Positions 1-64,000 of a DNA stretch of 64,000 nucleotides are shown in pieces. Positions within the stretch are counted from its first letter, which is position 1, and every line of letters starts with the position of its first letter. The notes under the pieces are model-generated. The model worked only from the letters and a program-made list of their open reading frames with translations, was not told the DNA's origin and searched no databases. Origin of the DNA: Cellulophaga sp. HaHaR_3_176 (GTDB lineage: Bacteria > Bacteroidota > Bacteroidia > Flavobacteriales > Flavobacteriaceae); assembly GCF_019021925.1 (NCBI RefSeq), contig NZ_CP058990.1, positions 2,692,001-2,756,000 on the forward strand, written 5' to 3'. The translations under genes were made by a program, and so were the position numbers.

Positions 1-1
1 T

Positions 2-529
2 GTTAATATTGCAAAAGTAGAACCATATAGAGCTGTAACACATAATAAAGGTATTATGAACGGTATTGACGCAGTTGTTTTAGCCACAGGTAATGACTTT
101 AGAGCCATTGAAGCGGGAATACATGCATATGCAGCAAAAAACGGCTCATACACCAGCCTAACACATGCTAGTATTGACAAAGGAATATTTAAATTTTGGA
201 TTGAAATACCTCTAGCTTTAGGTACCATTGGTGGCTTAACTGGACTGCACCCTTTAGTTAAACTAGCTTTAGAAATTTTACAAAAACCTACCGCTAAAGA
301 TTTAATGCAAATTGTTGCTGTTGCAGGTCTTGCCCAAAATTTTGCTGCTGTACGTTCTTTAGTAACTACTGGTATTCAACAAGGCCATATGAAAATGCAC
401 TTGATGAATATTTTAAATCAACTGGGAGCTACTGACGATGAAAAAAACATTCTTGTAAATCATTTTAAAAAGAATACAGTAACACATAGTGGCGTAATTT
501 CTGAATTTGAAAAACTTCGCAAAAACTAA
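2..529 (+). CDS. mvaA: Hydroxymethylglutaryl-CoA reductase, C-terminal part (cut by window edge)
   Basis: The reading frame is open from base 2 and ends in TAA, giving the last ~175 residues of a class II-type HMG-CoA reductase. This enzyme interconverts HMG-CoA and mevalonate, the committed step of the mevalonate isoprenoid pathway. Visible family marks are NGIDAVVLATGNDFRAIEAG near the start, the GTIGGLTGLHP loop, and the C-terminal GIQQGHMKMH segment carrying the catalytic histidine of class II enzymes. The stop overlaps the ATG of the next gene (TAATG), so the two genes are translationally coupled. The neighbour is a GHMP kinase of the same pathway, supporting a biosynthetic rather than degradative role. 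The N-terminus lies outside the window. Confidence 0.93.
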   Translation, partial: VNIAKVEPYRAVTHNKGIMNGIDAVVLATGNDFRAIEAGIHAYAAKNGSYTSLTHASIDKGIFKFWIEIPLALGTIGGLTGLHPLVKLALEILQKPTAKDLMQIVAVAGLAQNFAAVRSLVTTGIQQGHMKMHLMNILNQLGATDDEKNILVNHFKKNTVTHSGVISEFEKLRKN

Positions 530-1437
530 TGACTAAAAAATTTTACAGCAATGGAAAGTTATTAATTACCGGAGAGTACGCTGTACTTGATGGAGCTATC
601 AGCTTAGCCATTCCAACAAAAAAAGGGCAAACATTATTAATTACTGAAAAAGATAATAATGAAATTTATTGGCAGAGTTTAGATATCACCAACAAAGAAT
701 GGTTTACTGCTGTATTTGATTTAAACTCATTAACTATTAAAACTACTAGCGATCAAGAAATTGCTAGTATATTGCAAAAAATGCTAATTGAAGCAAAAAA
801 ATTAAATTTTGATTTTTTAAACACTTCATTTGGTTATGAAATAAAGACAGAACTAGGTTTCGCTAGAGATTGGGGCTTAGGCTCTTCATCTACACTAATA
901 AACAACATTGCACAATGGGCAAAAGTAGATCCTTATACCCTTTTATGGAACTCTTTTAAAGGCAGTGGCTATGATATTGCTTGTGCTAGCAACAACACAC
1001 CTATAACATATCAATTAATTGATAAAAGACCTATCACAAGACAAATAAACTTCAATCCCACTTTTAAAGATGCAATTTATTTTATTCATTTAAATAAAAA
1101 ACAAAATAGTAGAGATGGTATTACTACATACAGAAAGGCTGAATTTGATTTAGATGCGTTTATAATAGCTATTAACAAATTAACCGAAGAATTTATTACC
1201 TGCACATATTTAGAAACCTTTCAAGATTTAATAAAAAACCATGAAGCCATAGTTTCTAAAGTTTTAAAAACACCAACAATACAAGAGCAATTATTTTATA
1301 ATTACAAAGGAGCCATTAAAAGTTTAGGTGCTTGGGGAGGCGATTTTATTATGGCTGCTGGAGATAAAAACACTCCTAATTATTTTAAAGATAAAGGATA
1401 CACTACTGTTCTTTCTTTTGATGATATGACGCTCTAG
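529..1437 (+). CDS. GYDIA-family GHMP kinase, candidate phosphomevalonate kinase
   Basis: A 302-residue small-molecule kinase of the GHMP superfamily. The N-terminus reads YSNGKLLITGEYAVLDGA, a typical GHMP substrate-site start. GLGSSSTLINN (about residue 122) is the glycine/serine-rich ATP loop, and the family-naming GSGYDIACA motif follows. GYDIA kinases occur in Bacteroidota next to HMG-CoA reductase, as here, with a TAATG overlap. The window also encodes mevalonate kinase and diphosphomevalonate decarboxylase but no recognisable phosphomevalonate kinase. I therefore infer that this protein phosphorylates phosphomevalonate; the sequence alone does not prove the substrate. A bidirectional terminator follows. 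Confidence 0.85.
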   Translation: MTKKFYSNGKLLITGEYAVLDGAISLAIPTKKGQTLLITEKDNNEIYWQSLDITNKEWFTAVFDLNSLTIKTTSDQEIASILQKMLIEAKKLNFDFLNTSFGYEIKTELGFARDWGLGSSSTLINNIAQWAKVDPYTLLWNSFKGSGYDIACASNNTPITYQLIDKRPITRQINFNPTFKDAIYFIHLNKKQNSRDGITTYRKAEFDLDAFIIAINKLTEEFITCTYLETFQDLIKNHEAIVSKVLKTPTIQEQLFYNYKGAIKSLGAWGGDFIMAAGDKNTPNYFKDKGYTTVLSFDDMTL

Positions 1438-1461
1438 AAAATGTAGCATTTATTTAAAATT

Positions 1462-1492
1462 AAAAAAACCTCCTTTAAAAGGAGGCTTTTTT
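1462..1492. terminator. Bidirectional intrinsic terminator
   Basis: An A7 tract, the inverted repeat CCTCC/GGAGG extended by TTT/AAA, then a T6 tract. It lies between the convergent GYDIA kinase gene (ends 1437) and the PpiD gene (ends 1515). It forms a U-tailed hairpin in both directions, so it likely ends both transcripts. Confidence 0.85.
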
Positions 1493-1514
1493 AATACTAT
1501 ATATTTAATCAATA

Positions 1515-3635
1515 TTAATAAAACATTGATCTGTTATCTTCTATTTCAGAACCTTCCTTTAAAGACTCATAAACAGCTGCATTTACTCTATTTACTTTCG
1601 AAGCTTTTAAAGTATTAGAAAAAGTACTATAGTTTTCTAATTTTGTAGCTTCGGTCTTTTTTGTTACAGAAACCATAAAAATACCTGTCTCACCTTCTAT
1701 AAGACCAGAGGTTTTTCCTTCGCCAAGCACATAAGCTGTACCTACTACTGCAGGCTCTCTACCAGCTCCTGGAAGGGTTGGAGATTTAACTGTTAATGCT
1801 GAAGCAGTTGATGAAGACACATTGTTATCTTTTGCAAAAGCATCAAAAGATTTGCCTTTATTATCACTTAGAATTTTAACTGCTTTTTTTTCTTTACGTA
1901 AAATAGGAAGAACAGTTGCTGAAGCATCTTCAGAAGACATTAATCCTTTTTTATATTTAGCAGTCAATTGAACAATTGCATACCCATCATTAAGATCAAA
2001 ACGCTTAATATCTCCTATTTCCGAGTCTGAATTAAATGCCCATTGCACAATACTACGTTGAGATGACAAACCAGGAAGGCTTTCATCCATAGCATTTATT
2101 TTATTAACTGGTCTAACAACATAATTTTTAGATTTTGCTAATTCTGTAAATGAACCTTCACCTTCGATAGACTCCATTTCAAACTTAGTTGCATTTTGAA
2201 ATAACATATCTATTGTTTCTCCTGAAGCTTCAATTTCTCTTTCTAAATTAGCTACTTGATATATATCTTGCTTTTCATCAACCTTAACAACGTGGAATCC
2301 AAATTCTGTTTCAACCACTCCAATTGTTCCTACTTTATTATTAAAAGCAAAATCATTAAAAGCCTGAACCATTCTACCTTCTTGGAAAAAACCTAAATCT
2401 CCACCTCTTGGCGCAGAAGGCCCTTCTGAATTCGTTTTTGCTAATTCAGCAAAATCAGCATCAGATTTTTTAGCTTCAGATAAAATTTCTTTAGCTTTTT
2501 TCTCTGCTTCTTCTTTTGTTCTAATTACATCATCACCTGCAGATTGAGAACCTACATATGTAATTAAGATATGACTAGCTTTTACATTACCACCCTCTTT
2601 ACGACCTGTTAATTTTGTAACTTTATAAGAATCACCATCACGGTAAGGACCATAAATCCCACCTATTGGAAGAGCAATTATACTATCAGCAAATTTTGAT
2701 GGTAAATTACTTTTTGGATTATATATAGTATCAAACTTTGAATCAGAATTAATATCTAAAAAAGCTGCGATATTTGTTGTATTTCTAAAACCGGCTTCTG
2801 TTACAGTTTCCTTTGTTGTTTCATTAAAAACTTGTTTATCCGATAAAAGCTTTTCAATATTTGCTTTTACTAAATTCTCATCTTCTAAAGAAGCTTTCTC
2901 TTGAAAATATACAAATTGAATATCTCTACTATCTTCTTGCTTGAAATTATCTTTATGCTTGTTAACATAAGACTCTATTTCGCTTTTTGAAATAGCGATT
3001 GTACTATCTGCTATTGAAGAATAAGGTACACGAACATATTTTATATCTAACTTATCATTAGTTAATTTATAATCTAATTCTCCTTCTTTCAAAGTTGTAC
3101 CTACACCTGATCTAATTAAGTTATAATAAATTTGCTCTTTAGCCGCATTTATAATTGCTGCTTCAGTTTGCAACCAATCTTGGTAACCTGCTGCGTTGTT
3201 TTCTTTTAAATCAGAAACAAATTCGATAAATTTATTTTCATCAAAAACACCATTTTCATTCAAGAATTGAGGTAACTGAGAATATGTAGGGTTTGTTTTT
3301 AAAAATTCTACAATTTGATCATGCTCTACAGATATGCCTAGCTCATCAAATTGTTTTTCTAAAATTGCATTTCTAACTTCTTGTTCGTAAACACTATTTA
3401 CTACTTGCATAGAAGAAGCATTAGCGCCATAGTTTCTAGAAGCTGCATCTACTTTTTGTCTAAACTCATCAATAGAAATACTTTCACCATCTACCTCAGC
3501 TATAGCTGAACCTACCTTATCGCCTGAAAATGTATTTGCACTAAATATACCAGATATTACAAATGCAAATAAAGCTAAACCAATGATTAAGATTAAAATG
3601 GTTGTCTTCTTTCTTATTTTATCTAAAATTGCCAT
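1515..3635 (-). CDS. PpiD/SurA-like periplasmic peptidyl-prolyl isomerase (membrane-anchored foldase)
   Basis: A 706-residue protein with a short cytoplasmic stretch, one N-terminal membrane helix (TTILILIIGLALFAFVISG), then a long extracytoplasmic region. Residues ~40-190 resemble the SurA_N/PpiD chaperone domain. A parvulin domain sits at about residues 345-460, recognised by VKASHILITY, GPSAPRGGDLGFF and TEFGFHVVKV. The C-terminal third is a second, less conserved foldase-like region. The architecture matches PpiD, which helps newly secreted envelope proteins fold at the inner membrane. It is the last gene of the minus-strand run that starts at coaX and also holds lptC and outer-membrane proteins, consistent with an envelope-biogenesis role. 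The gap to the CNNM gene is 93 bp. Confidence 0.88.
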   Translation of the reverse strand: MAILDKIRKKTTILILIIGLALFAFVISGIFSANTFSGDKVGSAIAEVDGESISIDEFRQKVDAASRNYGANASSMQVVNSVYEQEVRNAILEKQFDELGISVEHDQIVEFLKTNPTYSQLPQFLNENGVFDENKFIEFVSDLKENNAAGYQDWLQTEAAIINAAKEQIYYNLIRSGVGTTLKEGELDYKLTNDKLDIKYVRVPYSSIADSTIAISKSEIESYVNKHKDNFKQEDSRDIQFVYFQEKASLEDENLVKANIEKLLSDKQVFNETTKETVTEAGFRNTTNIAAFLDINSDSKFDTIYNPKSNLPSKFADSIIALPIGGIYGPYRDGDSYKVTKLTGRKEGGNVKASHILITYVGSQSAGDDVIRTKEEAEKKAKEILSEAKKSDADFAELAKTNSEGPSAPRGGDLGFFQEGRMVQAFNDFAFNNKVGTIGVVETEFGFHVVKVDEKQDIYQVANLEREIEASGETIDMLFQNATKFEMESIEGEGSFTELAKSKNYVVRPVNKINAMDESLPGLSSQRSIVQWAFNSDSEIGDIKRFDLNDGYAIVQLTAKYKKGLMSSEDASATVLPILRKEKKAVKILSDNKGKSFDAFAKDNNVSSSTASALTVKSPTLPGAGREPAVVGTAYVLGEGKTSGLIEGETGIFMVSVTKKTEATKLENYSTFSNTLKASKVNRVNAAVYESLKEGSEIEDNRSMFY

Positions 3636-3728
3636 TATTATATTCTATTTTGTATCAGTCGACGAAAATACCATTTTTCTTTCAAATACTAAAGACAAAA
3701 AAAAAGATAATAAAATCATCATTAAAAA

Positions 3729-5015
3729 TTACTCTTTATCAAGTATTTCAAGGGATACCAAATCTATTTTAGTATTAGAAACCTCAAGAATTGTAAATTG
3801 GAAGTTTTGAATTCTTATTTCTGTATTCTGTTCTGGTATTTCGCCTGTTTCGTTTACTATTAAACCCCCTAATGTTCCGTATTCATCACTTTCAGGAAGT
3901 TCCAGCTTATAGTTTTCATTTACATAATCAACATCTAAACGTGCCGAGAATTTAAATATAGCTTCTCCGATTTGTTCTTCAATTAAATCTGTTTTATCGT
4001 GCTCATCTTCTATTTCTCCAAAAAGCTCTTCTACAATATCTTCTACCGTCATAACTCCCGAAGTGCCGCCATACTCGTCTAAAACAACAGCCATACTCTT
4101 TCTTCTCTTTATTAGATTATTAAGAATATCATTTATAAGCATTGTTTCTGGCACAAATTCTACAGGCATCAAAACACTTTTAATTGTTTTTGGCTTCTTA
4201 AACAACTCATAGGAGTGTACATAGCCAATAACATTATCAATAGTATCTTTATAGACTAGTATTTTCGAATACCCTGTTTCGGTAAATCTTTTAAGTAAGT
4301 TCTTAGGAGTCTCATGTAATTCAACAGCTTCAATTTCTGTTCTAGGAACCATTACATCTCTTGCTTTAACAGCTGCAAATTCTAAAGCATTTTGAAAAAT
4401 TTGAATTTCAGAATCTACCTCATCCTCTTCTTCAACAGTTTCCATTTGCTCATTAATATAATCGCCAAGTTCTATTTTACTAAAAGCAAATTGAACCTCA
4501 TCACCATCCGTCTTAAAAAATACTTTAAGAATTATGTCTGATATTTTGATTACAAAGTCTGATATTAATGAGAAAAACACATAAAAGAAATACGCCGGTA
4601 GCGCCAATACTTTTAACAAAGTATTTGAATAAATTTGAAAAAGTACTTTAGGCAAGAATTCTGCTGTTAACAATATTACCAATGTAGATATAATTGTTTG
4701 GGTAATTAAGCTAAAGTCTGTCAATAAAAGATTTAGAAATTGACTTGAAGTGTTTTCAAATGTTAAAAACCACTTCATCAATACTTCACCCATATACAAC
4801 CCATAAACAACAAGGGCTATATTATTACCAATAAGCATTGTAGCAATAAATTTAGATGGTTTTTTAGTAAGCCTACTTAAAATTTTAGCTAAAAAACCTT
4901 CTTGCTTTTTTTCTATTTCAATGTGAATTTTATTTGCTGATATAAACGCAATTTCCATTCCTGAAAAAAAAGCAGAAAGTAATAAACAGACAACAATGAT
5001 AATTATGTCTCCCAC
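3729..5015 (-). CDS. CNNM/CorC-type hemolysin-family membrane protein (DUF21 + CBS pair + CorC_HlyC)
   Basis: A 428-residue protein. The first ~190 residues form the DUF21/CNNM membrane domain with several hydrophobic helices and the SAFFSGMEIAFIS start. Residues ~205-320 form a CBS pair, seen as ARDVMVPRTEIEAVE and SMAVVLDEYGGTSGVMTVED. The last ~90 residues are a CorC_HlyC domain. CNNM proteins are linked to Mg2+/Co2+ transport or homeostasis; substrate is not deducible here. Translation starts at GTG, whose G is the last base of the preceding gene's TAG stop, so the two are coupled. GldE has the same domain order but normally neighbours gldD and ssb, which are absent here. Confidence 0.88.
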   Translation of the reverse strand: MGDIIIIVVCLLLSAFFSGMEIAFISANKIHIEIEKKQEGFLAKILSRLTKKPSKFIATMLIGNNIALVVYGLYMGEVLMKWFLTFENTSSQFLNLLLTDFSLITQTIISTLVILLTAEFLPKVLFQIYSNTLLKVLALPAYFFYVFFSLISDFVIKISDIILKVFFKTDGDEVQFAFSKIELGDYINEQMETVEEEDEVDSEIQIFQNALEFAAVKARDVMVPRTEIEAVELHETPKNLLKRFTETGYSKILVYKDTIDNVIGYVHSYELFKKPKTIKSVLMPVEFVPETMLINDILNNLIKRRKSMAVVLDEYGGTSGVMTVEDIVEELFGEIEDEHDKTDLIEEQIGEAIFKFSARLDVDYVNENYKLELPESDEYGTLGGLIVNETGEIPEQNTEIRIQNFQFTILEVSNTKIDLVSLEILDKE

Positions 5016-5221
5016 TACTCTTGTTTATTATTTTGCTTATAATTCTCGAATTTTTTTCTGTAATTTCTTCTAAATAAAAACATACCTATTGACACTATAG
5101 TGAAAAATATAAATATATATGCAAATTGACGATCTACATTCCAATCTGCATATACACGGTATAATGCTATAAATGCAACTATCAAATATAAGTACTCTGT
5201 GTATTTTAATATTTTAACCAT
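5015..5221 (-). CDS. Small conserved membrane protein of the lptC-CNNM operon
   Basis: A 68-residue protein of unknown function. It has two hydrophobic stretches (YLYLIVAFIALYRVYADW and YIFIFFTIVSIGMFLF) joined by a short charged loop, and a basic C-terminal tail, so it is probably a two-helix inner-membrane protein. I choose the ATG at 5221 over the in-frame TTG one codon upstream. Its start overlaps the end of lptC by 8 bases and its stop overlaps the start of the CNNM gene, so it is tightly coupled to both. No known family was recognised. Confidence 0.75.
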   Translation of the reverse strand: MVKILKYTEYLYLIVAFIALYRVYADWNVDRQFAYIFIFFTIVSIGMFLFRRNYRKKFENYKQNNKQE

Positions 5222-5825
5222 CAATATCTTCTTTTATTACTTTATAACCATCACCTGTTTTATGGGCATTTAAAATGGTGAAATCTCTATTAAAATCCAT
5301 TCCTTCTCCATGAATAAGAGTTCCATCTTTTTGATCTGAAAATTTGAATTTTTCTTGTGTAAAAATCCATTGGTTTACTTGGTCATAATACAATTGTGGA
5401 GTTTCTAACAACTTACCATCTTGCATTTTTATAACCACATTACCTTGCAAATCTATAATATTTGTACCAGAATATATAATTCCATAATCTGCTGTAATTG
5501 TACTTTTAGCACCTTCTTTATCAAAAAAATCGACTTGTAAGCCATTAGGAAAAGTTCGATAAGGAAAAGATAAATTTTCAAAATCTTCACAAACCTCACC
5601 TGTTAATACAGCTACTTTTTTAGTTTCAGCAACTTCTTCTGATGACATTGCTTCTAAAGTTTCTGTATAAATAAGTTTATAGTTTTCGGCAACGCCTTGC
5701 GGAAATTTATTTTTCTTTGCTTCTTCACCTATTCTTTCATAACTGTCTTTACAAGCAAAAAAAAGCATTGCCGTAGAACAAACTACAGCAATGCTTTTTA
5801 AATTATATAAACTTTTTTTAATCAT
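5214..5825 (-). CDS. lptC: LptC, LPS-export periplasmic bridge protein (lipoprotein form)
   Basis: A 203-residue protein with an N-terminal signal ending in LFFAC (Cys25), a lipobox, so it is probably lipid-anchored rather than held by a helix as in E. coli. The body has the OstA/LptC beta-jellyroll pattern: LPNGLQVDFFDKEG-like strand, ADYGIIYSGTNIIDLQGNV, then QLYYDQVNQWIFTQEKFKF and GEGMDFNRDF. LptC passes lipopolysaccharide from LptB2FG to LptA on its way to the outer membrane. The gene lies between a TPR gene (1 base gap) and the small membrane protein gene (overlap), an order I recognise as common in Flavobacteriaceae. Confidence 0.85.
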   Translation of the reverse strand: MIKKSLYNLKSIAVVCSTAMLFFACKDSYERIGEEAKKNKFPQGVAENYKLIYTETLEAMSSEEVAETKKVAVLTGEVCEDFENLSFPYRTFPNGLQVDFFDKEGAKSTITADYGIIYSGTNIIDLQGNVVIKMQDGKLLETPQLYYDQVNQWIFTQEKFKFSDQKDGTLIHGEGMDFNRDFTILNAHKTGDGYKVIKEDIDG

Positions 5826-5826
5826 C

Positions 5827-7197
5827 TTATAAGTTAGGCACTTTTATGCTACCACCTACCCAACAACTAAAGGTAACAGTTTTACCTGACATTCCTGAAC
5901 TAAAGATCATTTCTTTAGAAGGAGCTTTACCCATATAACTATTTACAGCTTGGCTAGATTTACTACTTAATGATGGATCTACTCTACCTGCTTGGCGAGC
6001 TACATCAGCAGCTTTCCAATAAATAGCTCTTTTTTCGAATGCAGTTGAACCACAATCATTAGCACTTCTAGCATATAAATTTGCTATTAGTAAATAAGCT
6101 TTACCGTTAGATGAATTTGCATCGATTGCTTTTTGAGCATATGATCTAGCAGATGATCTACTACCACTTCTTGAGTTAATTGTTGCAACTTTATAAAGTA
6201 ATTCAGATTTTTTAAATGAATCAGACTCTAAATCAATTGCTTTATTAAAGTTAGATAATGCAGCACTTTTGTTTCCAGCTTTATTTTCTAAAAGACCTAA
6301 ATACACATAAAGATCTGCTGTTGGCTCTAATGCTAATTGAGCATCAATTAACTGCTTAAACATAGGATCATCAGTACACTCTTTGTTGTACATTCTATTC
6401 ACCGCTCTTTTTATCCAAGAGATATCCGTTTTCTTTTCTTCAAAACTCTTTTGATATAAAGGAATTAAGTTAGAACATTCAGCTAAAGCTCCTAATTTAG
6501 AATCGATACTACCTTCAATTTTACCATAGATTTCTGAATTTTGACTATAAGCCTTCAAATATCTTTTTTCTTTAGAAGTAATTGTACCCGCATCTTCTTT
6601 AGGTAACAACTGAGTAATCTTATCTGTAAGTTTTTTGTTTTCAATACCTATTTTTTCAATAACGCTATCGTAAGCATCAAAAACTTCTTGTAAGTCTTTA
6701 GAACCTGCATTATGTAAATCTACATATAATGAAAAGTAAAGATAAAGAGCTTTAGGATTACTAAAGTTTGCATAATCTTCTTTAAAAGCTTTATCTAAAA
6801 CATCAAAAACTTCTTGATCAGAACCCATTTTCTCATCATTCATTAATAATGCCTTATCAATAAGAACAGTAGCTACAGGAAATTTATCTGCAAAGTGTAC
6901 TCTACTTGCATCATACATTGCCATTAATTCAGTAATAAAAGCTGTTTTTTCTGCTCCTTCTGCTTTCTCTACTTTATATTTTAATATTTTTTCTCCGTAA
7001 ATAAAGTTTGCTTTATTTAATGCTGGGCAGTTTTCATATACCATTTTCCATGGCGTATAAGCTGCATCGTAATTTTTCACTTTTACGTGCTCAGAATATA
7101 TAGATAAATTTGTGTTACATTCCGGATTACCCTGTGCAACCATTGTGCTTAAAAAACCGAAAACTGCAATTGCTCCGATATAAAATTTCTTTTTCAT
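5827..7197 (-). CDS. Secreted tetratricopeptide-repeat protein
   Basis: A 456-residue protein with a cleavable-looking signal peptide (KKKFYIGAIAVFGFLSTMVAQG). The C-terminal half carries TPR-like helical pairs, for example ADLYVYLGLLENKAGNKSAA, SELLYKVATINSRSGSRSSA and GKAYLLIANLYARSAND. The tail ends in a beta-like stretch GKTVTFSCWVGGSIKVPNL. It lies between an outer-membrane protein gene and lptC on the same strand with gaps of 17 bp and 1 bp. A role as a periplasmic or outer-membrane-associated scaffold is inferred from the signal, the repeats and the neighbours. No catalytic motif was seen. Confidence 0.8.
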   Translation of the reverse strand: MKKKFYIGAIAVFGFLSTMVAQGNPECNTNLSIYSEHVKVKNYDAAYTPWKMVYENCPALNKANFIYGEKILKYKVEKAEGAEKTAFITELMAMYDASRVHFADKFPVATVLIDKALLMNDEKMGSDQEVFDVLDKAFKEDYANFSNPKALYLYFSLYVDLHNAGSKDLQEVFDAYDSVIEKIGIENKKLTDKITQLLPKEDAGTITSKEKRYLKAYSQNSEIYGKIEGSIDSKLGALAECSNLIPLYQKSFEEKKTDISWIKRAVNRMYNKECTDDPMFKQLIDAQLALEPTADLYVYLGLLENKAGNKSAALSNFNKAIDLESDSFKKSELLYKVATINSRSGSRSSARSYAQKAIDANSSNGKAYLLIANLYARSANDCGSTAFEKRAIYWKAADVARQAGRVDPSLSSKSSQAVNSYMGKAPSKEMIFSSGMSGKTVTFSCWVGGSIKVPNL

Positions 7198-7214
7198 GAT
7201 CTAGTATTTAATGG

Positions 7215-8480
7215 TTAATTAATTTTTGTTTTTCTGAACCATTTATCATTTAATGATAGTCCAACATTAATTTTAAAATAATTTTCTTCAATAAGTCCAG
7301 CTTCGATAGTCCCTCTCTTTCCTATTTCAAACCCTATGTTAAGATTGGAAATACTTCTGCCCATTGGTAACCCTGTTCCAAAAGTTATGCCAAAGTCATT
7401 TATCTCTTCGTTATTAACTGTCATTCCTGAGTTAGACATTCTAACACCAGCCCTATATGTTACACGACTAAGGTAACTAGTAAATGAAGAATAGTCTGGG
7501 ATATAATACCCTCCTATTGAAACTGATGTTGCATCAGAATATGTTACATTACTCGCATCGAAAAAATCATTTTCATAATCTCCTAAATCTTGAAAACTAT
7601 ACTCTGCTCCTGCAAACCATTTCAAATCTTCGCCAATACCTAGTCCGAACGTTATAATTGTAGGAACTCTTATTTCAGTTGACTTTAACCCTTGCGAGGC
7701 TAAATCAGATTCGTAAACTTCTACATCAATACCATTAACTCTAGAAAAAGAACCTATTGTTTGAGTATTTTCTGAATTTAAATTTAATTGCGTATCAAAC
7801 CCAACAGTACTATACACTCTATACTTTTCATTAAGCTTGGGTGAAAAATTCATTCTGTAGTTAAAATCAAAACCATTAACAGTTGATTCTCTCCTATCTA
7901 AAGTACCGTATTGAGCTGTCGATAAAGATTGAACCCTAGTAGTATTTATCGTACCAAAATTATAATTCAAAGTCACACCAACGCTTAAATCATCAGTAAT
8001 AGCATACCCTGTAGATAGATAAGCTCTATTTAATCCCCCATCACCTGTGTATTCGTTAGTTAACGTAGTGTCATCAGTATTAGTTATTGTAGAACTTAAG
8101 TCATAACCGACAGAAGAATATGGCATTATACCAAAACCAACAGCTGCCCTACTACTAACAGGAAAACCTATTGATAAATAATCTAGATTTGTAACAGAGG
8201 CATTGTCATTAGCATCTGCACTTTTAAGACTTGATCTTTTTTGAGAAATACCAGCAGAATAAGTTGTTAACCTTAATTTGCTATAAGCTGCAGGGTTTTT
8301 TAAATTGATATGAATGCTATCCGCATGCATACTAACGCCTCCCATCATTTGATTATCGATTGTACTAGTGGTTCTTAAATCACCTAATCCAAAGTAAGAA
8401 TATGGAGATGATGTACCATTTTGAGCACTTAACCCCCAAGAGGCGAAACACACTATTGCAACTACTATTTTTCTGATCAT
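7215..8480 (-). CDS. Outer-membrane beta-barrel protein, FadL/OmpP1-like
   Basis: A 421-residue protein with a signal peptide (IRKIVVAIVCFASWGLSAQ). Alternating aromatic/hydrophobic strands run throughout and it ends in a barrel-like strand. The mature N-terminus NGTSSPYSYFGLGDL and the internal LKNPAAYSKL resemble the plugged N-terminal region of FadL/OmpP1-type hydrophobic-compound channels, where the N-P-A signature is common. This is a family resemblance, not proof of fatty-acid transport. It sits 3 bp from coaX and 17 bp from the TPR gene, inside the coaX-lptC envelope operon. Confidence 0.72.
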   Translation of the reverse strand: MIRKIVVAIVCFASWGLSAQNGTSSPYSYFGLGDLRTTSTIDNQMMGGVSMHADSIHINLKNPAAYSKLRLTTYSAGISQKRSSLKSADANDNASVTNLDYLSIGFPVSSRAAVGFGIMPYSSVGYDLSSTITNTDDTTLTNEYTGDGGLNRAYLSTGYAITDDLSVGVTLNYNFGTINTTRVQSLSTAQYGTLDRRESTVNGFDFNYRMNFSPKLNEKYRVYSTVGFDTQLNLNSENTQTIGSFSRVNGIDVEVYESDLASQGLKSTEIRVPTIITFGLGIGEDLKWFAGAEYSFQDLGDYENDFFDASNVTYSDATSVSIGGYYIPDYSSFTSYLSRVTYRAGVRMSNSGMTVNNEEINDFGITFGTGLPMGRSISNLNIGFEIGKRGTIEAGLIEENYFKINVGLSLNDKWFRKTKIN

Positions 8481-8483
8481 TTA

Positions 8484-9209
8484 CTATTTATTGTAATCCA
8501 ACAAGTAATTTAATCCTTCGAGAAGAAATTTTGGAGTGGCAAATATGGTATTTTTTGTTCGTTTTGACAAGAATAGAGCATCACCTCCTGTTAAAAAAAT
8601 TGTTAAATCTTTAAAACGCTGCTCATATTGAGCTATAATAGCGTTTATTTCTCCGGAAATACCATTAACAACGCCGCTATGAATACTACTATTTGTAGAA
8701 TTTCCTATAAAATCAATTATATCTTCAGCTTGTAACAATGGTAATTTTGACGTCTGTTGATGCAATGCTTTATATCTCATATTTAAACCTAAAGATATAG
8801 CGCCACCTAAATACTCCCCATAATCGTTCACCAAATCATAAGTTATACACGTACCTGCATCAATCACCAAAGTATTACCGTTGGGATTATGATAAAATGC
8901 AGCTGTTGCTAAAGCAATACGATCTACACCAAGTGTTTCTGGCGTTGCATATGAGTTTTTAAAAGGTGTTTTTGATTTTGAAGTTAAGAGATGAACCTTA
9001 CAAAAAAGACCAACTACTGCAATTTCTTTTTTATCAAGAGCACCAACAGAAGAAATTATAGCGTGTGTAATTTCAGGAAACTCTTTAAATATAGATTTAA
9101 CCTTCAAAACAAAATTTGAAAGCTCAAATTGCTCATGGTGCAATTCTTTTTTTAAATCATATACCGATGTCTTAATCAGGGTATTACCCGCGTCAATTAT
9201 TAAATTCAT
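8484..9209 (-). CDS. coaX: Type III pantothenate kinase
   Basis: A 241-residue enzyme that phosphorylates pantothenate, the first step of coenzyme A synthesis. It has the ASKHA-fold phosphate motif LIIDAGNTLIKTSVYD at the N-terminus, the central GVDRIALATAAFYHNP, the second nucleotide motif TLVIDAGTCITYD, and GGAISLGLNMR. Type III kinases bind ATP weakly, usually need a monovalent cation and are not inhibited by CoA. I use the ATG at 9209; the in-frame TTG 15 bases upstream would add five unconserved residues before the MNLIIDAGNT start. It is the first gene of the minus-strand envelope operon. Confidence 0.93.
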   Translation of the reverse strand: MNLIIDAGNTLIKTSVYDLKKELHHEQFELSNFVLKVKSIFKEFPEITHAIISSVGALDKKEIAVVGLFCKVHLLTSKSKTPFKNSYATPETLGVDRIALATAAFYHNPNGNTLVIDAGTCITYDLVNDYGEYLGGAISLGLNMRYKALHQQTSKLPLLQAEDIIDFIGNSTNSSIHSGVVNGISGEINAIIAQYEQRFKDLTIFLTGGDALFLSKRTKNTIFATPKFLLEGLNYLLDYNK

Positions 9210-9262
9210 ACCACAAAGTTGCAAAAATGTAAAAAAACATTACACTTTTTTTTCGTTTTTTA

Positions 9263-9293
9263 TTTGGATATATTAAAATTGAAAGTATATTTG
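9263..9293 (+). promoter_or_regulatory. Bacteroidota-type promoter of tRNA-Phe
   Basis: TTTG at 9263-9266, a 19-base spacer, and TATATTTG at 9286-9293. This fits the Bacteroidota consensus TTTG (-33) and TAnnTTTG (-7) recognised by the primary sigma factor. The mature tRNA starts 18 bases downstream. Confidence 0.85.
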
Positions 9294-9311
9294 CAGCCGC
9301 TTAACGGCTCT

Positions 9312-9384
9312 GGTGCCTTAGCTCAGTTGGTAGAGCAATGGACTGAAAATCCATGTGTCCCTGGTTCGATTCCTGGAGGCACCA
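9312..9384 (+). tRNA. tRNA-Phe (anticodon GAA)
   Basis: A 73-base cloverleaf. The acceptor stem GGTGCCT pairs with AGGCACC and A is the discriminator base. The D-arm holds GCTCAGTTGGTAGAGC. The anticodon stem ATGGA/TCCAT encloses loop CTGAAAA, so the anticodon is GAA. The T-loop is TTCGATT. The T-stem CCTGG/CCTGG has a central T-T mismatch with four good flanking pairs. The 3' CCA is not encoded, so it must be added after transcription. Confidence 0.96.
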
Positions 9385-9390
9385 CATTAA

Positions 9391-9420
9391 AAACCCGAAC
9401 AGAAATGTTCGGGTTTTTTT
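9391..9420 (+). terminator. Intrinsic terminator of tRNA-Phe
   Basis: A perfect 10-bp stem AAACCCGAAC/GTTCGGGTTT with loop AGAAAT and a following T tract, starting 7 bases after the tRNA. Confidence 0.92.
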
Positions 9421-9686
9421 GTTTTATATATCTACATAGAGCTTTTAACTATACCCTATCAACCTTATCTGCAATTTTAGATCATATAATTAATTAAAAT
9501 TTCTGATTCACTAAAACATGGATATACTTACTAAAGTCTATTTCAAAACTAGTAATTGCTATATTTGTTAATATTCACAATAGCAGAAATTTAAATTTTA
9601 AGAAATACTATTCTTAGTATATACACTGAAACAAAAAATACTACCTAATTTTCATTACAGACTAACAATTAATTAAAAAAAATCTT

Positions 9687-11171
9687 TTGAAATCAAAAAA
9701 AATAATTTTAGCATTAACATTGGTATTAATTTTAATTATTGCTGGTTTCATCTATTGGAAATTTGATTTTCCTGAAAAAAAACAGAAAGCAAAAACTGGT
9801 AAAGAGCTTTCTAAAGTTTATTGCGCAAGTTGCCACTTATACCCAGAACCAAAAGTTTTACCCAAAGCTATTTGGCAAAACTCACTCTTACCTGAAATGA
9901 AAAACAGAATGGGATTGGGTGATATTAAAACTATTGCATCTAAATTAGGTTATGATGAGTACATCAACCTTACTCAGAAAGGTATTTACATGCTTAACCC
10001 TATGGTAACAAATGAAGAATGGTTACTAATAGAAAAGCATTATCTAGATAATTCACCTGAAAATGCTCCTATTCAAATAAAAAAAACTCAAAATAGCCTA
10101 CAAAAATCTTCTATAGAAATTATAAAAAACACATCACAAAAACAAGGGTTAACAACATATTTCGGCATTCAAAATAATTATCAATTACAATCTAATATTT
10201 TAGGTCAATTAAAATTTAAAAATCTTCAAAACAAAAAAGAACACACAATACAATTACCGAGCCCTGTAGTAGAGGTAAAAAACAACTTAGTGCTTTGCAT
10301 AGGAGGTAATATGAACCCTACAGAAAAAAAATTAGGAAGTTTACATTTATTTGATGAAACATACAAAAGCCAAAAATTATTGATTGATGAATTACACAGA
10401 CCTGTCGATTTTGAATATGTGGATTTAGATAATGATAAAATAAAAGATTATTTAATAGCTGAATTCGGTAATCACACAGGGCAAATCACATTTATAAATG
10501 GCAAAACAAAAGAAAGAAAAGTCATAACTACAAACCCTGGTGCCAGAAATTTTGTATTGAGAGATGTAAATAACGATGGTATGATGGACTTTTATGCTCT
10601 AACTGCTCAAGGAAGGGAACGTATCAGCTTATATACAAACTTAGGGGAAGGTAATTTTAAAGAAATGACTATACTTGAATTTCCTCCATACTACGGATCT
10701 AGTTATTTTGAACTAGCAGACCTTAATAACGATGGCAAAGAAGAAATTACCATGGTTAACGGCGATAATGCAGATTACAGTATTGTAAAGAAAAATTTTC
10801 ACGGCATACGCATTTTCGAAAATCAAAACAATTCATGGACAGAAGTCTACTTTTATCCTGTTTATGGAGCAACAAATTTGTTGAAATTAGATCTAAACAA
10901 TGATAATTTAATTGATTTAGTTTCCTCTTCATTTTTTGTAGAACCTGAGTTTAGGAAATCAGAACAAATGATTTACTTAATTAATAAAGGTGAATTTAAA
11001 TTTGATATTTCACACCCAGAACTCCCTGAAATAAACCCAATGACGATGAGGGTTGGTGATGCCAATAATGATAATATTTCTGAAATATATTTAGGTAATT
11101 TTGAATTTCAACCTAATTCAAATCCTAATTTTAATTATATCGAATCTATAATTGTAACTCCTGATTTTTAA
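9687..11171 (+). CDS. Membrane-anchored FG-GAP repeat protein with an N-terminal CxxCH motif
   Basis: A 494-residue protein starting at TTG; the next in-frame ATG would remove the N-terminal helix (KKIILALTLVLILIIAGFIYW). Residues 46-50 are CASCH, a c-type heme attachment motif, followed by a ~90-residue cytochrome-like segment. Residues ~230-490 hold FG-GAP/VCBS-type calcium loops: DLDNDKIKD, DVNNDGMMD, DLNNDGKEE, DLNNDNLID and DANNDNISE, which usually build a beta-propeller. A -7-like element TATATTTG at 9560-9567 lies 120 bases upstream; the rest of 9421-9686 is AT-rich without clear features. It is convergent with the araC-type gene and close to the SusCD locus, whose downstream lipoprotein has the same repeats, so the two propellers may work together. 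A single heme site makes electron transfer possible but unproven. Confidence 0.78.
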   Translation: MKSKKIILALTLVLILIIAGFIYWKFDFPEKKQKAKTGKELSKVYCASCHLYPEPKVLPKAIWQNSLLPEMKNRMGLGDIKTIASKLGYDEYINLTQKGIYMLNPMVTNEEWLLIEKHYLDNSPENAPIQIKKTQNSLQKSSIEIIKNTSQKQGLTTYFGIQNNYQLQSNILGQLKFKNLQNKKEHTIQLPSPVVEVKNNLVLCIGGNMNPTEKKLGSLHLFDETYKSQKLLIDELHRPVDFEYVDLDNDKIKDYLIAEFGNHTGQITFINGKTKERKVITTNPGARNFVLRDVNNDGMMDFYALTAQGRERISLYTNLGEGNFKEMTILEFPPYYGSSYFELADLNNDGKEEITMVNGDNADYSIVKKNFHGIRIFENQNNSWTEVYFYPVYGATNLLKLDLNNDNLIDLVSSSFFVEPEFRKSEQMIYLINKGEFKFDISHPELPEINPMTMRVGDANNDNISEIYLGNFEFQPNSNPNFNYIESIIVTPDF

Positions 11172-11181
11172 ATTTAGGATA

Positions 11182-12039
11182 TTACAACATCTTTCTTTTT
11201 CTAAAAATACTAGGCGTTATGTTTTCTCTAGCTTTAAAGGTTTTTGAAAAAGATTGTAGATTTTCAAAACCGCATTGAAAAGCTATTTCCGAAAAACTTA
11301 AATCACTCTCTTTTATTAAGTTTTTAGCCTTATTTAACCTAAGCTCTAAGTGGTACTGCTTTAAAGTCATATTAGTATTTTCTTTGAACAACTTTCTTAA
11401 TAAAGAATAACTAACATTAAACTTCTTAGCAACATCGTTAAAGTTCAGCTTAAGTCTTATATGTTTTTGTATATATTTTTCAACATCAGAAATCATCTTC
11501 CCTTTTCTAGAGATTTGTTTTTTATTTATTAAAAAATTTGAATGTAACACTCTTAATATATCAATAAATATAAATTGTAAAGTAACATCACTAGTAGAAG
11601 ATTGTTTGCTCTTTAAAATATTAACTAAAGATTCAAATTGCGTATCAATTTCATAATTAAATCCAATTTGATACACTTGTTGATTAATATTAAACAATTC
11701 GCTTTCTACTAAATATTCAATATAATTACCCCTAAAGCTTACAGAGTACTCTTCCCAAGTAAAATTCTTATCTGGCACACACCTATACCACGTATTAGGG
11801 TAAATAACTAACAAAGTTTCTTTAAGTATTCCTTGCTTTGCAATTTTATCAGATTCGAAAAATCCAGTTCCATCTTTAATATAGATAATTTTATGGTACT
11901 TAGATTTTACACCAGTAATCCAATTTTTATTCAATTTTTTCTTTTCTGGATAATACTTGAAATATTCTAAGTTTTGAATTGTAACAGCATTCTCGTTAAC
12001 AGTTCCATTTGAAGTGATGTTCCATTGAAAATTTTCCAT
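11182..12039 (-). CDS. AraC-family transcriptional regulator, divergent from the SusCD genes
   Basis: A 285-residue protein. The C-terminal ~100 residues form the AraC double helix-turn-helix: LNFNDVAKKFNVSYSLLRKL, then LSFSEIAFQCGFENLQSFSK followed by TPSIFRKRK. The N-terminal ~170 residues look like the cupin-type ligand/dimerisation domain (IIYIKDGTGFFESD, LLVIYPNTWYRCVPD). It is transcribed away from susC across a 335-bp gap holding a perfect palindrome and direct repeats, so it likely controls the SusCD locus and perhaps itself. Bacteroidota nutrient loci are more often controlled by SusR, hybrid two-component systems or ECF sigma/anti-sigma pairs. The inducer cannot be read from the sequence. 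Confidence 0.9.
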   Translation of the reverse strand: MENFQWNITSNGTVNENAVTIQNLEYFKYYPEKKKLNKNWITGVKSKYHKIIYIKDGTGFFESDKIAKQGILKETLLVIYPNTWYRCVPDKNFTWEEYSVSFRGNYIEYLVESELFNINQQVYQIGFNYEIDTQFESLVNILKSKQSSTSDVTLQFIFIDILRVLHSNFLINKKQISRKGKMISDVEKYIQKHIRLKLNFNDVAKKFNVSYSLLRKLFKENTNMTLKQYHLELRLNKAKNLIKESDLSFSEIAFQCGFENLQSFSKTFKARENITPSIFRKRKML

Positions 12040-12141
12040 AATAAAAAAAAATATGAATTGAATATTATTTTAACAATTGACAGCTAAAATCTAAAATATT
12101 AGCCTCTAACTTTTAAAATTTACTAATCTAATTGTTAAAAA

Positions 12142-12167
12142 AATTTACTATAACGTTATAGTAAATT
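12142..12167. promoter_or_regulatory. Perfect 26-bp palindrome in the araC-susC gap (candidate operator)
   Basis: AATTTACTATAAC is followed directly by its exact reverse complement GTTATAGTAAATT, centred between 12154 and 12155. A match this long is unlikely by chance even in AT-rich DNA, and no T-tract follows, so it is not a simple terminator. It sits 102 bp upstream of the regulator start and 207 bp upstream of susC. The remaining gap (12040-12141 and 12213-12374) is AT-rich and shows no ORF and no exact TAnnTTTG element that I can defend. Confidence 0.65.
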
Positions 12168-12171
12168 CCAG

Positions 12172-12212
12172 ATGTCAAATATGACAAATTATATATCAAA
12201 AATGACAAATTA
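12172..12212. promoter_or_regulatory. Direct repeats ATGACAAATTA, candidate AraC-protein half-sites
   Basis: The 11-mer ATGACAAATTA occurs at 12181-12191 and 12202-12212, spaced 21 bp (two helical turns). A degenerate copy ATGTCAAAT lies at 12172-12180, directly before the first. AraC-family proteins typically bind direct repeats spaced by whole helical turns on one face of the DNA. The array lies between the divergent araC and susC genes. Confidence 0.6.
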
Positions 12213-12374
12213 ATAAAGTTTTAACATAATACTTTTATTCGAAATATGTATTTACAGGTCTTTTAATTATTAATATTCGTAATCAACTACCTATTAAAAT
12301 GATAAAAGCTAAAGTTTGTAAATAATTTCTCTCAACTTTAAAACTCAAAATTAATTTAACTAAACTTAAAATTT

Positions 12375-15300
12375 ATGAATCTAAAATCACTTAAAAGTGC
12401 ATTATTACTTGGAGCTTTGCTTTGCTTCGGGTTTATTAGTGCACAACAGATTACTGGTACGGTGTCAGATGAAACTGGCCCATTACCTGGAGCAACAATT
12501 GTTGTTAAAGGAACAACAGTTGGAACACAAACAGACTTTGATGGAAACTTTACCATTGAAGCTGAAGCAGATGCTACACTAGTTTTTAGTTATGTAGGTT
12601 ATAAAAAAACAGAAATGGCTGTAAACGGAAAATCTACTATAGATGTAGTTTTACAGGAAGATGCTGCAGCACTTGAAGAAGTTGTTGTAACTGGGTATTC
12701 TACACAAACCAGAGGTGACCTTACTGGCTCTGTAGGTAGTGTTGATATCTCTGAAGCTACTAAAGCTCCTATTGTAAATGCTGCCGAAGCATTACAAGGA
12801 AGAGTTTCTGGGGTTACTATTACAAACAATGGTTCTCCTGGTTCGTCTCCTACAGTAAGGATAAGAGGATATGGTACTGGTAACAGTAATGACCCTTTAT
12901 ATATTATTGATGGAGTTCAAACTGATGATGCTAGTATCTTAAACTCAATAAACCCTGCTGATATATCGCAAATGAATGTACTTAAAGATGGTGCAGCTGC
13001 AATATATGGAGCTAGAGCATCTAATGGTGTTGTTATTATTACTACCAGAAGTGGAGGTTACAATATGGACAAAGCACGTGTTTCAGTTGACACATATACT
13101 GGTTTTTCTGCTGCTTCAAACCTTCCTGAATTGTTAGATACAGAACAACATGGAGAAATGATTTGGCAAAGTATCAGAAATGATGGTGGTATACCATCAC
13201 ACCCTCAATACGGAAATGGCACGAACCCTGTAACACCAACAACTTTACAAAATACTCCGGATGGTATTTCAGCAACAGTAAAACCTAATGGCGGAACAGA
13301 TTGGTTAGACGAACTTTACAGAACAGCAATTACTCAAAATGCTTCCATAACTCTTGAAAATGGTAACGAAAAATCTAAATTTCTTTTTTCTGCTAGCTAT
13401 TTAAATCGTGAAGGTATTCAAATTGCTACTGGCTATAAAAGAGGTTCTACTAGATTAAATTCAGAATTTAAAATTGGAGATAGAATTAAAATAGGTGAAC
13501 ATACAAATATATCTTTTGATAATAAATCTGGTGGCCAGTCTTGGTATAATTTTGCTACAAGAATGTCTCCACTAGTACCTGTTTATGACGATGCTGGTAA
13601 TTTCGCTGGGAACTATAGTAACTCTACTGGTCTTTCAAACCCAAATAACCCAGTTGCCCAAGCTAATAGACAAGGTGATGATTTCAGCAAAAATTTTAGA
13701 GTTTTTGGTGATATTTATGCAACTCTTGATATTATGGATGGACTACAGTTCAAAACTTCTATTGGTGGTTCTATTAAAGCTTTTAATGACAGACGTTTTG
13801 AAGCCTTGGTTCCTGAATCATCTGAACCTATTGCTACAAATACACTTACGGAAGCAGATCAAGACACTTACGAGTGGGTTTGGAATAACACATTAAGTTA
13901 TAACAAGTCTTTTGGCGAGCACAGAATTAATGCATTAGTAGGTATTGAAGCACTAAGTGTTAATTCAAAAGGTAAAGAAATTTCAAGAACTGGTTTTTTC
14001 TTTGAAACTCCTGAATATTATTTATTAGAAAATGGTGGCGGTGCTGCTAACGTTGCATATGCTTTTGATAACTCATCATCTTTGTTTTCAGTTTTTAGTA
14101 CTGCAAATTATAGTTATGGTGGTAAATATTTATTAACAGCTACTGTTCGTCAAGATAGATCTTCTAGATTTTTAGGAGACAACCAAAGTGATATATTCCC
14201 TTCTTTTAGTGCTGGTTGGGTTGTTAGTAATGAAAATTTTTGGCCTGATGATGCTATTGTGAGTAGATTAAAATTTAAAGGTTCATGGGGACAGTTAGGT
14301 AACCAATCTCTTCCTGTAGACAATCCTACTTTTAATATCTCGGTATTAAGCGAACAATATGCTGATTACGGATTTAATGGTAGTGGAGGAGTAACACAAG
14401 GAGCTCTTTTAGAATCTGTAGGTAATGAAAATTTAAAATGGGAAACTAGTGAAACTACAAACTTTGGTATCGAACTTGGTTTCTTTGATAATAAATTAAA
14501 TCTTGAAGCTGAATATTTTATCATAAGCACTAAAGATTTGATTAGTCAAGATAATAGTGCATTCAGTACTACTTCAATTGCAGCAAATGCTCCTTATGTA
14601 AACCTTGGTTCTATAGAGAATAAAGGTATCGATGCGACACTTAGTTTTGCTGACGAATTAAATTCAGGTTTTAAATACGGTATTGACCTTAACTTCTCTA
14701 GTTATAAAAATGAGGTTACAGATTTAATCAGTGCTTTTCAAGTAGGGTTTGATGGTTTCAGAACTACTGGTGCCGTTACAAGAACTCAAGTAGGACAACC
14801 TATTTCATCTTTTTATGGTAGAGTTGTTGACGGTATATTTGCTTCAGAAGCTGAAGTGGCTGCAAGTGCTGATCAAGGCTTTACAGCAGATGCTGACGGT
14901 GTTGGTAGACTTAGATATAGTGACCTTAATGACGATGGTGTAATCAATGATGAAGACAGAACGTTTATAGGTTCTCCTCACCCTGATTTTACATATGGAT
15001 TAAACTTAAGTGCATCATACAAAGGGCTTGATATCTCAGCTTTTTTACAAGGATCTCAAGGAAATGACATTTATAATAACGATAAAGTGTATACTGATTT
15101 ACCTACTTTTTTCAATGCAAACAGAAGTGTAAGAGTTCTTGATTCATGGACACCAGATAATCTTGATGCTGCTTTACCTGCATTGAGTCAAAGTATTACT
15201 AATAACGAAGGTGCTGCAAATTCATCTTTTGTAGAAGATGGTTCTTACCTGCGTATGAAGAACTTACAAATCGGATATACTTTTAATGATCAATTTTCAA

Positions 15301-15500
15301 GTATATTAGGTATGGATAGTGTTCGTTTCTACCTTCAAGGTACTAATCTATTTACCATCACTGGTTATGATGGTGTAGACCCAGAGTTACAGCCAAGATT
15401 TAATGATAATGGTTCTATTGATAACCTTACTATAGGTGTATCTGACAACAACTACCCAATAGCTTCAATTTACTCATTAGGGATTAACTTAAAATTTTAA
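12375..15500 (+). CDS. SusC/RagA-family TonB-dependent outer-membrane transporter
   Basis: A 1041-residue outer-membrane transporter. In order: a signal peptide (residues 1-23, ending ISAQ), a CarboxypepD_reg-like domain (~24-110, with ITGTVSDETGPLPGATI and DFDGNFTI), the plug domain (~115-230) with the SusC signature VLKDGAAAIYGARASNGVVI, then a long 22-strand-type barrel. SusC works with a SusD lid to import bulky ligands using TonB/ExbBD energy. The SusD gene follows after 4 bp. Upstream is a 335-bp regulatory gap with a palindrome and direct repeats and a divergent AraC-type gene. No glycosidase or lyase is encoded alongside, so the ligand is unknown and need not be a polysaccharide. Confidence 0.95.
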   Translation: MNLKSLKSALLLGALLCFGFISAQQITGTVSDETGPLPGATIVVKGTTVGTQTDFDGNFTIEAEADATLVFSYVGYKKTEMAVNGKSTIDVVLQEDAAALEEVVVTGYSTQTRGDLTGSVGSVDISEATKAPIVNAAEALQGRVSGVTITNNGSPGSSPTVRIRGYGTGNSNDPLYIIDGVQTDDASILNSINPADISQMNVLKDGAAAIYGARASNGVVIITTRSGGYNMDKARVSVDTYTGFSAASNLPELLDTEQHGEMIWQSIRNDGGIPSHPQYGNGTNPVTPTTLQNTPDGISATVKPNGGTDWLDELYRTAITQNASITLENGNEKSKFLFSASYLNREGIQIATGYKRGSTRLNSEFKIGDRIKIGEHTNISFDNKSGGQSWYNFATRMSPLVPVYDDAGNFAGNYSNSTGLSNPNNPVAQANRQGDDFSKNFRVFGDIYATLDIMDGLQFKTSIGGSIKAFNDRRFEALVPESSEPIATNTLTEADQDTYEWVWNNTLSYNKSFGEHRINALVGIEALSVNSKGKEISRTGFFFETPEYYLLENGGGAANVAYAFDNSSSLFSVFSTANYSYGGKYLLTATVRQDRSSRFLGDNQSDIFPSFSAGWVVSNENFWPDDAIVSRLKFKGSWGQLGNQSLPVDNPTFNISVLSEQYADYGFNGSGGVTQGALLESVGNENLKWETSETTNFGIELGFFDNKLNLEAEYFIISTKDLISQDNSAFSTTSIAANAPYVNLGSIENKGIDATLSFADELNSGFKYGIDLNFSSYKNEVTDLISAFQVGFDGFRTTGAVTRTQVGQPISSFYGRVVDGIFASEAEVAASADQGFTADADGVGRLRYSDLNDDGVINDEDRTFIGSPHPDFTYGLNLSASYKGLDISAFLQGSQGNDIYNNDKVYTDLPTFFNANRSVRVLDSWTPDNLDAALPALSQSITNNEGAANSSFVEDGSYLRMKNLQIGYTFNDQFSSILGMDSVRFYLQGTNLFTITGYDGVDPELQPRFNDNGSIDNLTIGVSDNNYPIASIYSLGINLKF

Positions 15501-15504
15501 AAAA

Positions 15505-17208
15505 ATGAAAAAAAATATATTTTACTCAATATCACTTACATGCATGCTTCTAGTTGCCTGTAATGATGATTTTACCAATATTTCTCCTACAGGAGCACTC
15601 TCTGACGATGCTCTACAAAATGTTACAGGAGTAGATTTAAAGTTAACTGCCGCGTATTCTGCTATAGATGGGGAACGTATTGGCCGATTAGGTGAAGGAA
15701 CTGCTGCTGGTGGAGATAACTGGTGGACAGATGTAGTTTCAGATGATGCACATAGAGGAAGTACAGATAGTGATAATACTGAACTTTTTCAAGTTGAAAC
15801 TTTAGATTGGCAAACTGGTAGTGGTTGGTTTTTAGGAAGATGGAGCGCACTTTTTGGCGGTGTTAATAGTGCTAATGCTGTATTATCATTAATAGCAACT
15901 ATACCTGACGAAGATTTAAGTCAACAACAAGGTGAAGCCTTATTTCTAAGAGGATATTATAATTTTGAACTTCAAAAATTTTACGGAAATGTTCCGTTTA
16001 TTTCTGTTGAAAATTTTGATAACCTAGAATTTAATCAACCAAACCCAGGACCAATTTGGTCTCAAATTGAAGCAGATTTTCAAGCAGCAATTGATAATTT
16101 AGGATCAGATGTTGTTAATGGTAGAGCTAATTCATGGGTTGCTAAAGCTTTTCTAGGAAAAGCATACTTGTACCAAGAAAAATGGGATGAAGCTTTTACA
16201 TTATTAAATGAAGTTGCGACTACCAGTCCATATTCATTAAACAATGAGTATGTAAATAACTTTAATTTTGCAGGAGAAAATAGCCCAGAATCAATGTTTG
16301 CTATTCAGTATGTTTCTGATGACGGTCGTTCTTTTAATGGTAACGGTACAGGTACATTGAATTTCCCTGGTGGTGGACCATTAGAAACATGTTGTGGTTT
16401 TTACCAACCAAGTCAAGATTTGGTTAATGCGTACCAAACTGATGGTAACGGACAGCCTTTATTGGATACTTATGCTAATACAGATGTTGCTAATGATTAT
16501 GGTATTGCGAGTACCGCTGCTTTTACACCACATACTGGACCTTTAGATCCTAGATTAGATTATACAGTATCTAGAAGAGGTATCGATTATAATGGTTTTG
16601 GTTTAAACCCTGGTAAAGAATGGATAAGAGCTGATTTTGCAGATATTTCTGGACCTTATTTACCTAAAAAAAATGTTTACCAAGCTGATGAAGTTGATGC
16701 CAACCGTGGTACTGGTGGTTGGGGTTCAGACTGGTCTGGAATTAATTATAACGTTATGCGTTACGCAGATGTTTTATTAATGGCTGCTGAAGCTGCTGTT
16801 GAAAAAACATCACCAGATTTAGGAACCGCATTAGACTACGTAAACAGAGTTCGTAACCGTGCTAAAAACATGACTTATGTTCAAAATGAAGCTGGTAATG
16901 CTGATGCTGCCAATTATCAAATTGAACCTTACGGTTCTTTCGCTGGTCAAGATTTTGCTAGACAAGCAGTACGTTTTGAGCGTCGTTTAGAATTTGGAAT
17001 GGAAGGTCATCGTTTATTTGATTTAAGAAGATGGGGTGTTGCAACCCAAGTTATCAACACATATATCCAAAATGAAGGTGCTGATTTTGATCAATCTAGT
17101 TACTCAACTAAATTTAGAGCATATCAAGATAAGAATGATTTATTTCCTATTCCTGTTAATGCTATAGATCAAAGTGGTAATATTTTAAATCAAAATACCG
17201 GGTTTTAA
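15505..17208 (+). CDS. SusD/RagB-family nutrient-binding lipoprotein
   Basis: A 567-residue surface lipoprotein. The signal ends in LLVAC (Cys19) followed by NDD, the acidic +2/+3 pattern seen in lipoproteins exported to the Bacteroidota cell surface. The body shows the SusD helical fold: ALFLRGYYNFELQKFYG, NSWVAKAFLGKAYLYQEKWD, VMRYADVLLMAAEAAV and the C-terminal FERRLEFGMEGHRLFDLRRW. SusD forms the hinged lid over its SusC partner and makes the first contact with the ligand. It is 4 bp after susC and is followed by a strong terminator, so these two genes form a transcription unit. Confidence 0.95.
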   Translation: MKKNIFYSISLTCMLLVACNDDFTNISPTGALSDDALQNVTGVDLKLTAAYSAIDGERIGRLGEGTAAGGDNWWTDVVSDDAHRGSTDSDNTELFQVETLDWQTGSGWFLGRWSALFGGVNSANAVLSLIATIPDEDLSQQQGEALFLRGYYNFELQKFYGNVPFISVENFDNLEFNQPNPGPIWSQIEADFQAAIDNLGSDVVNGRANSWVAKAFLGKAYLYQEKWDEAFTLLNEVATTSPYSLNNEYVNNFNFAGENSPESMFAIQYVSDDGRSFNGNGTGTLNFPGGGPLETCCGFYQPSQDLVNAYQTDGNGQPLLDTYANTDVANDYGIASTAAFTPHTGPLDPRLDYTVSRRGIDYNGFGLNPGKEWIRADFADISGPYLPKKNVYQADEVDANRGTGGWGSDWSGINYNVMRYADVLLMAAEAAVEKTSPDLGTALDYVNRVRNRAKNMTYVQNEAGNADAANYQIEPYGSFAGQDFARQAVRFERRLEFGMEGHRLFDLRRWGVATQVINTYIQNEGADFDQSSYSTKFRAYQDKNDLFPIPVNAIDQSGNILNQNTGF

Positions 17209-17237
17209 TCAAACTCTAGTATATATAATTAAAATTA

Positions 17238-17270
17238 AACAGGGCGTATTTTACGCCCTGTTATTATTTA
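17238..17270 (+). terminator. Intrinsic terminator after susCD
   Basis: An 11-bp perfect stem AACAGGGCGTA/TACGCCCTGTT with a short T loop, followed by the T-rich tail ATTATTT. It is 30 bases after the susD stop and separates susCD from the VCBS lipoprotein gene. Confidence 0.88.
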
Positions 17271-17386
17271 GAATAATAAAGCTTGATTCATAAAATTGAT
17301 AATTACTTTTTTTTATCTATTTTCATTCCTAAATAAACACCTATTAACTCCTCACTGATTACCTCTAATTAAATTATAAAAACACT

Positions 17387-20300
17387 ATGCGCTATTTTTG
17401 TTTATTGTTGATTTTTCTATTCATTTCTTCTTGCTCTGAAAAGAAAAGTTCGTTATTTTCAAAAATCTCAGCAGAACACTCTGGGATATATTTTAATAAT
17501 AAAATAGTTGAAACAGATAGTTTTAATATTATAAGTAATGAGTATATTTTTAACGGTGGAGGTGTTGCTATTGGTGACTTTAATAACGACAGCTTACCTG
17601 ATATTTTCTTCACAGGTAACCAACAACCCAATAAATTATACCTTAACAAAGGAGAGTTAAAATTTACCGATATCTCTAGCGAGTCTGGCACCGAAGCTAA
17701 AGAAAACTGGAATACAGGCGTTGCAGTTGTAGATATTAATAATGATGGATTATTAGACATCTATGTTTGCTCTGCAATGTTATCAGACGAAAAAAAAAGA
17801 AACAAGCTTTTTGTAAACCAAGGATTAAATAAAAATAACATCCCGACGTTCAAAGAAAAAGCTAATGATTACGGCATATCAGGAAAAGAAAACAGCATGA
17901 ATGCTACTTTTTTCGACTATGATAAAGATGGATTATTAGACTTGTATGTTTTGAATAATGTTGACATACATATTCTACCTTCTAATTATAGAAAAAAAAT
18001 TATTGATGGATCTTCTTTAAGCAATGATAAACTATACCACAATAACGGAGACGGCACATTTACTGATGTAACTCTTAAGGCCGGAATCTCTATAGAAGGG
18101 TATGGATTAGGTTTAGCAATTGCAGATTTAAATTACGATGGATGGCCAGATATTTATGTGAGCAATGATTATCTATCAAATGACATCTTATATTTAAACA
18201 ATCAAGACGGAACTTTCTCAAACCAAATCAAAGATGTTATCAAGCATCAAAGTAAATTTTCAATGGGATCAGATATCTCCGACTTCAATAATGATGGGTA
18301 TTTAGATATTATTACTCTTGATATGTTAGGAGAAACAAATCAAAGACTAAAAACAACCATTGATAAAAATAAATATACGAACTACATCCTTAACGAAAAA
18401 TTTGATTACGAACATCAATATAGTCGCAACATGTTGCAAAAAGGAAATGGACCTAACGTACCCTATAGTGAAATTGGTCTTATGGCTGGTGTTTCTAAAA
18501 CAGATTGGAGTTGGTCTCCCCTATTTGTTGATATGGACAATGATGGTTTTAAAGATTTATTAATAACTAATGGCTTCCCTAGAGATATTACAGATTTAGA
18601 TTTTCGTGACTTTAAATTCAATGTAAGTCGTTATCTGAGTAATGGTCAAATATTAGATTCTATTCCTGAAATAAAAACTCCTAACTATGCTTATAAATAT
18701 GATGGAGAAAGTAGGTTTATAGATGTTGGAGAAGAATGGGGCCTTAATATTTCTTCTTTTTCGAACGGAGCAGCCTATGCCGATTTAGATAATGATGGAG
18801 ATTTAGATTACATAGTTAATAATATTAATGATGAAGCTTTTCTTTTCGAAAACAATAGCAATAAAAAAAACAATTATATTAAAGTTGATTTAATTGGGCC
18901 TCAGACAAACAAACTAGGTATTGGAAGTAAAGTTGTTGTTCGCTTCGAAAACGAATTGTTTCAATATCAAGAACATTATTTGAGTAAAGGGTATATGTCT
19001 TCTGTAGATAGTAAATTACATTTTGGTTTAGGTGCTGAAAAAATAATTAAAAGTATAGAAGTTCTTTGGTCTGATGGTAAATTTGAAAAACAATCAAATA
19101 TCAATGCGAACCAAAAAATACAATTCAACTATAGTAATGCATACTTGCCCTCTAAAGAAGAATTAAATTTTCCTTTTATTCCAAAAATATCAAAACCCCT
19201 GTTGGCTGATATTACAAAAAAGTCTGGCATAAATTACAAACATGAAGAAACAGATATAATTGATTTTAATGCGCAACGCGTATTACCTCACAAACTAACA
19301 CAAAACGGCCCTTGCCTTGCTTCTGGCGATTTAAATGGTGATGGATTTGAAGATTTTATTATAGGAAGTTCCTCTAGTTTTTCTCCTCAACTATTTTTTC
19401 AACAAAAGGAAGGTGATTTCGTTCAGAAAAATTTGTTTGATGATGAACAAAATAAAAATTTTGAAGAAGAAAGTATTGCTTTTTTTGACTTAGATAATGA
19501 TGGTGACCTTGATATTTATTTAGTATCTGGTAGCAATGAATTTATGGTAGATGATAGCTTTTATGAAGATAGACTACTCATTAATGATGGAAAAGGAAAC
19601 TTCACTCTAGCAACTGATAGAATGCCAAAAATCAGTTCTAGTGGATCTATTGTATCTGTCAATGATTTTGATAATGATGGCTTTGTTGATGTATTCGTAG
19701 GTGGCAGAACTCCTTTTGCACAATACCCAATTGCAGACAAAAGTTTTTTACTTAAAAACAATGGAGGAAAATTAGAAGATGTTACTGAAAGCTATGCTCC
19801 GGAGCTAAGAAATATTGGAATGATTACAAGTGCCACCTGGGAGGATATTGATTTAAATGGTATAAAAGATTTAATTTTAGTTGGAGAATTTATGCCTATA
19901 ACTATTTTTAAAAATGATAATAAATCACTTAAAAAAGCAACCAATACAGGTATAAACGACCTTTTTGGATGGTGGGAAAGTATATCAGGTGCTGATTTTG
20001 ATAAAGACGGAGATATTGATTTTATTGTCGGCAACATGGGAGCTAATAACTTATACCAACCCTCTACAGAAAGACCTGTTACATTAATCTCAAAAGATTT
20101 TGATGAAAATGGAGCAATAGACCCCATCATGTTTGCATATCTGAAGAGTAGTTATGACGATACTAGTTTTAAATCTTTTCCAGTTAATTTCTGGGGAGAC
20201 CTTTATAGCCAGAGTACGTTATTTAGATCAAAATTTAACTCTTATAAAGAGTATGCCCTTGCTACAGAAAAAACTTTATTATCTAAAAAAGAATTAGAAG

Positions 20301-20698
20301 GAGCGACTACACTAACTGGTAATTATGACCGAAGTGTTTATATTGAAAATCTAGGGAACGGTAAATTTAAATACACACAATTACCATGGGAAGCACAAGT
20401 TGCACCAATAAATAGTATTTTAAATCTAGATTATAATAATGATGGTAATTTAGATATTTTATTAGTTGGCAATGATTTTGGCAATGAAGTTTTTATAGGT
20501 CGTTATGATGCCTTAAACGGGTGCTTATTAGAAGGTGATGGAAAAGGAAATTTCAAAACTATAGAAACTAGCGAAAGTGGGTTTTTAGTTTCAGGTGATG
20601 CAAAGCATATGATTAAAGTTGAACATGCTAAAGACAAAAATCCTTATATTTTAATTTCTCAAAATAGAGATAGTTTAAAGGTTTTTCAAAAAAATTAG
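17387..20698 (+). CDS. Large VCBS/FG-GAP repeat lipoprotein with ASPIC/UnbV domain
   Basis: A 1103-residue lipoprotein: signal ending in ISSC (Cys16). I count 14 calcium-loop motifs of the FG-GAP/VCBS type, among them DFNNDSLPD, DINNDGLLD, DYDKDGLLD, DLNYDGWPD, DFNNDGYLD, DMDNDGFKD, DLDNDGDLD, DLNGDGFED, DFDNDGFVD, DFDKDGDID and DYNNDGNLD. They form two blocks, about residues 50-480 and 640-1060. Between them (about residues 505-580) is an ASPIC/UnbV-type domain with LGIGSKVVVRFEN, LHFGLGAEK and IEVLWSDGK. This suggests two beta-propellers around a beta-rich linker. Such proteins often accompany SusCD pairs in marine Bacteroidota. A surface ligand-binding role with the upstream SusCD pair is inferred; no catalytic site is evident. 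Confidence 0.88.
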   Translation: MRYFCLLLIFLFISSCSEKKSSLFSKISAEHSGIYFNNKIVETDSFNIISNEYIFNGGGVAIGDFNNDSLPDIFFTGNQQPNKLYLNKGELKFTDISSESGTEAKENWNTGVAVVDINNDGLLDIYVCSAMLSDEKKRNKLFVNQGLNKNNIPTFKEKANDYGISGKENSMNATFFDYDKDGLLDLYVLNNVDIHILPSNYRKKIIDGSSLSNDKLYHNNGDGTFTDVTLKAGISIEGYGLGLAIADLNYDGWPDIYVSNDYLSNDILYLNNQDGTFSNQIKDVIKHQSKFSMGSDISDFNNDGYLDIITLDMLGETNQRLKTTIDKNKYTNYILNEKFDYEHQYSRNMLQKGNGPNVPYSEIGLMAGVSKTDWSWSPLFVDMDNDGFKDLLITNGFPRDITDLDFRDFKFNVSRYLSNGQILDSIPEIKTPNYAYKYDGESRFIDVGEEWGLNISSFSNGAAYADLDNDGDLDYIVNNINDEAFLFENNSNKKNNYIKVDLIGPQTNKLGIGSKVVVRFENELFQYQEHYLSKGYMSSVDSKLHFGLGAEKIIKSIEVLWSDGKFEKQSNINANQKIQFNYSNAYLPSKEELNFPFIPKISKPLLADITKKSGINYKHEETDIIDFNAQRVLPHKLTQNGPCLASGDLNGDGFEDFIIGSSSSFSPQLFFQQKEGDFVQKNLFDDEQNKNFEEESIAFFDLDNDGDLDIYLVSGSNEFMVDDSFYEDRLLINDGKGNFTLATDRMPKISSSGSIVSVNDFDNDGFVDVFVGGRTPFAQYPIADKSFLLKNNGGKLEDVTESYAPELRNIGMITSATWEDIDLNGIKDLILVGEFMPITIFKNDNKSLKKATNTGINDLFGWWESISGADFDKDGDIDFIVGNMGANNLYQPSTERPVTLISKDFDENGAIDPIMFAYLKSSYDDTSFKSFPVNFWGDLYSQSTLFRSKFNSYKEYALATEKTLLSKKELEGATTLTGNYDRSVYIENLGNGKFKYTQLPWEAQVAPINSILNLDYNNDGNLDILLVGNDFGNEVFIGRYDALNGCLLEGDGKGNFKTIETSESGFLVSGDAKHMIKVEHAKDKNPYILISQNRDSLKVFQKN

Positions 20699-20775
20699 AG
20701 TTTGAATATTTGCTTTTTTAATTCATACCAATATATAGAGTAGAAGTAAAGATGTTTATCAATTTTTCTAAATTG

Positions 20776-20783
20776 TATATTTG
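20776..20783 (+). promoter_or_regulatory. -7 promoter element TATATTTG before the rhodanese operon
   Basis: An exact TAnnTTTG match 27 bases before the ATG at 20811. No clean TTTG lies 19 bases upstream. It supports the later ATG start for the rhodanese gene, because an upstream TTG start at 20781 would fall inside the promoter. Confidence 0.55.
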
Positions 20784-20810
20784 CTAGAACAACTATACAT
20801 TCCATTTCTT

Positions 20811-21299
20811 ATGAAATATATTTTAACAGCCGTTTTTACTGTTTTATCTATTAACACTATATTTTGCCAAAGAACTATAGATAAAACTTTAGCAAAGCTC
20901 AACAACAAATCAATTCCGTACATAACACCCGATGAGCTTCAAACATTAGATAATTATATTTTATTAGATTCTAGAAAAGTAAATGAATTTAATATTAGCC
21001 ATATTAAAAATGCTACTTGGGTAGGCTATAAAGAATTTGACCTAAATTTAATACCCAATACACTAAAAGACACTCCTATTGTTGTTTATTGCTCTATCGG
21101 TGTAAGATCCGAAGATATTGGCGAGAAGCTGGTAGCGAGCGGGTATACAAATGTTAAAAATTTATATGGTGGAATTTTTCTTTGGTTAGAAAAAGGGTAT
21201 CCTATTTATGATATAAATGAAAAAGAAACAAAAAAAGTACATGCCTTTAGCAAGTATTGGGGCAAATTACTGACCAAGGGAGAGAAAATTTATAATTAA
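20811..21299 (+). CDS. Secreted rhodanese-like domain protein
   Basis: A 162-residue protein using the ATG at 20811, which gives a clear signal peptide (MKYILTAVFTVLSINTIFCQ). The remainder is one rhodanese domain: LLDSRKVNEFNISHIKNATW, then the active loop YCSIGVRS with catalytic Cys94, and LYGGIFLWLEKGYPI. The C-x-x-G-x-R-S loop suits a sulfurtransferase carrying a cysteine persulfide; the periplasmic location means the partner is unknown. It is first in a plus-strand run with a TIGR04282-type transferase, PNP, DUF547 and a TIGR04283-type glycosyltransferase. Rhodanese proteins recur near such gene sets, but the link is not established. Confidence 0.85.
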   Translation: MKYILTAVFTVLSINTIFCQRTIDKTLAKLNNKSIPYITPDELQTLDNYILLDSRKVNEFNISHIKNATWVGYKEFDLNLIPNTLKDTPIVVYCSIGVRSEDIGEKLVASGYTNVKNLYGGIFLWLEKGYPIYDINEKETKKVHAFSKYWGKLLTKGEKIYN

Positions 21300-21309
21300 A
21301 AAAAAAGCT

Positions 21310-21927
21310 TTGAAATCAAAAAATTTACTTTTAATTTTTACCAGAAATCCTGAGTTCGGAAAATGCAAATCGCGACTAGCAAATAAAGTAGGCAAACAAA
21401 CTGCATTAGATATTTACAAATTTTTACTAGACCATACCGTTTCTATTACCGAAAAATTAGAAAGTACAAAAGCAGTTTATTATTCTGAAGAAATTTGGGA
21501 TAATGACATTTGGAATAATGATATTTATCAAAAAAAACTTCAAAAAGGAGAAGATTTAGGTGTACGCATGAAAAATGCTATTGAAGACGGATTTAATACT
21601 GGTTACAATAAAATTATTGTTATTGGTAGTGACATGTTCGATTTAAACCAAAAAGACTTAGAGCTTGCTTTTGAAAAATTAAATTCATCTGATTTTGTAA
21701 TCGGACCTGCAGAAGATGGCGGGTATTATTTATTAGGAATGAAAACTCTAGAACCCTCTCTTTTTACAAATAAAAATTGGGGTACAGAAACAGTTTTAAA
21801 AGACACTCTTGATAATTTAAAAAATAAAAAAACAGAAGTTTTGGATACAAGAAATGATGTTGATTACTATGAAGACATTAAAGATATTTCTGCATTTAAG
21901 CCCTTCTTAAAAAATATAAAACAATGA
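21310..21927 (+). CDS. TIGR04282-type transferase (rSAM/selenodomain or arsenosugar-associated, CofC-like)
   Basis: A 205-residue GT-A/nucleotidyltransferase-like protein starting at TTG, 10 bases after the rhodanese stop. Family motifs are LLIFTRNPEFGKCKSRLA (nucleotide-binding start), LGVRMKNAIEDGF, IVIGSDMFDL (DxD-like) and FVIGPAEDGGYYLLGM. The family was defined as transferase 1, rSAM/selenodomain-associated, and is now often labelled an arsenosugar biosynthesis glycosyltransferase. Its exact reaction is not settled. It overlaps the PNP gene by 4 bases (ATGA), and the TIGR04283 partner lies 1.6 kb downstream. The radical SAM enzyme expected with it is not in this window. Confidence 0.85.
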   Translation: MKSKNLLLIFTRNPEFGKCKSRLANKVGKQTALDIYKFLLDHTVSITEKLESTKAVYYSEEIWDNDIWNNDIYQKKLQKGEDLGVRMKNAIEDGFNTGYNKIIVIGSDMFDLNQKDLELAFEKLNSSDFVIGPAEDGGYYLLGMKTLEPSLFTNKNWGTETVLKDTLDNLKNKKTEVLDTRNDVDYYEDIKDISAFKPFLKNIKQ

Positions 21928-22739
21928 CTATAAAACAATTAGACGAATCTACTAAATACCTAACAGAAAAAGGTTTTGATGCTCCTGAAATAGGAATTGT
22001 ATTAGGCACAGGATTAGGTAAATTAGTTGAACAAATAAACAATCCAATTGAAGCTCACTATAACCATATTCCTAATTTTCCTTTAGCAACTGTTGAATTT
22101 CATACAGGAAAATTAATTTACGGAACCTTTGAAGGCAAAAAAGTTGTTGTAATGCAGGGACGCTTTCACATTTATGAAGGTTATGATTTAATGGATGTAA
22201 CGTACCCAATTAGAGTCATGCATCAACTAGGCATCAAAAAACTATTTATTTCTAACGCCTCTGGAGCTATAAATTTAAATTTTAAAAAAGGAGATATGAT
22301 GTTAATCGAAGATCACCTTAATCTCCAAGGCGGATCACCTTTAGCGTTTAAAAATGTTTCTGATTTTGGAAATAGATTTACAGATATGAATGCTCCTTAT
22401 GATGCGAGCATGAGAGCAAAGCTTTTGGAAATCGCTAAAAAGCAAAATATAACACTTAAAGAAGGTGTTTACGCATCTGTAGTTGGCCCGCAGTTAGAAA
22501 CCAGAGCAGAGTACAGAATGCTGAAAATTATCGGTGCTGATGCTGTTGGAATGAGTACTGTTCCTGAAGTTATTGTTGCGAACCATTTAAATTTGCCTGT
22601 AGTCGCAATATCTGTTTTAACAGATGAATGCGACCCTGATAATCTACAACCATTTAATATTGAAGAAATAATTAAAATAGCTGAAGAAACAGAACCCAAA
22701 ATGGTTACTTTATTTAGAGAATTAATAAAAACCCTATAA
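21924..22739 (+). CDS. Purine nucleoside phosphorylase (trimeric PNP/MTAP family)
   Basis: A 271-residue enzyme that splits purine nucleosides with phosphate to free base and ribose-1-phosphate. The phosphate site GIVLGTGLG, MQGRFHIYEGY, the FISNASGAINLNF strand and GPQLETRAEYRM (Glu192) are all present. At the base-recognition position the sequence is SVLTDECDPDN, with Asp234 where mammalian 6-oxopurine PNPs have Asn (LITNK) and MTA phosphorylases have Asp (ATDYD). This hints at acceptance of adenine nucleosides, though Asp may be common in Bacteroidota members. Translationally coupled (ATGA) to the TIGR04282-type gene, so it may remove adenine from a 5'-modified deoxyadenosine in that pathway; this is inference. 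Confidence 0.92.
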   Translation: MTIKQLDESTKYLTEKGFDAPEIGIVLGTGLGKLVEQINNPIEAHYNHIPNFPLATVEFHTGKLIYGTFEGKKVVVMQGRFHIYEGYDLMDVTYPIRVMHQLGIKKLFISNASGAINLNFKKGDMMLIEDHLNLQGGSPLAFKNVSDFGNRFTDMNAPYDASMRAKLLEIAKKQNITLKEGVYASVVGPQLETRAEYRMLKIIGADAVGMSTVPEVIVANHLNLPVVAISVLTDECDPDNLQPFNIEEIIKIAEETEPKMVTLFRELIKTL

Positions 22740-22850
22740 GTTTATTTGATTTTAGAAAAATTATGCTAGTGATGTTATTTATCGAAAAACGGTATTCTTT
22801 TTGTAAGGTTGTTTATAGATTAACAACTTAAAGCTTATAAATATAAAATA

Positions 22851-23582
22851 ATGAAAATACTATATATATTATTTCTAGCATTAACATCTTTAGGGATCAC
22901 CTCTGAAAACAACTCAACAACGTTAAGCCATGACAAGCCAGATCATACTGCTTGGAATACGCTATTACAAAAGCATGTTGACAAAAAAGGTAACGTAAAT
23001 TATAGTGCATTTAAAAAAGAAGAAAGTAAGTTAGAAAATTATTTAAATAATTTAGCTAAAAATGCACCTGCTAAAAACTGGTCTAAATCTGAAACATTAG
23101 CATATTATATTAATCTCTACAATGCAGGTACTGTAAAATTAATTTTAAACAATTACCCAACAAAAAGTATTAAAGACATAAGAAAACCTTGGGATATAGA
23201 ATGGATTAAAGTTGCTGAAAACACATATTCATTAGGACAAATCGAGCATAAAATTCTTAGAAAAATGGGAGAGCCAAGAATTCATTTTGCGATAAACTGT
23301 GCTTCATATTCTTGCCCTAAACTTTTGAACAAAGCCTATACTGCTTCTAACTTGAATGATGAGCTAGAAAAAGCAACTGTTGATTTTATAAATGATACTA
23401 CGCGCAATAAAATTTCTGAGAATGAACTTGAGCTATCCAATATTTTTAAATGGTATAAAAGTGATTTCACTGAAAACAAAACTCTTATAGAGTACATTCA
23501 ACCCTACACTAAAGTTAAAATTGACACTAAAGCAGATGTTAACTATTTAGTATATGACTGGAGCTTAAATGAAATCAAATAA
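22851..23582 (+). CDS. Secreted DUF547 protein (first copy)
   Basis: A 243-residue exported protein of unknown function. It has a signal peptide (KILYILFLALTSLGITS) and then a DUF547 domain: HVDKKGNVNYSAFKKE, LAYYINLYNAGTVKLILNNY, the conserved HFAINCASYSCPKL block, and IFKWYKSDF near the end. The Cys pair and His in HFAINCASYSCP are the most conserved features and could be an active or metal site. It overlaps the next gene by 14 bases. A second DUF547 gene lies at 29495-30211, so the locus carries two diverged copies. Confidence 0.85.
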   Translation: MKILYILFLALTSLGITSENNSTTLSHDKPDHTAWNTLLQKHVDKKGNVNYSAFKKEESKLENYLNNLAKNAPAKNWSKSETLAYYINLYNAGTVKLILNNYPTKSIKDIRKPWDIEWIKVAENTYSLGQIEHKILRKMGEPRIHFAINCASYSCPKLLNKAYTASNLNDELEKATVDFINDTTRNKISENELELSNIFKWYKSDFTENKTLIEYIQPYTKVKIDTKADVNYLVYDWSLNEIK

Positions 23583-24273
23583 TTTAAAAATAAGCATCAT
23601 AATACCTGTATTGAATGAAGAAGCTTCAATTGCTCGTATTTTAGATTACTTAATATCAAATAGTAGTTCTAAATCTATTTTAGAAATAATTGTCATTGAT
23701 GGTGGTAGTACAGATGCAACTGCAAAAATAGCTTCAAAAATGGGGGCTATAGTTCTCTATTCAGAAAGAGGTAGAGCTAAACAGCTCAATGTAGGTGCCA
23801 AACATGCAAAAGGTGATATACTTTATTTTTTACATGTAGACACTTTCCCCCCTACTAACTATGATTTACAAATTATTGAAGCGGTAAAAAAAGGAAATAA
23901 TGTCGGTTGTTTTGAAATGAAATTTGACTCTAACAGCCGTTTTTTAAACTTCTTTGCTTGGTTCACTAAAGTAAATCACACTTTATGCAGAGGTGGCGAC
24001 CAATCTTTATTTATTACCAATACACTATTTAACGAAACTGCTGGTTTTGATGAAAACTATAAAGTATATGAGGACAATGAATTTATTTGTAGAATTTATA
24101 AAGTAGCTGATTTTAAAATTCTTCCTTTTAAAATTAAAACGTCTGCCAGAAGGTATGATGAACGCGGTAAATATATACTACAATATCACTTTGGAATTAT
24201 TCATCTAAAAAATTACCTAGGTGCTGGGCCTGAGCAATTGTATGAATATTACAGAAAAAAGATAGCTAGCTAA
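23569..24273 (+). CDS. TIGR04283-type family 2 glycosyltransferase (MftF-like)
   Basis: A 234-residue GT-A glycosyltransferase. KISIIIPVLNEEASIARIL, IIVIDGGSTDAT and DILYFLHVDTFPP (DxD-like) form the nucleotide-sugar site, and CRGGDQSLFITN with VYEDNEFICR forms the acceptor side. The family was named transferase 2, rSAM/selenodomain-associated, and is also labelled an arsenosugar biosynthesis glycosyltransferase. It starts 14 bases inside the DUF547 gene. There is no membrane helix, so it probably acts in the cytoplasm or at the inner membrane surface. With the TIGR04282-type protein it forms the usual pair, here interleaved with PNP and DUF547. Confidence 0.87.
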   Translation: MKSNNLKISIIIPVLNEEASIARILDYLISNSSSKSILEIIVIDGGSTDATAKIASKMGAIVLYSERGRAKQLNVGAKHAKGDILYFLHVDTFPPTNYDLQIIEAVKKGNNVGCFEMKFDSNSRFLNFFAWFTKVNHTLCRGGDQSLFITNTLFNETAGFDENYKVYEDNEFICRIYKVADFKILPFKIKTSARRYDERGKYILQYHFGIIHLKNYLGAGPEQLYEYYRKKIAS

Positions 24274-24275
24274 AC

Positions 24276-25286
24276 CTACTTTTCAAAATCTAACAATACA
24301 CCTTCGCTTACCCATTTCGCAAGTGCCTGCCTATTATCTGGGTCTAAAATTCTTCTCTGATCTTTTTCATTTGTTATATTCCCAATTTCAATAAAAGTCA
24401 TTGCAGGATGTGTTTTTTTAACTAAATATAACGAGCTTCTATCCTCAAAAGTACCAGAATAGGTTCTATTAGGTTGGTACTTTTTATACTTAGCTTCAAA
24501 TGTTTTATGAATACTTTCTGCTAATTTTTTACCGTTTTTACTTTTTTCATGATGATAAAAAAACACATCTATGTTTTGTCCCACACTTCTACTATCTACA
24601 TGAGTCACAATTAAACGCTGATATTTTCCTTTATTCTCTTTATATAATTGATTAACAACATCAACACGTTGCTTTAATCTTTCTACCTGATTCAGTGGTA
24701 TTACTTTGTTTGGGTACACTACCTCATCCCAATCTAACTCTAAAATACGCTCATCTCTAATACCATCATCTGGGTCTCTAACAATTATATAAACCATCGC
24801 CCCATGCGATATTAGCTCTCTAGCCAAACGCAAAGTTACATCATAGGCATATTCATCTTCTGAAATAGATTTACCTACATAGGTTGTCATCGCCCCAGGG
24901 TCCGGACCACCATGACCTGAAATCAAATAATATACAGCTCCTTCTAAACGTGTACTTTTCGAATCTACTTCAGCATATTTTTTTCCAAAAATATCATAAG
25001 ACAATCCTTTTATTGTTTTTGTCTCAACATCTAACTTTACATTTAAATCTTCTGCTTTTATCGGAATAACATATGTTCTCCCCTCGTAAAGGTGCACACT
25101 ATCTCTGAGATTATCTGCATTTACGGAAACAAATTCATCGTAAACATCATAAGGATTTGCACCTTGTTTACGTAATAACGATAAAATTCCATCACCTTTT
25201 TCAGCTACTGCATACAGTATAGTATCTTGACTATTAACGTTGCTGAACGCAAAAAAGGTAATTACTAAAAAAACAGCTAATCTCAT
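24276..25286 (-). CDS. N-acetylmuramoyl-L-alanine amidase (Amidase_3) with LysM-like N-terminus
   Basis: A 336-residue secreted peptidoglycan amidase. Signal peptide (residues 1-19), a LysM-like region (~24-76, VAEKGDGILSLLRKQG and GRTYVIPIK), then an Amidase_3 domain. The zinc ligands and catalytic residues are in place: SGHGGPDPGA (His125), Glu145 in SEDEYAYDV, THVDSR (His229) and TFIEIGNITN (Glu300). It cleaves the bond between muramic acid and L-alanine, acting in cell separation or wall turnover. Its stop is 2 bp from the convergent TIGR04283-type gene. Directly upstream on the same strand is a paralogue that has lost all four of these residues. Confidence 0.9.
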   Translation of the reverse strand: MRLAVFLVITFFAFSNVNSQDTILYAVAEKGDGILSLLRKQGANPYDVYDEFVSVNADNLRDSVHLYEGRTYVIPIKAEDLNVKLDVETKTIKGLSYDIFGKKYAEVDSKSTRLEGAVYYLISGHGGPDPGAMTTYVGKSISEDEYAYDVTLRLARELISHGAMVYIIVRDPDDGIRDERILELDWDEVVYPNKVIPLNQVERLKQRVDVVNQLYKENKGKYQRLIVTHVDSRSVGQNIDVFFYHHEKSKNGKKLAESIHKTFEAKYKKYQPNRTYSGTFEDRSSLYLVKKTHPAMTFIEIGNITNEKDQRRILDPDNRQALAKWVSEGVLLDFEK

Positions 25287-25350
25287 GTTTTAATTAAAAT
25301 CTAATTTTAAAAATATTTTCTATAAAGTATTTTATGAATATGGTTTAATC

Positions 25351-26247
25351 TTAATTTTCCATATTTACAGTAGAGTAATCAATTTGCATACCAGTAGTCA
25401 CCTTGCCTACAAATTTATTCTTCTCTATTGTTGCATTTTTAGCATCTAGCTTTCTATTTTTTATATAATCAACCTTTACAAAAATCATTGCTGGTAAAGC
25501 ATTGTTAGCTATGTACAAATTTGTTTTATCGATGAAAACTTTATTTTGGACTTTAAAAATATTTTCTAAATTTTTAGCAAATTGTTTACTTTCTATACTC
25601 TTATCATGGTGTTCAACAGAAATGATTGCCTTATTAAATTTAGCACCATCTATACTAACAACCAATAATCGCTGATATTCATCGCTATATTTTAAATAGC
25701 GTTTATTTATGGCTGCTACATAATCACCAAGGTTTAAATTATTTGAATCATCAGAATCAAACATAAAAACTCGTGCCCCTTTTTCTAAAAGCTCTTGAGC
25801 TATACCATAAACAACTTGATTTTTAACACTCGATGTATTTTTTAAAACAGATAAATTTTCTGAGTCAAATACATCAAATAACAAATAGTAAACTGCTTTT
25901 TTAAGTGTACTATCTTTTTTTGTTAAAGACTGCAACCTTGTATTAAAAATAGGAGTATCGACATTTTCAGAAAGATTGATAACCTTGCCCATACTATTAA
26001 AAGATGTTTCACTTTGAGGAAGTGTATATGTAACTCCAAATTTAAGCTCACTACCCTTGCTTATTTTACCTTTATTTAAATCTATAAATTTTTGATAATT
26101 TGTATTTACATCCAGTCCTTCTCCTTGTAAAACAGAAACAATACCATCTCCTTTTTTAGCTTTAAAAGTTTGAATAATCTCTTGAGAGAAAGCACTTATT
26201 GACACAAAAAATAAAAAAGGAATAACAAAAAATTTATTGAAAATCAT
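25351..26247 (-). CDS. Degenerate amidase paralogue lacking all zinc/catalytic residues
   Basis: A 298-residue secreted protein. The start at 26247 gives a clean signal peptide (MIFNKFFVIPFLFFVSISAF); an earlier in-frame start would run into the preceding gene. It aligns end to end with its neighbour: KKGDGIVSVLQGEG and GVTYTLP match the LysM-like part, KKAVYYLLFDVFD matches the EGAVYYLISGHGG strand, and EYQRLLVVSIDG matches KYQRLIVTHVDS. The four key positions have become Val126, Ser140, Ser198 and Lys (in MIFVKVDY). The fold seems kept but no amidase chemistry is possible. A regulator or peptidoglycan-binding partner of the active enzyme is a reasonable inference; the frame is intact, so it is not called a pseudogene. 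Confidence 0.78.
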   Translation of the reverse strand: MIFNKFFVIPFLFFVSISAFSQEIIQTFKAKKGDGIVSVLQGEGLDVNTNYQKFIDLNKGKISKGSELKFGVTYTLPQSETSFNSMGKVINLSENVDTPIFNTRLQSLTKKDSTLKKAVYYLLFDVFDSENLSVLKNTSSVKNQVVYGIAQELLEKGARVFMFDSDDSNNLNLGDYVAAINKRYLKYSDEYQRLLVVSIDGAKFNKAIISVEHHDKSIESKQFAKNLENIFKVQNKVFIDKTNLYIANNALPAMIFVKVDYIKNRKLDAKNATIEKNKFVGKVTTGMQIDYSTVNMEN

Positions 26248-26272
26248 ACCATGTGTCGTTTCACAAATATTA

Positions 26273-27550
26273 TTAAAAATACTGTCCAATTCCAAATACA
26301 ATTCCGTTAGTTTCATTAGGTGTTATACCATATCCATAATCTAGCCTAAAAATAGCATTGAAAATTTTTTTATGAATGAAACGTAAACCTAAGCCTGGAT
26401 AAACTCTAATATTATTTGATCTTGTAAAATCATCAAAACCTCCTCCTGGATCCCTCCAAGAACCTGCATCTATAAAAGCGTTACTCTGTAGCACAAACCA
26501 ATTTCTATCAATTAAAGTATATCTATATTCAGTGTTTAAAACTATCGCCCCTGTACCCCTATCAATACTATTACCTACACCTCTAATATTTAAATTATTA
26601 TCTAAAGTAAATGGCGCAAATGGTGTTTTTGGGTTGCTAGATAAGCCTAAACGCAATCTATTTGCCCAATTCCCTTTCTTTCCTATTCTTTTAAAATAGC
26701 TAAAATCATTAAATCCGATAAAGAATGGCTGTAAATTTTCATCTTTACTACCTACATACTGAAAATTTAAAGCACTTTTAAACCCTGATAAATATTGATG
26801 TTGATAATGTACATTATCGTAATTATATAAAAATTTATACAAATGTTTATTTACCTTCAATTGTTGTGGAACATTATCTTTTGTTACTCCAGATATATAT
26901 TGGTAATCTTCATTAAAAAAGCTATAACCGAAAGCTAATCTATTATTAAAATTTATCTCGTAAAGGCCCAAAATTTCAATACCGTGGTTATTATATTTAT
27001 AGTTTGCCGTTTCTTGATCAATAAAAACAGGTTCTTCAGTAGTTAAATCATTATAATTTATTGCTAACCCTAATTTATTCGAAAATAAATAAGGTGCTTC
27101 AAAGTTTACCCCATAGGAACTAAAGTTATCATATTGATAAAAGCCACCTAAAGTAATATCTTGTCCCAGTAAATTAAATTCTTGTAAGCCTATTCTAAAA
27201 GCAAACTCATCATTAGATGAACTAAAGAGATTCGCAAAAGGTATTAAAGTAAAATTTTCTTCAACTTTAAAAACTAACTTATAGGTATTTTTTTTTAAAG
27301 GAACTAAAGTATATGTTGTGTTTGATATTGATGGAAGTCGCTTTAATCGCGTAATATCTTTTTCAATTATAACTGAATCTAATTTAACATTAACTTTAGA
27401 TACAATTATTTTTTTAATAAATGATTTTCTAATTTTTTTTAAGCCGACTATTTCTATTTCAACAACGGTATTATTTTGCGCATACAATTTACCAATTGAT
27501 AGCATCAGTAACATAATAAAAATGGGCACTATTACCTTTTTTAAAATCAA
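26273..27550 (-). CDS. BamA/TamA-like outer-membrane protein with POTRA-type N-terminus
   Basis: A 425-residue outer-membrane protein starting at TTG, which provides the signal peptide (KKVIVPIFIMLLMLSIGKLYAQ). Residues ~28-100 form a POTRA-like unit (VEIEIVGLKKIRKSFIKK, LKRLPSISNTTYTL). The rest is a 16-strand-type barrel with GLQEFNLLGQDITLGGFYQ and FEAPYLFSNKLGL. Near the end GNSIDRGTGAIVLNTEYRY resembles the conserved late-barrel region of the surface-antigen family. BamA itself is larger with five POTRA units, so this is an accessory member, perhaps for insertion or secretion of a specific cargo. It lies 10 bp after the GH113-like gene. Confidence 0.75.
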   Translation of the reverse strand: MILKKVIVPIFIMLLMLSIGKLYAQNNTVVEIEIVGLKKIRKSFIKKIIVSKVNVKLDSVIIEKDITRLKRLPSISNTTYTLVPLKKNTYKLVFKVEENFTLIPFANLFSSSNDEFAFRIGLQEFNLLGQDITLGGFYQYDNFSSYGVNFEAPYLFSNKLGLAINYNDLTTEEPVFIDQETANYKYNNHGIEILGLYEINFNNRLAFGYSFFNEDYQYISGVTKDNVPQQLKVNKHLYKFLYNYDNVHYQHQYLSGFKSALNFQYVGSKDENLQPFFIGFNDFSYFKRIGKKGNWANRLRLGLSSNPKTPFAPFTLDNNLNIRGVGNSIDRGTGAIVLNTEYRYTLIDRNWFVLQSNAFIDAGSWRDPGGGFDDFTRSNNIRVYPGLGLRFIHKKIFNAIFRLDYGYGITPNETNGIVFGIGQYF

Positions 27551-27560
27551 AATGGTTTTC

Positions 27561-28565
27561 TTAATTATATATTTTATATAACTCCTTAAGTGTTTGTTCT
27601 GCTGGTTTATTTTGAGGTGTAAATCTATTATCGTTATTACCGCCAGATTGCTTATGGTCTATAAACCATTTCCAAACATAGCCTCCTGCAAACCAATCTT
27701 CAGACCAAAACTCTTGAATAATCGCTTTAGTAGCATTCACTTGCGCTTCTAAATTCACATTTTCTTCATTACGGTCTACCAACCAAGGTTTTTTAGCAGT
27801 ATAATCCATACTGCGATACCCATATTCAGTAAATAAAATTGGCCTTTTTTTAGCTATCGCTATTTTCTCTATTCCTACCTTCCATTGTTGCCAACTTTTT
27901 CTTAGCGACTCTACAGATGGTGATTGTTCTTCTGAAAGTGGAAAATAAGCATCAATCCCTATATAATCTAAATCCTCCCAGAAAGTTGTTTTAGTGTACT
28001 CATCCCAATTAGAAGCGTAGGTTAATTTACCTTTATAAATTTCTTTAATCTCTTTAATTAATTGCTTCCAATACGTTGGCCTATTTTCTACAAATTTTTC
28101 TAATTCAGTACCTACACAAAAAATTTCAACATTAGTTTCTGCTGCAAGTTCTGCGTAAGTAATTATAAATTTTTTATAAGTGCTTTCTAAAACCTGCCAC
28201 TCTTCTTCTGTTTTCATTTCAAGAGCTCCAGTAAACTCACCTCCTCTAATCCATATTTGAGGCTTTAACATTATTTCAATGCCATTTTTGTTAAGCATAT
28301 CAATATATTGACTTACTCCTTTTTTGGTTTCTCCATACCATTGTCTTTCGGTATTAAACTTAACTTCAGGAGAATTAATATCATTTATAAAACCAAAAGG
28401 CATTACTGCAGCATGGTTTGAATTTAAATTTACAACACTATTTACGTGATCTTGCACAACTTCAATTCGAGAAGACACAAAACTAACTCCGTTTATTTTT
28501 TTTTTATTTTGACTGGTACAAGAAAGTTGTAGTAGGCACAAAAAGAAAAACCCTATTTTTTTCAT
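27561..28565 (-). CDS. GH113-like glycoside hydrolase lipoprotein
   Basis: A 334-residue lipoprotein (signal ending QLSC, Cys16). The mature part is a TIM-barrel clan A-like glycosidase resembling GH113 beta-mannanases: INGVSFVSSR at the first strand, IMLKPQIWIRGGEF, the candidate acid/base in FCVGTELEK, DYIGIDAYFP, and the candidate nucleophile in ILFTEYGYRS. GGYVWKWFIDH near the end fits a substrate-binding tryptophan. GH113 members act on beta-1,4-mannan or mannose-containing glycans; substrate here is unproven. A processive CslA-like transferase lies 6 kb downstream, so it may trim a self-made glycan rather than food. The start codon sits inside an extended hairpin. Confidence 0.78.
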   Translation of the reverse strand: MKKIGFFFLCLLQLSCTSQNKKKINGVSFVSSRIEVVQDHVNSVVNLNSNHAAVMPFGFINDINSPEVKFNTERQWYGETKKGVSQYIDMLNKNGIEIMLKPQIWIRGGEFTGALEMKTEEEWQVLESTYKKFIITYAELAAETNVEIFCVGTELEKFVENRPTYWKQLIKEIKEIYKGKLTYASNWDEYTKTTFWEDLDYIGIDAYFPLSEEQSPSVESLRKSWQQWKVGIEKIAIAKKRPILFTEYGYRSMDYTAKKPWLVDRNEENVNLEAQVNATKAIIQEFWSEDWFAGGYVWKWFIDHKQSGGNNDNRFTPQNKPAEQTLKELYKIYN

Positions 28566-28594
28566 CGTTTGTAATTAACGAATCAAAAATAGGG
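28551..28594 (-). promoter_or_regulatory. Hairpin enclosing the start codon of the GH113-like mRNA
   Basis: On the minus strand CCCTATTTTT pairs with AAAAATAGGG over 10 bp. Inside it TCGTT pairs with AACGA, and the AUG lies at the inner stem/internal loop. This could limit translation initiation of the lipoprotein until melted. No U-tract follows on that strand, so it is not a standard terminator. Confidence 0.45.
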
Positions 28595-28613
28595 TATATA
28601 ATTTTATTAATCT

Positions 28614-29483
28614 TTAAAAGATACCGCGTAAACCTAAATTAAAAGTTTCTCCTAAACCTGTGTTATTTCCCCTAATAAAGTTGGTATATAACAACTCTAA
28701 ATTTAAAGCTTTCGTTAATTGATATTTTGCACCACCACCAACTGCAGTATAATCTTGTGCAAAATCGTTACCCAAATCAATTCGTTGTGAGTGCTGTGCT
28801 AATCCTAAAACTGTAAATTTAGATGAAGGAAAATAGCTTAAAAACACACCCGGCGTCAAGCCCAAACTATTATTGGCAAAACTTTCATTTTTATCACCAA
28901 AATGAAGCTCAGAATTTAACTCAGAAAACAATTGCCATTTATCACCCGGAAAAGTGTAATCATAAAAAAATCGATTTTGCCATGTATACCCTTTTTGATC
29001 TAAAAAAACTCCGTTTTCAGATTCATTATCAACTAAAGGAATGAAAAAAGAACTTTGAATACTAAAATTACTAACCGATGTAAAAGGCACAAATTTTACT
29101 GAAGGAGCAATTGATGTTAGACCCGAACGAGCTGAAGAATTTTCTCCATCAAATTTAAATACATCTAATGCATCCCTACCATTGATAACATTAGATTTAA
29201 ACTCTAAAATCACACCTAAATTCCACCTTTTATTACTTCCCACTCCCGTGTAAGCTTCTAACGTAGAGGTGAAAAATGTTTGTCTAGGTATATCTCCTTC
29301 TACAAAAGTACTTTTAGTTTCAGTGTATAAATTGTTGAACCACTTTAAATCTATTTGACCTTTACCTATTAACTTAGAAGGAGTGTATTGTTGAATATTA
29401 CTTTTTTCTTCATCATCTTGAGAAAAGCCAAGAGTAATCGTTAACATTAATAATACTATTGCTATAAAGTTTTTGTTTTTCAT
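28614..29483 (-). CDS. Outer-membrane beta-barrel protein, unknown substrate
   Basis: A 289-residue protein with a signal peptide (KNKNFIAIVLLMLTITLGFS). The mature part consists of alternating amphipathic strands, such as GQIDLKWFNNLYTET, RWNLGVILEFKSNV, FSIQSSFFIPLVDN, KFTVLGLAQHSQRI and ALNLELLYTNFIRG, and ends with an aromatic residue (GLRGIF), as most outer-membrane barrels do. No specific transporter family was recognised. It is 11 bp from the DUF547 gene and 48 bp from the GH113-like lipoprotein gene, which suggests cotranscription. Confidence 0.7.
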   Translation of the reverse strand: MKNKNFIAIVLLMLTITLGFSQDDEEKSNIQQYTPSKLIGKGQIDLKWFNNLYTETKSTFVEGDIPRQTFFTSTLEAYTGVGSNKRWNLGVILEFKSNVINGRDALDVFKFDGENSSARSGLTSIAPSVKFVPFTSVSNFSIQSSFFIPLVDNESENGVFLDQKGYTWQNRFFYDYTFPGDKWQLFSELNSELHFGDKNESFANNSLGLTPGVFLSYFPSSKFTVLGLAQHSQRIDLGNDFAQDYTAVGGGAKYQLTKALNLELLYTNFIRGNNTGLGETFNLGLRGIF

Positions 29484-29494
29484 AATTTGGTTTA

Positions 29495-30211
29495 TTATTT
29501 AGCTTCATTTAAAGTCCAATCGTACGGGTAATAATTAATCTTAGAACCCTCTGGCAACTTTTGTGTTTTGTATTTGTTTATAAAATCTGCGGTTGTCTTT
29601 CCATTTTTTTCAAAATCAACCTTATACCATTCAAATATTTGCGAAACTTTTACTTTACCCTTTTCTACTACAATAAAATTGGGGTTATCTAATGCTTTTT
29701 TTGTTTGCTGTGCCAATTGACTTTTTAATTTAGATGGTAAATAAGCTTCATTAATTATAGGAGGACACCCCAACCCAGCACAGACTAAAACAAAATGAAA
29801 ACGAGCTTCGTTAGGAAAAACAGCCCTTAACATTTTATTTTCAATATCATTTAATGTAATATTTTTTCCTCCAACATTATATTTTACTTTATCAAAAAAA
29901 CCAGGCACATCTAAAGGTGATTTTATAGGATAATTAGAAACAACACCACTAATAACTGCAATATTATATGCATTTATCCAAAATGACTGATACTCTAAGG
30001 CATTTGCTTTTGATACTGAAATACCTGAAGCTAAATCCATTAACTCCTTTAAACTAGTATCATTTTTTTTAATTCTTGAATAAGAAACCTTCCCATTACT
30101 AACATACTCTTTTAAAAATTTATCTGACTTACTAAGGAAGTCATCTGAACTTTGTGAGTAAATAAAATTAAAACTTATTAAAATTAACATTATATTAATA
30201 GTCTTTTTCAT
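29495..30211 (-). CDS. Secreted DUF547 protein (second copy)
   Basis: A 238-residue protein. The ATG at 30211 gives a compact signal peptide (KKTINIMLILISFNFIYSQ); an upstream in-frame ATG would add 16 charged residues. The DUF547 domain shows FWINAYNIAVISGVV, the HFVLVCAGLGCPP block, IFEWYKVDFEKNG and PYDWTLNEAK at the very end. It parallels the first copy (YVYDWSLNEIK end there) but is clearly diverged. The Cys-x4-Cys-Pro spacing resembles the other copy. It is divergent from the FAD oxidoreductase gene across 214 bp of AT-rich DNA without clear signals. Function unknown. Confidence 0.83.
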   Translation of the reverse strand: MKKTINIMLILISFNFIYSQSSDDFLSKSDKFLKEYVSNGKVSYSRIKKNDTSLKELMDLASGISVSKANALEYQSFWINAYNIAVISGVVSNYPIKSPLDVPGFFDKVKYNVGGKNITLNDIENKMLRAVFPNEARFHFVLVCAGLGCPPIINEAYLPSKLKSQLAQQTKKALDNPNFIVVEKGKVKVSQIFEWYKVDFEKNGKTTADFINKYKTQKLPEGSKINYYPYDWTLNEAK

Positions 30212-30425
30212 ACGATATTTATTTGTTTGACGTTTAGAAATTAGTCGGTACATTTTCAAAATGCTAACATAATCGACATTTATTAATCTTGAATATTCAA
30301 ATAGACATAAAGAATATCACAATTCTATAACAGAAATGTTTTTAAAAAAACTTAAATTAAATGCATTATCCATGTTAAGTTTCAAGAATTAATTACGACT
30401 CAACCAAAACAACCAATCAAAGCAT

Positions 30426-31772
30426 ATGGAAAACATTGTCATTATTGGAAATGGAATAGCGGGTGTAACAGCCGCTAGACATATTCGAAAATTATCCGAT
30501 AAAAAGATTACGATTATATCTGCCGAAAGCGAATATTTTTTCTCGAGAACAGCTTTAATGTATGTATACATGGGGCACATGAAATTTGAACACACACAGC
30601 CTTACGAAAGTTGGTTTTGGAAAAAAAATAGAATTGATTTACTTAACGCTTTTGTAGAAAAAGTAGATCACGAAAATAAAAGCCTACAGTTAAAAGGTGG
30701 TACCACTATATCTTATGATAAATTGATTCTAGCAACAGGGTCTAAACCTAATAAGTTTGGTTGGCCAGGGCAAGATTTAAAAGGTGTACAAGGGTTATAT
30801 TCTAAACAAGATCTTGAAAAACTTGAAGAAAATGCACCAGATAATAAAACATGTAATAGAGCTGTAATTGTTGGTGGTGGACTTATTGGTATTGAAATGG
30901 CTGAAATGTTAAGAAGCCGAAAAATACCTGTTACATTTTTAGTAAGAGAAGATAGTTTTTGGAACGGCGTACTTCCAAAAGGAGAATCGCAGTTAATAAA
31001 TGAACATATTTTAGAACATCATATAGATTTACGTTTGAATACTAATTTAGAAGAAATTATTTCTGATGAAAATGGTCGTGCTAAAGCTATAAGAACAGAT
31101 AAAGGCGATATTATTGATTGTAACGTCGTAGGATTAACTGCTGGCGTTGCACCAAATATAGATTTTCTTAAAGATTCTGGCATTGAATTAGGTAGAGGTG
31201 TAAAAGTAAATAGACTTTTAGAAACTAATATAAAAGATATATATGCTATTGGTGATTGTGCTGAACAACACGAAGGCATTGGAAGTAGAAGACCTATTGA
31301 AGCTGTATGGTATACAGGCCGAATGATGGGGGAAACTCTTGCTCAAACCATTTGCAACAAACCTACAGAGTATAAACCAGGACATTGGTTTAATTCTGCC
31401 AAATTTTTAGATGTTGAATACCAGACTTATGGTTGGGTTTTTAGTGAAAGAAGTAAAAAAGATGATGAAGCCCATTTTCATTGGAGAGATTCATCTGAAA
31501 AAATATGTATTACAATTGCATACCATAAAGAGAGCAAACAATTTTTAGGCATTAACACTTTTGGTATACGGATGAGACATGAAATATTTGATCGTTGGTT
31601 AACAGAATCCAAAGATGTATACTATGTAATGGAATATCTAAAAGATGCCAATTTTGACCCTGAATTCTTCAAAAAATATGAAGACAAAATAGTATCAAAA
31701 TTTAATACAGAATTTGAAACAAACATCAACACTAAAAAGAAAAGCTGGAAAAGAATTTTTAGCAAAGCCTAA
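30426..31772 (+). CDS. NAD(P)/FAD-dependent oxidoreductase (rubredoxin-reductase-like)
   Basis: A 448-residue flavoprotein. The N-terminal FAD motif is VIIGNGIAGVTAARHIR, the second nucleotide motif AVIVGGGLIGIEMAEML begins near residue 147, LILATGSKP closes the FAD site, and DIYAIGDCAEQ is the C-terminal FAD contact. This is the pattern of NADH:rubredoxin/nitrite-reductase-type oxidoreductases. The last ~120 residues form an extra domain (HWFNSAKFLDVEYQTYG). It is 18 bp before a membrane Fe-S protein, so electrons likely pass from NAD(P)H through this flavin to that protein. The final acceptor is unknown. Confidence 0.87.
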   Translation: MENIVIIGNGIAGVTAARHIRKLSDKKITIISAESEYFFSRTALMYVYMGHMKFEHTQPYESWFWKKNRIDLLNAFVEKVDHENKSLQLKGGTTISYDKLILATGSKPNKFGWPGQDLKGVQGLYSKQDLEKLEENAPDNKTCNRAVIVGGGLIGIEMAEMLRSRKIPVTFLVREDSFWNGVLPKGESQLINEHILEHHIDLRLNTNLEEIISDENGRAKAIRTDKGDIIDCNVVGLTAGVAPNIDFLKDSGIELGRGVKVNRLLETNIKDIYAIGDCAEQHEGIGSRRPIEAVWYTGRMMGETLAQTICNKPTEYKPGHWFNSAKFLDVEYQTYGWVFSERSKKDDEAHFHWRDSSEKICITIAYHKESKQFLGINTFGIRMRHEIFDRWLTESKDVYYVMEYLKDANFDPEFFKKYEDKIVSKFNTEFETNINTKKKSWKRIFSKA

Positions 31773-31790
31773 TAGCTATAAGATAAATTT

Positions 31791-33371
31791 ATGAAAACAA
31801 TTCAAAATATTGGCCTTGTGATTTTTTTACTAGGCTTAGCAACATTTACCGCTTTACCTCTACTTGGTACTTTTAAAGTAGACCAAACTTCATTCGATCA
31901 AATCATTTCAGATAAAAAAATCAAAAGCGAAGTTTTTATCCAAAACATTGAAAAAAATGTTGTCGGGAAAGAATTTAACGGCATGCAGCAATTGTCGCCC
32001 AAAGTTAGTAATGCATTAAAAATTGCTAATGAAACCCATGTAAAAAACAAAGAGTACGATAAAAAAATATACACTAGCTCTAGTGATATGGCGGCCCTTA
32101 TTGGCAAAAAATCAGGCACTGGCTATATCGCTAATCATAAAGGTATAATGTGGTTTTTATCTTTTGGATTAGGAATTATAGGTGCTTTACTATTTATATT
32201 GCCTAATGTAATTTTATTAGGTAAAAAAGGAATTAAAAATGACGGTGTTTATCATGATAGTGCAACTAGCAGAGGCTGGATCGCATGGATGGTTTTCATC
32301 TTCTTAGTTTCTTTTTATTTAGTTCTTTATTTTGCTTCAGAATACGCAGTAAACTGGACCTTCGTAGTAGATCCTATAAGTGAAAGTTTAAGCGGAAACC
32401 CAGCTGGCCATTGGTTTGTATATGGGTTTATGTATTGCGTAGTTATGTCGGTTATGGCCGTACGGATGTATATAAAATATCGCCATAACGTTTACCAAAT
32501 GGTACGTACAACATCTGTACTGTTTTTTCAAATTGTATTTGCATTTCTTATACCTGAAATAATGGTGCGTTTACAAATGCCTTATTATGATTTTAAAAAT
32601 GCTTTTCCTTTAGATTATGATTTCTTTTTTCAATGGAACTTAAAAGACCTATTAAATAGTGGAGGAATTGGGCTTTTTATATTAGTTTGGGGTATTGTAT
32701 TAACATTGGTTGTTGTACCTGTAATGGTTTACTTTTTTGGTAAAAGATGGTACTGCTCATGGGTATGTGGATGTGGTGGATTAGCTGAAACTTTAGGTGA
32801 CCCCTACAGACAACATTCTAGTAAATCACTTTTTTCATGGAAAGTAGAACGTTGGTTAATACATGGTGTATTAGTTTTTGCCGTGGGTATGACAATATTA
32901 ACACTTTATAGCTTTTTTGCTGAAACTAGTACCGTTTTAGGTATAAAAACTTCAAGCATTCAAAATTTATACAGTTTATTAATTGGTTCTATTTTTGCTG
33001 GAGTTATAGGTACTGGGTTTTATCCAATATTTGGTAATAGAGTTTGGTGTAGATTTGGCTGTCCGCTTGCAGCTTATTTAGGTTTTGTTCAACGTTTTAA
33101 ATCTCGTTTTAGAATTACAACTAATGGTGGTCAGTGTATCTCTTGTGGTAACTGTTCAACATATTGCGAACAAGGTATAGATGTTAGAGCCTATGCTCAA
33201 AAAGGAGAAAACATTGTTCGATCTAGTTGTGTAGGTTGTGGTGTATGTTCTGCTGTTTGCCCTAGAGGAGTTTTAAAATTAGAAAATGGACCAGAAGAAG
33301 GTCGTATAAATCCTACTGAAGTTTTACTTGGTAATGACGTAGATTTAATGGATTTAGTAAACAAGAAATAA
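31791..33371 (+). CDS. Polytopic 4Fe-4S membrane protein, NapH/NosR/CcoG-like
   Basis: A 526-residue membrane protein. One N-terminal helix (residues 4-25) is followed by a ~95-residue extracytoplasmic segment, then several further helices. Cys-rich motifs typical of NapH/NosR/CcoG are YCSWVCGCGGLAE and WCRFGCPLAAY. Two ferredoxin-type cluster motifs, CISCGNCSTYC and CVGCGVCSAVCPRG, follow near residues 450-495. Such proteins carry electrons between cytoplasmic donors or quinol and periplasmic reductases. Directly downstream of the FAD oxidoreductase. No periplasmic terminal reductase is encoded nearby, so the target could be one of the sugar/lipid-modifying steps of the locus; that is inference. 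Confidence 0.85.
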   Translation: MKTIQNIGLVIFLLGLATFTALPLLGTFKVDQTSFDQIISDKKIKSEVFIQNIEKNVVGKEFNGMQQLSPKVSNALKIANETHVKNKEYDKKIYTSSSDMAALIGKKSGTGYIANHKGIMWFLSFGLGIIGALLFILPNVILLGKKGIKNDGVYHDSATSRGWIAWMVFIFLVSFYLVLYFASEYAVNWTFVVDPISESLSGNPAGHWFVYGFMYCVVMSVMAVRMYIKYRHNVYQMVRTTSVLFFQIVFAFLIPEIMVRLQMPYYDFKNAFPLDYDFFFQWNLKDLLNSGGIGLFILVWGIVLTLVVVPVMVYFFGKRWYCSWVCGCGGLAETLGDPYRQHSSKSLFSWKVERWLIHGVLVFAVGMTILTLYSFFAETSTVLGIKTSSIQNLYSLLIGSIFAGVIGTGFYPIFGNRVWCRFGCPLAAYLGFVQRFKSRFRITTNGGQCISCGNCSTYCEQGIDVRAYAQKGENIVRSSCVGCGVCSAVCPRGVLKLENGPEEGRINPTEVLLGNDVDLMDLVNKK

Positions 33372-33377
33372 TCAATA

Positions 33378-33860
33378 ATGTATTTAAAAGCTTTTTTTTA
33401 TGTTTGTGTCTTTGCTTTATTTTGCACTAATGCAACTGCAAAAACATATTCCAAGAAATATTACGAAACTGGAAAACTAAAATCTGAAGGTTGGGTTGAT
33501 AATGGAAAAAAAAGTGGTTATTGGAAATTCTACTATATGAATGGTAGAATTTCAGAAGAGGGACATTATGATGAAAATAAAAAAATAAAATATTGGCACT
33601 ACTATAATGAATACGGTAAATTAAAACAACAAGGAAGTTATATAGACGGTCAAAAATCTAAATGGTGGTTGTTTTTTGATACTAATGGTCAAATTAATCA
33701 CAAGTGTCAATTAAGTGAAGGAGTTAAAAATGGTTACTGTTTAAAGTACATTAATGAAAAACTTTCTTCTGCTGAAAAATATGAAAATGGAAAAAAAATT
33801 AATGAATGGTTTAGCTTCTCAAGTTTTAAAAGCGACAACAAACTTTCTGATTTAAAATAA
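33378..33860 (+). CDS. Secreted MORN-repeat protein (YwqK-like)
   Basis: A 160-residue protein with a signal peptide ending ATAK. MORN/YwqK-type repeats follow the pattern of YY..GKLKSEGWVDNGKKSGYW, YYMNGRISEEGHYDENKK and YYNEYGKLKQQGSYIDGQK, four to five units in all. Databases often name this family toxin-antitoxin system YwqK antitoxin, but there is no toxin here and the protein is exported, so that name should not be carried over. It begins 6 bp after the Fe-S protein and ends in TAATG overlap with the GT2 gene, so it belongs to the operon. Confidence 0.8.
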   Translation: MYLKAFFYVCVFALFCTNATAKTYSKKYYETGKLKSEGWVDNGKKSGYWKFYYMNGRISEEGHYDENKKIKYWHYYNEYGKLKQQGSYIDGQKSKWWLFFDTNGQINHKCQLSEGVKNGYCLKYINEKLSSAEKYENGKKINEWFSFSSFKSDNKLSDLK

Positions 33861-34549
33861 TGACCCATATTAAAGTTATTATTCCCGCATTTAACGAGGC
33901 TGATTCCATAGCTCATGTTATTCAAGAAATTCCAGACATTGTTTCTGAAATAATTGTAGTCAACAACAACTCTACAGACGATACGGCTAGCAATGCCAAA
34001 AAAGCAGGTGCTACAGTACTTACAGAGAAAAAAAAAGGTTACGGATACGCTTGTTTACTTGGTATGGAGCATATCCGTAAACAATCTAAAAAACCAGATA
34101 TAGTTGTTTTTATAGATGGTGATTATTCTGATTACCCAAAAGAGCTCACAAAAATTATTGCACCAATACTCAATGACAACATAGATATGGTTATTGGAGC
34201 CAGGGATGAGAATTTAAGAGAAGAAGGCTCGATGACTCCTCAACAAATTTTTGGAAATTGGCTTGCTACTTTTTTAATGAAATTATTCTTCAGTGCAAAG
34301 TTTACCGATTTAGGTCCATTTAGGGCTATGAAATACGATAAACTACTCGAACTGAACATGCAAGACAAAACTTATGGATGGACCGTTGAGATGCAATTGA
34401 AAGTTTTGAAAAAGAAATTTACATATACCGAAGTACCAGTACGTTATAAAAAAAGAATTGGCATATCAAAAGTGTCAGGTACAGTAAAAGGTAGTATATT
34501 TGCAGGCGTAAAAATCTTAAGTTGGATTTTTAAATATAGTTTAAAATAA
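33860..34549 (+). CDS. Family 2 glycosyltransferase, Dpm1-like
   Basis: A 229-residue soluble GT-A enzyme. IKVIIPAFNEADSIAHVI, IIVVNNNSTDDT and VVFIDGDYSDYP (DxD region) bind the nucleotide sugar; TDLGPFRAMKYDKL and VPVRYKKRIGISKVSGT match the acceptor side of dolichyl/polyprenyl-phosphate sugar synthases. It has no C-terminal membrane helices, as in the short bacterial Dpm1 forms. It likely makes a polyprenyl-phosphate sugar that the GT-C enzyme two genes downstream uses as donor. Its start overlaps the MORN gene stop and it ends 1 bp before the next transferase gene. Confidence 0.87.
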   Translation: MTHIKVIIPAFNEADSIAHVIQEIPDIVSEIIVVNNNSTDDTASNAKKAGATVLTEKKKGYGYACLLGMEHIRKQSKKPDIVVFIDGDYSDYPKELTKIIAPILNDNIDMVIGARDENLREEGSMTPQQIFGNWLATFLMKLFFSAKFTDLGPFRAMKYDKLLELNMQDKTYGWTVEMQLKVLKKKFTYTEVPVRYKKRIGISKVSGTVKGSIFAGVKILSWIFKYSLK

Positions 34550-34550
34550 A

Positions 34551-36035
34551 ATGACTCTAACAGTTTCCTACATCATTATTGTAATTTACAGTATTTCATT
34601 ATTGTTAATCTTCTTTTATAGCCTTGCTCAATTAAATCTATTGATCAACTATTTAGGTAATAAAAGACAAAATCAAACTGCAGCTAAATTCAATCTTTTA
34701 GATGCAAAAGAAATACCTTATATTACTATTCAACTTCCTGTTTATAATGAGGAATATGTAATGGATCGCTTATTAGAAAACATTGCAAAATTAGAATACC
34801 CTTCTAACAAATTAGAAATTCAAGTTTTAGATGACTCTACTGACGATACTGTTATAGAAACAGCTAAACATGTAAAAAAACTTCAAGAAACTGGTTTAGA
34901 TATTGTACATATTACACGTACAAATAGATCTGGTTTTAAAGCTGGAGCATTAAAAGAAGGATTAGAAATTGCTAAAGGTGATTTTATAGCCATTTTTGAT
35001 GCTGATTTTTTACCATCTGCCGATTGGCTTAAAAAAACAGTTATTTATTTTAAAGATGAAGAAATTGGTGTTGTTCAAACCCGTTGGGGACATATAAACC
35101 GAGACTATTCTACATTAACACGTATACAAGCTTTTGCTTTAGACGCTCACTTTACATTAGAACAAGTAGGGCGAAATGCTAAAGGTCACTTTATTAATTT
35201 TAATGGTACTGCTGGTATATGGCGTAAAGAATGTATTCTTGATGCTGGTAACTGGGAAGGTGATACTTTAACTGAAGATTTAGATTTAAGTTATAGAGCA
35301 CAACTTAAAAACTGGAAGTTTAAATATTTAGAAGATGTTGAAACTCCTGCAGAGCTTCCTGTAGTAATTAGTGCTGCTCGTTCTCAACAATTTAGATGGA
35401 ATAAAGGTGGTGCTGAAAACTTTAGAAAATCTGTAACTAGTGTTGTTTCTGCTAAACATATCCCATTTAAAACCAAATTCCATGGGGTTATGCACTTACT
35501 AAATAGCTCAATGTTTTTATGTGTATTTATTGTTGCTGTATTAAGTATTCCAATGTTATACATTAAAAATAGTTATGGCCATTTAGGGTGGATTTTTGAA
35601 GTTACAAGTTTCTTTATCGTAAGTACAGTTATATTATTTGTCTGCTATTGGTTTACCTACAAGAGTATTCAAGGTAGTGGTTTTGAAAATTTCATAGATT
35701 ACATTAAAATATTTTTTACCTTTTTCTCAGTAGCATTAGGTTTTTCTTTACACAACTCTATTGCTGTACTTGAAGGCCATATGGGTAAAAGAAGTGAATT
35801 TGTTAGAACTCCAAAATTTAACCTCGACAACATTAAAAACAGTTGGAAAGGAAATAAATATTTAGCTAAAAAACTATCTCCAAATATGATTTTAGAGGCT
35901 GCTCTAATGGTTTATTTCTTATTTGGTATGTATAGCGCAATTCCTTTAAATGATTTTGGTTTATTCCCTTTTCATTTCATGCTATTTCTTGGTTTTGGCT
36001 TTGTATTCTTTAAATCATTGACAGCAAGAGCATAA
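34551..36035 (+). CDS. Processive family 2 glycosyltransferase, CslA/ceramide-glucosyltransferase-like
   Basis: A 494-residue membrane glycosyltransferase. An N-terminal helix (residues 4-27) precedes the GT-A domain with ITIQLPVYNEEYVMDRLL, IQVLDDSTDDT, FIAIFDADFLPSADW and the DTLTEDLDLSYRAQ base region, followed by SQQFRWNKG, the Q-x-x-R-W motif of processive beta-glycosyltransferases. Four helices follow at residues ~315-365, ~385-405 and ~445-490. It resembles plant CslA glucomannan synthases and bacterial relatives. Polymerising or single-transfer activity cannot be told from sequence. It lies between a Dpm1-like gene and a GT-C gene with 1-2 bp gaps. Confidence 0.87.
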   Translation: MTLTVSYIIIVIYSISLLLIFFYSLAQLNLLINYLGNKRQNQTAAKFNLLDAKEIPYITIQLPVYNEEYVMDRLLENIAKLEYPSNKLEIQVLDDSTDDTVIETAKHVKKLQETGLDIVHITRTNRSGFKAGALKEGLEIAKGDFIAIFDADFLPSADWLKKTVIYFKDEEIGVVQTRWGHINRDYSTLTRIQAFALDAHFTLEQVGRNAKGHFINFNGTAGIWRKECILDAGNWEGDTLTEDLDLSYRAQLKNWKFKYLEDVETPAELPVVISAARSQQFRWNKGGAENFRKSVTSVVSAKHIPFKTKFHGVMHLLNSSMFLCVFIVAVLSIPMLYIKNSYGHLGWIFEVTSFFIVSTVILFVCYWFTYKSIQGSGFENFIDYIKIFFTFFSVALGFSLHNSIAVLEGHMGKRSEFVRTPKFNLDNIKNSWKGNKYLAKKLSPNMILEAALMVYFLFGMYSAIPLNDFGLFPFHFMLFLGFGFVFFKSLTARA

Positions 36036-36037
36036 GT

Positions 36038-37417
36038 ATGGAAAAGTATTGGAAACTTCATAAACTTCCAATTTTAATAGTACTTATCAGTGCTATATGC
36101 TATAATCTTTTAGCTTTTAATTTTCAAAGAGATGAGTTCATTAAACTAATATCCATTTTTCTTGGATTATCAATTTTATGCTATAAACTCATTGAATTTG
36201 AAAAGCTAAATTTTAGGTTTCTTTTATTTTCTGGAATAATATTTAGAATTATTTTTCTTTTAATTCTTCCCAATTTATCGCAAGATTATTTTCGATTTAT
36301 ATGGGATGGAGAGCTACTATCTAATGGTTTAAATCCATATTTAAAAACACCCAATCAACTTATTGAAGAATCTAATTTAATAATTGATAACGTCATTAAA
36401 CTATATAATGGCATGGGAAGCTTAAGTGCCAAACACTATAGCAATTACCCTCCTCTAAATCAAATCATTTTTGCCATATCAGTATTTATTGGCGGCAAAA
36501 GTATTGCGGGTTCTGTAGTTGTAATGCGCCTCTTTATTATTTCTGCAGATATCGGAATTGTACTTATTGGTCGTAAATTATTAAAAAAAATAAATCGAGC
36601 TCCTCACCTTATTTTCTGGTATTTTTTAAATCCATTAGTTATTGTTGAACTTACCGGAAATCTTCATTTTGAAGGGGTAATGCTTTTCTTTTTTATATGG
36701 TCATTGTACTTAATCTCTAAAAATAATTGGAAAATTGGAGGTGTAATTTACGCCTTATCTATTTCCGTAAAATTGGTCCCACTAGTCTTTCTTCCTCTTT
36801 TCTTAAAACATTTAGGCTTCAAAAAAAGCATTTTTTTTTATAGCATTATAGGCCTAACAACATTGACTTTAATAGCCCCTTTCTATTCTTCTGAATTTAT
36901 ACATAATTATTCTAAAACGATTGGATTATGGTTTTCTAATTTTGAATTTAATTCCAGTATTTATAATTTAGTTAAAGAAATAGCCGTAAGTCATTTTGAT
37001 GCTAAACCTTGGGAGCTTATAAAAGTGTATGGCAAAATAACTCCTATCATCGTTATTACTTCTGTTTTATTATTTACGTTTTTTAAAGTAGATAGAAATA
37101 TAACAACATTAATAACAGCAATGCTTTGGGTACTTTCTATTTACTACTTTACATCAGCAACCGTACACCCTTGGTATATTATTTTTCTAATACTACTTAC
37201 CGTTTTTACAAATTACAGATATTCTATCGTATGGTCTTTAGCTGTTGTACTTAGTTATTGGGCATATTCAAATAGTGATTATAAAGAACATTTAGGAATA
37301 TTGCTTTTTGAATATATTGCAGTATATGGTTTTATGTTTTACGAAATATTTAAGCTTCGTAACAAAAAGCACGTTTTTTGTAAAAAAAATACCATAAATG
37401 ATGTCAAGTCAAATTAA
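36038..37417 (+). CDS. GT-C polyprenyl-phosphate-sugar-dependent mannosyltransferase-like protein
   Basis: A 459-residue protein with about 11 membrane helices. The first large loop carries LSQDYFRFIWDGELLSNGLN, the acidic D-Y-x-R-x-x-W-D-G signature of GT-C glycosyltransferases, and NYPPLNQIIFA. These are typical of lipid-linked-mannose transferases of the MptB/PIG-M kind. It would use the polyprenyl-phosphate sugar made by the Dpm1-like enzyme on the outer face of the inner membrane. The sugar and acceptor are unknown. It is the last gene of the operon starting at 30426, and a promoter for the arginine operon begins 4 bp after its stop. Confidence 0.83.
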   Translation: MEKYWKLHKLPILIVLISAICYNLLAFNFQRDEFIKLISIFLGLSILCYKLIEFEKLNFRFLLFSGIIFRIIFLLILPNLSQDYFRFIWDGELLSNGLNPYLKTPNQLIEESNLIIDNVIKLYNGMGSLSAKHYSNYPPLNQIIFAISVFIGGKSIAGSVVVMRLFIISADIGIVLIGRKLLKKINRAPHLIFWYFLNPLVIVELTGNLHFEGVMLFFFIWSLYLISKNNWKIGGVIYALSISVKLVPLVFLPLFLKHLGFKKSIFFYSIIGLTTLTLIAPFYSSEFIHNYSKTIGLWFSNFEFNSSIYNLVKEIAVSHFDAKPWELIKVYGKITPIIVITSVLLFTFFKVDRNITTLITAMLWVLSIYYFTSATVHPWYIIFLILLTVFTNYRYSIVWSLAVVLSYWAYSNSDYKEHLGILLFEYIAVYGFMFYEIFKLRNKKHVFCKKNTINDVKSN

Positions 37418-37421
37418 TTTG

Positions 37422-37429
37422 TACTTTTG
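37422..37429 (+). promoter_or_regulatory. -7 promoter element TACTTTTG of the arg/pro operon
   Basis: An exact TAnnTTTG match directly after the GT-C stop. No clear TTTG lies at the -33 distance. Transcription from it would begin around 37435, leaving almost no untranslated leader before the ATG of the leader peptide at 37437. Confidence 0.55.
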
Positions 37430-37436
37430 ATTTATA

Positions 37437-37520
37437 ATGAACAATAAAAATTACATATCTACAACTGACAGGTCTTTCGCACCTGCACGTTCATTTACAC
37501 CTACACGTCGCCGCCCGTAA
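37437..37520 (+). CDS. Arginine/proline-rich leader peptide of the arg/pro operon
   Basis: A 27-codon ORF. It has five Arg (codons 12, 18, 24, 25, 26) and three Pro (16, 22, 27) and ends T-P-T-R-R-R-P-stop. It lies just before an operon with eight arginine and three proline genes, the classic layout of a ribosome-stalling leader peptide. In plain terms, a ribosome short of charged tRNA-Arg or tRNA-Pro would stall near the end, changing folding of the RNA downstream. Codon use is AGG, CGT, CGT, CGC, CGC for Arg. A near-consensus -7 element is 8 bases upstream. The coding potential is inferred from composition and context; no homologue search was possible. Confidence 0.75.
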   Translation: MNNKNYISTTDRSFAPARSFTPTRRRP

Positions 37521-37559
37521 GGGTGTGTCATATTATGGAAATAGGTGAGTCCATTTCCG
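37469..37559 (+). promoter_or_regulatory. Alternative hairpins over and after the arg/pro leader (attenuator-like region)
   Basis: Several small stems compete. CAGGT (37469-37473) pairs with ACCTG (37481-37485). ACACCT (37497-37502) pairs with GGGTGT (37521-37526) around the Arg codons and stop. GGAAAT (37537-37542) pairs with ATTTCC (37553-37558). The segment CACCT (37498-37502, also 37480-37484) can instead pair with AGGTG (37543-37547), excluding the others. There is no U-tract after the last stem, so the switch may work on translation or Rho access rather than an intrinsic terminator. Confidence 0.45.
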
Positions 37560-37613
37560 CAGAAAACAAAACGATATTTCAATTAACTTTTACTTTTAAA
37601 CATAAAATTGGCA

Positions 37614-38252
37614 ATGGAAATACTGATTGCTAACGAATCACATTTTAAATACGCTGAAGTGATTTGCGACACTATAGCCGAATCTGCAAAAATAAGAGGC
37701 ACTGGTATTGCTAGGCGCACCCCTGAATACGTTTGTAAAAAATTAGAAAACGGGAATGCTGTTATAGCTCTAGAAGATGGTCAATTTGCTGGCTTCTGCT
37801 ACATTGAAGTTTGGGGACATGAAAAATTTGTTGCCAATTCAGGACTAATTGTACACCCCGATTTTAGAGATAGAGGGTTAGCTAGACAAATTAAAGAACG
37901 AGTTTTTAATTTATCAAGAGAGAAATTTCCTGACGCTAAAATTTTCGGTATTACTACTGGTTTAGCTGTCATGAAAATAAATTACGAACTAGGCTATAAA
38001 CCTACCACTTTTTCAGAATTAACTGATGATCCTGATTTTTGGAAAGGATGCCAAACGTGCAAAAATTTTGATATTCTCACACGTACAGAGCGTAAAATGT
38101 GCCTTTGTACCGGCATGTTATATGATCCAAATGCACAGATAAAGAAAAAGAATATCGAAGTGCAACCTGAAAAAGAAAAATTGAACACAAAAGCTTTTAA
38201 AAGATTAAAAAGCATAAAAGAATCACTATTCTTAATAAAAAAAGAAAAATGA
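37614..38252 (+). CDS. GNAT N-acetyltransferase, candidate N-acylglutamate synthase
   Basis: A 212-residue protein from ATG 37614 (a TTG two codons earlier is possible). The GNAT acetyl-CoA site is LIVHPDFRDRGLARQIKERV. The C-terminal part carries Cys146, Cys149, Cys163 and Cys165 in a C-x2-C-x13-C-x-C array, which looks like a metal-binding knuckle, followed by a Lys-rich tail. As first gene of the arginine operon it is the best candidate to acylate glutamate, the entry step, because no ArgJ or classical ArgA is present. Whether it transfers acetyl or succinyl cannot be seen. It overlaps argG by ATGA. The leader-peptide region lies directly upstream. Confidence 0.8.
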   Translation: MEILIANESHFKYAEVICDTIAESAKIRGTGIARRTPEYVCKKLENGNAVIALEDGQFAGFCYIEVWGHEKFVANSGLIVHPDFRDRGLARQIKERVFNLSREKFPDAKIFGITTGLAVMKINYELGYKPTTFSELTDDPDFWKGCQTCKNFDILTRTERKMCLCTGMLYDPNAQIKKKNIEVQPEKEKLNTKAFKRLKSIKESLFLIKKEK

Positions 38253-39439
38253 AAAAATTAGTTTTAGCCTACAGTGGCGGATTAGACACATCATACTGTG
38301 CAAAATATTTATCAAAAGACAAAGGTTTTGAAGTACACGCTGTAAGTGTAAATACTGGTGGCTTTTCAACTGAAGAAATTGCCAATATAAAAGAAAAGTC
38401 TTTACAACTAGGTGCTTCATCATATACATCAATTGATGCTGTACAAACATTTTATGATAAAGTAGTTAAATTCTTAATTTTCGGAAATGTTCTTAAAAAC
38501 AACACATACCCTTTATCAGTAAGTGCTGAACGTATTGTACAGGCTATAGAAATTGTAAACTACGCTAAAAAGGTAGGAGCTAGTTATATTGCTCATGGTA
38601 GCACAGGTGCAGGAAATGATCAAGTACGTTTTGACATGATTTTTCAAATTATAGCTCCAGAAATAGAAATCATTACACCTATTAGAGATAATAAATTATC
38701 TAGAGAAACAGAAATTGCATACTTAAAAGAAAATGGAATTGATTACCCTTGGGAAAAAGCAAAATATTCTATTAACAGAGGTCTTTGGGGAACATCAGTT
38801 GGTGGTGAAGAAACGCTAACGTCTAACAAAGCATTGCCAGACAGCGCATATCCTAGTCAACTACAAGAAAAGGAGCCTATAGATGTTAAACTAACTTTCG
38901 AAAAAGGAGAATTAGTAGCTGTTAACGGTGTTAAAGATAAGCCTGTTGCTAATATAGAAAAACTTGAAGCTATGGCATCTAAATATGCTATTGGTAGAGA
39001 TATTCATGTTGGTGACACTATTATTGGTACAAAAGGTAGAGTTGGTTTTGAAGCTGCTGCTGCATTAATCACAATTAAAGCACATCATTTATTAGAGAAA
39101 CACACACTTACAAAATGGCAACAATACCAAAAAGAACAACAAGGTAATTTTTACGGAATGTTGTTACATGAAGGTAATTATTTAGATGAAGTGATGAGAA
39201 ACATTGAAGCCTTCTTAACCGATACTCAAAAAAATGTTTCTGGAGATGTTTTCTTAAGCCTATACCCTTTCCAATTCAGATTAAATGGAATAGCTTCTGA
39301 ACATGATTTAATGACTGATGCTTTTGGTAGTTATGGTGAAGAAAACAAAGGATGGTCTGCAACTGATGCTAAAGGTTTTATAAAAATACTTTCAAATTCA
39401 GGCAGAATATACAATCACGTAAACGGTAATAATGATTAA
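38249..39439 (+). CDS. argG: Argininosuccinate synthase
   Basis: A 396-residue enzyme that joins citrulline and aspartate using ATP. The N-terminal LVLAYSGGLDTSYCAKYL is the PP-loop ATP site of the family, followed by AHGSTGAGNDQVRFD and the central SINRGLWGTSVGGEE citrulline/aspartate region. Length fits the usual ~400 residues. It overlaps the GNAT gene by 4 bases and argC by 8. Placing this late-pathway enzyme near the front is normal for flavobacterial arginine operons. Confidence 0.96.
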   Translation: MKKLVLAYSGGLDTSYCAKYLSKDKGFEVHAVSVNTGGFSTEEIANIKEKSLQLGASSYTSIDAVQTFYDKVVKFLIFGNVLKNNTYPLSVSAERIVQAIEIVNYAKKVGASYIAHGSTGAGNDQVRFDMIFQIIAPEIEIITPIRDNKLSRETEIAYLKENGIDYPWEKAKYSINRGLWGTSVGGEETLTSNKALPDSAYPSQLQEKEPIDVKLTFEKGELVAVNGVKDKPVANIEKLEAMASKYAIGRDIHVGDTIIGTKGRVGFEAAAALITIKAHHLLEKHTLTKWQQYQKEQQGNFYGMLLHEGNYLDEVMRNIEAFLTDTQKNVSGDVFLSLYPFQFRLNGIASEHDLMTDAFGSYGEENKGWSATDAKGFIKILSNSGRIYNHVNGNND

Positions 39440-40406
39440 AGTAGGGATAATTGGAGGATCTGGTTACACAGGTGGTGAGCTAATTAGAATATTATTACAT
39501 CACCCTGAAGTAACTATCGATTTTGTTTTCAGCACTACAAGAGCTGGAAAAAAAATTACAAATGCACATCCTGATTTATTGGGTGTTACTGATATTGCTT
39601 TTACAGGCGATGTAAATTTAAATGTAGACGTTGTTTTTCTTTGCTTAGGTCACGGGAATTCTACTTCGTTTTTAAAAGAACACAACTTTTCTGCAACAAC
39701 TAAAATCGTTGACTTGAGTAATGATTTTAGATTAAATGTAGATGCTGTTTTAAATGGAAAAGAGTTTATTTACGGTTTACCTGAAACAAATAAAAAACAA
39801 ATAAAAGAGGCTAATTATATTGCAAACCCTGGTTGTTTTGCTACAGCTATTCAACTAGCATTATTACCATTAGCTAAACATAATTTATTACAAAATGATG
39901 TTCATATTAATGCAGTAACAGGTAGTACTGGAGCTGGTGTTAGTCCATCTGCAACATCACATTTTAGCTGGCGAAACAATAATGTATCTTGGTATAAACC
40001 TTTTACGCATCAACATTTAGGCGAAATAGGCGAAAGTTTATCTTCTTATAAAAACGATGTTGGTGAATTAAATTTTCTTCCTAACAGGGGTAATTTTACT
40101 AGAGGTATATTAGCTACAGCATATACAAAATTTGACAAAAGTATAGAGGAGGCAGTAGCTTTATATAATGATTTTTATAAAGATGCTTTATTTACTCAAA
40201 TATCAGAGCAAGAAATAAATTTAAAACAGGTTGTAAACACCAATCAGTGCCATATTCATTTGCACAAGCATAATAATAAACTTTTAATTACTTCTGCTAT
40301 AGATAACCTTTTAAAAGGCGCATCTGGTCAAGCGGTTCAAAACATGAATTTGATGTTTGGTTTTGATGAAGGAACTGGACTTAATTTAAAAGCAGGAGTA
40401 TTTTAG
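39432..40406 (+). CDS. argC: N-acetyl-gamma-glutamyl-phosphate reductase
   Basis: A 324-residue NADPH-dependent dehydrogenase that reduces N-acylglutamyl phosphate to the semialdehyde. GIIGGSGYTGGELIRILLHH is the Rossmann NADP site, the active Cys lies in ANPGCFATAIQLAL, and TGSTGAGVSP plus GNFTRGILAT complete the catalytic region. The family length is ~320-350. The start lies 8 bases inside argG. The acyl group may be acetyl or succinyl (see the carbamoyltransferase entry). Confidence 0.95.
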   Translation: MIKVGIIGGSGYTGGELIRILLHHPEVTIDFVFSTTRAGKKITNAHPDLLGVTDIAFTGDVNLNVDVVFLCLGHGNSTSFLKEHNFSATTKIVDLSNDFRLNVDAVLNGKEFIYGLPETNKKQIKEANYIANPGCFATAIQLALLPLAKHNLLQNDVHINAVTGSTGAGVSPSATSHFSWRNNNVSWYKPFTHQHLGEIGESLSSYKNDVGELNFLPNRGNFTRGILATAYTKFDKSIEEAVALYNDFYKDALFTQISEQEINLKQVVNTNQCHIHLHKHNNKLLITSAIDNLLKGASGQAVQNMNLMFGFDEGTGLNLKAGVF

Positions 40407-40440
40407 GATACTCAAAAAACAACCTATTAAAAATATAGTA

Positions 40441-41241
40441 ATGAAAATAGCAATCATAGGTGCTGGAAATTTAGGGTTAGCAATAGCTAAAGGAGTTTTA
40501 AACTCTAACGGTGCTACATCTATGTTTTTAACCAAACGAAATACTACTGACATACAAAAATTTGAAAAATTTGGTAATGTAACTGTAACTACTGATAATA
40601 GAGAGGCTGTTACAAAATCTGATATTTTAATTTTTGCGGTACAACCCGCTCAATTTGAGCAAATACTTGAAGACACAAAAGATTTACTGAACGAAAAACA
40701 CGTAATTATTTCTACAATAACTGGTGTTGTAATTTCTCAAATAGAAAAAATAATAGGTTCAGAACACCATATCATACGAAGCATGCCAAATACAGCAATA
40801 TCTGTAGGCAAATCTATGACTTGTATTTGCAGCAATGAAAAAGGTAAAAAACGTATTGATCTAGCAAAAGCTATTTTTAATAGAATGGGTCATTCTATGG
40901 AAATTCCTGAAAATCAAATGCAAGCAGCAACTGTAATTTGCGCTAGTGGAGTTGCATTTTGGATGCGCTTGATTAGAGCAACAACACAAGGTGCTATACA
41001 ATTAGGTTTTGATGCTAAAGAAGCTCAAGAGCTAGCTATGTACACCTGTAATGGTGCTGCTAGTTTACTAATAGAATCAGGAAACCATCCAGAAGCTGAA
41101 ATAGATAGAGTTACAACACCTAGAGGTTGTACTATTCAAGGTTTAAATGAAATGGAGCATCAAGGCTTAAGTTCTTCTTTGATACAAGGAATTATTGCTT
41201 CATACGATAAGATTAGTGAAATTAAAAAAGGAGAATTATGA
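40441..41241 (+). CDS. proC: Pyrroline-5-carboxylate reductase
   Basis: A 266-residue enzyme for the last step of proline synthesis (pyrroline-5-carboxylate to proline). IAIIGAGNLGLAIAKGVL is the NADPH site, ILIFAVQPAQFEQIL follows, IIRSMPNTAISVGKSMT is the substrate-site strand, and VTTPRGCTIQGLNEMEHQG is the C-terminal signature with the T-P-x-G-x-T pattern. It interrupts the arginine genes, lying between argC and argD. It overlaps argD by 4 bases. Confidence 0.94.
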   Translation: MKIAIIGAGNLGLAIAKGVLNSNGATSMFLTKRNTTDIQKFEKFGNVTVTTDNREAVTKSDILIFAVQPAQFEQILEDTKDLLNEKHVIISTITGVVISQIEKIIGSEHHIIRSMPNTAISVGKSMTCICSNEKGKKRIDLAKAIFNRMGHSMEIPENQMQAATVICASGVAFWMRLIRATTQGAIQLGFDAKEAQELAMYTCNGAASLLIESGNHPEAEIDRVTTPRGCTIQGLNEMEHQGLSSSLIQGIIASYDKISEIKKGEL

Positions 41242-42362
41242 ATCTGTTTGATGTTTACCCTTTATACAATGTAACACCTGTTTCTGCAAAAGGAATAATA
41301 GTTACAGATGATAAAAATCAAGAATATTTAGATTTTTATGGTGGTCATGGTGTTATTTCTATTGGACACACACACCCTCATTATGTAAAAAAGTTAGAAG
41401 ACCAATTACATAAAATTGGTTTTTACAGTAACGCAATTCAAAACCCATTACAAGTAGAATTAGCTACTAAGCTAGGTCAGCTTTCTGGTTGTGAAGACTA
41501 TAATTTATTTTTATGCAGTTCTGGAGCCGAAGCAAATGAAAATGCTTTAAAAATGGCTTCATTTGTTACAGGTAAATCAAAAATTATTTCTTTTCAAAAT
41601 AGTTTTCATGGTAGAACATCGGCTGCTGTTGCTGCAACAGATAATGAAAAAATTAACGCCCCAATAAACAAACAACAAAAAGTATCTTTTTTACCTATTG
41701 GTAATATAAGTGCTTTTACTGCTGAAATAGAAAAAGGAGATGCTTGTGCGGTTATATTAGAACCTATACAAGGTGTTGGTGGTTTAGATGAGCCAACAAC
41801 AGAATTTTATCAAGAAATAGCAAAAATAGCAAAGCAAAATGGTGTTATTTTAATTGCTGACGAAGTACAGTGTGGCTATGGTAGAAGTGGTAAATTTTTC
41901 GGCTTTCAGCATCATAACATTCAACCAGATATTATTAGTGTTGCAAAAGGCATGGGTAACGGTTTTCCTGTAGGCGGTATTCTAATTCATGAAAGTATTA
42001 AAGCTAGTTACGGTATGTTAGGTACAACCTTTGGTGGTAATCACTTAGCATGTGTTGCTTCCCTTGCTGTTTTAGAGGTTATCGACAAAGAAAATCTCAT
42101 CAAAAATGCTGCTGAAATTGGCGAATACTTTAAAGAATGTGCCAGTACTATTCCACAAGTAAAAAAAATAAAAGGTAGAGGCTTAATGCTTGGTTTAGAA
42201 TTTGATTTTGAAGTTGCTGATTTGCGTAAAAAATTAATATATGACCAACATATTTTTACTGGTGGCGCAATGAATAAAAAATTACTTAGAATTTTACCTG
42301 CTTTAAACATTACAAAACAAGATATTGATTTGTTTTTTGAAGCCCTTAAAAAAGAATTATAG
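41238..42362 (+). CDS. argD: Acetylornithine/succinylornithine aminotransferase
   Basis: A 374-residue class III PLP aminotransferase that converts N-acylglutamate semialdehyde and glutamate to N-acylornithine. FLCSSGAEANENALKMA and SFHGRTSAAVAATDN bind PLP and phosphate, LIADEVQCGYGRSGKFF holds the PLP-contacting Asp, and the Schiff-base Lys is in ISVAKGMGNGFPVGG. It overlaps proC by 4 bases and its TAG stop shares the G of the GTG start of proA. Acyl-group preference cannot be decided from sequence. Confidence 0.94.
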   Translation: MNLFDVYPLYNVTPVSAKGIIVTDDKNQEYLDFYGGHGVISIGHTHPHYVKKLEDQLHKIGFYSNAIQNPLQVELATKLGQLSGCEDYNLFLCSSGAEANENALKMASFVTGKSKIISFQNSFHGRTSAAVAATDNEKINAPINKQQKVSFLPIGNISAFTAEIEKGDACAVILEPIQGVGGLDEPTTEFYQEIAKIAKQNGVILIADEVQCGYGRSGKFFGFQHHNIQPDIISVAKGMGNGFPVGGILIHESIKASYGMLGTTFGGNHLACVASLAVLEVIDKENLIKNAAEIGEYFKECASTIPQVKKIKGRGLMLGLEFDFEVADLRKKLIYDQHIFTGGAMNKKLLRILPALNITKQDIDLFFEALKKEL

Positions 42363-43558
42363 TGAGCTTAACGCTAAACATAGAAAAGAGAAACAAAGTC
42401 TTAAAAAGAATGGCTGAATTGGTTGCTTTTGAAAAAGAGGCAATACTTTCTGCTAATAAAAAAGACATTGAAAATTATACTGGCAATGACCTTGCCATGG
42501 CCGATAGGCTTAAAGTTGATGATGCCAAGGTTGAAGGCATGATTTCATCCTTAGAACAATTGGCTAGTCAGACAGACCCTTTAGGTGTAGAGCGATTTGC
42601 TTTTACGCATGAAAACGGAATTAATGTAAGTAACAAAACAGCACCTTTTGGCACTGTTTGTATTATTTATGAATCAAGACCAGATGTAACTATTGAAGCA
42701 GCTGGTATTGCTTTTAAATCTGGAAATAAAATTTTACTAAAAGGGGGTAAAGAATCTTTACAAAGTAACTTAGCACTCGTTAGTCTTTGGCATAAAGCTT
42801 TAGAAGAAAATGATTGCTCTGACGAATGGGTAACCTACCTTCAATTTAACAGGGAACAAACGCAAGAATTTTTGCAAAATCCTACTCAAAAAATTGACCT
42901 AATAGTACCGCGTGGTGGCGAAAAATTAATTGCATTCACTAAAAAACATGCCACTTGCCCTGTAATCATAAGCGGTAGAGGTAATAATTTTGTATATGTT
43001 GATGCTGAAGCCGATTTAGAAATGGCTATTTCTATCATTATTAATGCTAAAACAACTAAAATATCAGCTTGTAACGCATTAGACAAAGTTTTAATTGCTG
43101 CTGATATGCCTCGCAAACATGAGTTTCTTCAGCACTTAATTCAAGAGTTAAAAAAGAGTGACGTAACTGTTTATACAGACACTCATTTTTCCGCAATGGA
43201 AGGCACTACCCCTATTGAAAGTGAAAATATTTGGTTCGAAGAATTTTTAGATTATAAAATTGTTATTGGCCAAGCTGCCAGTTTAGAAGATGCTATTCTT
43301 TCTATAAATAAATATGGAGGAGGACATTCTGCTGCAATCATTACCTCTAATACAAATAGTGCTCAAATCTTTTTAGAGTCTGTAGATTCTGCTGCCGTTT
43401 ACCATAATGCATCTACCAGATTCACTGATGGATTTCAATTTGGTTTAGGAGGAGAACTTGCTATTAGCACTGACAAACTACATCAAAGAGGCCCAATTGG
43501 CTTACAACATTTAGTAACTAACAAATGGTATGTATTAGGTAATGGTCAAATAAGGTAA
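42362..43558 (+). CDS. proA: Glutamate-5-semialdehyde dehydrogenase
   Basis: A 398-residue ALDH-fold reductase that turns glutamyl-5-phosphate to glutamate semialdehyde, using NADPH. APFGTVCIIYESRPDVTIEA, GNKILLKGGKESLQSN and VPRGGEKLI match the nucleotide and phosphate sites; the active Cys is in TTKISACNALDKVLI, and GGGHSAAIIT is present. It starts at GTG overlapping the argD stop by one base. With proB it makes the precursor that ProC turns to proline; the same operon thus makes both amino acids. Confidence 0.95.
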   Translation: MSLTLNIEKRNKVLKRMAELVAFEKEAILSANKKDIENYTGNDLAMADRLKVDDAKVEGMISSLEQLASQTDPLGVERFAFTHENGINVSNKTAPFGTVCIIYESRPDVTIEAAGIAFKSGNKILLKGGKESLQSNLALVSLWHKALEENDCSDEWVTYLQFNREQTQEFLQNPTQKIDLIVPRGGEKLIAFTKKHATCPVIISGRGNNFVYVDAEADLEMAISIIINAKTTKISACNALDKVLIAADMPRKHEFLQHLIQELKKSDVTVYTDTHFSAMEGTTPIESENIWFEEFLDYKIVIGQAASLEDAILSINKYGGGHSAAIITSNTNSAQIFLESVDSAAVYHNASTRFTDGFQFGLGGELAISTDKLHQRGPIGLQHLVTNKWYVLGNGQIR

Positions 43559-43560
43559 CT

Positions 43561-44322
43561 ATGAAGAAAAAAAGAATTTTACTAAAAGTTGGCACCAATA
43601 CATTAACAAGAGAAACCAATCATATATCTAGAGGAAAAATAGAAGATATAGGAAGACAAATAGAAAGTTTAAAAAACGAATACGAGTTTATAATTGTAAG
43701 CTCTGGAGCTATTGCTGCTGCACGCCAATTTGTAAAGTTAGAGCACAATGGAGAAGATATTAATATAAAACAAGCACTAGCATCAATAGGACAACCTCAT
43801 CTAATGCGAATTTTTCAAGAGAACTTTAGAGAGTTAGGCCTGTTTACTTCTCAATGTCTATTATCTTATTCTGATTTTGAAAATCCGAAATCAAAATCTA
43901 ACATAAAAAACACGATTGATGTTTTAGTAGCAAATAACTTTATACCAATTATTAACGAAAATGACACAGTTGCTACTGATGAAATTAAGTTTGGTGATAA
44001 TGATAAACTTGCAGCATTAACAGCAGCTTTATTAGAAGTAGATTTATTAATGATTGCGACTAATACTGATGGTGTTTACACTAAAAAAACTCTTGAAGGC
44101 AACATGCCTGAAACCATAAAAGAGGTTATTGATATGAATGATTTAATAACTGAAGTTGGCGATAATATATCGTCTCACGGAACTGGCGGTATGCAGTCTA
44201 AAATAGAAGCAGCTACTATTGCAAAAGATGCAGGTATTGAAACTTGGATTCTAAATGGTTTAAAAGATAATTTTATAACTGACGCTATGCATGGCAAAAG
44301 TAATTTCACAAAAATAAAGTAA
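43561..44322 (+). CDS. proB: Glutamate 5-kinase without PUA domain
   Basis: A 253-residue amino-acid-kinase-fold enzyme that phosphorylates glutamate, the first step of proline synthesis. KKRILLKVGTNTLTR starts the phosphate loop, IIVSSGAIAAARQ, IINENDTVATDEIKFGDND and MIATNTDGVYTK line the active site, and GTGGMQSKIEAA is the closing loop. E. coli ProB is ~367 residues with a C-terminal PUA domain that is absent here, as in some other bacteria. In E. coli that domain is not essential for activity but modulates it. It is 2 bp after proA and 27 bp before argF'. Confidence 0.93.
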   Translation: MKKKRILLKVGTNTLTRETNHISRGKIEDIGRQIESLKNEYEFIIVSSGAIAAARQFVKLEHNGEDINIKQALASIGQPHLMRIFQENFRELGLFTSQCLLSYSDFENPKSKSNIKNTIDVLVANNFIPIINENDTVATDEIKFGDNDKLAALTAALLEVDLLMIATNTDGVYTKKTLEGNMPETIKEVIDMNDLITEVGDNISSHGTGGMQSKIEAATIAKDAGIETWILNGLKDNFITDAMHGKSNFTKIK

Positions 44323-44349
44323 GCCTTTTAGGTTTAAAAAGAGCACAAA

Positions 44350-45288
44350 ATGAAACATTACACTTCAATACAAGATATCGACTCATTACCAACATGGGTA
44401 AATGATGCAAAAAATTTAAAAGCTAACCCGTTACAAGCAAAAAGCTTAGGACAAGGAAAAACTATTTGTTTGTTATTTTTTAACAATAGCCTTAGAACGC
44501 GCTTGAGCACACAAAAGGCAGCGATGAATTTAGGCCTTGAAGTAATGATAATGAATTTTGGTAGCGAAGGTTGGGCTATTGAATTTGAAGATGGAACTGT
44601 AATGGACCAAGGTACTTCTGAACATATTAAAGAAGCCGCACAAGTTGTTTCTCAATATTGTGACATTGTTGCTATTCGTGCTTTTGCATCTTTGACAGAT
44701 AAAGTAAAAGATGAAGCAGAACTTGTTTTAAATGGTTTTAAAAAATACGCCAGTATTCCTGTTGTAAATATGGAAAGCTCCGTAGGACATCCTTTACAGG
44801 CATTAGCTGACGCTATTACTTTAGGTGAACAAAATATAAAAACCAAGCCTAAAGTTGTCCTTTCATGGGCACCGCATCCAAAAGCTCTACCACATGCTGT
44901 AGCAAATTCTTTTACTGAAATGATGTTAAAGCAAGATGCTGATTTTGTAATTACTCATCCTGAAGGGTATGAGTTAAACCCTGAAATCACTAAAGATGCA
45001 GCAATTGAATACAACCAAAGTAAAGCATTAGAAAATGCTGACTTTGTTTATGTAAAAAACTGGAGTAACTATAAAAATTACGGTCAAATTATCAATCAAG
45101 ATACTGATTGGATGATGACTAAAGATAAATTAGGGCATGCTAAATTCATGCATTGCCTTCCTGTTCGTAGAAATGTGGTTGTAGAAGATGCCGTTTTAGA
45201 TAGCGATCAATCATTAGTTATTGAGCAAGCAAATAACAGAACATACGCAGCACAAATAGTGCTTAAAAAAATTCTTGAAAAGCTATGA
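44350..45288 (+). CDS. argF': N-acyl-L-ornithine carbamoyltransferase (AOTCase/SOTCase type)
   Basis: A 312-residue carbamoyltransferase of the kind that acts on N-acylated ornithine. The carbamoyl-phosphate loop is FFNNSLRTRLSTQK rather than the S-T-R-T-R of classical ArgF, SVGHPLQALADAITL is the H-P-x-Q site, and FMHCLPVRRN is the ornithine side. The sequence follows Bacteroides fragilis SOTCase closely with the same numbering. The specificity residue (Pro90 in SOTCase, Glu92 in Xanthomonas AOTCase, as I recall) is Ser90 here, in DQGTSEH. Thus acetyl or succinyl preference is open. It overlaps argB by 4 bases. Confidence 0.92.
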   Translation: MKHYTSIQDIDSLPTWVNDAKNLKANPLQAKSLGQGKTICLLFFNNSLRTRLSTQKAAMNLGLEVMIMNFGSEGWAIEFEDGTVMDQGTSEHIKEAAQVVSQYCDIVAIRAFASLTDKVKDEAELVLNGFKKYASIPVVNMESSVGHPLQALADAITLGEQNIKTKPKVVLSWAPHPKALPHAVANSFTEMMLKQDADFVITHPEGYELNPEITKDAAIEYNQSKALENADFVYVKNWSNYKNYGQIINQDTDWMMTKDKLGHAKFMHCLPVRRNVVVEDAVLDSDQSLVIEQANNRTYAAQIVLKKILEKL

Positions 45289-46064
45289 AACCTAAATTAT
45301 CAGTCGTAAAAATTGGTGGAAATGTTATTGAAAACGATAAAGAACTTTCTAAATTTTTAACCTTATTTTCAAAATTAGAAGAACCTAAAATTTTGGTACA
45401 CGGTGGCGGAAAATTAGCAACTCAACTAGCCTATAAATTAGGTATAGAATCTAAACTTGTAAACGGAAGAAGAATTACCGACGACAAAAGCATCGATATA
45501 ATTACTATGGTTTATGGTGGTTTAGCAAACAAAACTATAGTTGCTAAATTACAAGCCAACAAATGTAATGCTATAGGCTTAAGTGGTGCCGATGGCGATG
45601 CTATACAAGCACACAAGCGCCCTGTAAAACAAATTGATTACGGTTTTGTTGGTGATATTGATGGAATAAATACTAGCTTAATTGATTCATTAATAAAAGT
45701 TAATTTAACCCCTGTTTTCTGTGCCTTATCACATGATGGAAAAGGACAAATGTTAAATACAAATGCCGATACAATTGCTTCTGAAATTGCAATAGGAATG
45801 GGTGATTTATATGAGACTACATTATATTATTGTTTTGAAAAAAAAGGAGTCCTTTTAGATATTAAAGATGAACACTCTGTAGTAAAACATATTAATTCAG
45901 AAAAATATAAAGAATTACTAGATCAAAAAATCATTGCTGATGGTATGCTTCCTAAACTAGAAAACTGTTATCATGCATTACATAATAATGTAAATAAAGT
46001 TTGCCTTGGCGATATAGAAATGATTAAAAACAATACTACTTTATTTACAACCATAACACTATAA
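45285..46064 (+). CDS. argB: Acetylglutamate (N-acylglutamate) kinase
   Basis: A 259-residue amino-acid-kinase-fold enzyme that phosphorylates N-acylglutamate. The motifs are SVVKIGGNVIEND, ILVHGGGKLATQLA, GLANKTIVAKLQANKCNAIG and LNTNADTIASEIAIGM. There is no N-terminal extension of the kind linked to arginine feedback control in hexameric enzymes, so control may rest on the leader peptide; that is inference. It overlaps argF' by 4 bases and lies 2 bp before argE. Confidence 0.94.
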   Translation: MKPKLSVVKIGGNVIENDKELSKFLTLFSKLEEPKILVHGGGKLATQLAYKLGIESKLVNGRRITDDKSIDIITMVYGGLANKTIVAKLQANKCNAIGLSGADGDAIQAHKRPVKQIDYGFVGDIDGINTSLIDSLIKVNLTPVFCALSHDGKGQMLNTNADTIASEIAIGMGDLYETTLYYCFEKKGVLLDIKDEHSVVKHINSEKYKELLDQKIIADGMLPKLENCYHALHNNVNKVCLGDIEMIKNNTTLFTTITL

Positions 46065-46066
46065 AT

Positions 46067-47131
46067 ATGGAACAACAAAAATTAACGGATAAAGCAATTG
46101 AATTACTAAAACAGTTAATTAGTATTCAATCTTTTTCAAGCGAAGAAGATAAAACAGCAGAAGCTATACAAGATTGGTTTACTTCTTTTGATATTCCATT
46201 TACTAGAGATAACAACAACGTCTATGCAAAAAATAAGTTTTGGGATGATAGTAAGCCCACTTTACTTTTAAATTCACATCACGACACTGTTAAACCAAAC
46301 CAAGCATATACTAAAGATCCTTTTCTTCCACATATTGAAGATGGCAAACTATACGGTTTAGGCAGTAATGATGCTGGTGGTTGCCTTGTTTCTCTATTGG
46401 CTACATTTTCGCATTTTTATGCACAAGAAAATTTAAATCATAATATTTTGATGGTAGCTTCTGCTGAAGAAGAAAGTGCTGGCAAAAATAGCCTTCGTGG
46501 TTTATTACCTAGTTTACCAAATATTAATGTAGCCATTGTTGGCGAGCCTACATTAATGAACTTAGCAATTGCAGAAAAAGGATTAATTGTTTTTGATGCC
46601 GTAGTTAAAGGCACACCATCACACGCAGCACACCCTAATGAGAACAACTCTATATACAATACTATTGAAGTTTTAGAATGGTTTAAAAACTATAAATTCG
46701 AAAAAACATCAGAAGCATTAGGTGATGTAAAACTTACCGTAACTCAAATAAAAGCTGGTAGCCAACACAATGTAGTACCTTCGCAAGTGGATTTAGTGAT
46801 TGATGTTCGAGTAAACGACAGTTATTCGAATAAAGAAATTGCAGATTTATTAAAAGCAGAAGCACCTTGTTTTTTGCAGGAGCGTGGATTAAAGCTAAAT
46901 TCATCTAAAATTGATAAAGATCATGCTTTGGTACAATCAGGCATTATACTGGGGCGAGAAACATACGGTTCTCCTACGCTTTCTGACCAAGCAGCATTAA
47001 CATGTCAGTCTTTAAAATTAGGCCCTGGAGATAGCACTAGATCACATTCTGCAGATGAATATATACATGTTCATGAAATTGAAGAGGGTATCGACTTATA
47101 TATTAAAATATTAAAGGGCTTTTTAAATTAA
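46067..47131 (+). CDS. argE: M20-family deacylase, candidate N-acetylcitrulline/acylornithine deacetylase
   Basis: A 354-residue zinc peptidase-fold enzyme. Metal ligands lie in LLNSHHDTVKP (His), LYGLGSNDAGGCL (Asp) and MVASAEEESAG (Glu pair), with IVGEPTLMN and SRSHSADEYIHVHEIEEGI completing the site. Because the carbamoyltransferase acts on acylated ornithine, the natural substrate is more likely N-acylcitrulline than N-acetylornithine, as in Xanthomonas. It follows argB by 2 bp and precedes argH by 30 bp. Confidence 0.9.
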   Translation: MEQQKLTDKAIELLKQLISIQSFSSEEDKTAEAIQDWFTSFDIPFTRDNNNVYAKNKFWDDSKPTLLLNSHHDTVKPNQAYTKDPFLPHIEDGKLYGLGSNDAGGCLVSLLATFSHFYAQENLNHNILMVASAEEESAGKNSLRGLLPSLPNINVAIVGEPTLMNLAIAEKGLIVFDAVVKGTPSHAAHPNENNSIYNTIEVLEWFKNYKFEKTSEALGDVKLTVTQIKAGSQHNVVPSQVDLVIDVRVNDSYSNKEIADLLKAEAPCFLQERGLKLNSSKIDKDHALVQSGIILGRETYGSPTLSDQAALTCQSLKLGPGDSTRSHSADEYIHVHEIEEGIDLYIKILKGFLN

Positions 47132-47161
47132 ACTTGCCAGTAATTATTAAAAAATACAACT

Positions 47162-48442
47162 ATGAAACTTTGGGATAAAGGTTTTAGCACAGATAAAAAA
47201 ATTGATCATTTTACAGTAGGAAACGATCGTGAATTAGACTTACAATTAGCGAAATATGATGTTATCGCATCAAAAGCACACGCTAAAATGCTAGGTAAAA
47301 TAGGACTACTTACCCAAGCAGAAACAGACGATTTAGTTAGAGAATTAAATGTTATTGCAAAAACTATTGAAAAAGGAGAGTTTATAATTGAAGATTCTTT
47401 TGAAGATATGCACTCTAAAATAGAGTATGTATTAACTGAAAAATTAGGTGATACTGGTAAAAAAATACATACTGCTCGTTCTAGAAATGATCAAGTTTTA
47501 GTTGCAATGCATTTGTATTTAAAAAATGAATTAACAGAGATTAAAAGCGAAACCAAAATTTTGTTTGATTTACTATTAAATCTTGCAGATAAACATAAAA
47601 GTATATTAATACCTGGTTATACTCACTTGCAAATCGCAATGCCATCTTCTTTTGGCTTATGGTTTTCGGCGTATGCTGAAAGTTTAGTTGATGATTTATA
47701 TTTTGTTGATGCTGCTTATAAAATAGCAGATCAAAACCCTTTAGGTAGTGCTGCTGGTTACGGAAGTTCATTTCCTGTCGATAGAGCTTTCACCACTAAA
47801 GAAATGGGTTTTTCTGATTTAAAATATAATGTAGTAGCTGCTCAAATGGGGCGTGGAAAGGTAGAAAAAGCTGCCGCTTTCGGTATAAGCAGCATAGCTT
47901 CTACGCTATCTAAAATGGCAATGGATATCTGTTTATATATGAGTCAAAATTTTAATTTCATCTCTTTTCCTGATGAATTGACTACAGGTTCTAGTATTAT
48001 GCCACACAAAAAAAATCCTGATGTTTTCGAATTAGTTAGAGGTAAGTGTAATAGACTACAAGCGGTTCCAAACCAACTAATGATGATTATAAATAACCTA
48101 CCTAGTGGTTATCATCGCGATTTACAATTGGTAAAAGAAGTAATAGTACCTGCTATACAAGATATAAAAGCATGTATTGAAATATTGACTTTTAGCTTAA
48201 AAGAAATTCGAGTAAACGATACTATTTTAGAAGATCCTAAATATGATTATATTTTTAGCGTAGATACTTTAAATGAATTAGTATTGAGTGGTATACCTTT
48301 TCGTGATGCTTACAAAAAGATGGGCATGGAAATAAATGAAGGTACTTTTTCACCTAAAAGAGATATAAAACATACGCACGAAGGTAGCTTAGGAAATTTG
48401 TGTCTAAATGAAATTCGTAAAAAAATGGATCAAATTATGTAG
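47162..48442 (+). CDS. argH: Argininosuccinate lyase
   Basis: A 426-residue fumarase-superfamily enzyme that splits argininosuccinate to arginine and fumarate. KIHTARSRNDQVLVAMHLYL, PGYTHLQIAMPSSFGLW and the family signature TGSSIMPHKKNPDVFELVR are all present. It is slightly shorter than the common ~460 residues, mainly at the C-terminus. It is the last gene of the operon, followed by a hairpin terminator. Confidence 0.95.
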   Translation: MKLWDKGFSTDKKIDHFTVGNDRELDLQLAKYDVIASKAHAKMLGKIGLLTQAETDDLVRELNVIAKTIEKGEFIIEDSFEDMHSKIEYVLTEKLGDTGKKIHTARSRNDQVLVAMHLYLKNELTEIKSETKILFDLLLNLADKHKSILIPGYTHLQIAMPSSFGLWFSAYAESLVDDLYFVDAAYKIADQNPLGSAAGYGSSFPVDRAFTTKEMGFSDLKYNVVAAQMGRGKVEKAAAFGISSIASTLSKMAMDICLYMSQNFNFISFPDELTTGSSIMPHKKNPDVFELVRGKCNRLQAVPNQLMMIINNLPSGYHRDLQLVKEVIVPAIQDIKACIEILTFSLKEIRVNDTILEDPKYDYIFSVDTLNELVLSGIPFRDAYKKMGMEINEGTFSPKRDIKHTHEGSLGNLCLNEIRKKMDQIM

Positions 48443-48473
48443 TTACAACCAAAATTTGAATAGTTTTAAATAA

Positions 48474-48524
48474 AGAGAATATTGTGTAATTAGGTCAATC
48501 TAAATTGCGCATTATTCTCTTTTC
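48474..48524. terminator. Terminator after the arg/pro operon
   Basis: A long imperfect stem: AGAGAATATTGTGTAA pairs with TTGCGCATTATTCTCT with one mismatch and G-U pairs, loop of 15 bases, then TTTTC. It separates argH from a converging small ORF and may stop both. Confidence 0.7.
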
Positions 48525-48567
48525 TAGTTTATTTTATCTAAATAAAAGCGCTTCAAACTATTATACA

Positions 48568-48723
48568 CTAAGCTTTAATAGCCTCAACAGATCCATTTTT
48601 ACGTTTTCTCTTTTTTAAAATTTTATACCCCAAATATCCAAATTGAGCTCCCAAAAGCACGAGTTTCAATTTTCTATTTTTCACTAATAACTTTGCTACG
48701 CTTAATACTGGATTAACATTCAT
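48568..48723 (-). CDS. 51-residue basic small protein, unknown function
   Basis: An ATG-started ORF, too short for usual gene finders. It encodes MNVNPVLSVAKLLVKNRKLK, then a hydrophobic stretch LVLLGAQFGYLGYKI, then a very basic KKRKRK tail. It resembles small one-helix membrane or membrane-attached proteins seen in Flavobacteriia, but I recognise no named family. It occupies the 539-bp gap between argH and the BspA-repeat gene; the rest of that gap shows only the terminator and a promoter-like element. The composition (hydrophobic core with flanking basic residues) favours a true gene over chance, but evidence is modest. Confidence 0.5.
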   Translation of the reverse strand: MNVNPVLSVAKLLVKNRKLKLVLLGAQFGYLGYKILKKRKRKNGSVEAIKA

Positions 48724-48935
48724 AATTTTTATTTTTAAAGCAAGATACTTTTCTTCCTAGCACTCCATTTGTCCATATCATTTTTATTTTAACTCATCAC
48801 CTTTTTCTATCTCTACCACTTATTTTTCACTGCAAACAGTGTATTTACAGATAAACGCTTCTACTAATTTTGTCTTGTTCACCTTTGAAAATTAAAGGTT
48901 CACAACAAAAAATTTCAACGTTTAGTTGTCCTTAT

Positions 48936-48943
48936 TATGTTTG
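48936..48943 (+). promoter_or_regulatory. -7-like element TATGTTTG before the BspA-repeat gene
   Basis: TAnnTTTG match 39 bases before the ATG at 48982. A second match, TAATTTTG, is at 48865-48872. Neither has a clean -33 partner. If the first is real, an in-frame ATG at 48937 would lie inside the promoter, supporting the later start with a normal signal peptide. Confidence 0.4.
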
Positions 48944-48981
48944 ATGAACAGGTACGTTTGTTTTCAAGTAACCACCACACT

Positions 48982-51900
48982 ATGATTAAAAAAAGCATAA
49001 CTCTCTTACTATTATTTATAAGTATTAATCTTTTTTCGCAAGAGTTTACCACTATATGGAATACCAACAATACCGAATCTGGTTCTTCTGCAAATAACCA
49101 AATTACGATACCTACTAATCCTGCATATACTACTTACAACTATAATGTAGATTGGGGAGATACCACATCTGATTCTAATGTTACAGGAAACATTACACAT
49201 ACCTACGCCATTCCTGGTACTTACACTATTAGTATTAGCGGTACTTTTCCTGCTATTTATTTTAATGATGAAAATGCTAACGACAAACTAAAAATAATTG
49301 AAATACTTAGTTGGGGTACTATACAATGGCAAACCATGGAAAATGCATTCTTTGGTTGTGAAAATTTAAATTTTGATGCTATTGATTCACCTAATCTTTC
49401 GCAAGTAACAAGTCTTAAAAACATGTTTAGAGAATGTAAGTCATTCAATGGTATTGTTAATAGTTGGGATGTTTCTACCATTACAGATATGTCGGGCTTA
49501 TTTGCTTCAGCAAGTGCATTTAATAGACCTTTAAATGATTGGATTACAAATGCCGTAACTGACATGTCTTCATTATTCGAAAGAACAAGGTTTAATGAAC
49601 CACTAAATAGATGGAATACCGATGCCGTAACAAATATGGCTAACATGTTTAATTCAGCAACAGCTTTTAATCAAGATATAGAAAACTGGAATGTAGCTAA
49701 TGTAACAAATATGCAAGGTATGTTTGCAATAGCGTTGACCTATAATAGACCTCTCGAAGACTGGAATGTGGCCAACGTTACAGACATGAATCTTATGTTT
49801 TTTAGAGCACGAGAATTCAACCAACCATTAGGCAGATGGGATGTTGGAAATGTAACTAATATGTCTAGGATGTTTGATGGATTTTTACCTATGATTTTTG
49901 ATCAGCCACTAAACTCTTGGAATGTAAGCCAAGTTACGGATATGAGCTCTATGTTTAGGAGATGTCAAACGTTTAATCAACCCTTAGCTAGCTGGGTGGT
50001 ATCAAACGTTACTAACATGAGTAAAATGTTTGAGAGTGCGATACTTTTTAATCAACCTATTGATGACTGGGATGTAAGTAATGTAAATGACATGTCTGGT
50101 ATGTTTTGGGGTGAAAATAGTAGTGTTACCATGGCTTTTAACCAACCTTTGAATAGTTGGAATGTGGGTAGCGTTACCGATATGTCTGATATGTTTCGCG
50201 ATTGCATTGTTTTTGATCAACCATTAACTACTTGGAATGTTGCTATGGTAACAGACATGAGTGGCATGTTCAGCAACGCTACTGCTTTTAATCAACCCAT
50301 TAATATTTGGAATACAACAAGCTTAACCGATGCTAGTAGCATGTTTCTCAATGCATCACAATTTAACCAAACTTTAGAAAATTGGAATGTTAGTAATGTT
50401 ACAACAACAGATGGTATGTTTACTTCTGCTAATGCCTTTGACCAAAGTCTTGCCACATGGGACGTTACAGGCATAACAACAATGGCCCAAATGTTAAATA
50501 ACACTAGTTTATCTCAAGAAAACTATGACAACACATTACTAAGCTGGTCCGCTCAAAATGTTGAAACCAACGTTCCTTTAGGAGCTAATACTTTAAACTA
50601 TTGTGATAGCCGAGACGCTAGACAGGCACTTATAGACTTACAAAACTGGACAATTACAGGAGATAATGTTAACTGTTCTTTTGTATTATGTACCGAAATA
50701 ATTTCACCTTTTAATGGAGATACTAATGTTCCTGCAAATTCCGATATTAGATGGAATCCTGCACCAAATGCAGACGGTTATAACATTACGCTAGAAATTA
50801 TAAGAGGTGGCACAAGAAGTTTTATAGATATAAACGGCGCACCAGCAGATAATCTCGATATCGGTAATATAGTCGGTGTAAGTTTTACAAATGAATTTCT
50901 TCCCGGAGATACTGTTTTTGTAACTGTTGTACCCTATAACACCGAAGGTTCGGCCGTAGGGTGTCAAGAAACACAATTTACAACTATTGAAAGCTGGGTC
51001 AATAGCCCCGATGCTTTTAAGTTTACCATAGACACTAGAATACTAGATGGTAACTCATCAGCTGTGAATCAGCTATTTCTAGAAACCAATTCCAGTTATA
51101 CCTATGACTTTTCCATAGATTGGGGAGATAATAGATATGACAATAATGTATCTGGCCAATTAACACATAACTATTTAAGTCCCGGAGAGTATACTATTTC
51201 TATAATTGGCACATATCCACACCATCTATATCGAAGTACCAATAGGGATAATAAAAAGTTGATTTCTGTAGACCAATGGGGAACGCAACCTTGGTTAGAT
51301 ATGAGTTATACGTTTTGGTTTTGCGATAATATGGTATACAATGCAATGGATGTTCCTGATTTATCTAACGTTACTAATATGTCGCGAATGTTTAGACGAA
51401 ACGGATTATTCAATGGTAATATTAATAATTGGGACGTAAGCAATGTTACCAATATGAACAATATGTTTTATCAAGCTGAAATATTTAACCAACCTTTAAA
51501 CGATTGGGATGTTAGTAGTGTTACAACAATGGTAAATATGTTTGAAACTGCTATCGCTTTCAATCAACCGTTAAACGAATGGGATGTGAGTAATGTTACT
51601 AATATGAATACCATGTTTATTCGATGTGATGCGTTTAATCAACCTTTAAATGATTGGGATGTTAGCAGCGTAACCAGTATGAAACAAATGTTTTCTTACA
51701 CAGACGCATTTGATCAACCTTTAAATGACTGGGATGTTGGTAATGTAATTACTATGGAGCAAATGTTTGAAAGAGCTCTAAGTTTTGATGGAAATATAAG
51801 TGATTGGGATGTAAGTAATGTAACTGACATATCTGGTATGTTTGATAATGCTCAAACTTTTAATCAACCACTAAACTGGGACGTAAGTAATGTGGAAGAT

Positions 51901-54900
51901 ATGTCTCAAACTTTTCAAGGTACCAGGCTTTTTAATCAGCCACTAAATTCATGGGATGTTAGTAATGTTGTTAGAATGGACTATATGTTCTCTAGTGCTG
52001 TATTATTTAATCAACCTCTCAATACCTGGAATGTCTCCTCTGTAACCAATATGCGTAGCATGTTTAATAGTGCTGCGGTTTTTAATCAAAATATAAATAG
52101 TTGGAATGTAACAAATGTGCTTAGCATGGAATCTATGTTCGAAAGCGCTGTGTTATTTGATGAGCCACTAAATATGTGGGAAGTTAATTCCGTTGTCAAT
52201 ATGGCATCTATGTTTGAAAGTGCTCAAGTATTTAACCAACCCATCGGAAGTTGGGATGTTAGTGCGGTTGCAAATATGTCTTCAATGTTTAAAGATGCTC
52301 AGGTATTCAATCAACCCTTAGCTAATTGGAACGTAAGTTCTGTCACTTTAATGCCATTTATGTTTGAAGATGCTCGGGAATTTAATAGGGTTATAAATAA
52401 TTGGGATGTAAGCTCAGTAACTAATATGGAAGCTATGTTTAGAAATGCTGACATATTTAATGAGCCTTTAAATAATTGGGATACACGAGAATCATTAACC
52501 ACTGCTTCCATGTTTCAAGGTGCAACGGTATTTAATCAAAATATAGATACATGGGAGACATCTTTTGTAAGAACAATGGAAGCCATGTTCAATGATGCGA
52601 TTGCATACGACCAACCTATGAATTCTTGGAATGTTGCCTCCGTAACTACTATGGAAGATATGTTCAAAAACGCAGCTTCTTTCAATTCTGATATTAGTGC
52701 ATGGAACGTTAGAGGTGTTACTACTATGGAAGAAATGTTTAGTAATGCTACTGCTTTTAATCAAAATCTGAACAACTGGCGTGTCTCCGGCGTAAACAAT
52801 ATGGATTATATGTTTAGAGAAGCGTTTGCATATAACCAACCCATGGATTTATGGAATTTAGGAAACCTAAGTATGCGTTCTACTTTTTATAATGCAACTG
52901 CCCTAAATCAGTATTTGGGAGATTGGGATGTAACCGGTGTTTCTAATATGAGTGATATCTTAGATAATACTGCCTTAATAAGAGAAAACTATGACAATAC
53001 TTTAATTGCATGGTCAGAACAAAACTTAACTCCTGGTATTACTATTGGTGTACAAGATTTACCCTATTGCAGTGCTCAAGAAGAAAGACAATCTATGATA
53101 GATAATTTTGGTTGGACTTTTGACCAAGATGTTCGTGACTGTCCTATTCCAGAATGTACACAACTGGCCTCTCCTTTAAATGGAGATACTGATATTCCAG
53201 TAAATACAAATATTACTTGGGATGCTGCTCTTTTTGCACAAGGTTATCGATTAACCGTTGGAACATCTTCTGGTGGAAATGATATTGTTGACAACGCAAC
53301 AATCACAAATGAAACATCATATGAATTTGCTGCTGACTTCAATACTGGAGATACGGTTTTTGTAACGATTATCCCTTTTAATGATGAAGGAGACGCTATA
53401 GGGCCATGTACGGAAGAAAGCTTTACCATCTCGAATACCGCAGCAACTATACCAGAATGTACGATCTTAACAGCACCTTTACATGGTGCCACTGATGTTG
53501 CAGTTACTACAGACTTAAGCTGGAATCCTATTTCTAATGCCGATGCGTTTAAAATAACTGTAGGTACTTCTAGTGGTGCAAATGATATACTTGATGCAGA
53601 AGATGTAGGTAACGTTAATACCTTTGATTTTACTTCAGACTTACCAGAAGACAGCGACATATTTGTTACTATAGTCCCTTATAATGATGAAGGAGACGCA
53701 GCAAGCTGTACCGAAGAAATTTTCCATACCGAAATAATACCGGTACCACCAACTTGTACTAATTTAACTACCCCTATTAATAGAGCAACTGACGTACCTA
53801 TTGATACACAATTAAGTTGGGCAGCAGTAACTAACGCCACCGGATACCTAGTAGTTGTGGGTACAACTTCTGGCGGTATTGAAGTTGTGAATAATGCAGA
53901 TGTAATTGGAGCTACCACTTATGACATTCCAGGAGATTTACAAGAAAGTAGATTACATTATGTAACTATTATCCCTTACAATGACGAGGGTGATGCTACT
54001 GGTTGTATAGAGGAAACCTTTACAACAGGTGATTCTACTAGTCCGCCATCATGCGGAATTTTAAGTGCCCCTGTTGATGGTGCCACTCAAGTTGCCTTAG
54101 ACACTAACTTAAGCTGGAACGGGTCGGATTCTGCAGATGGCTATAGACTTACTGTAGGTACTACATCTGGTGGTTCAGATATATTTACAGATGACCTTGG
54201 AGATGTAACTACATATGACCTCGCAAGCGACCTTCCTGAAAATGAAACTATATTCGTTTCTATTATTGCCTATAACATAAATGGATCTTCTTCAGGTTGC
54301 GCTGAATATACGTTTGAAACAGCAGGGCCACCAGAATGTACAACGCTTATAAGTCCTTCAAATAATGATAACGATATTGCCGTGGATACTTCAATTGAAT
54401 GGAATGCGGTTGCTAATGCCGACGGGTATAAAGTAACAGTAATCGGAAGCAATAGTACAGCAAATAACATGACCGATTTTGAAGTGACTTCTGGCACTAC
54501 ATTTGATTTCGCTAACGATTTTATACAAGGCGAAACGGTTACTGTAACCATAATACCTTTTAATGGAAGTGTAAATGCTAATGGTTGTATTAATGAATCT
54601 TTTACTATTGAAACAGCTGTTGGACCAACAACACCTGCATGTACAACATTAACAAACCCTTTTAATGGCGCTACCGATGTGGCCATAGGAACCACACAAA
54701 TGACATGGGATAACGTAACCGATGCTACAGGGTATAGAATTACTGTTTCTGGCACTGCTAATAATAACGTAACTGATCTAGAGGTTACTACCAACAGCTA
54801 CAACTTTACAAATACTTTTGTAAATGATGAAACAGCTATAGTAACCATAATACCTTTTAATGGAAGTGTAAATGCTAATGGTTGTATTAATGAATCTTTT

Positions 54901-55821
54901 ACTATTGAAACAGCTGCTGTACCAACAACACCTACATGTACAACTTTAACAAGCCCTTTGAATGGCGCTACCGATGTGGCTTTAAGTACCACTCAAATGA
55001 CTTGGAATAACATGACCGATGCCACAGGATATAGAATTACTATTTCTGGCACTGCTAATAATAACGTAACCGATGTAGAGGTTACATCCAACAGCTACAA
55101 CTTTCCAAATGCTTTTGTAAATGATGAAACAGCTATAGTAACCATAATACCTTTTAATGGAAGTGTAGATGCTAATGGATGTTCTAATGAATCTTTTACT
55201 ATTGAAACAGCTGTTAGACCAACAACACCTGCATGTACAACATTAACAAGCCCTTTAAACGGCGCTACCGATGTGGCTGTAAATCCTGCTTATATTTCAT
55301 GGAGAGCTATTAATAACGCCGATGGCTATTTATTAACTGTAGGAACTACTCCCAGAGGTAACAATATATTAGATAGACAAGATGTTGGTTTACTTACTGA
55401 ATATTCTTTTTTACAAGATTTTCCAAATAAGTCTACAATTTACGTTACAATTATTTCATATAATTCACAAGGAGATTCTGGTATATGCGAAGAAGAAACT
55501 TTCACTACTATTGGAGAAGAAATTGTGGATGAAACCAAATATGGATTCTCACCAAATAGCGATGGTATAAACGATTATTGGCATATTGATCATATTGAAG
55601 AATACCCAACCAATATCGTAACCATTTATAATAGATGGGGTGATACTGTGTTCAAAATTGAAAATTATGATAATATCTCGAATGTATTCCGAGGAAATGC
55701 AAACCAAAAAACTAAAATGGGTGCTGGTCGATTACCTTCTGGGACTTACTTCTTTAATATTCAAATAGATGGTGAATCCATTCTTAAAAAAACCAAAGGA
55801 TACGTAATACTAAAGCGCTAA
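48982..55821 (+). CDS. Giant BspA-repeat surface protein with T9SS type B C-terminal domain
   Basis: A ~2279-residue secreted protein. I start at ATG 48982, which gives a signal peptide (MIKKSITLLLLFISINLFSQ). Order of parts: PKD-like domain (VDWGDTTSDSN...PGTYTISISG); about 15 BspA/DUF285 repeats of the form WDVSNVTNMSxMF..A..FNQPLN; a capping segment; one Fn3/Ig-like unit; a second PKD-like domain (IDWGDNRYDNN); about 22 more BspA repeats and a matching cap; eight Ig-like units starting near 53150 (CTxLxSPLNGATDVA...SW); and a CHU_C/gliding-motility C-terminal domain (YGFSPNSDGINDYW, TIYNRWGDTVF, PSGTYFFNI). That last domain is the type B sorting signal of the type IX secretion system, so it is exported to the surface or medium. 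The PorP/SprF gene follows. Adhesion is the usual proposal for BspA repeats. Confidence 0.92.
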   Translation: MIKKSITLLLLFISINLFSQEFTTIWNTNNTESGSSANNQITIPTNPAYTTYNYNVDWGDTTSDSNVTGNITHTYAIPGTYTISISGTFPAIYFNDENANDKLKIIEILSWGTIQWQTMENAFFGCENLNFDAIDSPNLSQVTSLKNMFRECKSFNGIVNSWDVSTITDMSGLFASASAFNRPLNDWITNAVTDMSSLFERTRFNEPLNRWNTDAVTNMANMFNSATAFNQDIENWNVANVTNMQGMFAIALTYNRPLEDWNVANVTDMNLMFFRAREFNQPLGRWDVGNVTNMSRMFDGFLPMIFDQPLNSWNVSQVTDMSSMFRRCQTFNQPLASWVVSNVTNMSKMFESAILFNQPIDDWDVSNVNDMSGMFWGENSSVTMAFNQPLNSWNVGSVTDMSDMFRDCIVFDQPLTTWNVAMVTDMSGMFSNATAFNQPINIWNTTSLTDASSMFLNASQFNQTLENWNVSNVTTTDGMFTSANAFDQSLATWDVTGITTMAQMLNNTSLSQENYDNTLLSWSAQNVETNVPLGANTLNYCDSRDARQALIDLQNWTITGDNVNCSFVLCTEIISPFNGDTNVPANSDIRWNPAPNADGYNITLEIIRGGTRSFIDINGAPADNLDIGNIVGVSFTNEFLPGDTVFVTVVPYNTEGSAVGCQETQFTTIESWVNSPDAFKFTIDTRILDGNSSAVNQLFLETNSSYTYDFSIDWGDNRYDNNVSGQLTHNYLSPGEYTISIIGTYPHHLYRSTNRDNKKLISVDQWGTQPWLDMSYTFWFCDNMVYNAMDVPDLSNVTNMSRMFRRNGLFNGNINNWDVSNVTNMNNMFYQAEIFNQPLNDWDVSSVTTMVNMFETAIAFNQPLNEWDVSNVTNMNTMFIRCDAFNQPLNDWDVSSVTSMKQMFSYTDAFDQPLNDWDVGNVITMEQMFERALSFDGNISDWDVSNVTDISGMFDNAQTFNQPLNWDVSNVEDMSQTFQGTRLFNQPLNSWDVSNVVRMDYMFSSAVLFNQPLNTWNVSSVTNMRSMFNSAAVFNQNINSWNVTNVLSMESMFESAVLFDEPLNMWEVNSVVNMASMFESAQVFNQPIGSWDVSAVANMSSMFKDAQVFNQPLANWNVSSVTLMPFMFEDAREFNRVINNWDVSSVTNMEAMFRNADIFNEPLNNWDTRESLTTASMFQGATVFNQNIDTWETSFVRTMEAMFNDAIAYDQPMNSWNVASVTTMEDMFKNAASFNSDISAWNVRGVTTMEEMFSNATAFNQNLNNWRVSGVNNMDYMFREAFAYNQPMDLWNLGNLSMRSTFYNATALNQYLGDWDVTGVSNMSDILDNTALIRENYDNTLIAWSEQNLTPGITIGVQDLPYCSAQEERQSMIDNFGWTFDQDVRDCPIPECTQLASPLNGDTDIPVNTNITWDAALFAQGYRLTVGTSSGGNDIVDNATITNETSYEFAADFNTGDTVFVTIIPFNDEGDAIGPCTEESFTISNTAATIPECTILTAPLHGATDVAVTTDLSWNPISNADAFKITVGTSSGANDILDAEDVGNVNTFDFTSDLPEDSDIFVTIVPYNDEGDAASCTEEIFHTEIIPVPPTCTNLTTPINRATDVPIDTQLSWAAVTNATGYLVVVGTTSGGIEVVNNADVIGATTYDIPGDLQESRLHYVTIIPYNDEGDATGCIEETFTTGDSTSPPSCGILSAPVDGATQVALDTNLSWNGSDSADGYRLTVGTTSGGSDIFTDDLGDVTTYDLASDLPENETIFVSIIAYNINGSSSGCAEYTFETAGPPECTTLISPSNNDNDIAVDTSIEWNAVANADGYKVTVIGSNSTANNMTDFEVTSGTTFDFANDFIQGETVTVTIIPFNGSVNANGCINESFTIETAVGPTTPACTTLTNPFNGATDVAIGTTQMTWDNVTDATGYRITVSGTANNNVTDLEVTTNSYNFTNTFVNDETAIVTIIPFNGSVNANGCINESFTIETAAVPTTPTCTTLTSPLNGATDVALSTTQMTWNNMTDATGYRITISGTANNNVTDVEVTSNSYNFPNAFVNDETAIVTIIPFNGSVDANGCSNESFTIETAVRPTTPACTTLTSPLNGATDVAVNPAYISWRAINNADGYLLTVGTTPRGNNILDRQDVGLLTEYSFLQDFPNKSTIYVTIISYNSQGDSGICEEETFTTIGEEIVDETKYGFSPNSDGINDYWHIDHIEEYPTNIVTIYNRWGDTVFKIENYDNISNVFRGNANQKTKMGAGRLPSGTYFFNIQIDGESILKKTKGYVILKR
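49384..50505 (+). repeat. BspA/DUF285 repeat array 1 (about 15 units)
   Basis: Coding repeats of ~23-27 residues (about 75 bp) built on W-[DN]-V-x-x-V-T-[DN]-M-x-x-M-F-x-x-A-x-x-F-N-Q-P-[LI]. Units vary at the DNA level, so the array is old. Two units carry insertions (FDGFLPMIFDQPL and WGENSSVTMAFNQPL). Confidence 0.88.
51351..52972 (+). repeat. BspA/DUF285 repeat array 2 (about 22 units)
   Basis: The same repeat type as array 1, again preceded by a PKD-like domain and followed by a cap containing ENYDNTL and a Cys-containing segment. The PKD-array-cap block is thus present twice in one protein. Several units in array 2 (FNQPLNDWDVSSVT type) are more alike than those of array 1. Confidence 0.88.
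54544..55213 (+). repeat. 297-bp near-identical tandem coding repeats
   Basis: A segment starting GTAACCATAATACCTTTTAA recurs at 54544, 54841 and 55138, exactly 297 bases (99 codons) apart, with few differences over the following ~75 bases. They are parts of three successive Ig-like units encoding IIPFNGSVNANGCINESFTI. The low divergence suggests recent duplication or gene conversion. Confidence 0.85.
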
Positions 55822-55825
55822 ACCA

Positions 55826-56758
55826 ATGAAGATTTTTAACTGTTTTGGCACGCTAGCACTAGGTGTTCTGCTGTCTTTATTATCATATAACTCAATATTC
55901 GCTCAACAAACACCCACGTTTTCTGAGTATAATTATAATCCGTTTATTATAAACTCGGCTTATGCTGGCTTAACACCAGGTACCGAAATTTCGATAAGCA
56001 ACTCAGGCTATTTTAATCAGTTTGATGGTAGCCCTCGTAGTTTCTCCTTTAGTGGCCATGGTGCTATTAACCGTGGAAAAGTTGGTCTTGGAGCTGGAAT
56101 ACTTAGAGATCAAATTGGCGTAACTACATCTACTCAGTTTTTTGGTGCTTACTCTTATAAAATATTTTTTGATTTTGAAAGTAACCGACCTTACTGGCAG
56201 CACTATAGCCCTGGAGTTTTATCATTTGGCATCACTGCTGGCATACAACAATATCAAGATAATTTAATGTCATTAGGTATTATGGGTGATTCTAATTTTT
56301 CTGAAAATATAAATGCAACTATACCAACAATGGGGTTAGGCTTTTTGTTTAACCATTCTTCTTTCTATGTAGGGTTTTCCACGCCTAATATACTAGGAGA
56401 TACTTTAGCTTCTGATGACAATTTAAATTTAGAAAATCCGTATTATGGCTATTTCGGTTATCGATTTTTTAATGATAGATTTCAAGAGATAATGATTAAA
56501 CCTAATATGCTTTTAAAATATGAGAATGGAGCACCGTTAGAAGCTGATATTAATTTAGCTGTTAGCTTTAAAAATAAATTTGAAATTGGAACCGGATACA
56601 GAACGAGCTCTTCGCTAAATTTTTTAGCAGGAGTATTTTTGTTTAATAATGTACGTTTTATATATAATTATAATATGTCTATTAACGATTCGCCTTTAGG
56701 AAATACACACGGTTTTATTCTCAGTTATCAATTTGGTGATGGTTATACAATTGATTAA
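55826..56758 (+). CDS. PorP/SprF-family T9SS outer-membrane protein
   Basis: A 310-residue outer-membrane beta-barrel. Signal peptide ends IFAQQ; PTFSEYNYNPFIINSAYAGL is the family N-terminal signature, with GAINRGKVGLGAGILRDQIG and ending in HGFILSYQFGDGYTID. PorP/SprF proteins pair with type B T9SS cargos and are thought to anchor or help export them. It is 4 bp after the BspA-repeat gene, the typical arrangement, so it is its dedicated partner. Confidence 0.93.
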   Translation: MKIFNCFGTLALGVLLSLLSYNSIFAQQTPTFSEYNYNPFIINSAYAGLTPGTEISISNSGYFNQFDGSPRSFSFSGHGAINRGKVGLGAGILRDQIGVTTSTQFFGAYSYKIFFDFESNRPYWQHYSPGVLSFGITAGIQQYQDNLMSLGIMGDSNFSENINATIPTMGLGFLFNHSSFYVGFSTPNILGDTLASDDNLNLENPYYGYFGYRFFNDRFQEIMIKPNMLLKYENGAPLEADINLAVSFKNKFEIGTGYRTSSSLNFLAGVFLFNNVRFIYNYNMSINDSPLGNTHGFILSYQFGDGYTID

Positions 56759-56769
56759 ATTAACAATCT

Positions 56770-57312
56770 ATGTCTGTAAAAAATAGTTTAATAATCGTTG
56801 GAGTTTTAATGGTTATCGGAATCATTATTGCTTTTGCACTGGGTTTTAGAACAAAAACTAAAGATTTATCTGATAAATTCCCTTATAGTAAAGTTATCAA
56901 TAATACTTTGGTTACAAAACACTCTTCTTATATTGCTACTAATTATGAGCACTCTATTATAGAGAACCCATATATCTTAAAAATGAATAACTCTAACTTT
57001 TGTGAAGATTGCGGCACTGTGTATGAGATACCTAAAGGTACATCTCTTAAAATAGAACAAGCAAAAGCTGTGACCAGTCCTGTTAGTGGAACAACGAGTA
57101 ACATTGTTTTGGGTAGTGTATACATCAAAGAAATAAATGAAACCGTGAAATTTGAATTCTATTGGGGAGAAAACCCAACCTATGGCTTATATGATTATGA
57201 CGATAATTACGATATATATAAATTAGCACCGTGGCAAGAAGTCGCACTCCCATTTAAATATTTTTGGAATGGTAGAAAAGAAGTGCATGATTGGGATACA
57301 TGGGGAGAATAA
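56770..57312 (+). CDS. Membrane-anchored hypothetical protein
   Basis: A 180-residue protein with one N-terminal helix (LIIVGVLMVIGIIIAFALGF) and an extracytoplasmic beta-rich domain. It contains a C-x2-C pair (NFCEDCGTVYEIPKGTSLKI) and an aromatic C-terminus (WNGRKEVHDWDTWGE). No family recognised. It follows the PorP/SprF gene by 11 bp and precedes a MORN lipoprotein by 19 bp, so it may be part of the same transcript. Function cannot be assigned. Confidence 0.7.
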   Translation: MSVKNSLIIVGVLMVIGIIIAFALGFRTKTKDLSDKFPYSKVINNTLVTKHSSYIATNYEHSIIENPYILKMNNSNFCEDCGTVYEIPKGTSLKIEQAKAVTSPVSGTTSNIVLGSVYIKEINETVKFEFYWGENPTYGLYDYDDNYDIYKLAPWQEVALPFKYFWNGRKEVHDWDTWGE

Positions 57313-57331
57313 TCTCTTTAATGAATAAAAA

Positions 57332-57931
57332 ATGAAAATTAAACTTTCTATATTACTACTATTTTTGGTGTTTCAATCTTGTAATATACAAAATAAACCC
57401 GACAAAGATTCTGGTTTACATATTTCTGTTTCAAAAGAAATAAATGAATTCAAAGACTATTTCGAAAATGGTAATTTAAAAATTATAGGCCAGTTTACTG
57501 ACAATAAAAAAACTGGAAAATGGACTTACTATTATGATAATGGAAAAATATGGAAAGTTGAAAATTATGTAAATGGGGTTTTTGAAGGAGAATGGAAAGC
57601 TTACCACACTAATGGGCAACTATATTTTGGCGGCAATCATTTAAATAACAATAAAGAAGGTATTTGGAAACATTACTTAAAAGATGGCACTTTAAAGTAT
57701 TTGAGAATCTACAATGCAAAAGGTGCTCATGGAGAATGGAAATCCTACTATGATTCTGGAGAATTATACGTCATTGAAAACTTTGTGAATGGAAAAGAAG
57801 ACGGAAAATGGACTACTTATTATAAAAATGGAAAAATTAACCAAACTGGAATCATGAAAGATGGTAAAAAAATTGGTGATTGGAAAATTTACAATGATAA
57901 AGGTAAATTACTACGAATTATTGCTCATTAG
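57332..57931 (+). CDS. MORN-repeat lipoprotein (YwqK-like)
   Basis: A 199-residue lipoprotein; the signal ends VFQSC (Cys17). About six MORN-type units follow: YFENGNLKIIGQFTDNKKTG, YYDNGKIWKVENYVNGVFEG, YHTNGQLYFGGNHLNNNKEG, YYDSGELYVIENFVNGKEDG and YYKNGKINQTGIMKDGKKIG. It is a surface or periplasmic beta-sheet repeat protein. It shares repeat type with the protein at 33378-33860. Its last 14 bases overlap the convergent membrane-protein gene. Confidence 0.83.
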   Translation: MKIKLSILLLFLVFQSCNIQNKPDKDSGLHISVSKEINEFKDYFENGNLKIIGQFTDNKKTGKWTYYYDNGKIWKVENYVNGVFEGEWKAYHTNGQLYFGGNHLNNNKEGIWKHYLKDGTLKYLRIYNAKGAHGEWKSYYDSGELYVIENFVNGKEDGKWTTYYKNGKINQTGIMKDGKKIGDWKIYNDKGKLLRIIAH

Positions 57932-58343
57932 TAACTTTTACCTTTATCAAGGTAGATAACATGATATTTACGAAATATAATATTTGCGCAATAGGAAATA
58001 CTAATATTGAGAGCCATATAATGACATCTTCAAAACCATTTATAAAATAGTTTATAGTCACACCTACTACCCAAACTAACGTTAAAATAAGATGTGTTAT
58101 AGTTAAAGAGTATATTAGCTTTATTTTATATTTATTTAATATAAAATATCCGAAACCACACATTAACAACCATATAGCAAAGGATAAAAACAGACTTGAA
58201 TAACCAATTACGTAATAGGTATCGTAAATATTTATATCAAGAGAAGCTTCATCAATATCAAATAAAAAATAAGAACAATATGTGACTGCTAGTAAGGCAC
58301 CCAAAAACCATAAAATTAAATGGGGTGTTTTTCTAACCATCAC
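57918..58343 (-). CDS. Four-helix membrane protein, unknown; COX1-like segment
   Basis: A 141-residue protein with four membrane helices (near residues 8-28, 45-70, 78-102 and 108-132). The segment DINIYDTYYVIGYSSLFLSF resembles the D-T-Y-Y-V strand-helix of cytochrome oxidase subunit I, but the following histidines of that motif (A-H-F-H) are absent. It cannot bind the oxidase hemes and is only 141 residues, so a diverged remnant or a chance match is likely. It converges with the MORN lipoprotein gene (14 bp overlap) and lies 5 bp after the pseudouridine synthase gene on the same strand. Confidence 0.65.
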   Translation of the reverse strand: MMVRKTPHLILWFLGALLAVTYCSYFLFDIDEASLDINIYDTYYVIGYSSLFLSFAIWLLMCGFGYFILNKYKIKLIYSLTITHLILTLVWVVGVTINYFINGFEDVIIWLSILVFPIAQILYFVNIMLSTLIKVKVTNEQ

Positions 58344-58348
58344 TCTTA

Positions 58349-59191
58349 CTATTTTATCATTCCTAGATTTATTACTTCTTGCTCAGTAAGTGGACGCCAA
58401 TGCCCACGTGGTAAATCTTTTTTAGTTAACCCTGCATAAACTACTAAATCAAGCTTTACGATATCATACTCTAATTGCTCAAAAATTCTACGTACGATAT
58501 TATTTCTAGTACTAAAAATTTCTATACCAACTTGATTTTTAGGCGCATTATCTATGTAGCTGATATCTTGAATTCGAACCACACTATCTTCTACCATTAA
58601 GCCTTCTTTGATTCTCTTAAAATCGGTACTTAATAATGGTTTTGTAAGCTCAACATGGTAAATTTTACGCAATCCGTTTTTAGGACTATTTAAACGTGTA
58701 GATAATTCACCATCATTAGTAAATAACAAAAGCCCCATTGAAGCCTTGTCCATTTTACCAACAGGTAATAATTTCGCTTTTGTAGCATTTGATATTAAAC
58801 CCATTGCACTACGGTTACCTCTACCATCTTTAGATGCGGTAACAAAGTCTTTAGGTTTATTTAAAACAATATATTCTTTTTTAATTGGGTTCAACAAGCG
58901 ACCATCAAAACGAACCTCGTCAGATAATTTAACTTTATATCCCATTTCGATAACTGCTTTACCGTTTACAGTAACGCTACCTGCTGAAATAAAAATATCT
59001 GCTTCTCTACGAGAGCATACACCTGAATTTGCAACGTAACGATTAAGTCGTAATGTATTAGGATCAGAAGGTTTTTTTGGAGCTACATTTTTTTTAACTG
59101 GAGAATTTCCTCTAGCGTAACTTTTCTTTCTAAATGTTCCTCCTTCTCTTCCTGAAGCCTTATTATCATTGTTGGAATCTGACCTACCCAT
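58349..59191 (-). CDS. rRNA pseudouridine synthase, RluB/RsuA family
   Basis: A 280-residue enzyme that isomerises uridine in ribosomal RNA. The first ~50 residues are a basic, Ser/Arg-rich extension. Residues ~50-95 form an S4 RNA-binding domain (LNRYVANSGVCSRREADIFI). The catalytic Asp is in PVGKMDKASMGLLLFTNDGE, where the usual R-L-D is K-M-D but Asp is kept. GIEIFSTRNNIVRRIFEQL and LPRGHWRPLTEQE close the fold. Which rRNA position is modified cannot be told; RluB is the closest kind. Confidence 0.9.
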   Translation of the reverse strand: MGRSDSNNDNKASGREGGTFRKKSYARGNSPVKKNVAPKKPSDPNTLRLNRYVANSGVCSRREADIFISAGSVTVNGKAVIEMGYKVKLSDEVRFDGRLLNPIKKEYIVLNKPKDFVTASKDGRGNRSAMGLISNATKAKLLPVGKMDKASMGLLLFTNDGELSTRLNSPKNGLRKIYHVELTKPLLSTDFKRIKEGLMVEDSVVRIQDISYIDNAPKNQVGIEIFSTRNNIVRRIFEQLEYDIVKLDLVVYAGLTKKDLPRGHWRPLTEQEVINLGMIK

Positions 59192-59290
59192 AACTAAAAT
59201 ATTTCCGCAAAGGTACTAAAGGAAATTGGATGTATAAGCAATCTAGCGTGTGATTTAACTGTCTAGATTAGATAAAGTTAAAATTAATTA

Positions 59291-60240
59291 TTAATCAGTG
59301 TATTCTACTGTAGATTGTCGTTCTCTATTTACCGTTAGCTTTGTAACATCTGGTCTGGAGTAATGACCTACAACATCAAAATTTTGACGCTCTTCATACA
59401 CTCTGTTAAAGTCTAAAGTATGGTAAATAAGCCCTTCAGTATCCAAAACAGGTTCTACGAGCCATTCCCCATCAGGACCAGCTATACAAGACCCTCCATT
59501 TGCTAAAACATCAGGAGATTTTTCTAAAATTGCTTCTATATGTGGAGTAGCTTTAGGGAAATCTGTTTTTTTCATTAGTGATGATACAGAAATTACATAA
59601 CTACGAGATTCCCTTGCAATAAAGCGGGTAATATCTTTAGTATTATGATCACTACCTGGCCAAACAGCTATATGTAAATTTTCTCCTAAACCGTAAAGTG
59701 CTGTACGTGGTAGTGGCATCCAATTTTCCCAGCAATTTAAACCTCCTACAGTAAATTCTTTTAAAGGATGAACCTGCAAACCATTACCATCTCCTGGAGC
59801 CCAAGTTAATCGCTCATCATAGGTAGGCTGTAATTTTCGATGTACAGATTTTATTTCTCCTTGCTCATTAATATACACCAATGAACAATAGATGCTATGG
59901 CCTCCTCTATTTTTTGCACGCTCCATAATACCTAAATATGTGGCTATAGAATGTTCTTTTGCTAATTCACAAATCGAGTCTAGTTCTCCTGCTTCTACTT
60001 GTATAGCATTACGAACATAATGTGCATGAATTTCTTTATTTATTTTTAAATCCCAAGAAGCACCTTCTGTCAATGCAAGCCAAAATGGATAACCAGGCAA
60101 TAGTGCCTCTCCAAAAACTATTAATTCTGTTTTTTGGGCTGCCGCTTCTATAATTGAAGATTCTATTTTTTTAGGGTTGCTTCTTTATCTAGCCAAACAG
60201 GAGAAATTTGTGCTAGGGCTACTTTAAGTAAATTATTCAT
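59291..60240 (-). pseudogene. Nitrilase/cyanide-hydratase family gene with a frameshift in an A7 tract
   Basis: Two frames together encode a ~316-residue carbon-nitrogen hydrolase. The ATG at 60240 starts MNNLLKVALAQISPVWLDKE, a normal nitrilase N-terminus, and meets a stop right after a run of seven A (60166-60172 on the plus strand). Adding one A continues directly into IVFGEALLPGYPFWLAL, with the catalytic Glu, and the long frame supplies Lys (HRKLQPTYDER) and Cys (GGLNCWENW). So all three catalytic residues exist but only across the shift. A TTG start at 60100 would lose the Glu. The cause may be a real one-base deletion, phase variation or a sequencing error in the homopolymer. It sits next to the UbiA gene on the same strand. 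Confidence 0.85.
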
Positions 60241-61146
60241 CTATAAAATTCTATTTAATACCAGATCTACATTGATCAACAAGATACTAAAAACCCCTGC
60301 GATAATGATAAACTTTAGAATATTATGTAATAAGATATAATGTTTTTTAGAGTCTGAACGCAATAAAAGAACAAGGCATAGGAGTAGTAAAATAACACAA
60401 GCTATAAAATAGCTATACATGTACCCCACATCAAATTTAAAAATTAATAACATGGAAGGAATTAAGGTCAAAAGAAACAACATGCCGATAATTGTTTTTG
60501 AAATATTCTCTCCATATAGAATGGGAATTGTTTTATAATCTTGACTAATATCTCCTGCAATGTTTTCTAAGTCTTTAATCATTTCGCGCGCTAATATGAT
60601 TAAAAACAAGAACATAGCGTGAACAAAAATTACTGTTTGAAAATTTTTATAGTATACAAAAACGACAAAGAATGGTGCTATAGCTAACGTGGCAGACACG
60701 AAATTACCAATAAAAGGTATTTTTTTAAACTTATGTGAGTAAATCCAAATTCCAAAAATATAAGATGCAAAAAATAGCACTGCCTTGAATGAAACATAGC
60801 TAGCAACAAATGTTGCTGAAAAATTAAGAATAAAATATGTTGTTAATTTAAAGTTCTGACTCACAAGCCTATCTAACATAGTCTTGTGTGGCTTATTAAT
60901 CAGATCTTTTTCTCGGTCGTAAAAATTATTAATAATATAACCTGCAGCAATTACTAGTGCTGAAGCTAATACAATAAGAAATAAATTAATATCAAAAACA
61001 ACCTGCCTTAGCGGTAAATTAGGAGATAATATATAGATAGATGCTAAGTATTGAGCAAGTATAATAACTAAAATGTTATAGCCTCTAACAACTGAAAACA
61101 AACTCAATAACTTTAAAAGTAGGAGCTTATTTTTTCTATTAAGCAT
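60241..61146 (-). CDS. UbiA-family prenyltransferase (geranylgeranylglycerol-phosphate geranylgeranyltransferase-like)
   Basis: A 301-residue integral membrane prenyltransferase with about nine helices. The first Asp-rich motif is NNFYDREKDLINKPH (Asp77, Asp81), the second is EMIKDLENIAGDISQDYKTI; both bind Mg2+-prenyl diphosphate. The closest named relatives I recognise are the digeranylgeranylglyceryl-phosphate synthase/UbiA group, often annotated in Bacteroidota as geranylgeranylglycerol-phosphate geranylgeranyltransferase. Acceptor unproven. It follows mevalonate kinase by 9 bp, so prenyl supply and use are linked in one transcript. Confidence 0.86.
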   Translation of the reverse strand: MLNRKNKLLLLKLLSLFSVVRGYNILVIILAQYLASIYILSPNLPLRQVVFDINLFLIVLASALVIAAGYIINNFYDREKDLINKPHKTMLDRLVSQNFKLTTYFILNFSATFVASYVSFKAVLFFASYIFGIWIYSHKFKKIPFIGNFVSATLAIAPFFVVFVYYKNFQTVIFVHAMFLFLIILAREMIKDLENIAGDISQDYKTIPILYGENISKTIIGMLFLLTLIPSMLLIFKFDVGYMYSYFIACVILLLLCLVLLLRSDSKKHYILLHNILKFIIIAGVFSILLINVDLVLNRIL

Positions 61147-61155
61147 GCTTTTTTT

Positions 61156-62094
61156 TTAGAAGTTATATACCACTTCTAACTTATGGCCCTTAAGTGCCTT
61201 TTGCGCTTTAGCTAAATCTTCAGTAAAGCCTAAAATATACCCGCCACCACCTGAACCACAGAGCTTCAAATAGTAATCGTTAGTATCGATACCCTGTTTC
61301 CAAAGCTTATGAAACTGAGCAGGAATCATTGGCTTAAAGTTGTCTAAAACAACATGAGACAGTTGTTTTAAATTCCCAAATAATGATTTTACATCACCAC
61401 TTACAAAATCTTCAACACAAGCATCGGTATGTTTTATGAATTGTGTTTTTAGCATTTTACGAAAACCATTATTTTTCATTTGTTCCATAAAAATTTGAAC
61501 CATTGGTGCAGTTTCACCAATAATACCACTATCCAATAAAAACACAGCTCCTTTTCCTTCTGCATTCTGAGAAGGAATACTTGTAGATTCTATATTGTCT
61601 TTTGAATTAATAAGTATAGGAAGACTTAAGTAACTATTTAAAGGATCTAAACCAGACGATTTTCCATGAAAGAAAGATTCCATTTCACCAAAAATTGTTT
61701 TTAAACTTAAAAGTTTTTCTCTAGTTAAGTTTTCTAAAACAGTAATTTTATCAAAAGCATATTTATCATAAATAGCAGCTACTAATGCACCACTACTACC
61801 AACGCCATATCCTTGTGGTATTGAGCTATCAAAATACATACCTTCTTTAACATCATTTTTTAAAGTCATAATATCAAAAGTCACCAGTTCAGGTTTTTCC
61901 TTCGATAGATCTTCTAAATAAGAACTATAATTTAATAAACTTTCATTAGATTTTACAGCTTCTTCTGACGGATTTTCATCAGTCTTTAAAGCTCCTTTAA
62001 AAAAATTATAAGGTATAGAAAGTCCTTTAGAATCTTTAATGATTCCGTACTCCCCAAAAAGAAGAATTTTTGAATAAAATAATGGTCCTTTCAT
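61156..62094 (-). CDS. mvk: Mevalonate kinase (GHMP family)
   Basis: A 312-residue GHMP kinase that phosphorylates mevalonate. FYSKILLFGEYGIIKDSKGL is the N-terminal substrate strand, PQGYGVGSSGALVAAIYDKY is the ATP loop, FHGKSSGLDPLNSYLSLP supplies the catalytic Asp, and KLCGSGGGGYILGF is the third GHMP motif. Flanked by diphosphomevalonate decarboxylase (65 bp) and UbiA, which fixes the pathway. Phosphomevalonate kinase activity cannot be strictly excluded. Confidence 0.9.
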   Translation of the reverse strand: MKGPLFYSKILLFGEYGIIKDSKGLSIPYNFFKGALKTDENPSEEAVKSNESLLNYSSYLEDLSKEKPELVTFDIMTLKNDVKEGMYFDSSIPQGYGVGSSGALVAAIYDKYAFDKITVLENLTREKLLSLKTIFGEMESFFHGKSSGLDPLNSYLSLPILINSKDNIESTSIPSQNAEGKGAVFLLDSGIIGETAPMVQIFMEQMKNNGFRKMLKTQFIKHTDACVEDFVSGDVKSLFGNLKQLSHVVLDNFKPMIPAQFHKLWKQGIDTNDYYLKLCGSGGGGYILGFTEDLAKAQKALKGHKLEVVYNF

Positions 62095-62159
62095 TTCTTA
62101 AATCTTAAACAATCTAATGTTATTTATAAACGCTAAAAAACTGTTAATGTTTTGGTAAG

Positions 62160-63242
62160 TTATAGTTTTCTAGCACCAAATCCAATTCGGTCACAAATAT
62201 ACTGCTGGTTTTCACAAAATACAATTAACTCATCCTTAATAAATTGAAAAACGATATCCTTCTCTTTTTCAGGGTAAAGCACATGAACATTTGCTCCTGC
62301 ATCTAGCGTAAAACAAACATTCGAATTTGTTTTTTCTCTAAATTCCCAAATCTTATTTATAATTTCTAACGTATTAGGTTTCATTAAAATAAAATAAGGC
62401 AGACTCGTCATCATCATTGCATGCAATGTTAACGCTTCACTTTCAATAATTTTTATGAACTCTTTTAAATCTCCACTTTTAAATACGGATATAAGTTGAT
62501 TTAGGTTTTCATGAGCTTGATTAAATCGTTGCTCAGCAAAAGGATGATCATACATTAAATTATGACCAACCGTACTACTTACTTGCTTTTGCCCTTTATC
62601 AACTAATAAAATAGTATCATGATATTTTTTAAAATTATCATGTACTTCATAAGGATATTTTACTCCATATAAGTCTGAGCTACCTTTTGTATTTGTATGA
62701 TTTCCCCATTGTACAATATCACCTTCAATACTTCTGCATGCACTACCAGACCCTAACCTAGCCAGAAAAGATGCTTTTTTTACAAAAAAATCATTCTCAA
62801 TTTCTGGATTCAATTGTTTTTCTAAATCCATTAAACACAATGCTAAGGCAGACATACCACTTGCCGATGAAGCAATACCACTACTGTGTGGAAAAGAATT
62901 TGAGGTTTCTATCTTAAAAAAATAATTTTTCAAAAAAGGTAAATACACCTCTACTCTTGAAAGAAAGGTTTTTATTTTTGGTTTAAAATCTTCTTTAGAC
63001 TTTCCTTCAAACCATAAATCAAAAGAAAAATCATTAGAAGGTGTTTCAAGCTTTTTAAAGCTAATATTCGTTGTTGTTGCACAAGCATCAAGTGTAAAAC
63101 TTATTGAAGGGTTCTGCGGTAATTGATTCTCTTTCTTTCCCCAATATTTCACTAAAGCAATATTACTAGGTGACTTATAGCTTACTTTACCTTCTTTAAC
63201 ATCATTTATATAAGCCGAAGGAATAAAGTCTTTATCAATCAT
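62160..63242 (-). CDS. mvaD: Diphosphomevalonate decarboxylase
   Basis: A 360-residue GHMP-family enzyme that makes isopentenyl diphosphate. YKSPSNIALVKYWGKKENQL is the N-terminal signature (S-N-I-A-x-x-K-Y-W-G-K), SGIASSASGMSALAL is the ATP loop, GSGSACRSIEGDIVQWG holds the conserved Ser-Arg pair, and CFTLDAGANVHVLY carries the catalytic Asp. First gene of the minus-strand mevalonate/UbiA run. A -7 element is placed about 16 bases upstream. Confidence 0.95.
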   Translation of the reverse strand: MIDKDFIPSAYINDVKEGKVSYKSPSNIALVKYWGKKENQLPQNPSISFTLDACATTTNISFKKLETPSNDFSFDLWFEGKSKEDFKPKIKTFLSRVEVYLPFLKNYFFKIETSNSFPHSSGIASSASGMSALALCLMDLEKQLNPEIENDFFVKKASFLARLGSGSACRSIEGDIVQWGNHTNTKGSSDLYGVKYPYEVHDNFKKYHDTILLVDKGQKQVSSTVGHNLMYDHPFAEQRFNQAHENLNQLISVFKSGDLKEFIKIIESEALTLHAMMMTSLPYFILMKPNTLEIINKIWEFREKTNSNVCFTLDAGANVHVLYPEKEKDIVFQFIKDELIVFCENQQYICDRIGFGARKL

Positions 63243-63257
63243 TTAATTTATTTTTTA

Positions 63258-63265
63258 CAAAGATA
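63258..63265 (-). promoter_or_regulatory. -7 promoter element TATCTTTG of the mevalonate/UbiA run
   Basis: On the minus strand an exact TAnnTTTG match ends 15 bases before the mvaD ATG. A TTG lies upstream, but 26 bases away rather than ~19, so the -33 part is weak. A very short 5' untranslated region is implied. Confidence 0.45.
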
Positions 63266-63335
63266 GTTTTTAAGTGCTTTTCGATGATATACAATTAAAT
63301 TAAATCACTAATTTAGTTGTATTACACTATCAATT

Positions 63336-63809
63336 TTGAAAAAACAAATATATTACATCGCAATTGCAGTTACTATATGCTTAATCATTGGGTTTTTATC
63401 TAGTTTTGCTACAAAATCATCTATTGTAGACTGGTACCCAACGTTAAACAAACCTAGCTTTAACCCTCCTAATAAGATTTTCGCTCCTGTATGGAGTGTT
63501 TTATATGTTATGATGGGCGTTGCTGCTGGTATCGTTTGGGCAAAAGGTTTTCATCACCGATGGGTTAAAACAGCATTATACCATTTCATTTTCCAACTCT
63601 TATTTAATGCTTTATGGAGTATTATTTTCTTCGGATTAAAACAACCGCTTTTAGCTTTATTTGTAATTATAACTTTATTAATTTTAATAGCATTAACCTT
63701 TAAATGGTTTAAAGTCGTAAACAATACAGCGGCATATCTATTAGTACCATACATACTTTGGGTACTATTTGCGACCGTTTTAAACTTTAAAATATGGGAG
63801 CTTAATTAA
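63336..63809 (+). CDS. TspO/MBR-family membrane protein
   Basis: A 157-residue five-helix membrane protein starting at TTG (the next in-frame ATG would remove two helices). WYPTLNKPSFNPPNKIFAPV and WSVLYVMMGVAAGIVWAKG form the conserved first part; FQLLFNALWSIIFFGLKQP and PYILWVLFATVLNF form helices 3-5. TspO binds porphyrins and sterol-like ligands; in bacteria it is linked to tetrapyrrole handling or oxidative stress. It converges with the DUF1697 gene (stop codons overlap) and is divergent from mvaD. Confidence 0.9.
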   Translation: MKKQIYYIAIAVTICLIIGFLSSFATKSSIVDWYPTLNKPSFNPPNKIFAPVWSVLYVMMGVAAGIVWAKGFHHRWVKTALYHFIFQLLFNALWSIIFFGLKQPLLALFVIITLLILIALTFKWFKVVNNTAAYLLVPYILWVLFATVLNFKIWELN

Positions 63810-64000
63810 TTCTCCTCTAGCATTTCTACTAATTTTTTCATTGTTTTAAAATTACGAGTAGTTGCTTTAACTTTTAATTTTTTTTCAAAAAAATTATTAT
63901 TACATTTTGCTTTACCATATCCGTTTTTACATATTAAATAAATGCAGTTTTCTTTTAATATAAAAGTTTCGTTTGGGTAAGATTCTGACTTTAATTTTTT
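63806..64000 (-). CDS. DUF1697 protein, C-terminal part (cut by window edge)
   Basis: The frame is open to the window edge and encodes the last 64 residues: KENCIYLICKNGYGKAKCNN, FFEKKLKVKATTRNFKTMKK, then LVEMLEEN and stop. The A-T-T-R-N-x-K-T-x-x-K-L-x-E-M ending is typical of the DUF1697 family. Function unknown. Its stop overlaps that of TspO by 4 bases. Confidence 0.72.
   Translation of the reverse strand, partial: KKLKSESYPNETFILKENCIYLICKNGYGKAKCNNNFFEKKLKVKATTRNFKTMKKLVEMLEEN

Follow-up and report, generated by a model that had tools for sequence, protein, structure and literature searches.

A 27-codon open reading frame rich in Arg and Pro codons lies directly before an operon for arginine and proline synthesis in Cellulophaga sp. 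HaHaR_3_176. The question raised by this locus is whether the frame encodes a leader peptide that controls the operon, which amino acid is sensed, and at which step expression would be changed. The window analysed is the whole 64,000-nucleotide stretch of contig NZ_CP058990.1 (forward strand, positions 2,692,001 to 2,756,000), and coordinates are numbered from its first base. An earlier note on this DNA had proposed an unannotated leader peptide, comparable to those of the his, trp and leu operons, that would control the operon and respond jointly to arginine and proline.

The leader frame and its conservation

Translation of the frame gave the composition that had been described, with five Arg (residues 12, 18 and 24-26), three Pro (residues 16, 22 and 27) and the C-terminus Arg-Arg-Arg-Pro-stop. 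The frame is located between a 459-aa upstream ORF, which ends at 37417, and a GNAT-family acetyltransferase gene. Among the 209 ATG-initiated ORFs of 20-45 aa in the six frames of the window, it was the only one with at least five Arg and at least three Pro (1/209), and none of the others ended RR(x)P; this Arg/Pro content and ending are thus more than would be expected by chance. The 27-aa peptide matched no Pfam family. The -7 element reported before the ORF was also confirmed; we take the box TACTTTTG to be a -7 element of the TANNTTTG type. If the transcript begins where the box predicts, the leader ORF would be near-leaderless.

Gene annotation downstream placed the ORF before an operon with both arginine and proline genes, as claimed. 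Eleven genes were found, with GNAT as the first (Table 1). The NCBIfam scores were under the curated cut-off for several operon genes, among them argD, argE and argF', so the names of these genes rest on best match and gene order, and argH (47162-48442) was named by order and resemblance only. The argF' product (44350-45288) was nearer to the solved chains 1js1, 2g7m and 2fg6, presumably the succinylornithine-type transcarbamylase of Bacteroides fragilis, than to ornithine carbamoyltransferases among the matches listed, e.g. 1a1s. This resemblance suggests an acylated-ornithine route. An Arg_repressor (ArgR) domain was not found in the genome of the window by a search whose control was positive in 9 of 14 genomes, including Bacteroides, which makes the arginine leader a candidate for the main regulator.

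Table 1. Features of the leader region and of the operon (positions in the window).
Feature	Coordinates	Strand	Sequence and basis
-7 promoter element	37422..37429	+	TACTTTTG; from sequence; ATG 7 nt downstream
Leader peptide ORF	37437..37520	+	MNNKNYISTTDRSFAPARSFTPTRRRP-stop; from translation; 27 codons + TAA
H0, possible hairpin within ORF	37469..37485	+	CAGGT-ctttcgc-ACCTG; predicted fold; weak
Rival hairpin to H1	37496..37527 (37496-37502 with 37521-37527)	+	Predicted fold of window
Arg-Arg-Arg codons	37506..37514	+	CGT CGC CGC; last two are the conserved pair
H1 hairpin	37512..37525	+	CGCCC-GUAA-GGGUG; covariation including CGCAC..GUGCG variants; RNAalifold de novo
Linker H1-H2	37526..37536	+	U-rich, G-poor
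H2 hairpin	37537..37558	+	GGAAAU-A-GG-[UGAGU]-CC-AUUUCC; conserved UGNGU loop; arms covary
GNAT-family acetyltransferase, operon gene 1	37614..38252	+	ATG 37614; alternative start TTG 37608
argG-argC-proC-argD-proA-proB-argF'-argB-argE-argH	38249..48442	+	Profile matches, gene order

The earlier note had suggested aligning this region in related Flavobacteriaceae. GNAT homologs were taken from 80 contigs, the best 80 among the matches listed, and the named contigs included many of Cellulophaga, Maribacter, Arenibacter, Zobellia, Muricauda and Flagellimonas. A leader ORF ending Arg-Pro-stop was found upstream of GNAT in 79 of these best 80 homologous GNAT-arg operons; at the 80th homolog, the contig end leaves 123 nt of upstream sequence. 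These 79 named loci and the window make up the 80 close leaders. A TAC[A/T]TT box occupied the matching place in the window and in 78 of 79 relatives, and so in 79 of the 80 aligned leaders; locus L062 has TACCTTTG there. The first ATG after the box was in frame, 6-9 nt downstream, in 72/80 aligned leaders; in seven leaders an additional ATG directly adjoins the box, and the leader starts at the following ATG, 8 nt past the box.

Differences by codon position 1/2/3 numbered 288/173/490 in 130 close leader pairs, which are not independent of one another, as against 99/119/72 in a control region downstream in the same comparison. CGT and CGC accounted for 310 of 326 Arg codons in the close leaders, compared with AGA at 74 of 138 in 16 genes of the window. 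The last Arg codon was CGC in 80/80 close leaders and the Pro codon was CCG in all 80. With the ORF retained, its Arg codons kept and changes in excess at third, synonymous positions, codon-level conservation in relatives bears out an unannotated, attenuation-type leader peptide that goes with the arginine operon. A short ORF directly before the operon, a run of cognate codons and synonymous change are the features that mark his- and trp-type leader peptides, and the frame is presumably translated.

Covariance models were used to follow the leader beyond the close relatives. Model R1, built from 42 sequences, matched 237 of 397 genomes of the family, which to judge from the named contigs is Flavobacteriaceae, and model R2 matched 250 of 397 at E ≤ 0.001; search filters are stricter above 40 genomes, making these genome counts lower bounds. 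R2 matches were present in 246 of 266 genomes with a GNAT homolog versus 4 of 131 without (lists compared by eye). Some of those inspected among the 20 GNAT-bearing genomes without a model match have degenerate or different Arg-rich leaders. Loci L173, L174 and L178 carry other Arg-rich frames before GNAT, which use AGA, AGG and CGA codons and lack the H1/H2 unit, ending CFRRRRCRE-stop in two and CVPRRRIRE-stop in one. In a sample of 395 genomes from the phylum, strong matches (E < 1e-8) were obtained in 16, all within Flavobacteriaceae; 18 other genomes matched weakly (E 0.0027-0.0488), and the unit was seen in none of the 14 of these inspected by eye. A second R2 match in genome G220 was rejected as another unit, being antisense within a coding region.

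The window's own genome has one unit only, R1 finding a single copy at E ≤ 10. TAGGTGWGTCC with one mismatch gave 33 matches in this genome versus 23 in a backwards-read control, and no leader was seen at the 19 inspected of the 32 matches other than the arginine leader.

The 80 close sequences and the decoded model matches together gave 189 distinct loci, selected by the model and by a CG.CG-type-first anchor pattern. L282, L286, L287, L288 and L256 (chance or undecodable) and L258 (without anchor) were left out before decoding. In 130/130 decoded diverged loci the frame ran without a stop for 19 codons or more up to the Arg pair, with a leader start that by eye was sometimes apparently GTG or TTG.

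Two hairpins at and beyond the stop codon

The DNA 3' of the peptide, and through its last codons, was more conserved than the peptide would need. Two hairpins were found here. The 5' arm of H1 consists of the last Arg codon and two bases of the Pro codon, and the stop codon is located in the H1 loop. H1 had 5 bp in 117/171 loci and occurred as CGCCC..GGGUG or CGCAC..GUGCG. The H2 loop was UGAGU in 131 loci, UGUGU in 29 and UGCGU in 12, or 172 of 178, a conservation partly presupposed by a search pattern that itself required G[GA]TGNG. This loop was closed by GG/CC or GA/UC in 177/178 loci, and the arms otherwise vary widely. Of the 189 loci, 11 were without a recognised H2 (leaving 178), 20 were outside the probability run and 18 were outside the linker count.

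For both hairpins in an alignment of 99 sequences, 109 double-changed cells were counted versus a shuffled mean of 20.5 and at most 26 in slid structures, and 95.6% of cells were paired; this alignment (A2) was fitted by a model built with H1 and H2, so the covariation count is tilted toward them. RNAalifold, given MAFFT alignments of 42 close loci and of 24 diverged ones, recovered H1 and H2 without prompting, and the same covarying changes were seen by eye in a MAFFT alignment of 71 sequences. The median predicted probability was 0.95 for H1 over 169 loci and 0.58 for H2.

The competing hairpins described in the earlier note were found in the window, where H1 (predicted probability 0.39) loses to the longer rival hairpin, in which the same G pairs with an earlier part of the ORF (0.61). 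As a general trait this competition did not hold: among the 80 close leaders the rival hairpin exceeded 0.5 in five and H1 in 72. The whole window leader folded no better than its shuffles (z -0.44). An H0 hairpin of different sequence, GUUAUU..AAUAAC, was predicted inside the ORF before the Arg cluster in an alignment of 24 diverged loci, e.g. L198, L209 and L255; by eye, the sequence of its arm recurs close to the GNAT start in some of these loci. Complementarity between H0 and GNAT, seen by eye in some loci, was broken in others and was set aside.

Several candidate roles for the hairpins were rejected. A GNRA tetraloop in H1 does not fit a loop that varies in sequence and size. The H2 loop as a Shine-Dalgarno sequence for 16S rRNA does not agree with the change of GG/CC to GA/UC and the variable middle base. 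For H2 as a palindromic operator of a DNA-binding dimer, the arms vary freely and a non-palindromic centre is kept, and an RNA loop fits better.

A strongly conserved loop with covarying arms, and nucleotide invariance through the last codons, could also indicate a metabolite-binding RNA to which the ORF is incidental. We regard such a riboswitch as highly improbable. The reading frame set by the first ATG past the promoter is kept open and shows the third-position excess, Arg makes up 19.8% of the 10 residues before the Arg pair, upstream of the hairpins (189 leaders), and the structure amounts to two small hairpins only. A search of Rfam 15 gave no match to the leader unit (best E 3.8, unrelated families); window-wide, only a tRNA reached the gathering score.

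Amino acid sensed and step of control

The anchor residues at the 189 loci were RRP in 170 and RRT in six, and in 13 the pair was broken by one residue or shifted; RR at the anchor thus stands in 176/189, under an anchor pattern that favours CGY-CGC. Because the last Arg codon contributes to the structure of H1 as well, its invariance alone is no proof of sensing. The Arg pair and the top of H2 were 33-40 nt apart in 176/178 loci, and the position of the stop codon shifts. It is therefore the Arg codons, not the stop, that seem to be spaced, and a ribosome stalled on the Arg pair and covering H1 is the likely switch position.

Joint control, as proposed in the earlier note, would have the ribosome stall at Arg or Pro codons so that shortage of either amino acid switches the mixed operon on. 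The three Pro in the window peptide agree with this, and Pro is enriched at 14.6% of the 10 residues before RR in the 189 leaders. Operon content was read in 35 loci, with L302 and L332 left out as incomplete; proC is retained in most of these operons, and loss of the terminal Pro was confined to operons without proAB (7/25 versus 0/10 with proAB, p = 0.084). The number of Pro in the 12 residues before RR, however, was independent of the proline genes, with a mean of 1.30 in the 10 operons with proA and proB and 1.28 in the 25 without proA (p = 0.97). In the six RRT loci, the change of the terminal Pro to Thr accompanies a change of an H1 pair from C-G to A-U, which makes the terminal Pro look set by the hairpin, and in L335 this Pro is replaced by Leu. 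Two of the 35 operons (L308 and L309) keep the leader with no pro gene within the 13 kb examined, and the two CFRRRRCRE-stop frames, from genomes lacking the unit, have no Pro near the end. Pro codons are enriched, but they are not conserved in a way tied to the pro genes. Joint sensing of arginine and proline was not borne out, and because the terminal Pro follows H1, the Pro count does not depend on proAB and pro-less operons keep the leader, we consider it unlikely.

To judge from the comparison of sequences, the unit from 37437 to 37558 probably controls the arginine operon that follows it, and combines a leader ORF responsive to arginine with an RNA element of two hairpins. Within this explanation we infer the 5' end, translation, stalling and direction of the response as follows. 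Transcription would start at the ATG or a few bases from it, and a ribosome would enter at the 5' end and follow RNA polymerase. Under a shortage of charged tRNA-Arg for CGY codons, this ribosome would stall while decoding the CGY-CGC pair and would mask the 5' arm of H1, so that H1 cannot form and the polymerase continues. When arginine is ample, the ribosome would get to the stop codon, in the H1 loop or a few codons past it, and leave; H1 would then form, and the unit of H1, U-rich linker and H2 would reduce operon expression. This output most likely acts on elongation of the transcript or on stability of the mRNA; concealment of the first gene's start codon is the less likely route.

A scan that does pick up the genome's his and trp terminators detected no canonical terminator in the arginine leader of the window. 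For want of a strong terminator, the classical output is missing, and the arginine leader does not have the intrinsic terminator with a mutually exclusive antiterminator of the his/trp type. H1 with the U-rich linker nevertheless looks like a weak terminator or pause hairpin, and a miniature intrinsic attenuation would have such a hairpin, or hairpin-stabilised pause, relieved by the ribosome on the Arg pair, with H2 only shaping the response. The linker agrees with this in composition (54% T and 5% G overall, 171 loci) and in length (11-14 nt in 154/171), and the offset of about 11 nt resembles that of the his pause. At least five T followed within 8 nt of H1 in 97/171 loci, and a lenient terminator pattern was passed by 88/189 loci, mostly at H1. 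The window itself fails this pattern, H1 is mostly 5 bp where the genome's own his and trp terminators have 12 and 11 pairs, and the conserved H2 loop would be unexplained. We hold miniature attenuation to be possible, short of probable.

In translational attenuation, the leader would govern folding around the GNAT start codon. In the window, 37608-37615 is predicted to pair with 37626-37633 around the ATG, and in 102 diverged loci folding with a locus's own start region was slightly stronger than with another's (-4.68 versus -3.73 kcal/mol). No such excess was found in the 80 close relatives (-6.60 versus -6.81 kcal/mol), which led to rejection of the start-codon hairpin (H3), and several lineages showed no such hairpin among the loci listed. 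Sequestration of the start codon, as in an ermC-type translational attenuator, is thus predicted in the window by a hairpin that is not conserved. A 3' arm of H2 hiding the GNAT start (ATTTCC with GGAAAT) was likewise rejected, being present in the window and lost in relatives whose GNAT begins ATGAAG or ATGAAA.

In L302-L304 a different gene replaces the usual GNAT, and the leader and both hairpins are kept with the end of H2 at 211, 141 and 102 nt from the next ATG. The retention of the leader without the usual GNAT, together with the start-hairpin test, disfavours a mechanism at the GNAT start codon, and we judge translational attenuation very unlikely. The replacement protein between the leader and argG in L302-L304 has 194-200 aa, belongs to the GNAT family by Pfam in L302 and L303, and is possibly a substitute for the first arginine step.

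Returning to the arginine-responsive leader with its two hairpins, we tentatively suggest a new attenuator class, where stalling of the ribosome at two Arg codons would gate a short pause hairpin. A partner (a protein, RNA polymerase or the ribosome) would read the UGNGU loop of H2 and decide the fate of a 10-kb transcript that has no intrinsic terminator, replacing ArgR in the family.

Comparison with known leaders

Leader peptides for his and trp were read by eye from upstream sequence in the same genome. The his leader, MKNTTTHHHHFYTCFQAR-stop, is unannotated and precedes hisG on the minus strand near 1572000 (L341), with a 12-pair terminator. The trp leader, MKNLTVNTWWWNNLRENA-stop, also unannotated, precedes a trpE-like (chorismate-binding) gene on the minus strand near 397000 (L343), with an 11-pair terminator. 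Both are like the arginine leader in being short ORFs with a cognate-codon run directly before a biosynthetic operon, and in the distance of 6-7 nt that separates the ATG from a preceding -7-like box, which reads TACTTTTA in the his leader and TATCTTTG in the trp leader. The his and trp leaders differ in their terminators with T tracts, in place of which the arginine leader has H1, the U-rich linker and H2. The likeness to such leaders drawn in the earlier note therefore stands for ORF composition and position, but does not extend to a canonical terminator.

Leader peptides before bacterial arginine operons appear rare, to our knowledge. The fungal arginine attenuator peptide is likewise encoded by an arginine-responsive upstream ORF; it is eukaryotic and stalls the ribosome at high arginine through the nascent chain. 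The arginine leader described here is present in 250 of 397 genomes of a large marine family, in the window's case in a genome without an ArgR domain, and is accompanied by a covarying two-hairpin RNA absent from Rfam. The RNA readout appears new and lineage-specific, on an arginine leader peptide that the comparisons make well-supported.

An arginine leader in Flavobacteriaceae was not found among the open-access titles and abstracts listed. The available text of PMC2965389 has no mention of Bacteroidetes or arginine, and that of PMC2864571 none of arginin or argG; no such leader is named in either. Leader-like sORFs and rare leaderless mRNAs are described for Bacteroides in the accessible part of PMC7366714. 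For Flavobacterium psychrophilum, structured 5' regions with clues to leader peptides have been reported, so that attenuation in the family is published in outline, in a report whose main text, as available, names no arginine leader (PMC9723704).

Another parallel is the orf34-speF leader of Salmonella, where, in the text available, ribosome pausing at low arginine alters mRNA folding, with Rho termination, access to the ribosome binding site and RNase G decay as outputs (PMC6386406). Its leader ORF, as given there, has two consecutive Arg codons (PMC6386406), a feature of such a Rho- or RNase-dependent leader that the arginine leader shares. The orf34-speF leader controls ornithine decarboxylase and belongs to an unrelated lineage, and the likeness noted here is one of description. 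What seems to be new is an arginine leader with an H1-linker-H2 unit, which was not found among the open-access titles and abstracts listed or in Rfam; leader attenuation in the family, in outline, and the Arg-pair leader of speF were known. With his and trp leaders and their ordinary terminators in the same genome, the unusual output of the arginine leader can be compared side by side with theirs in one organism.
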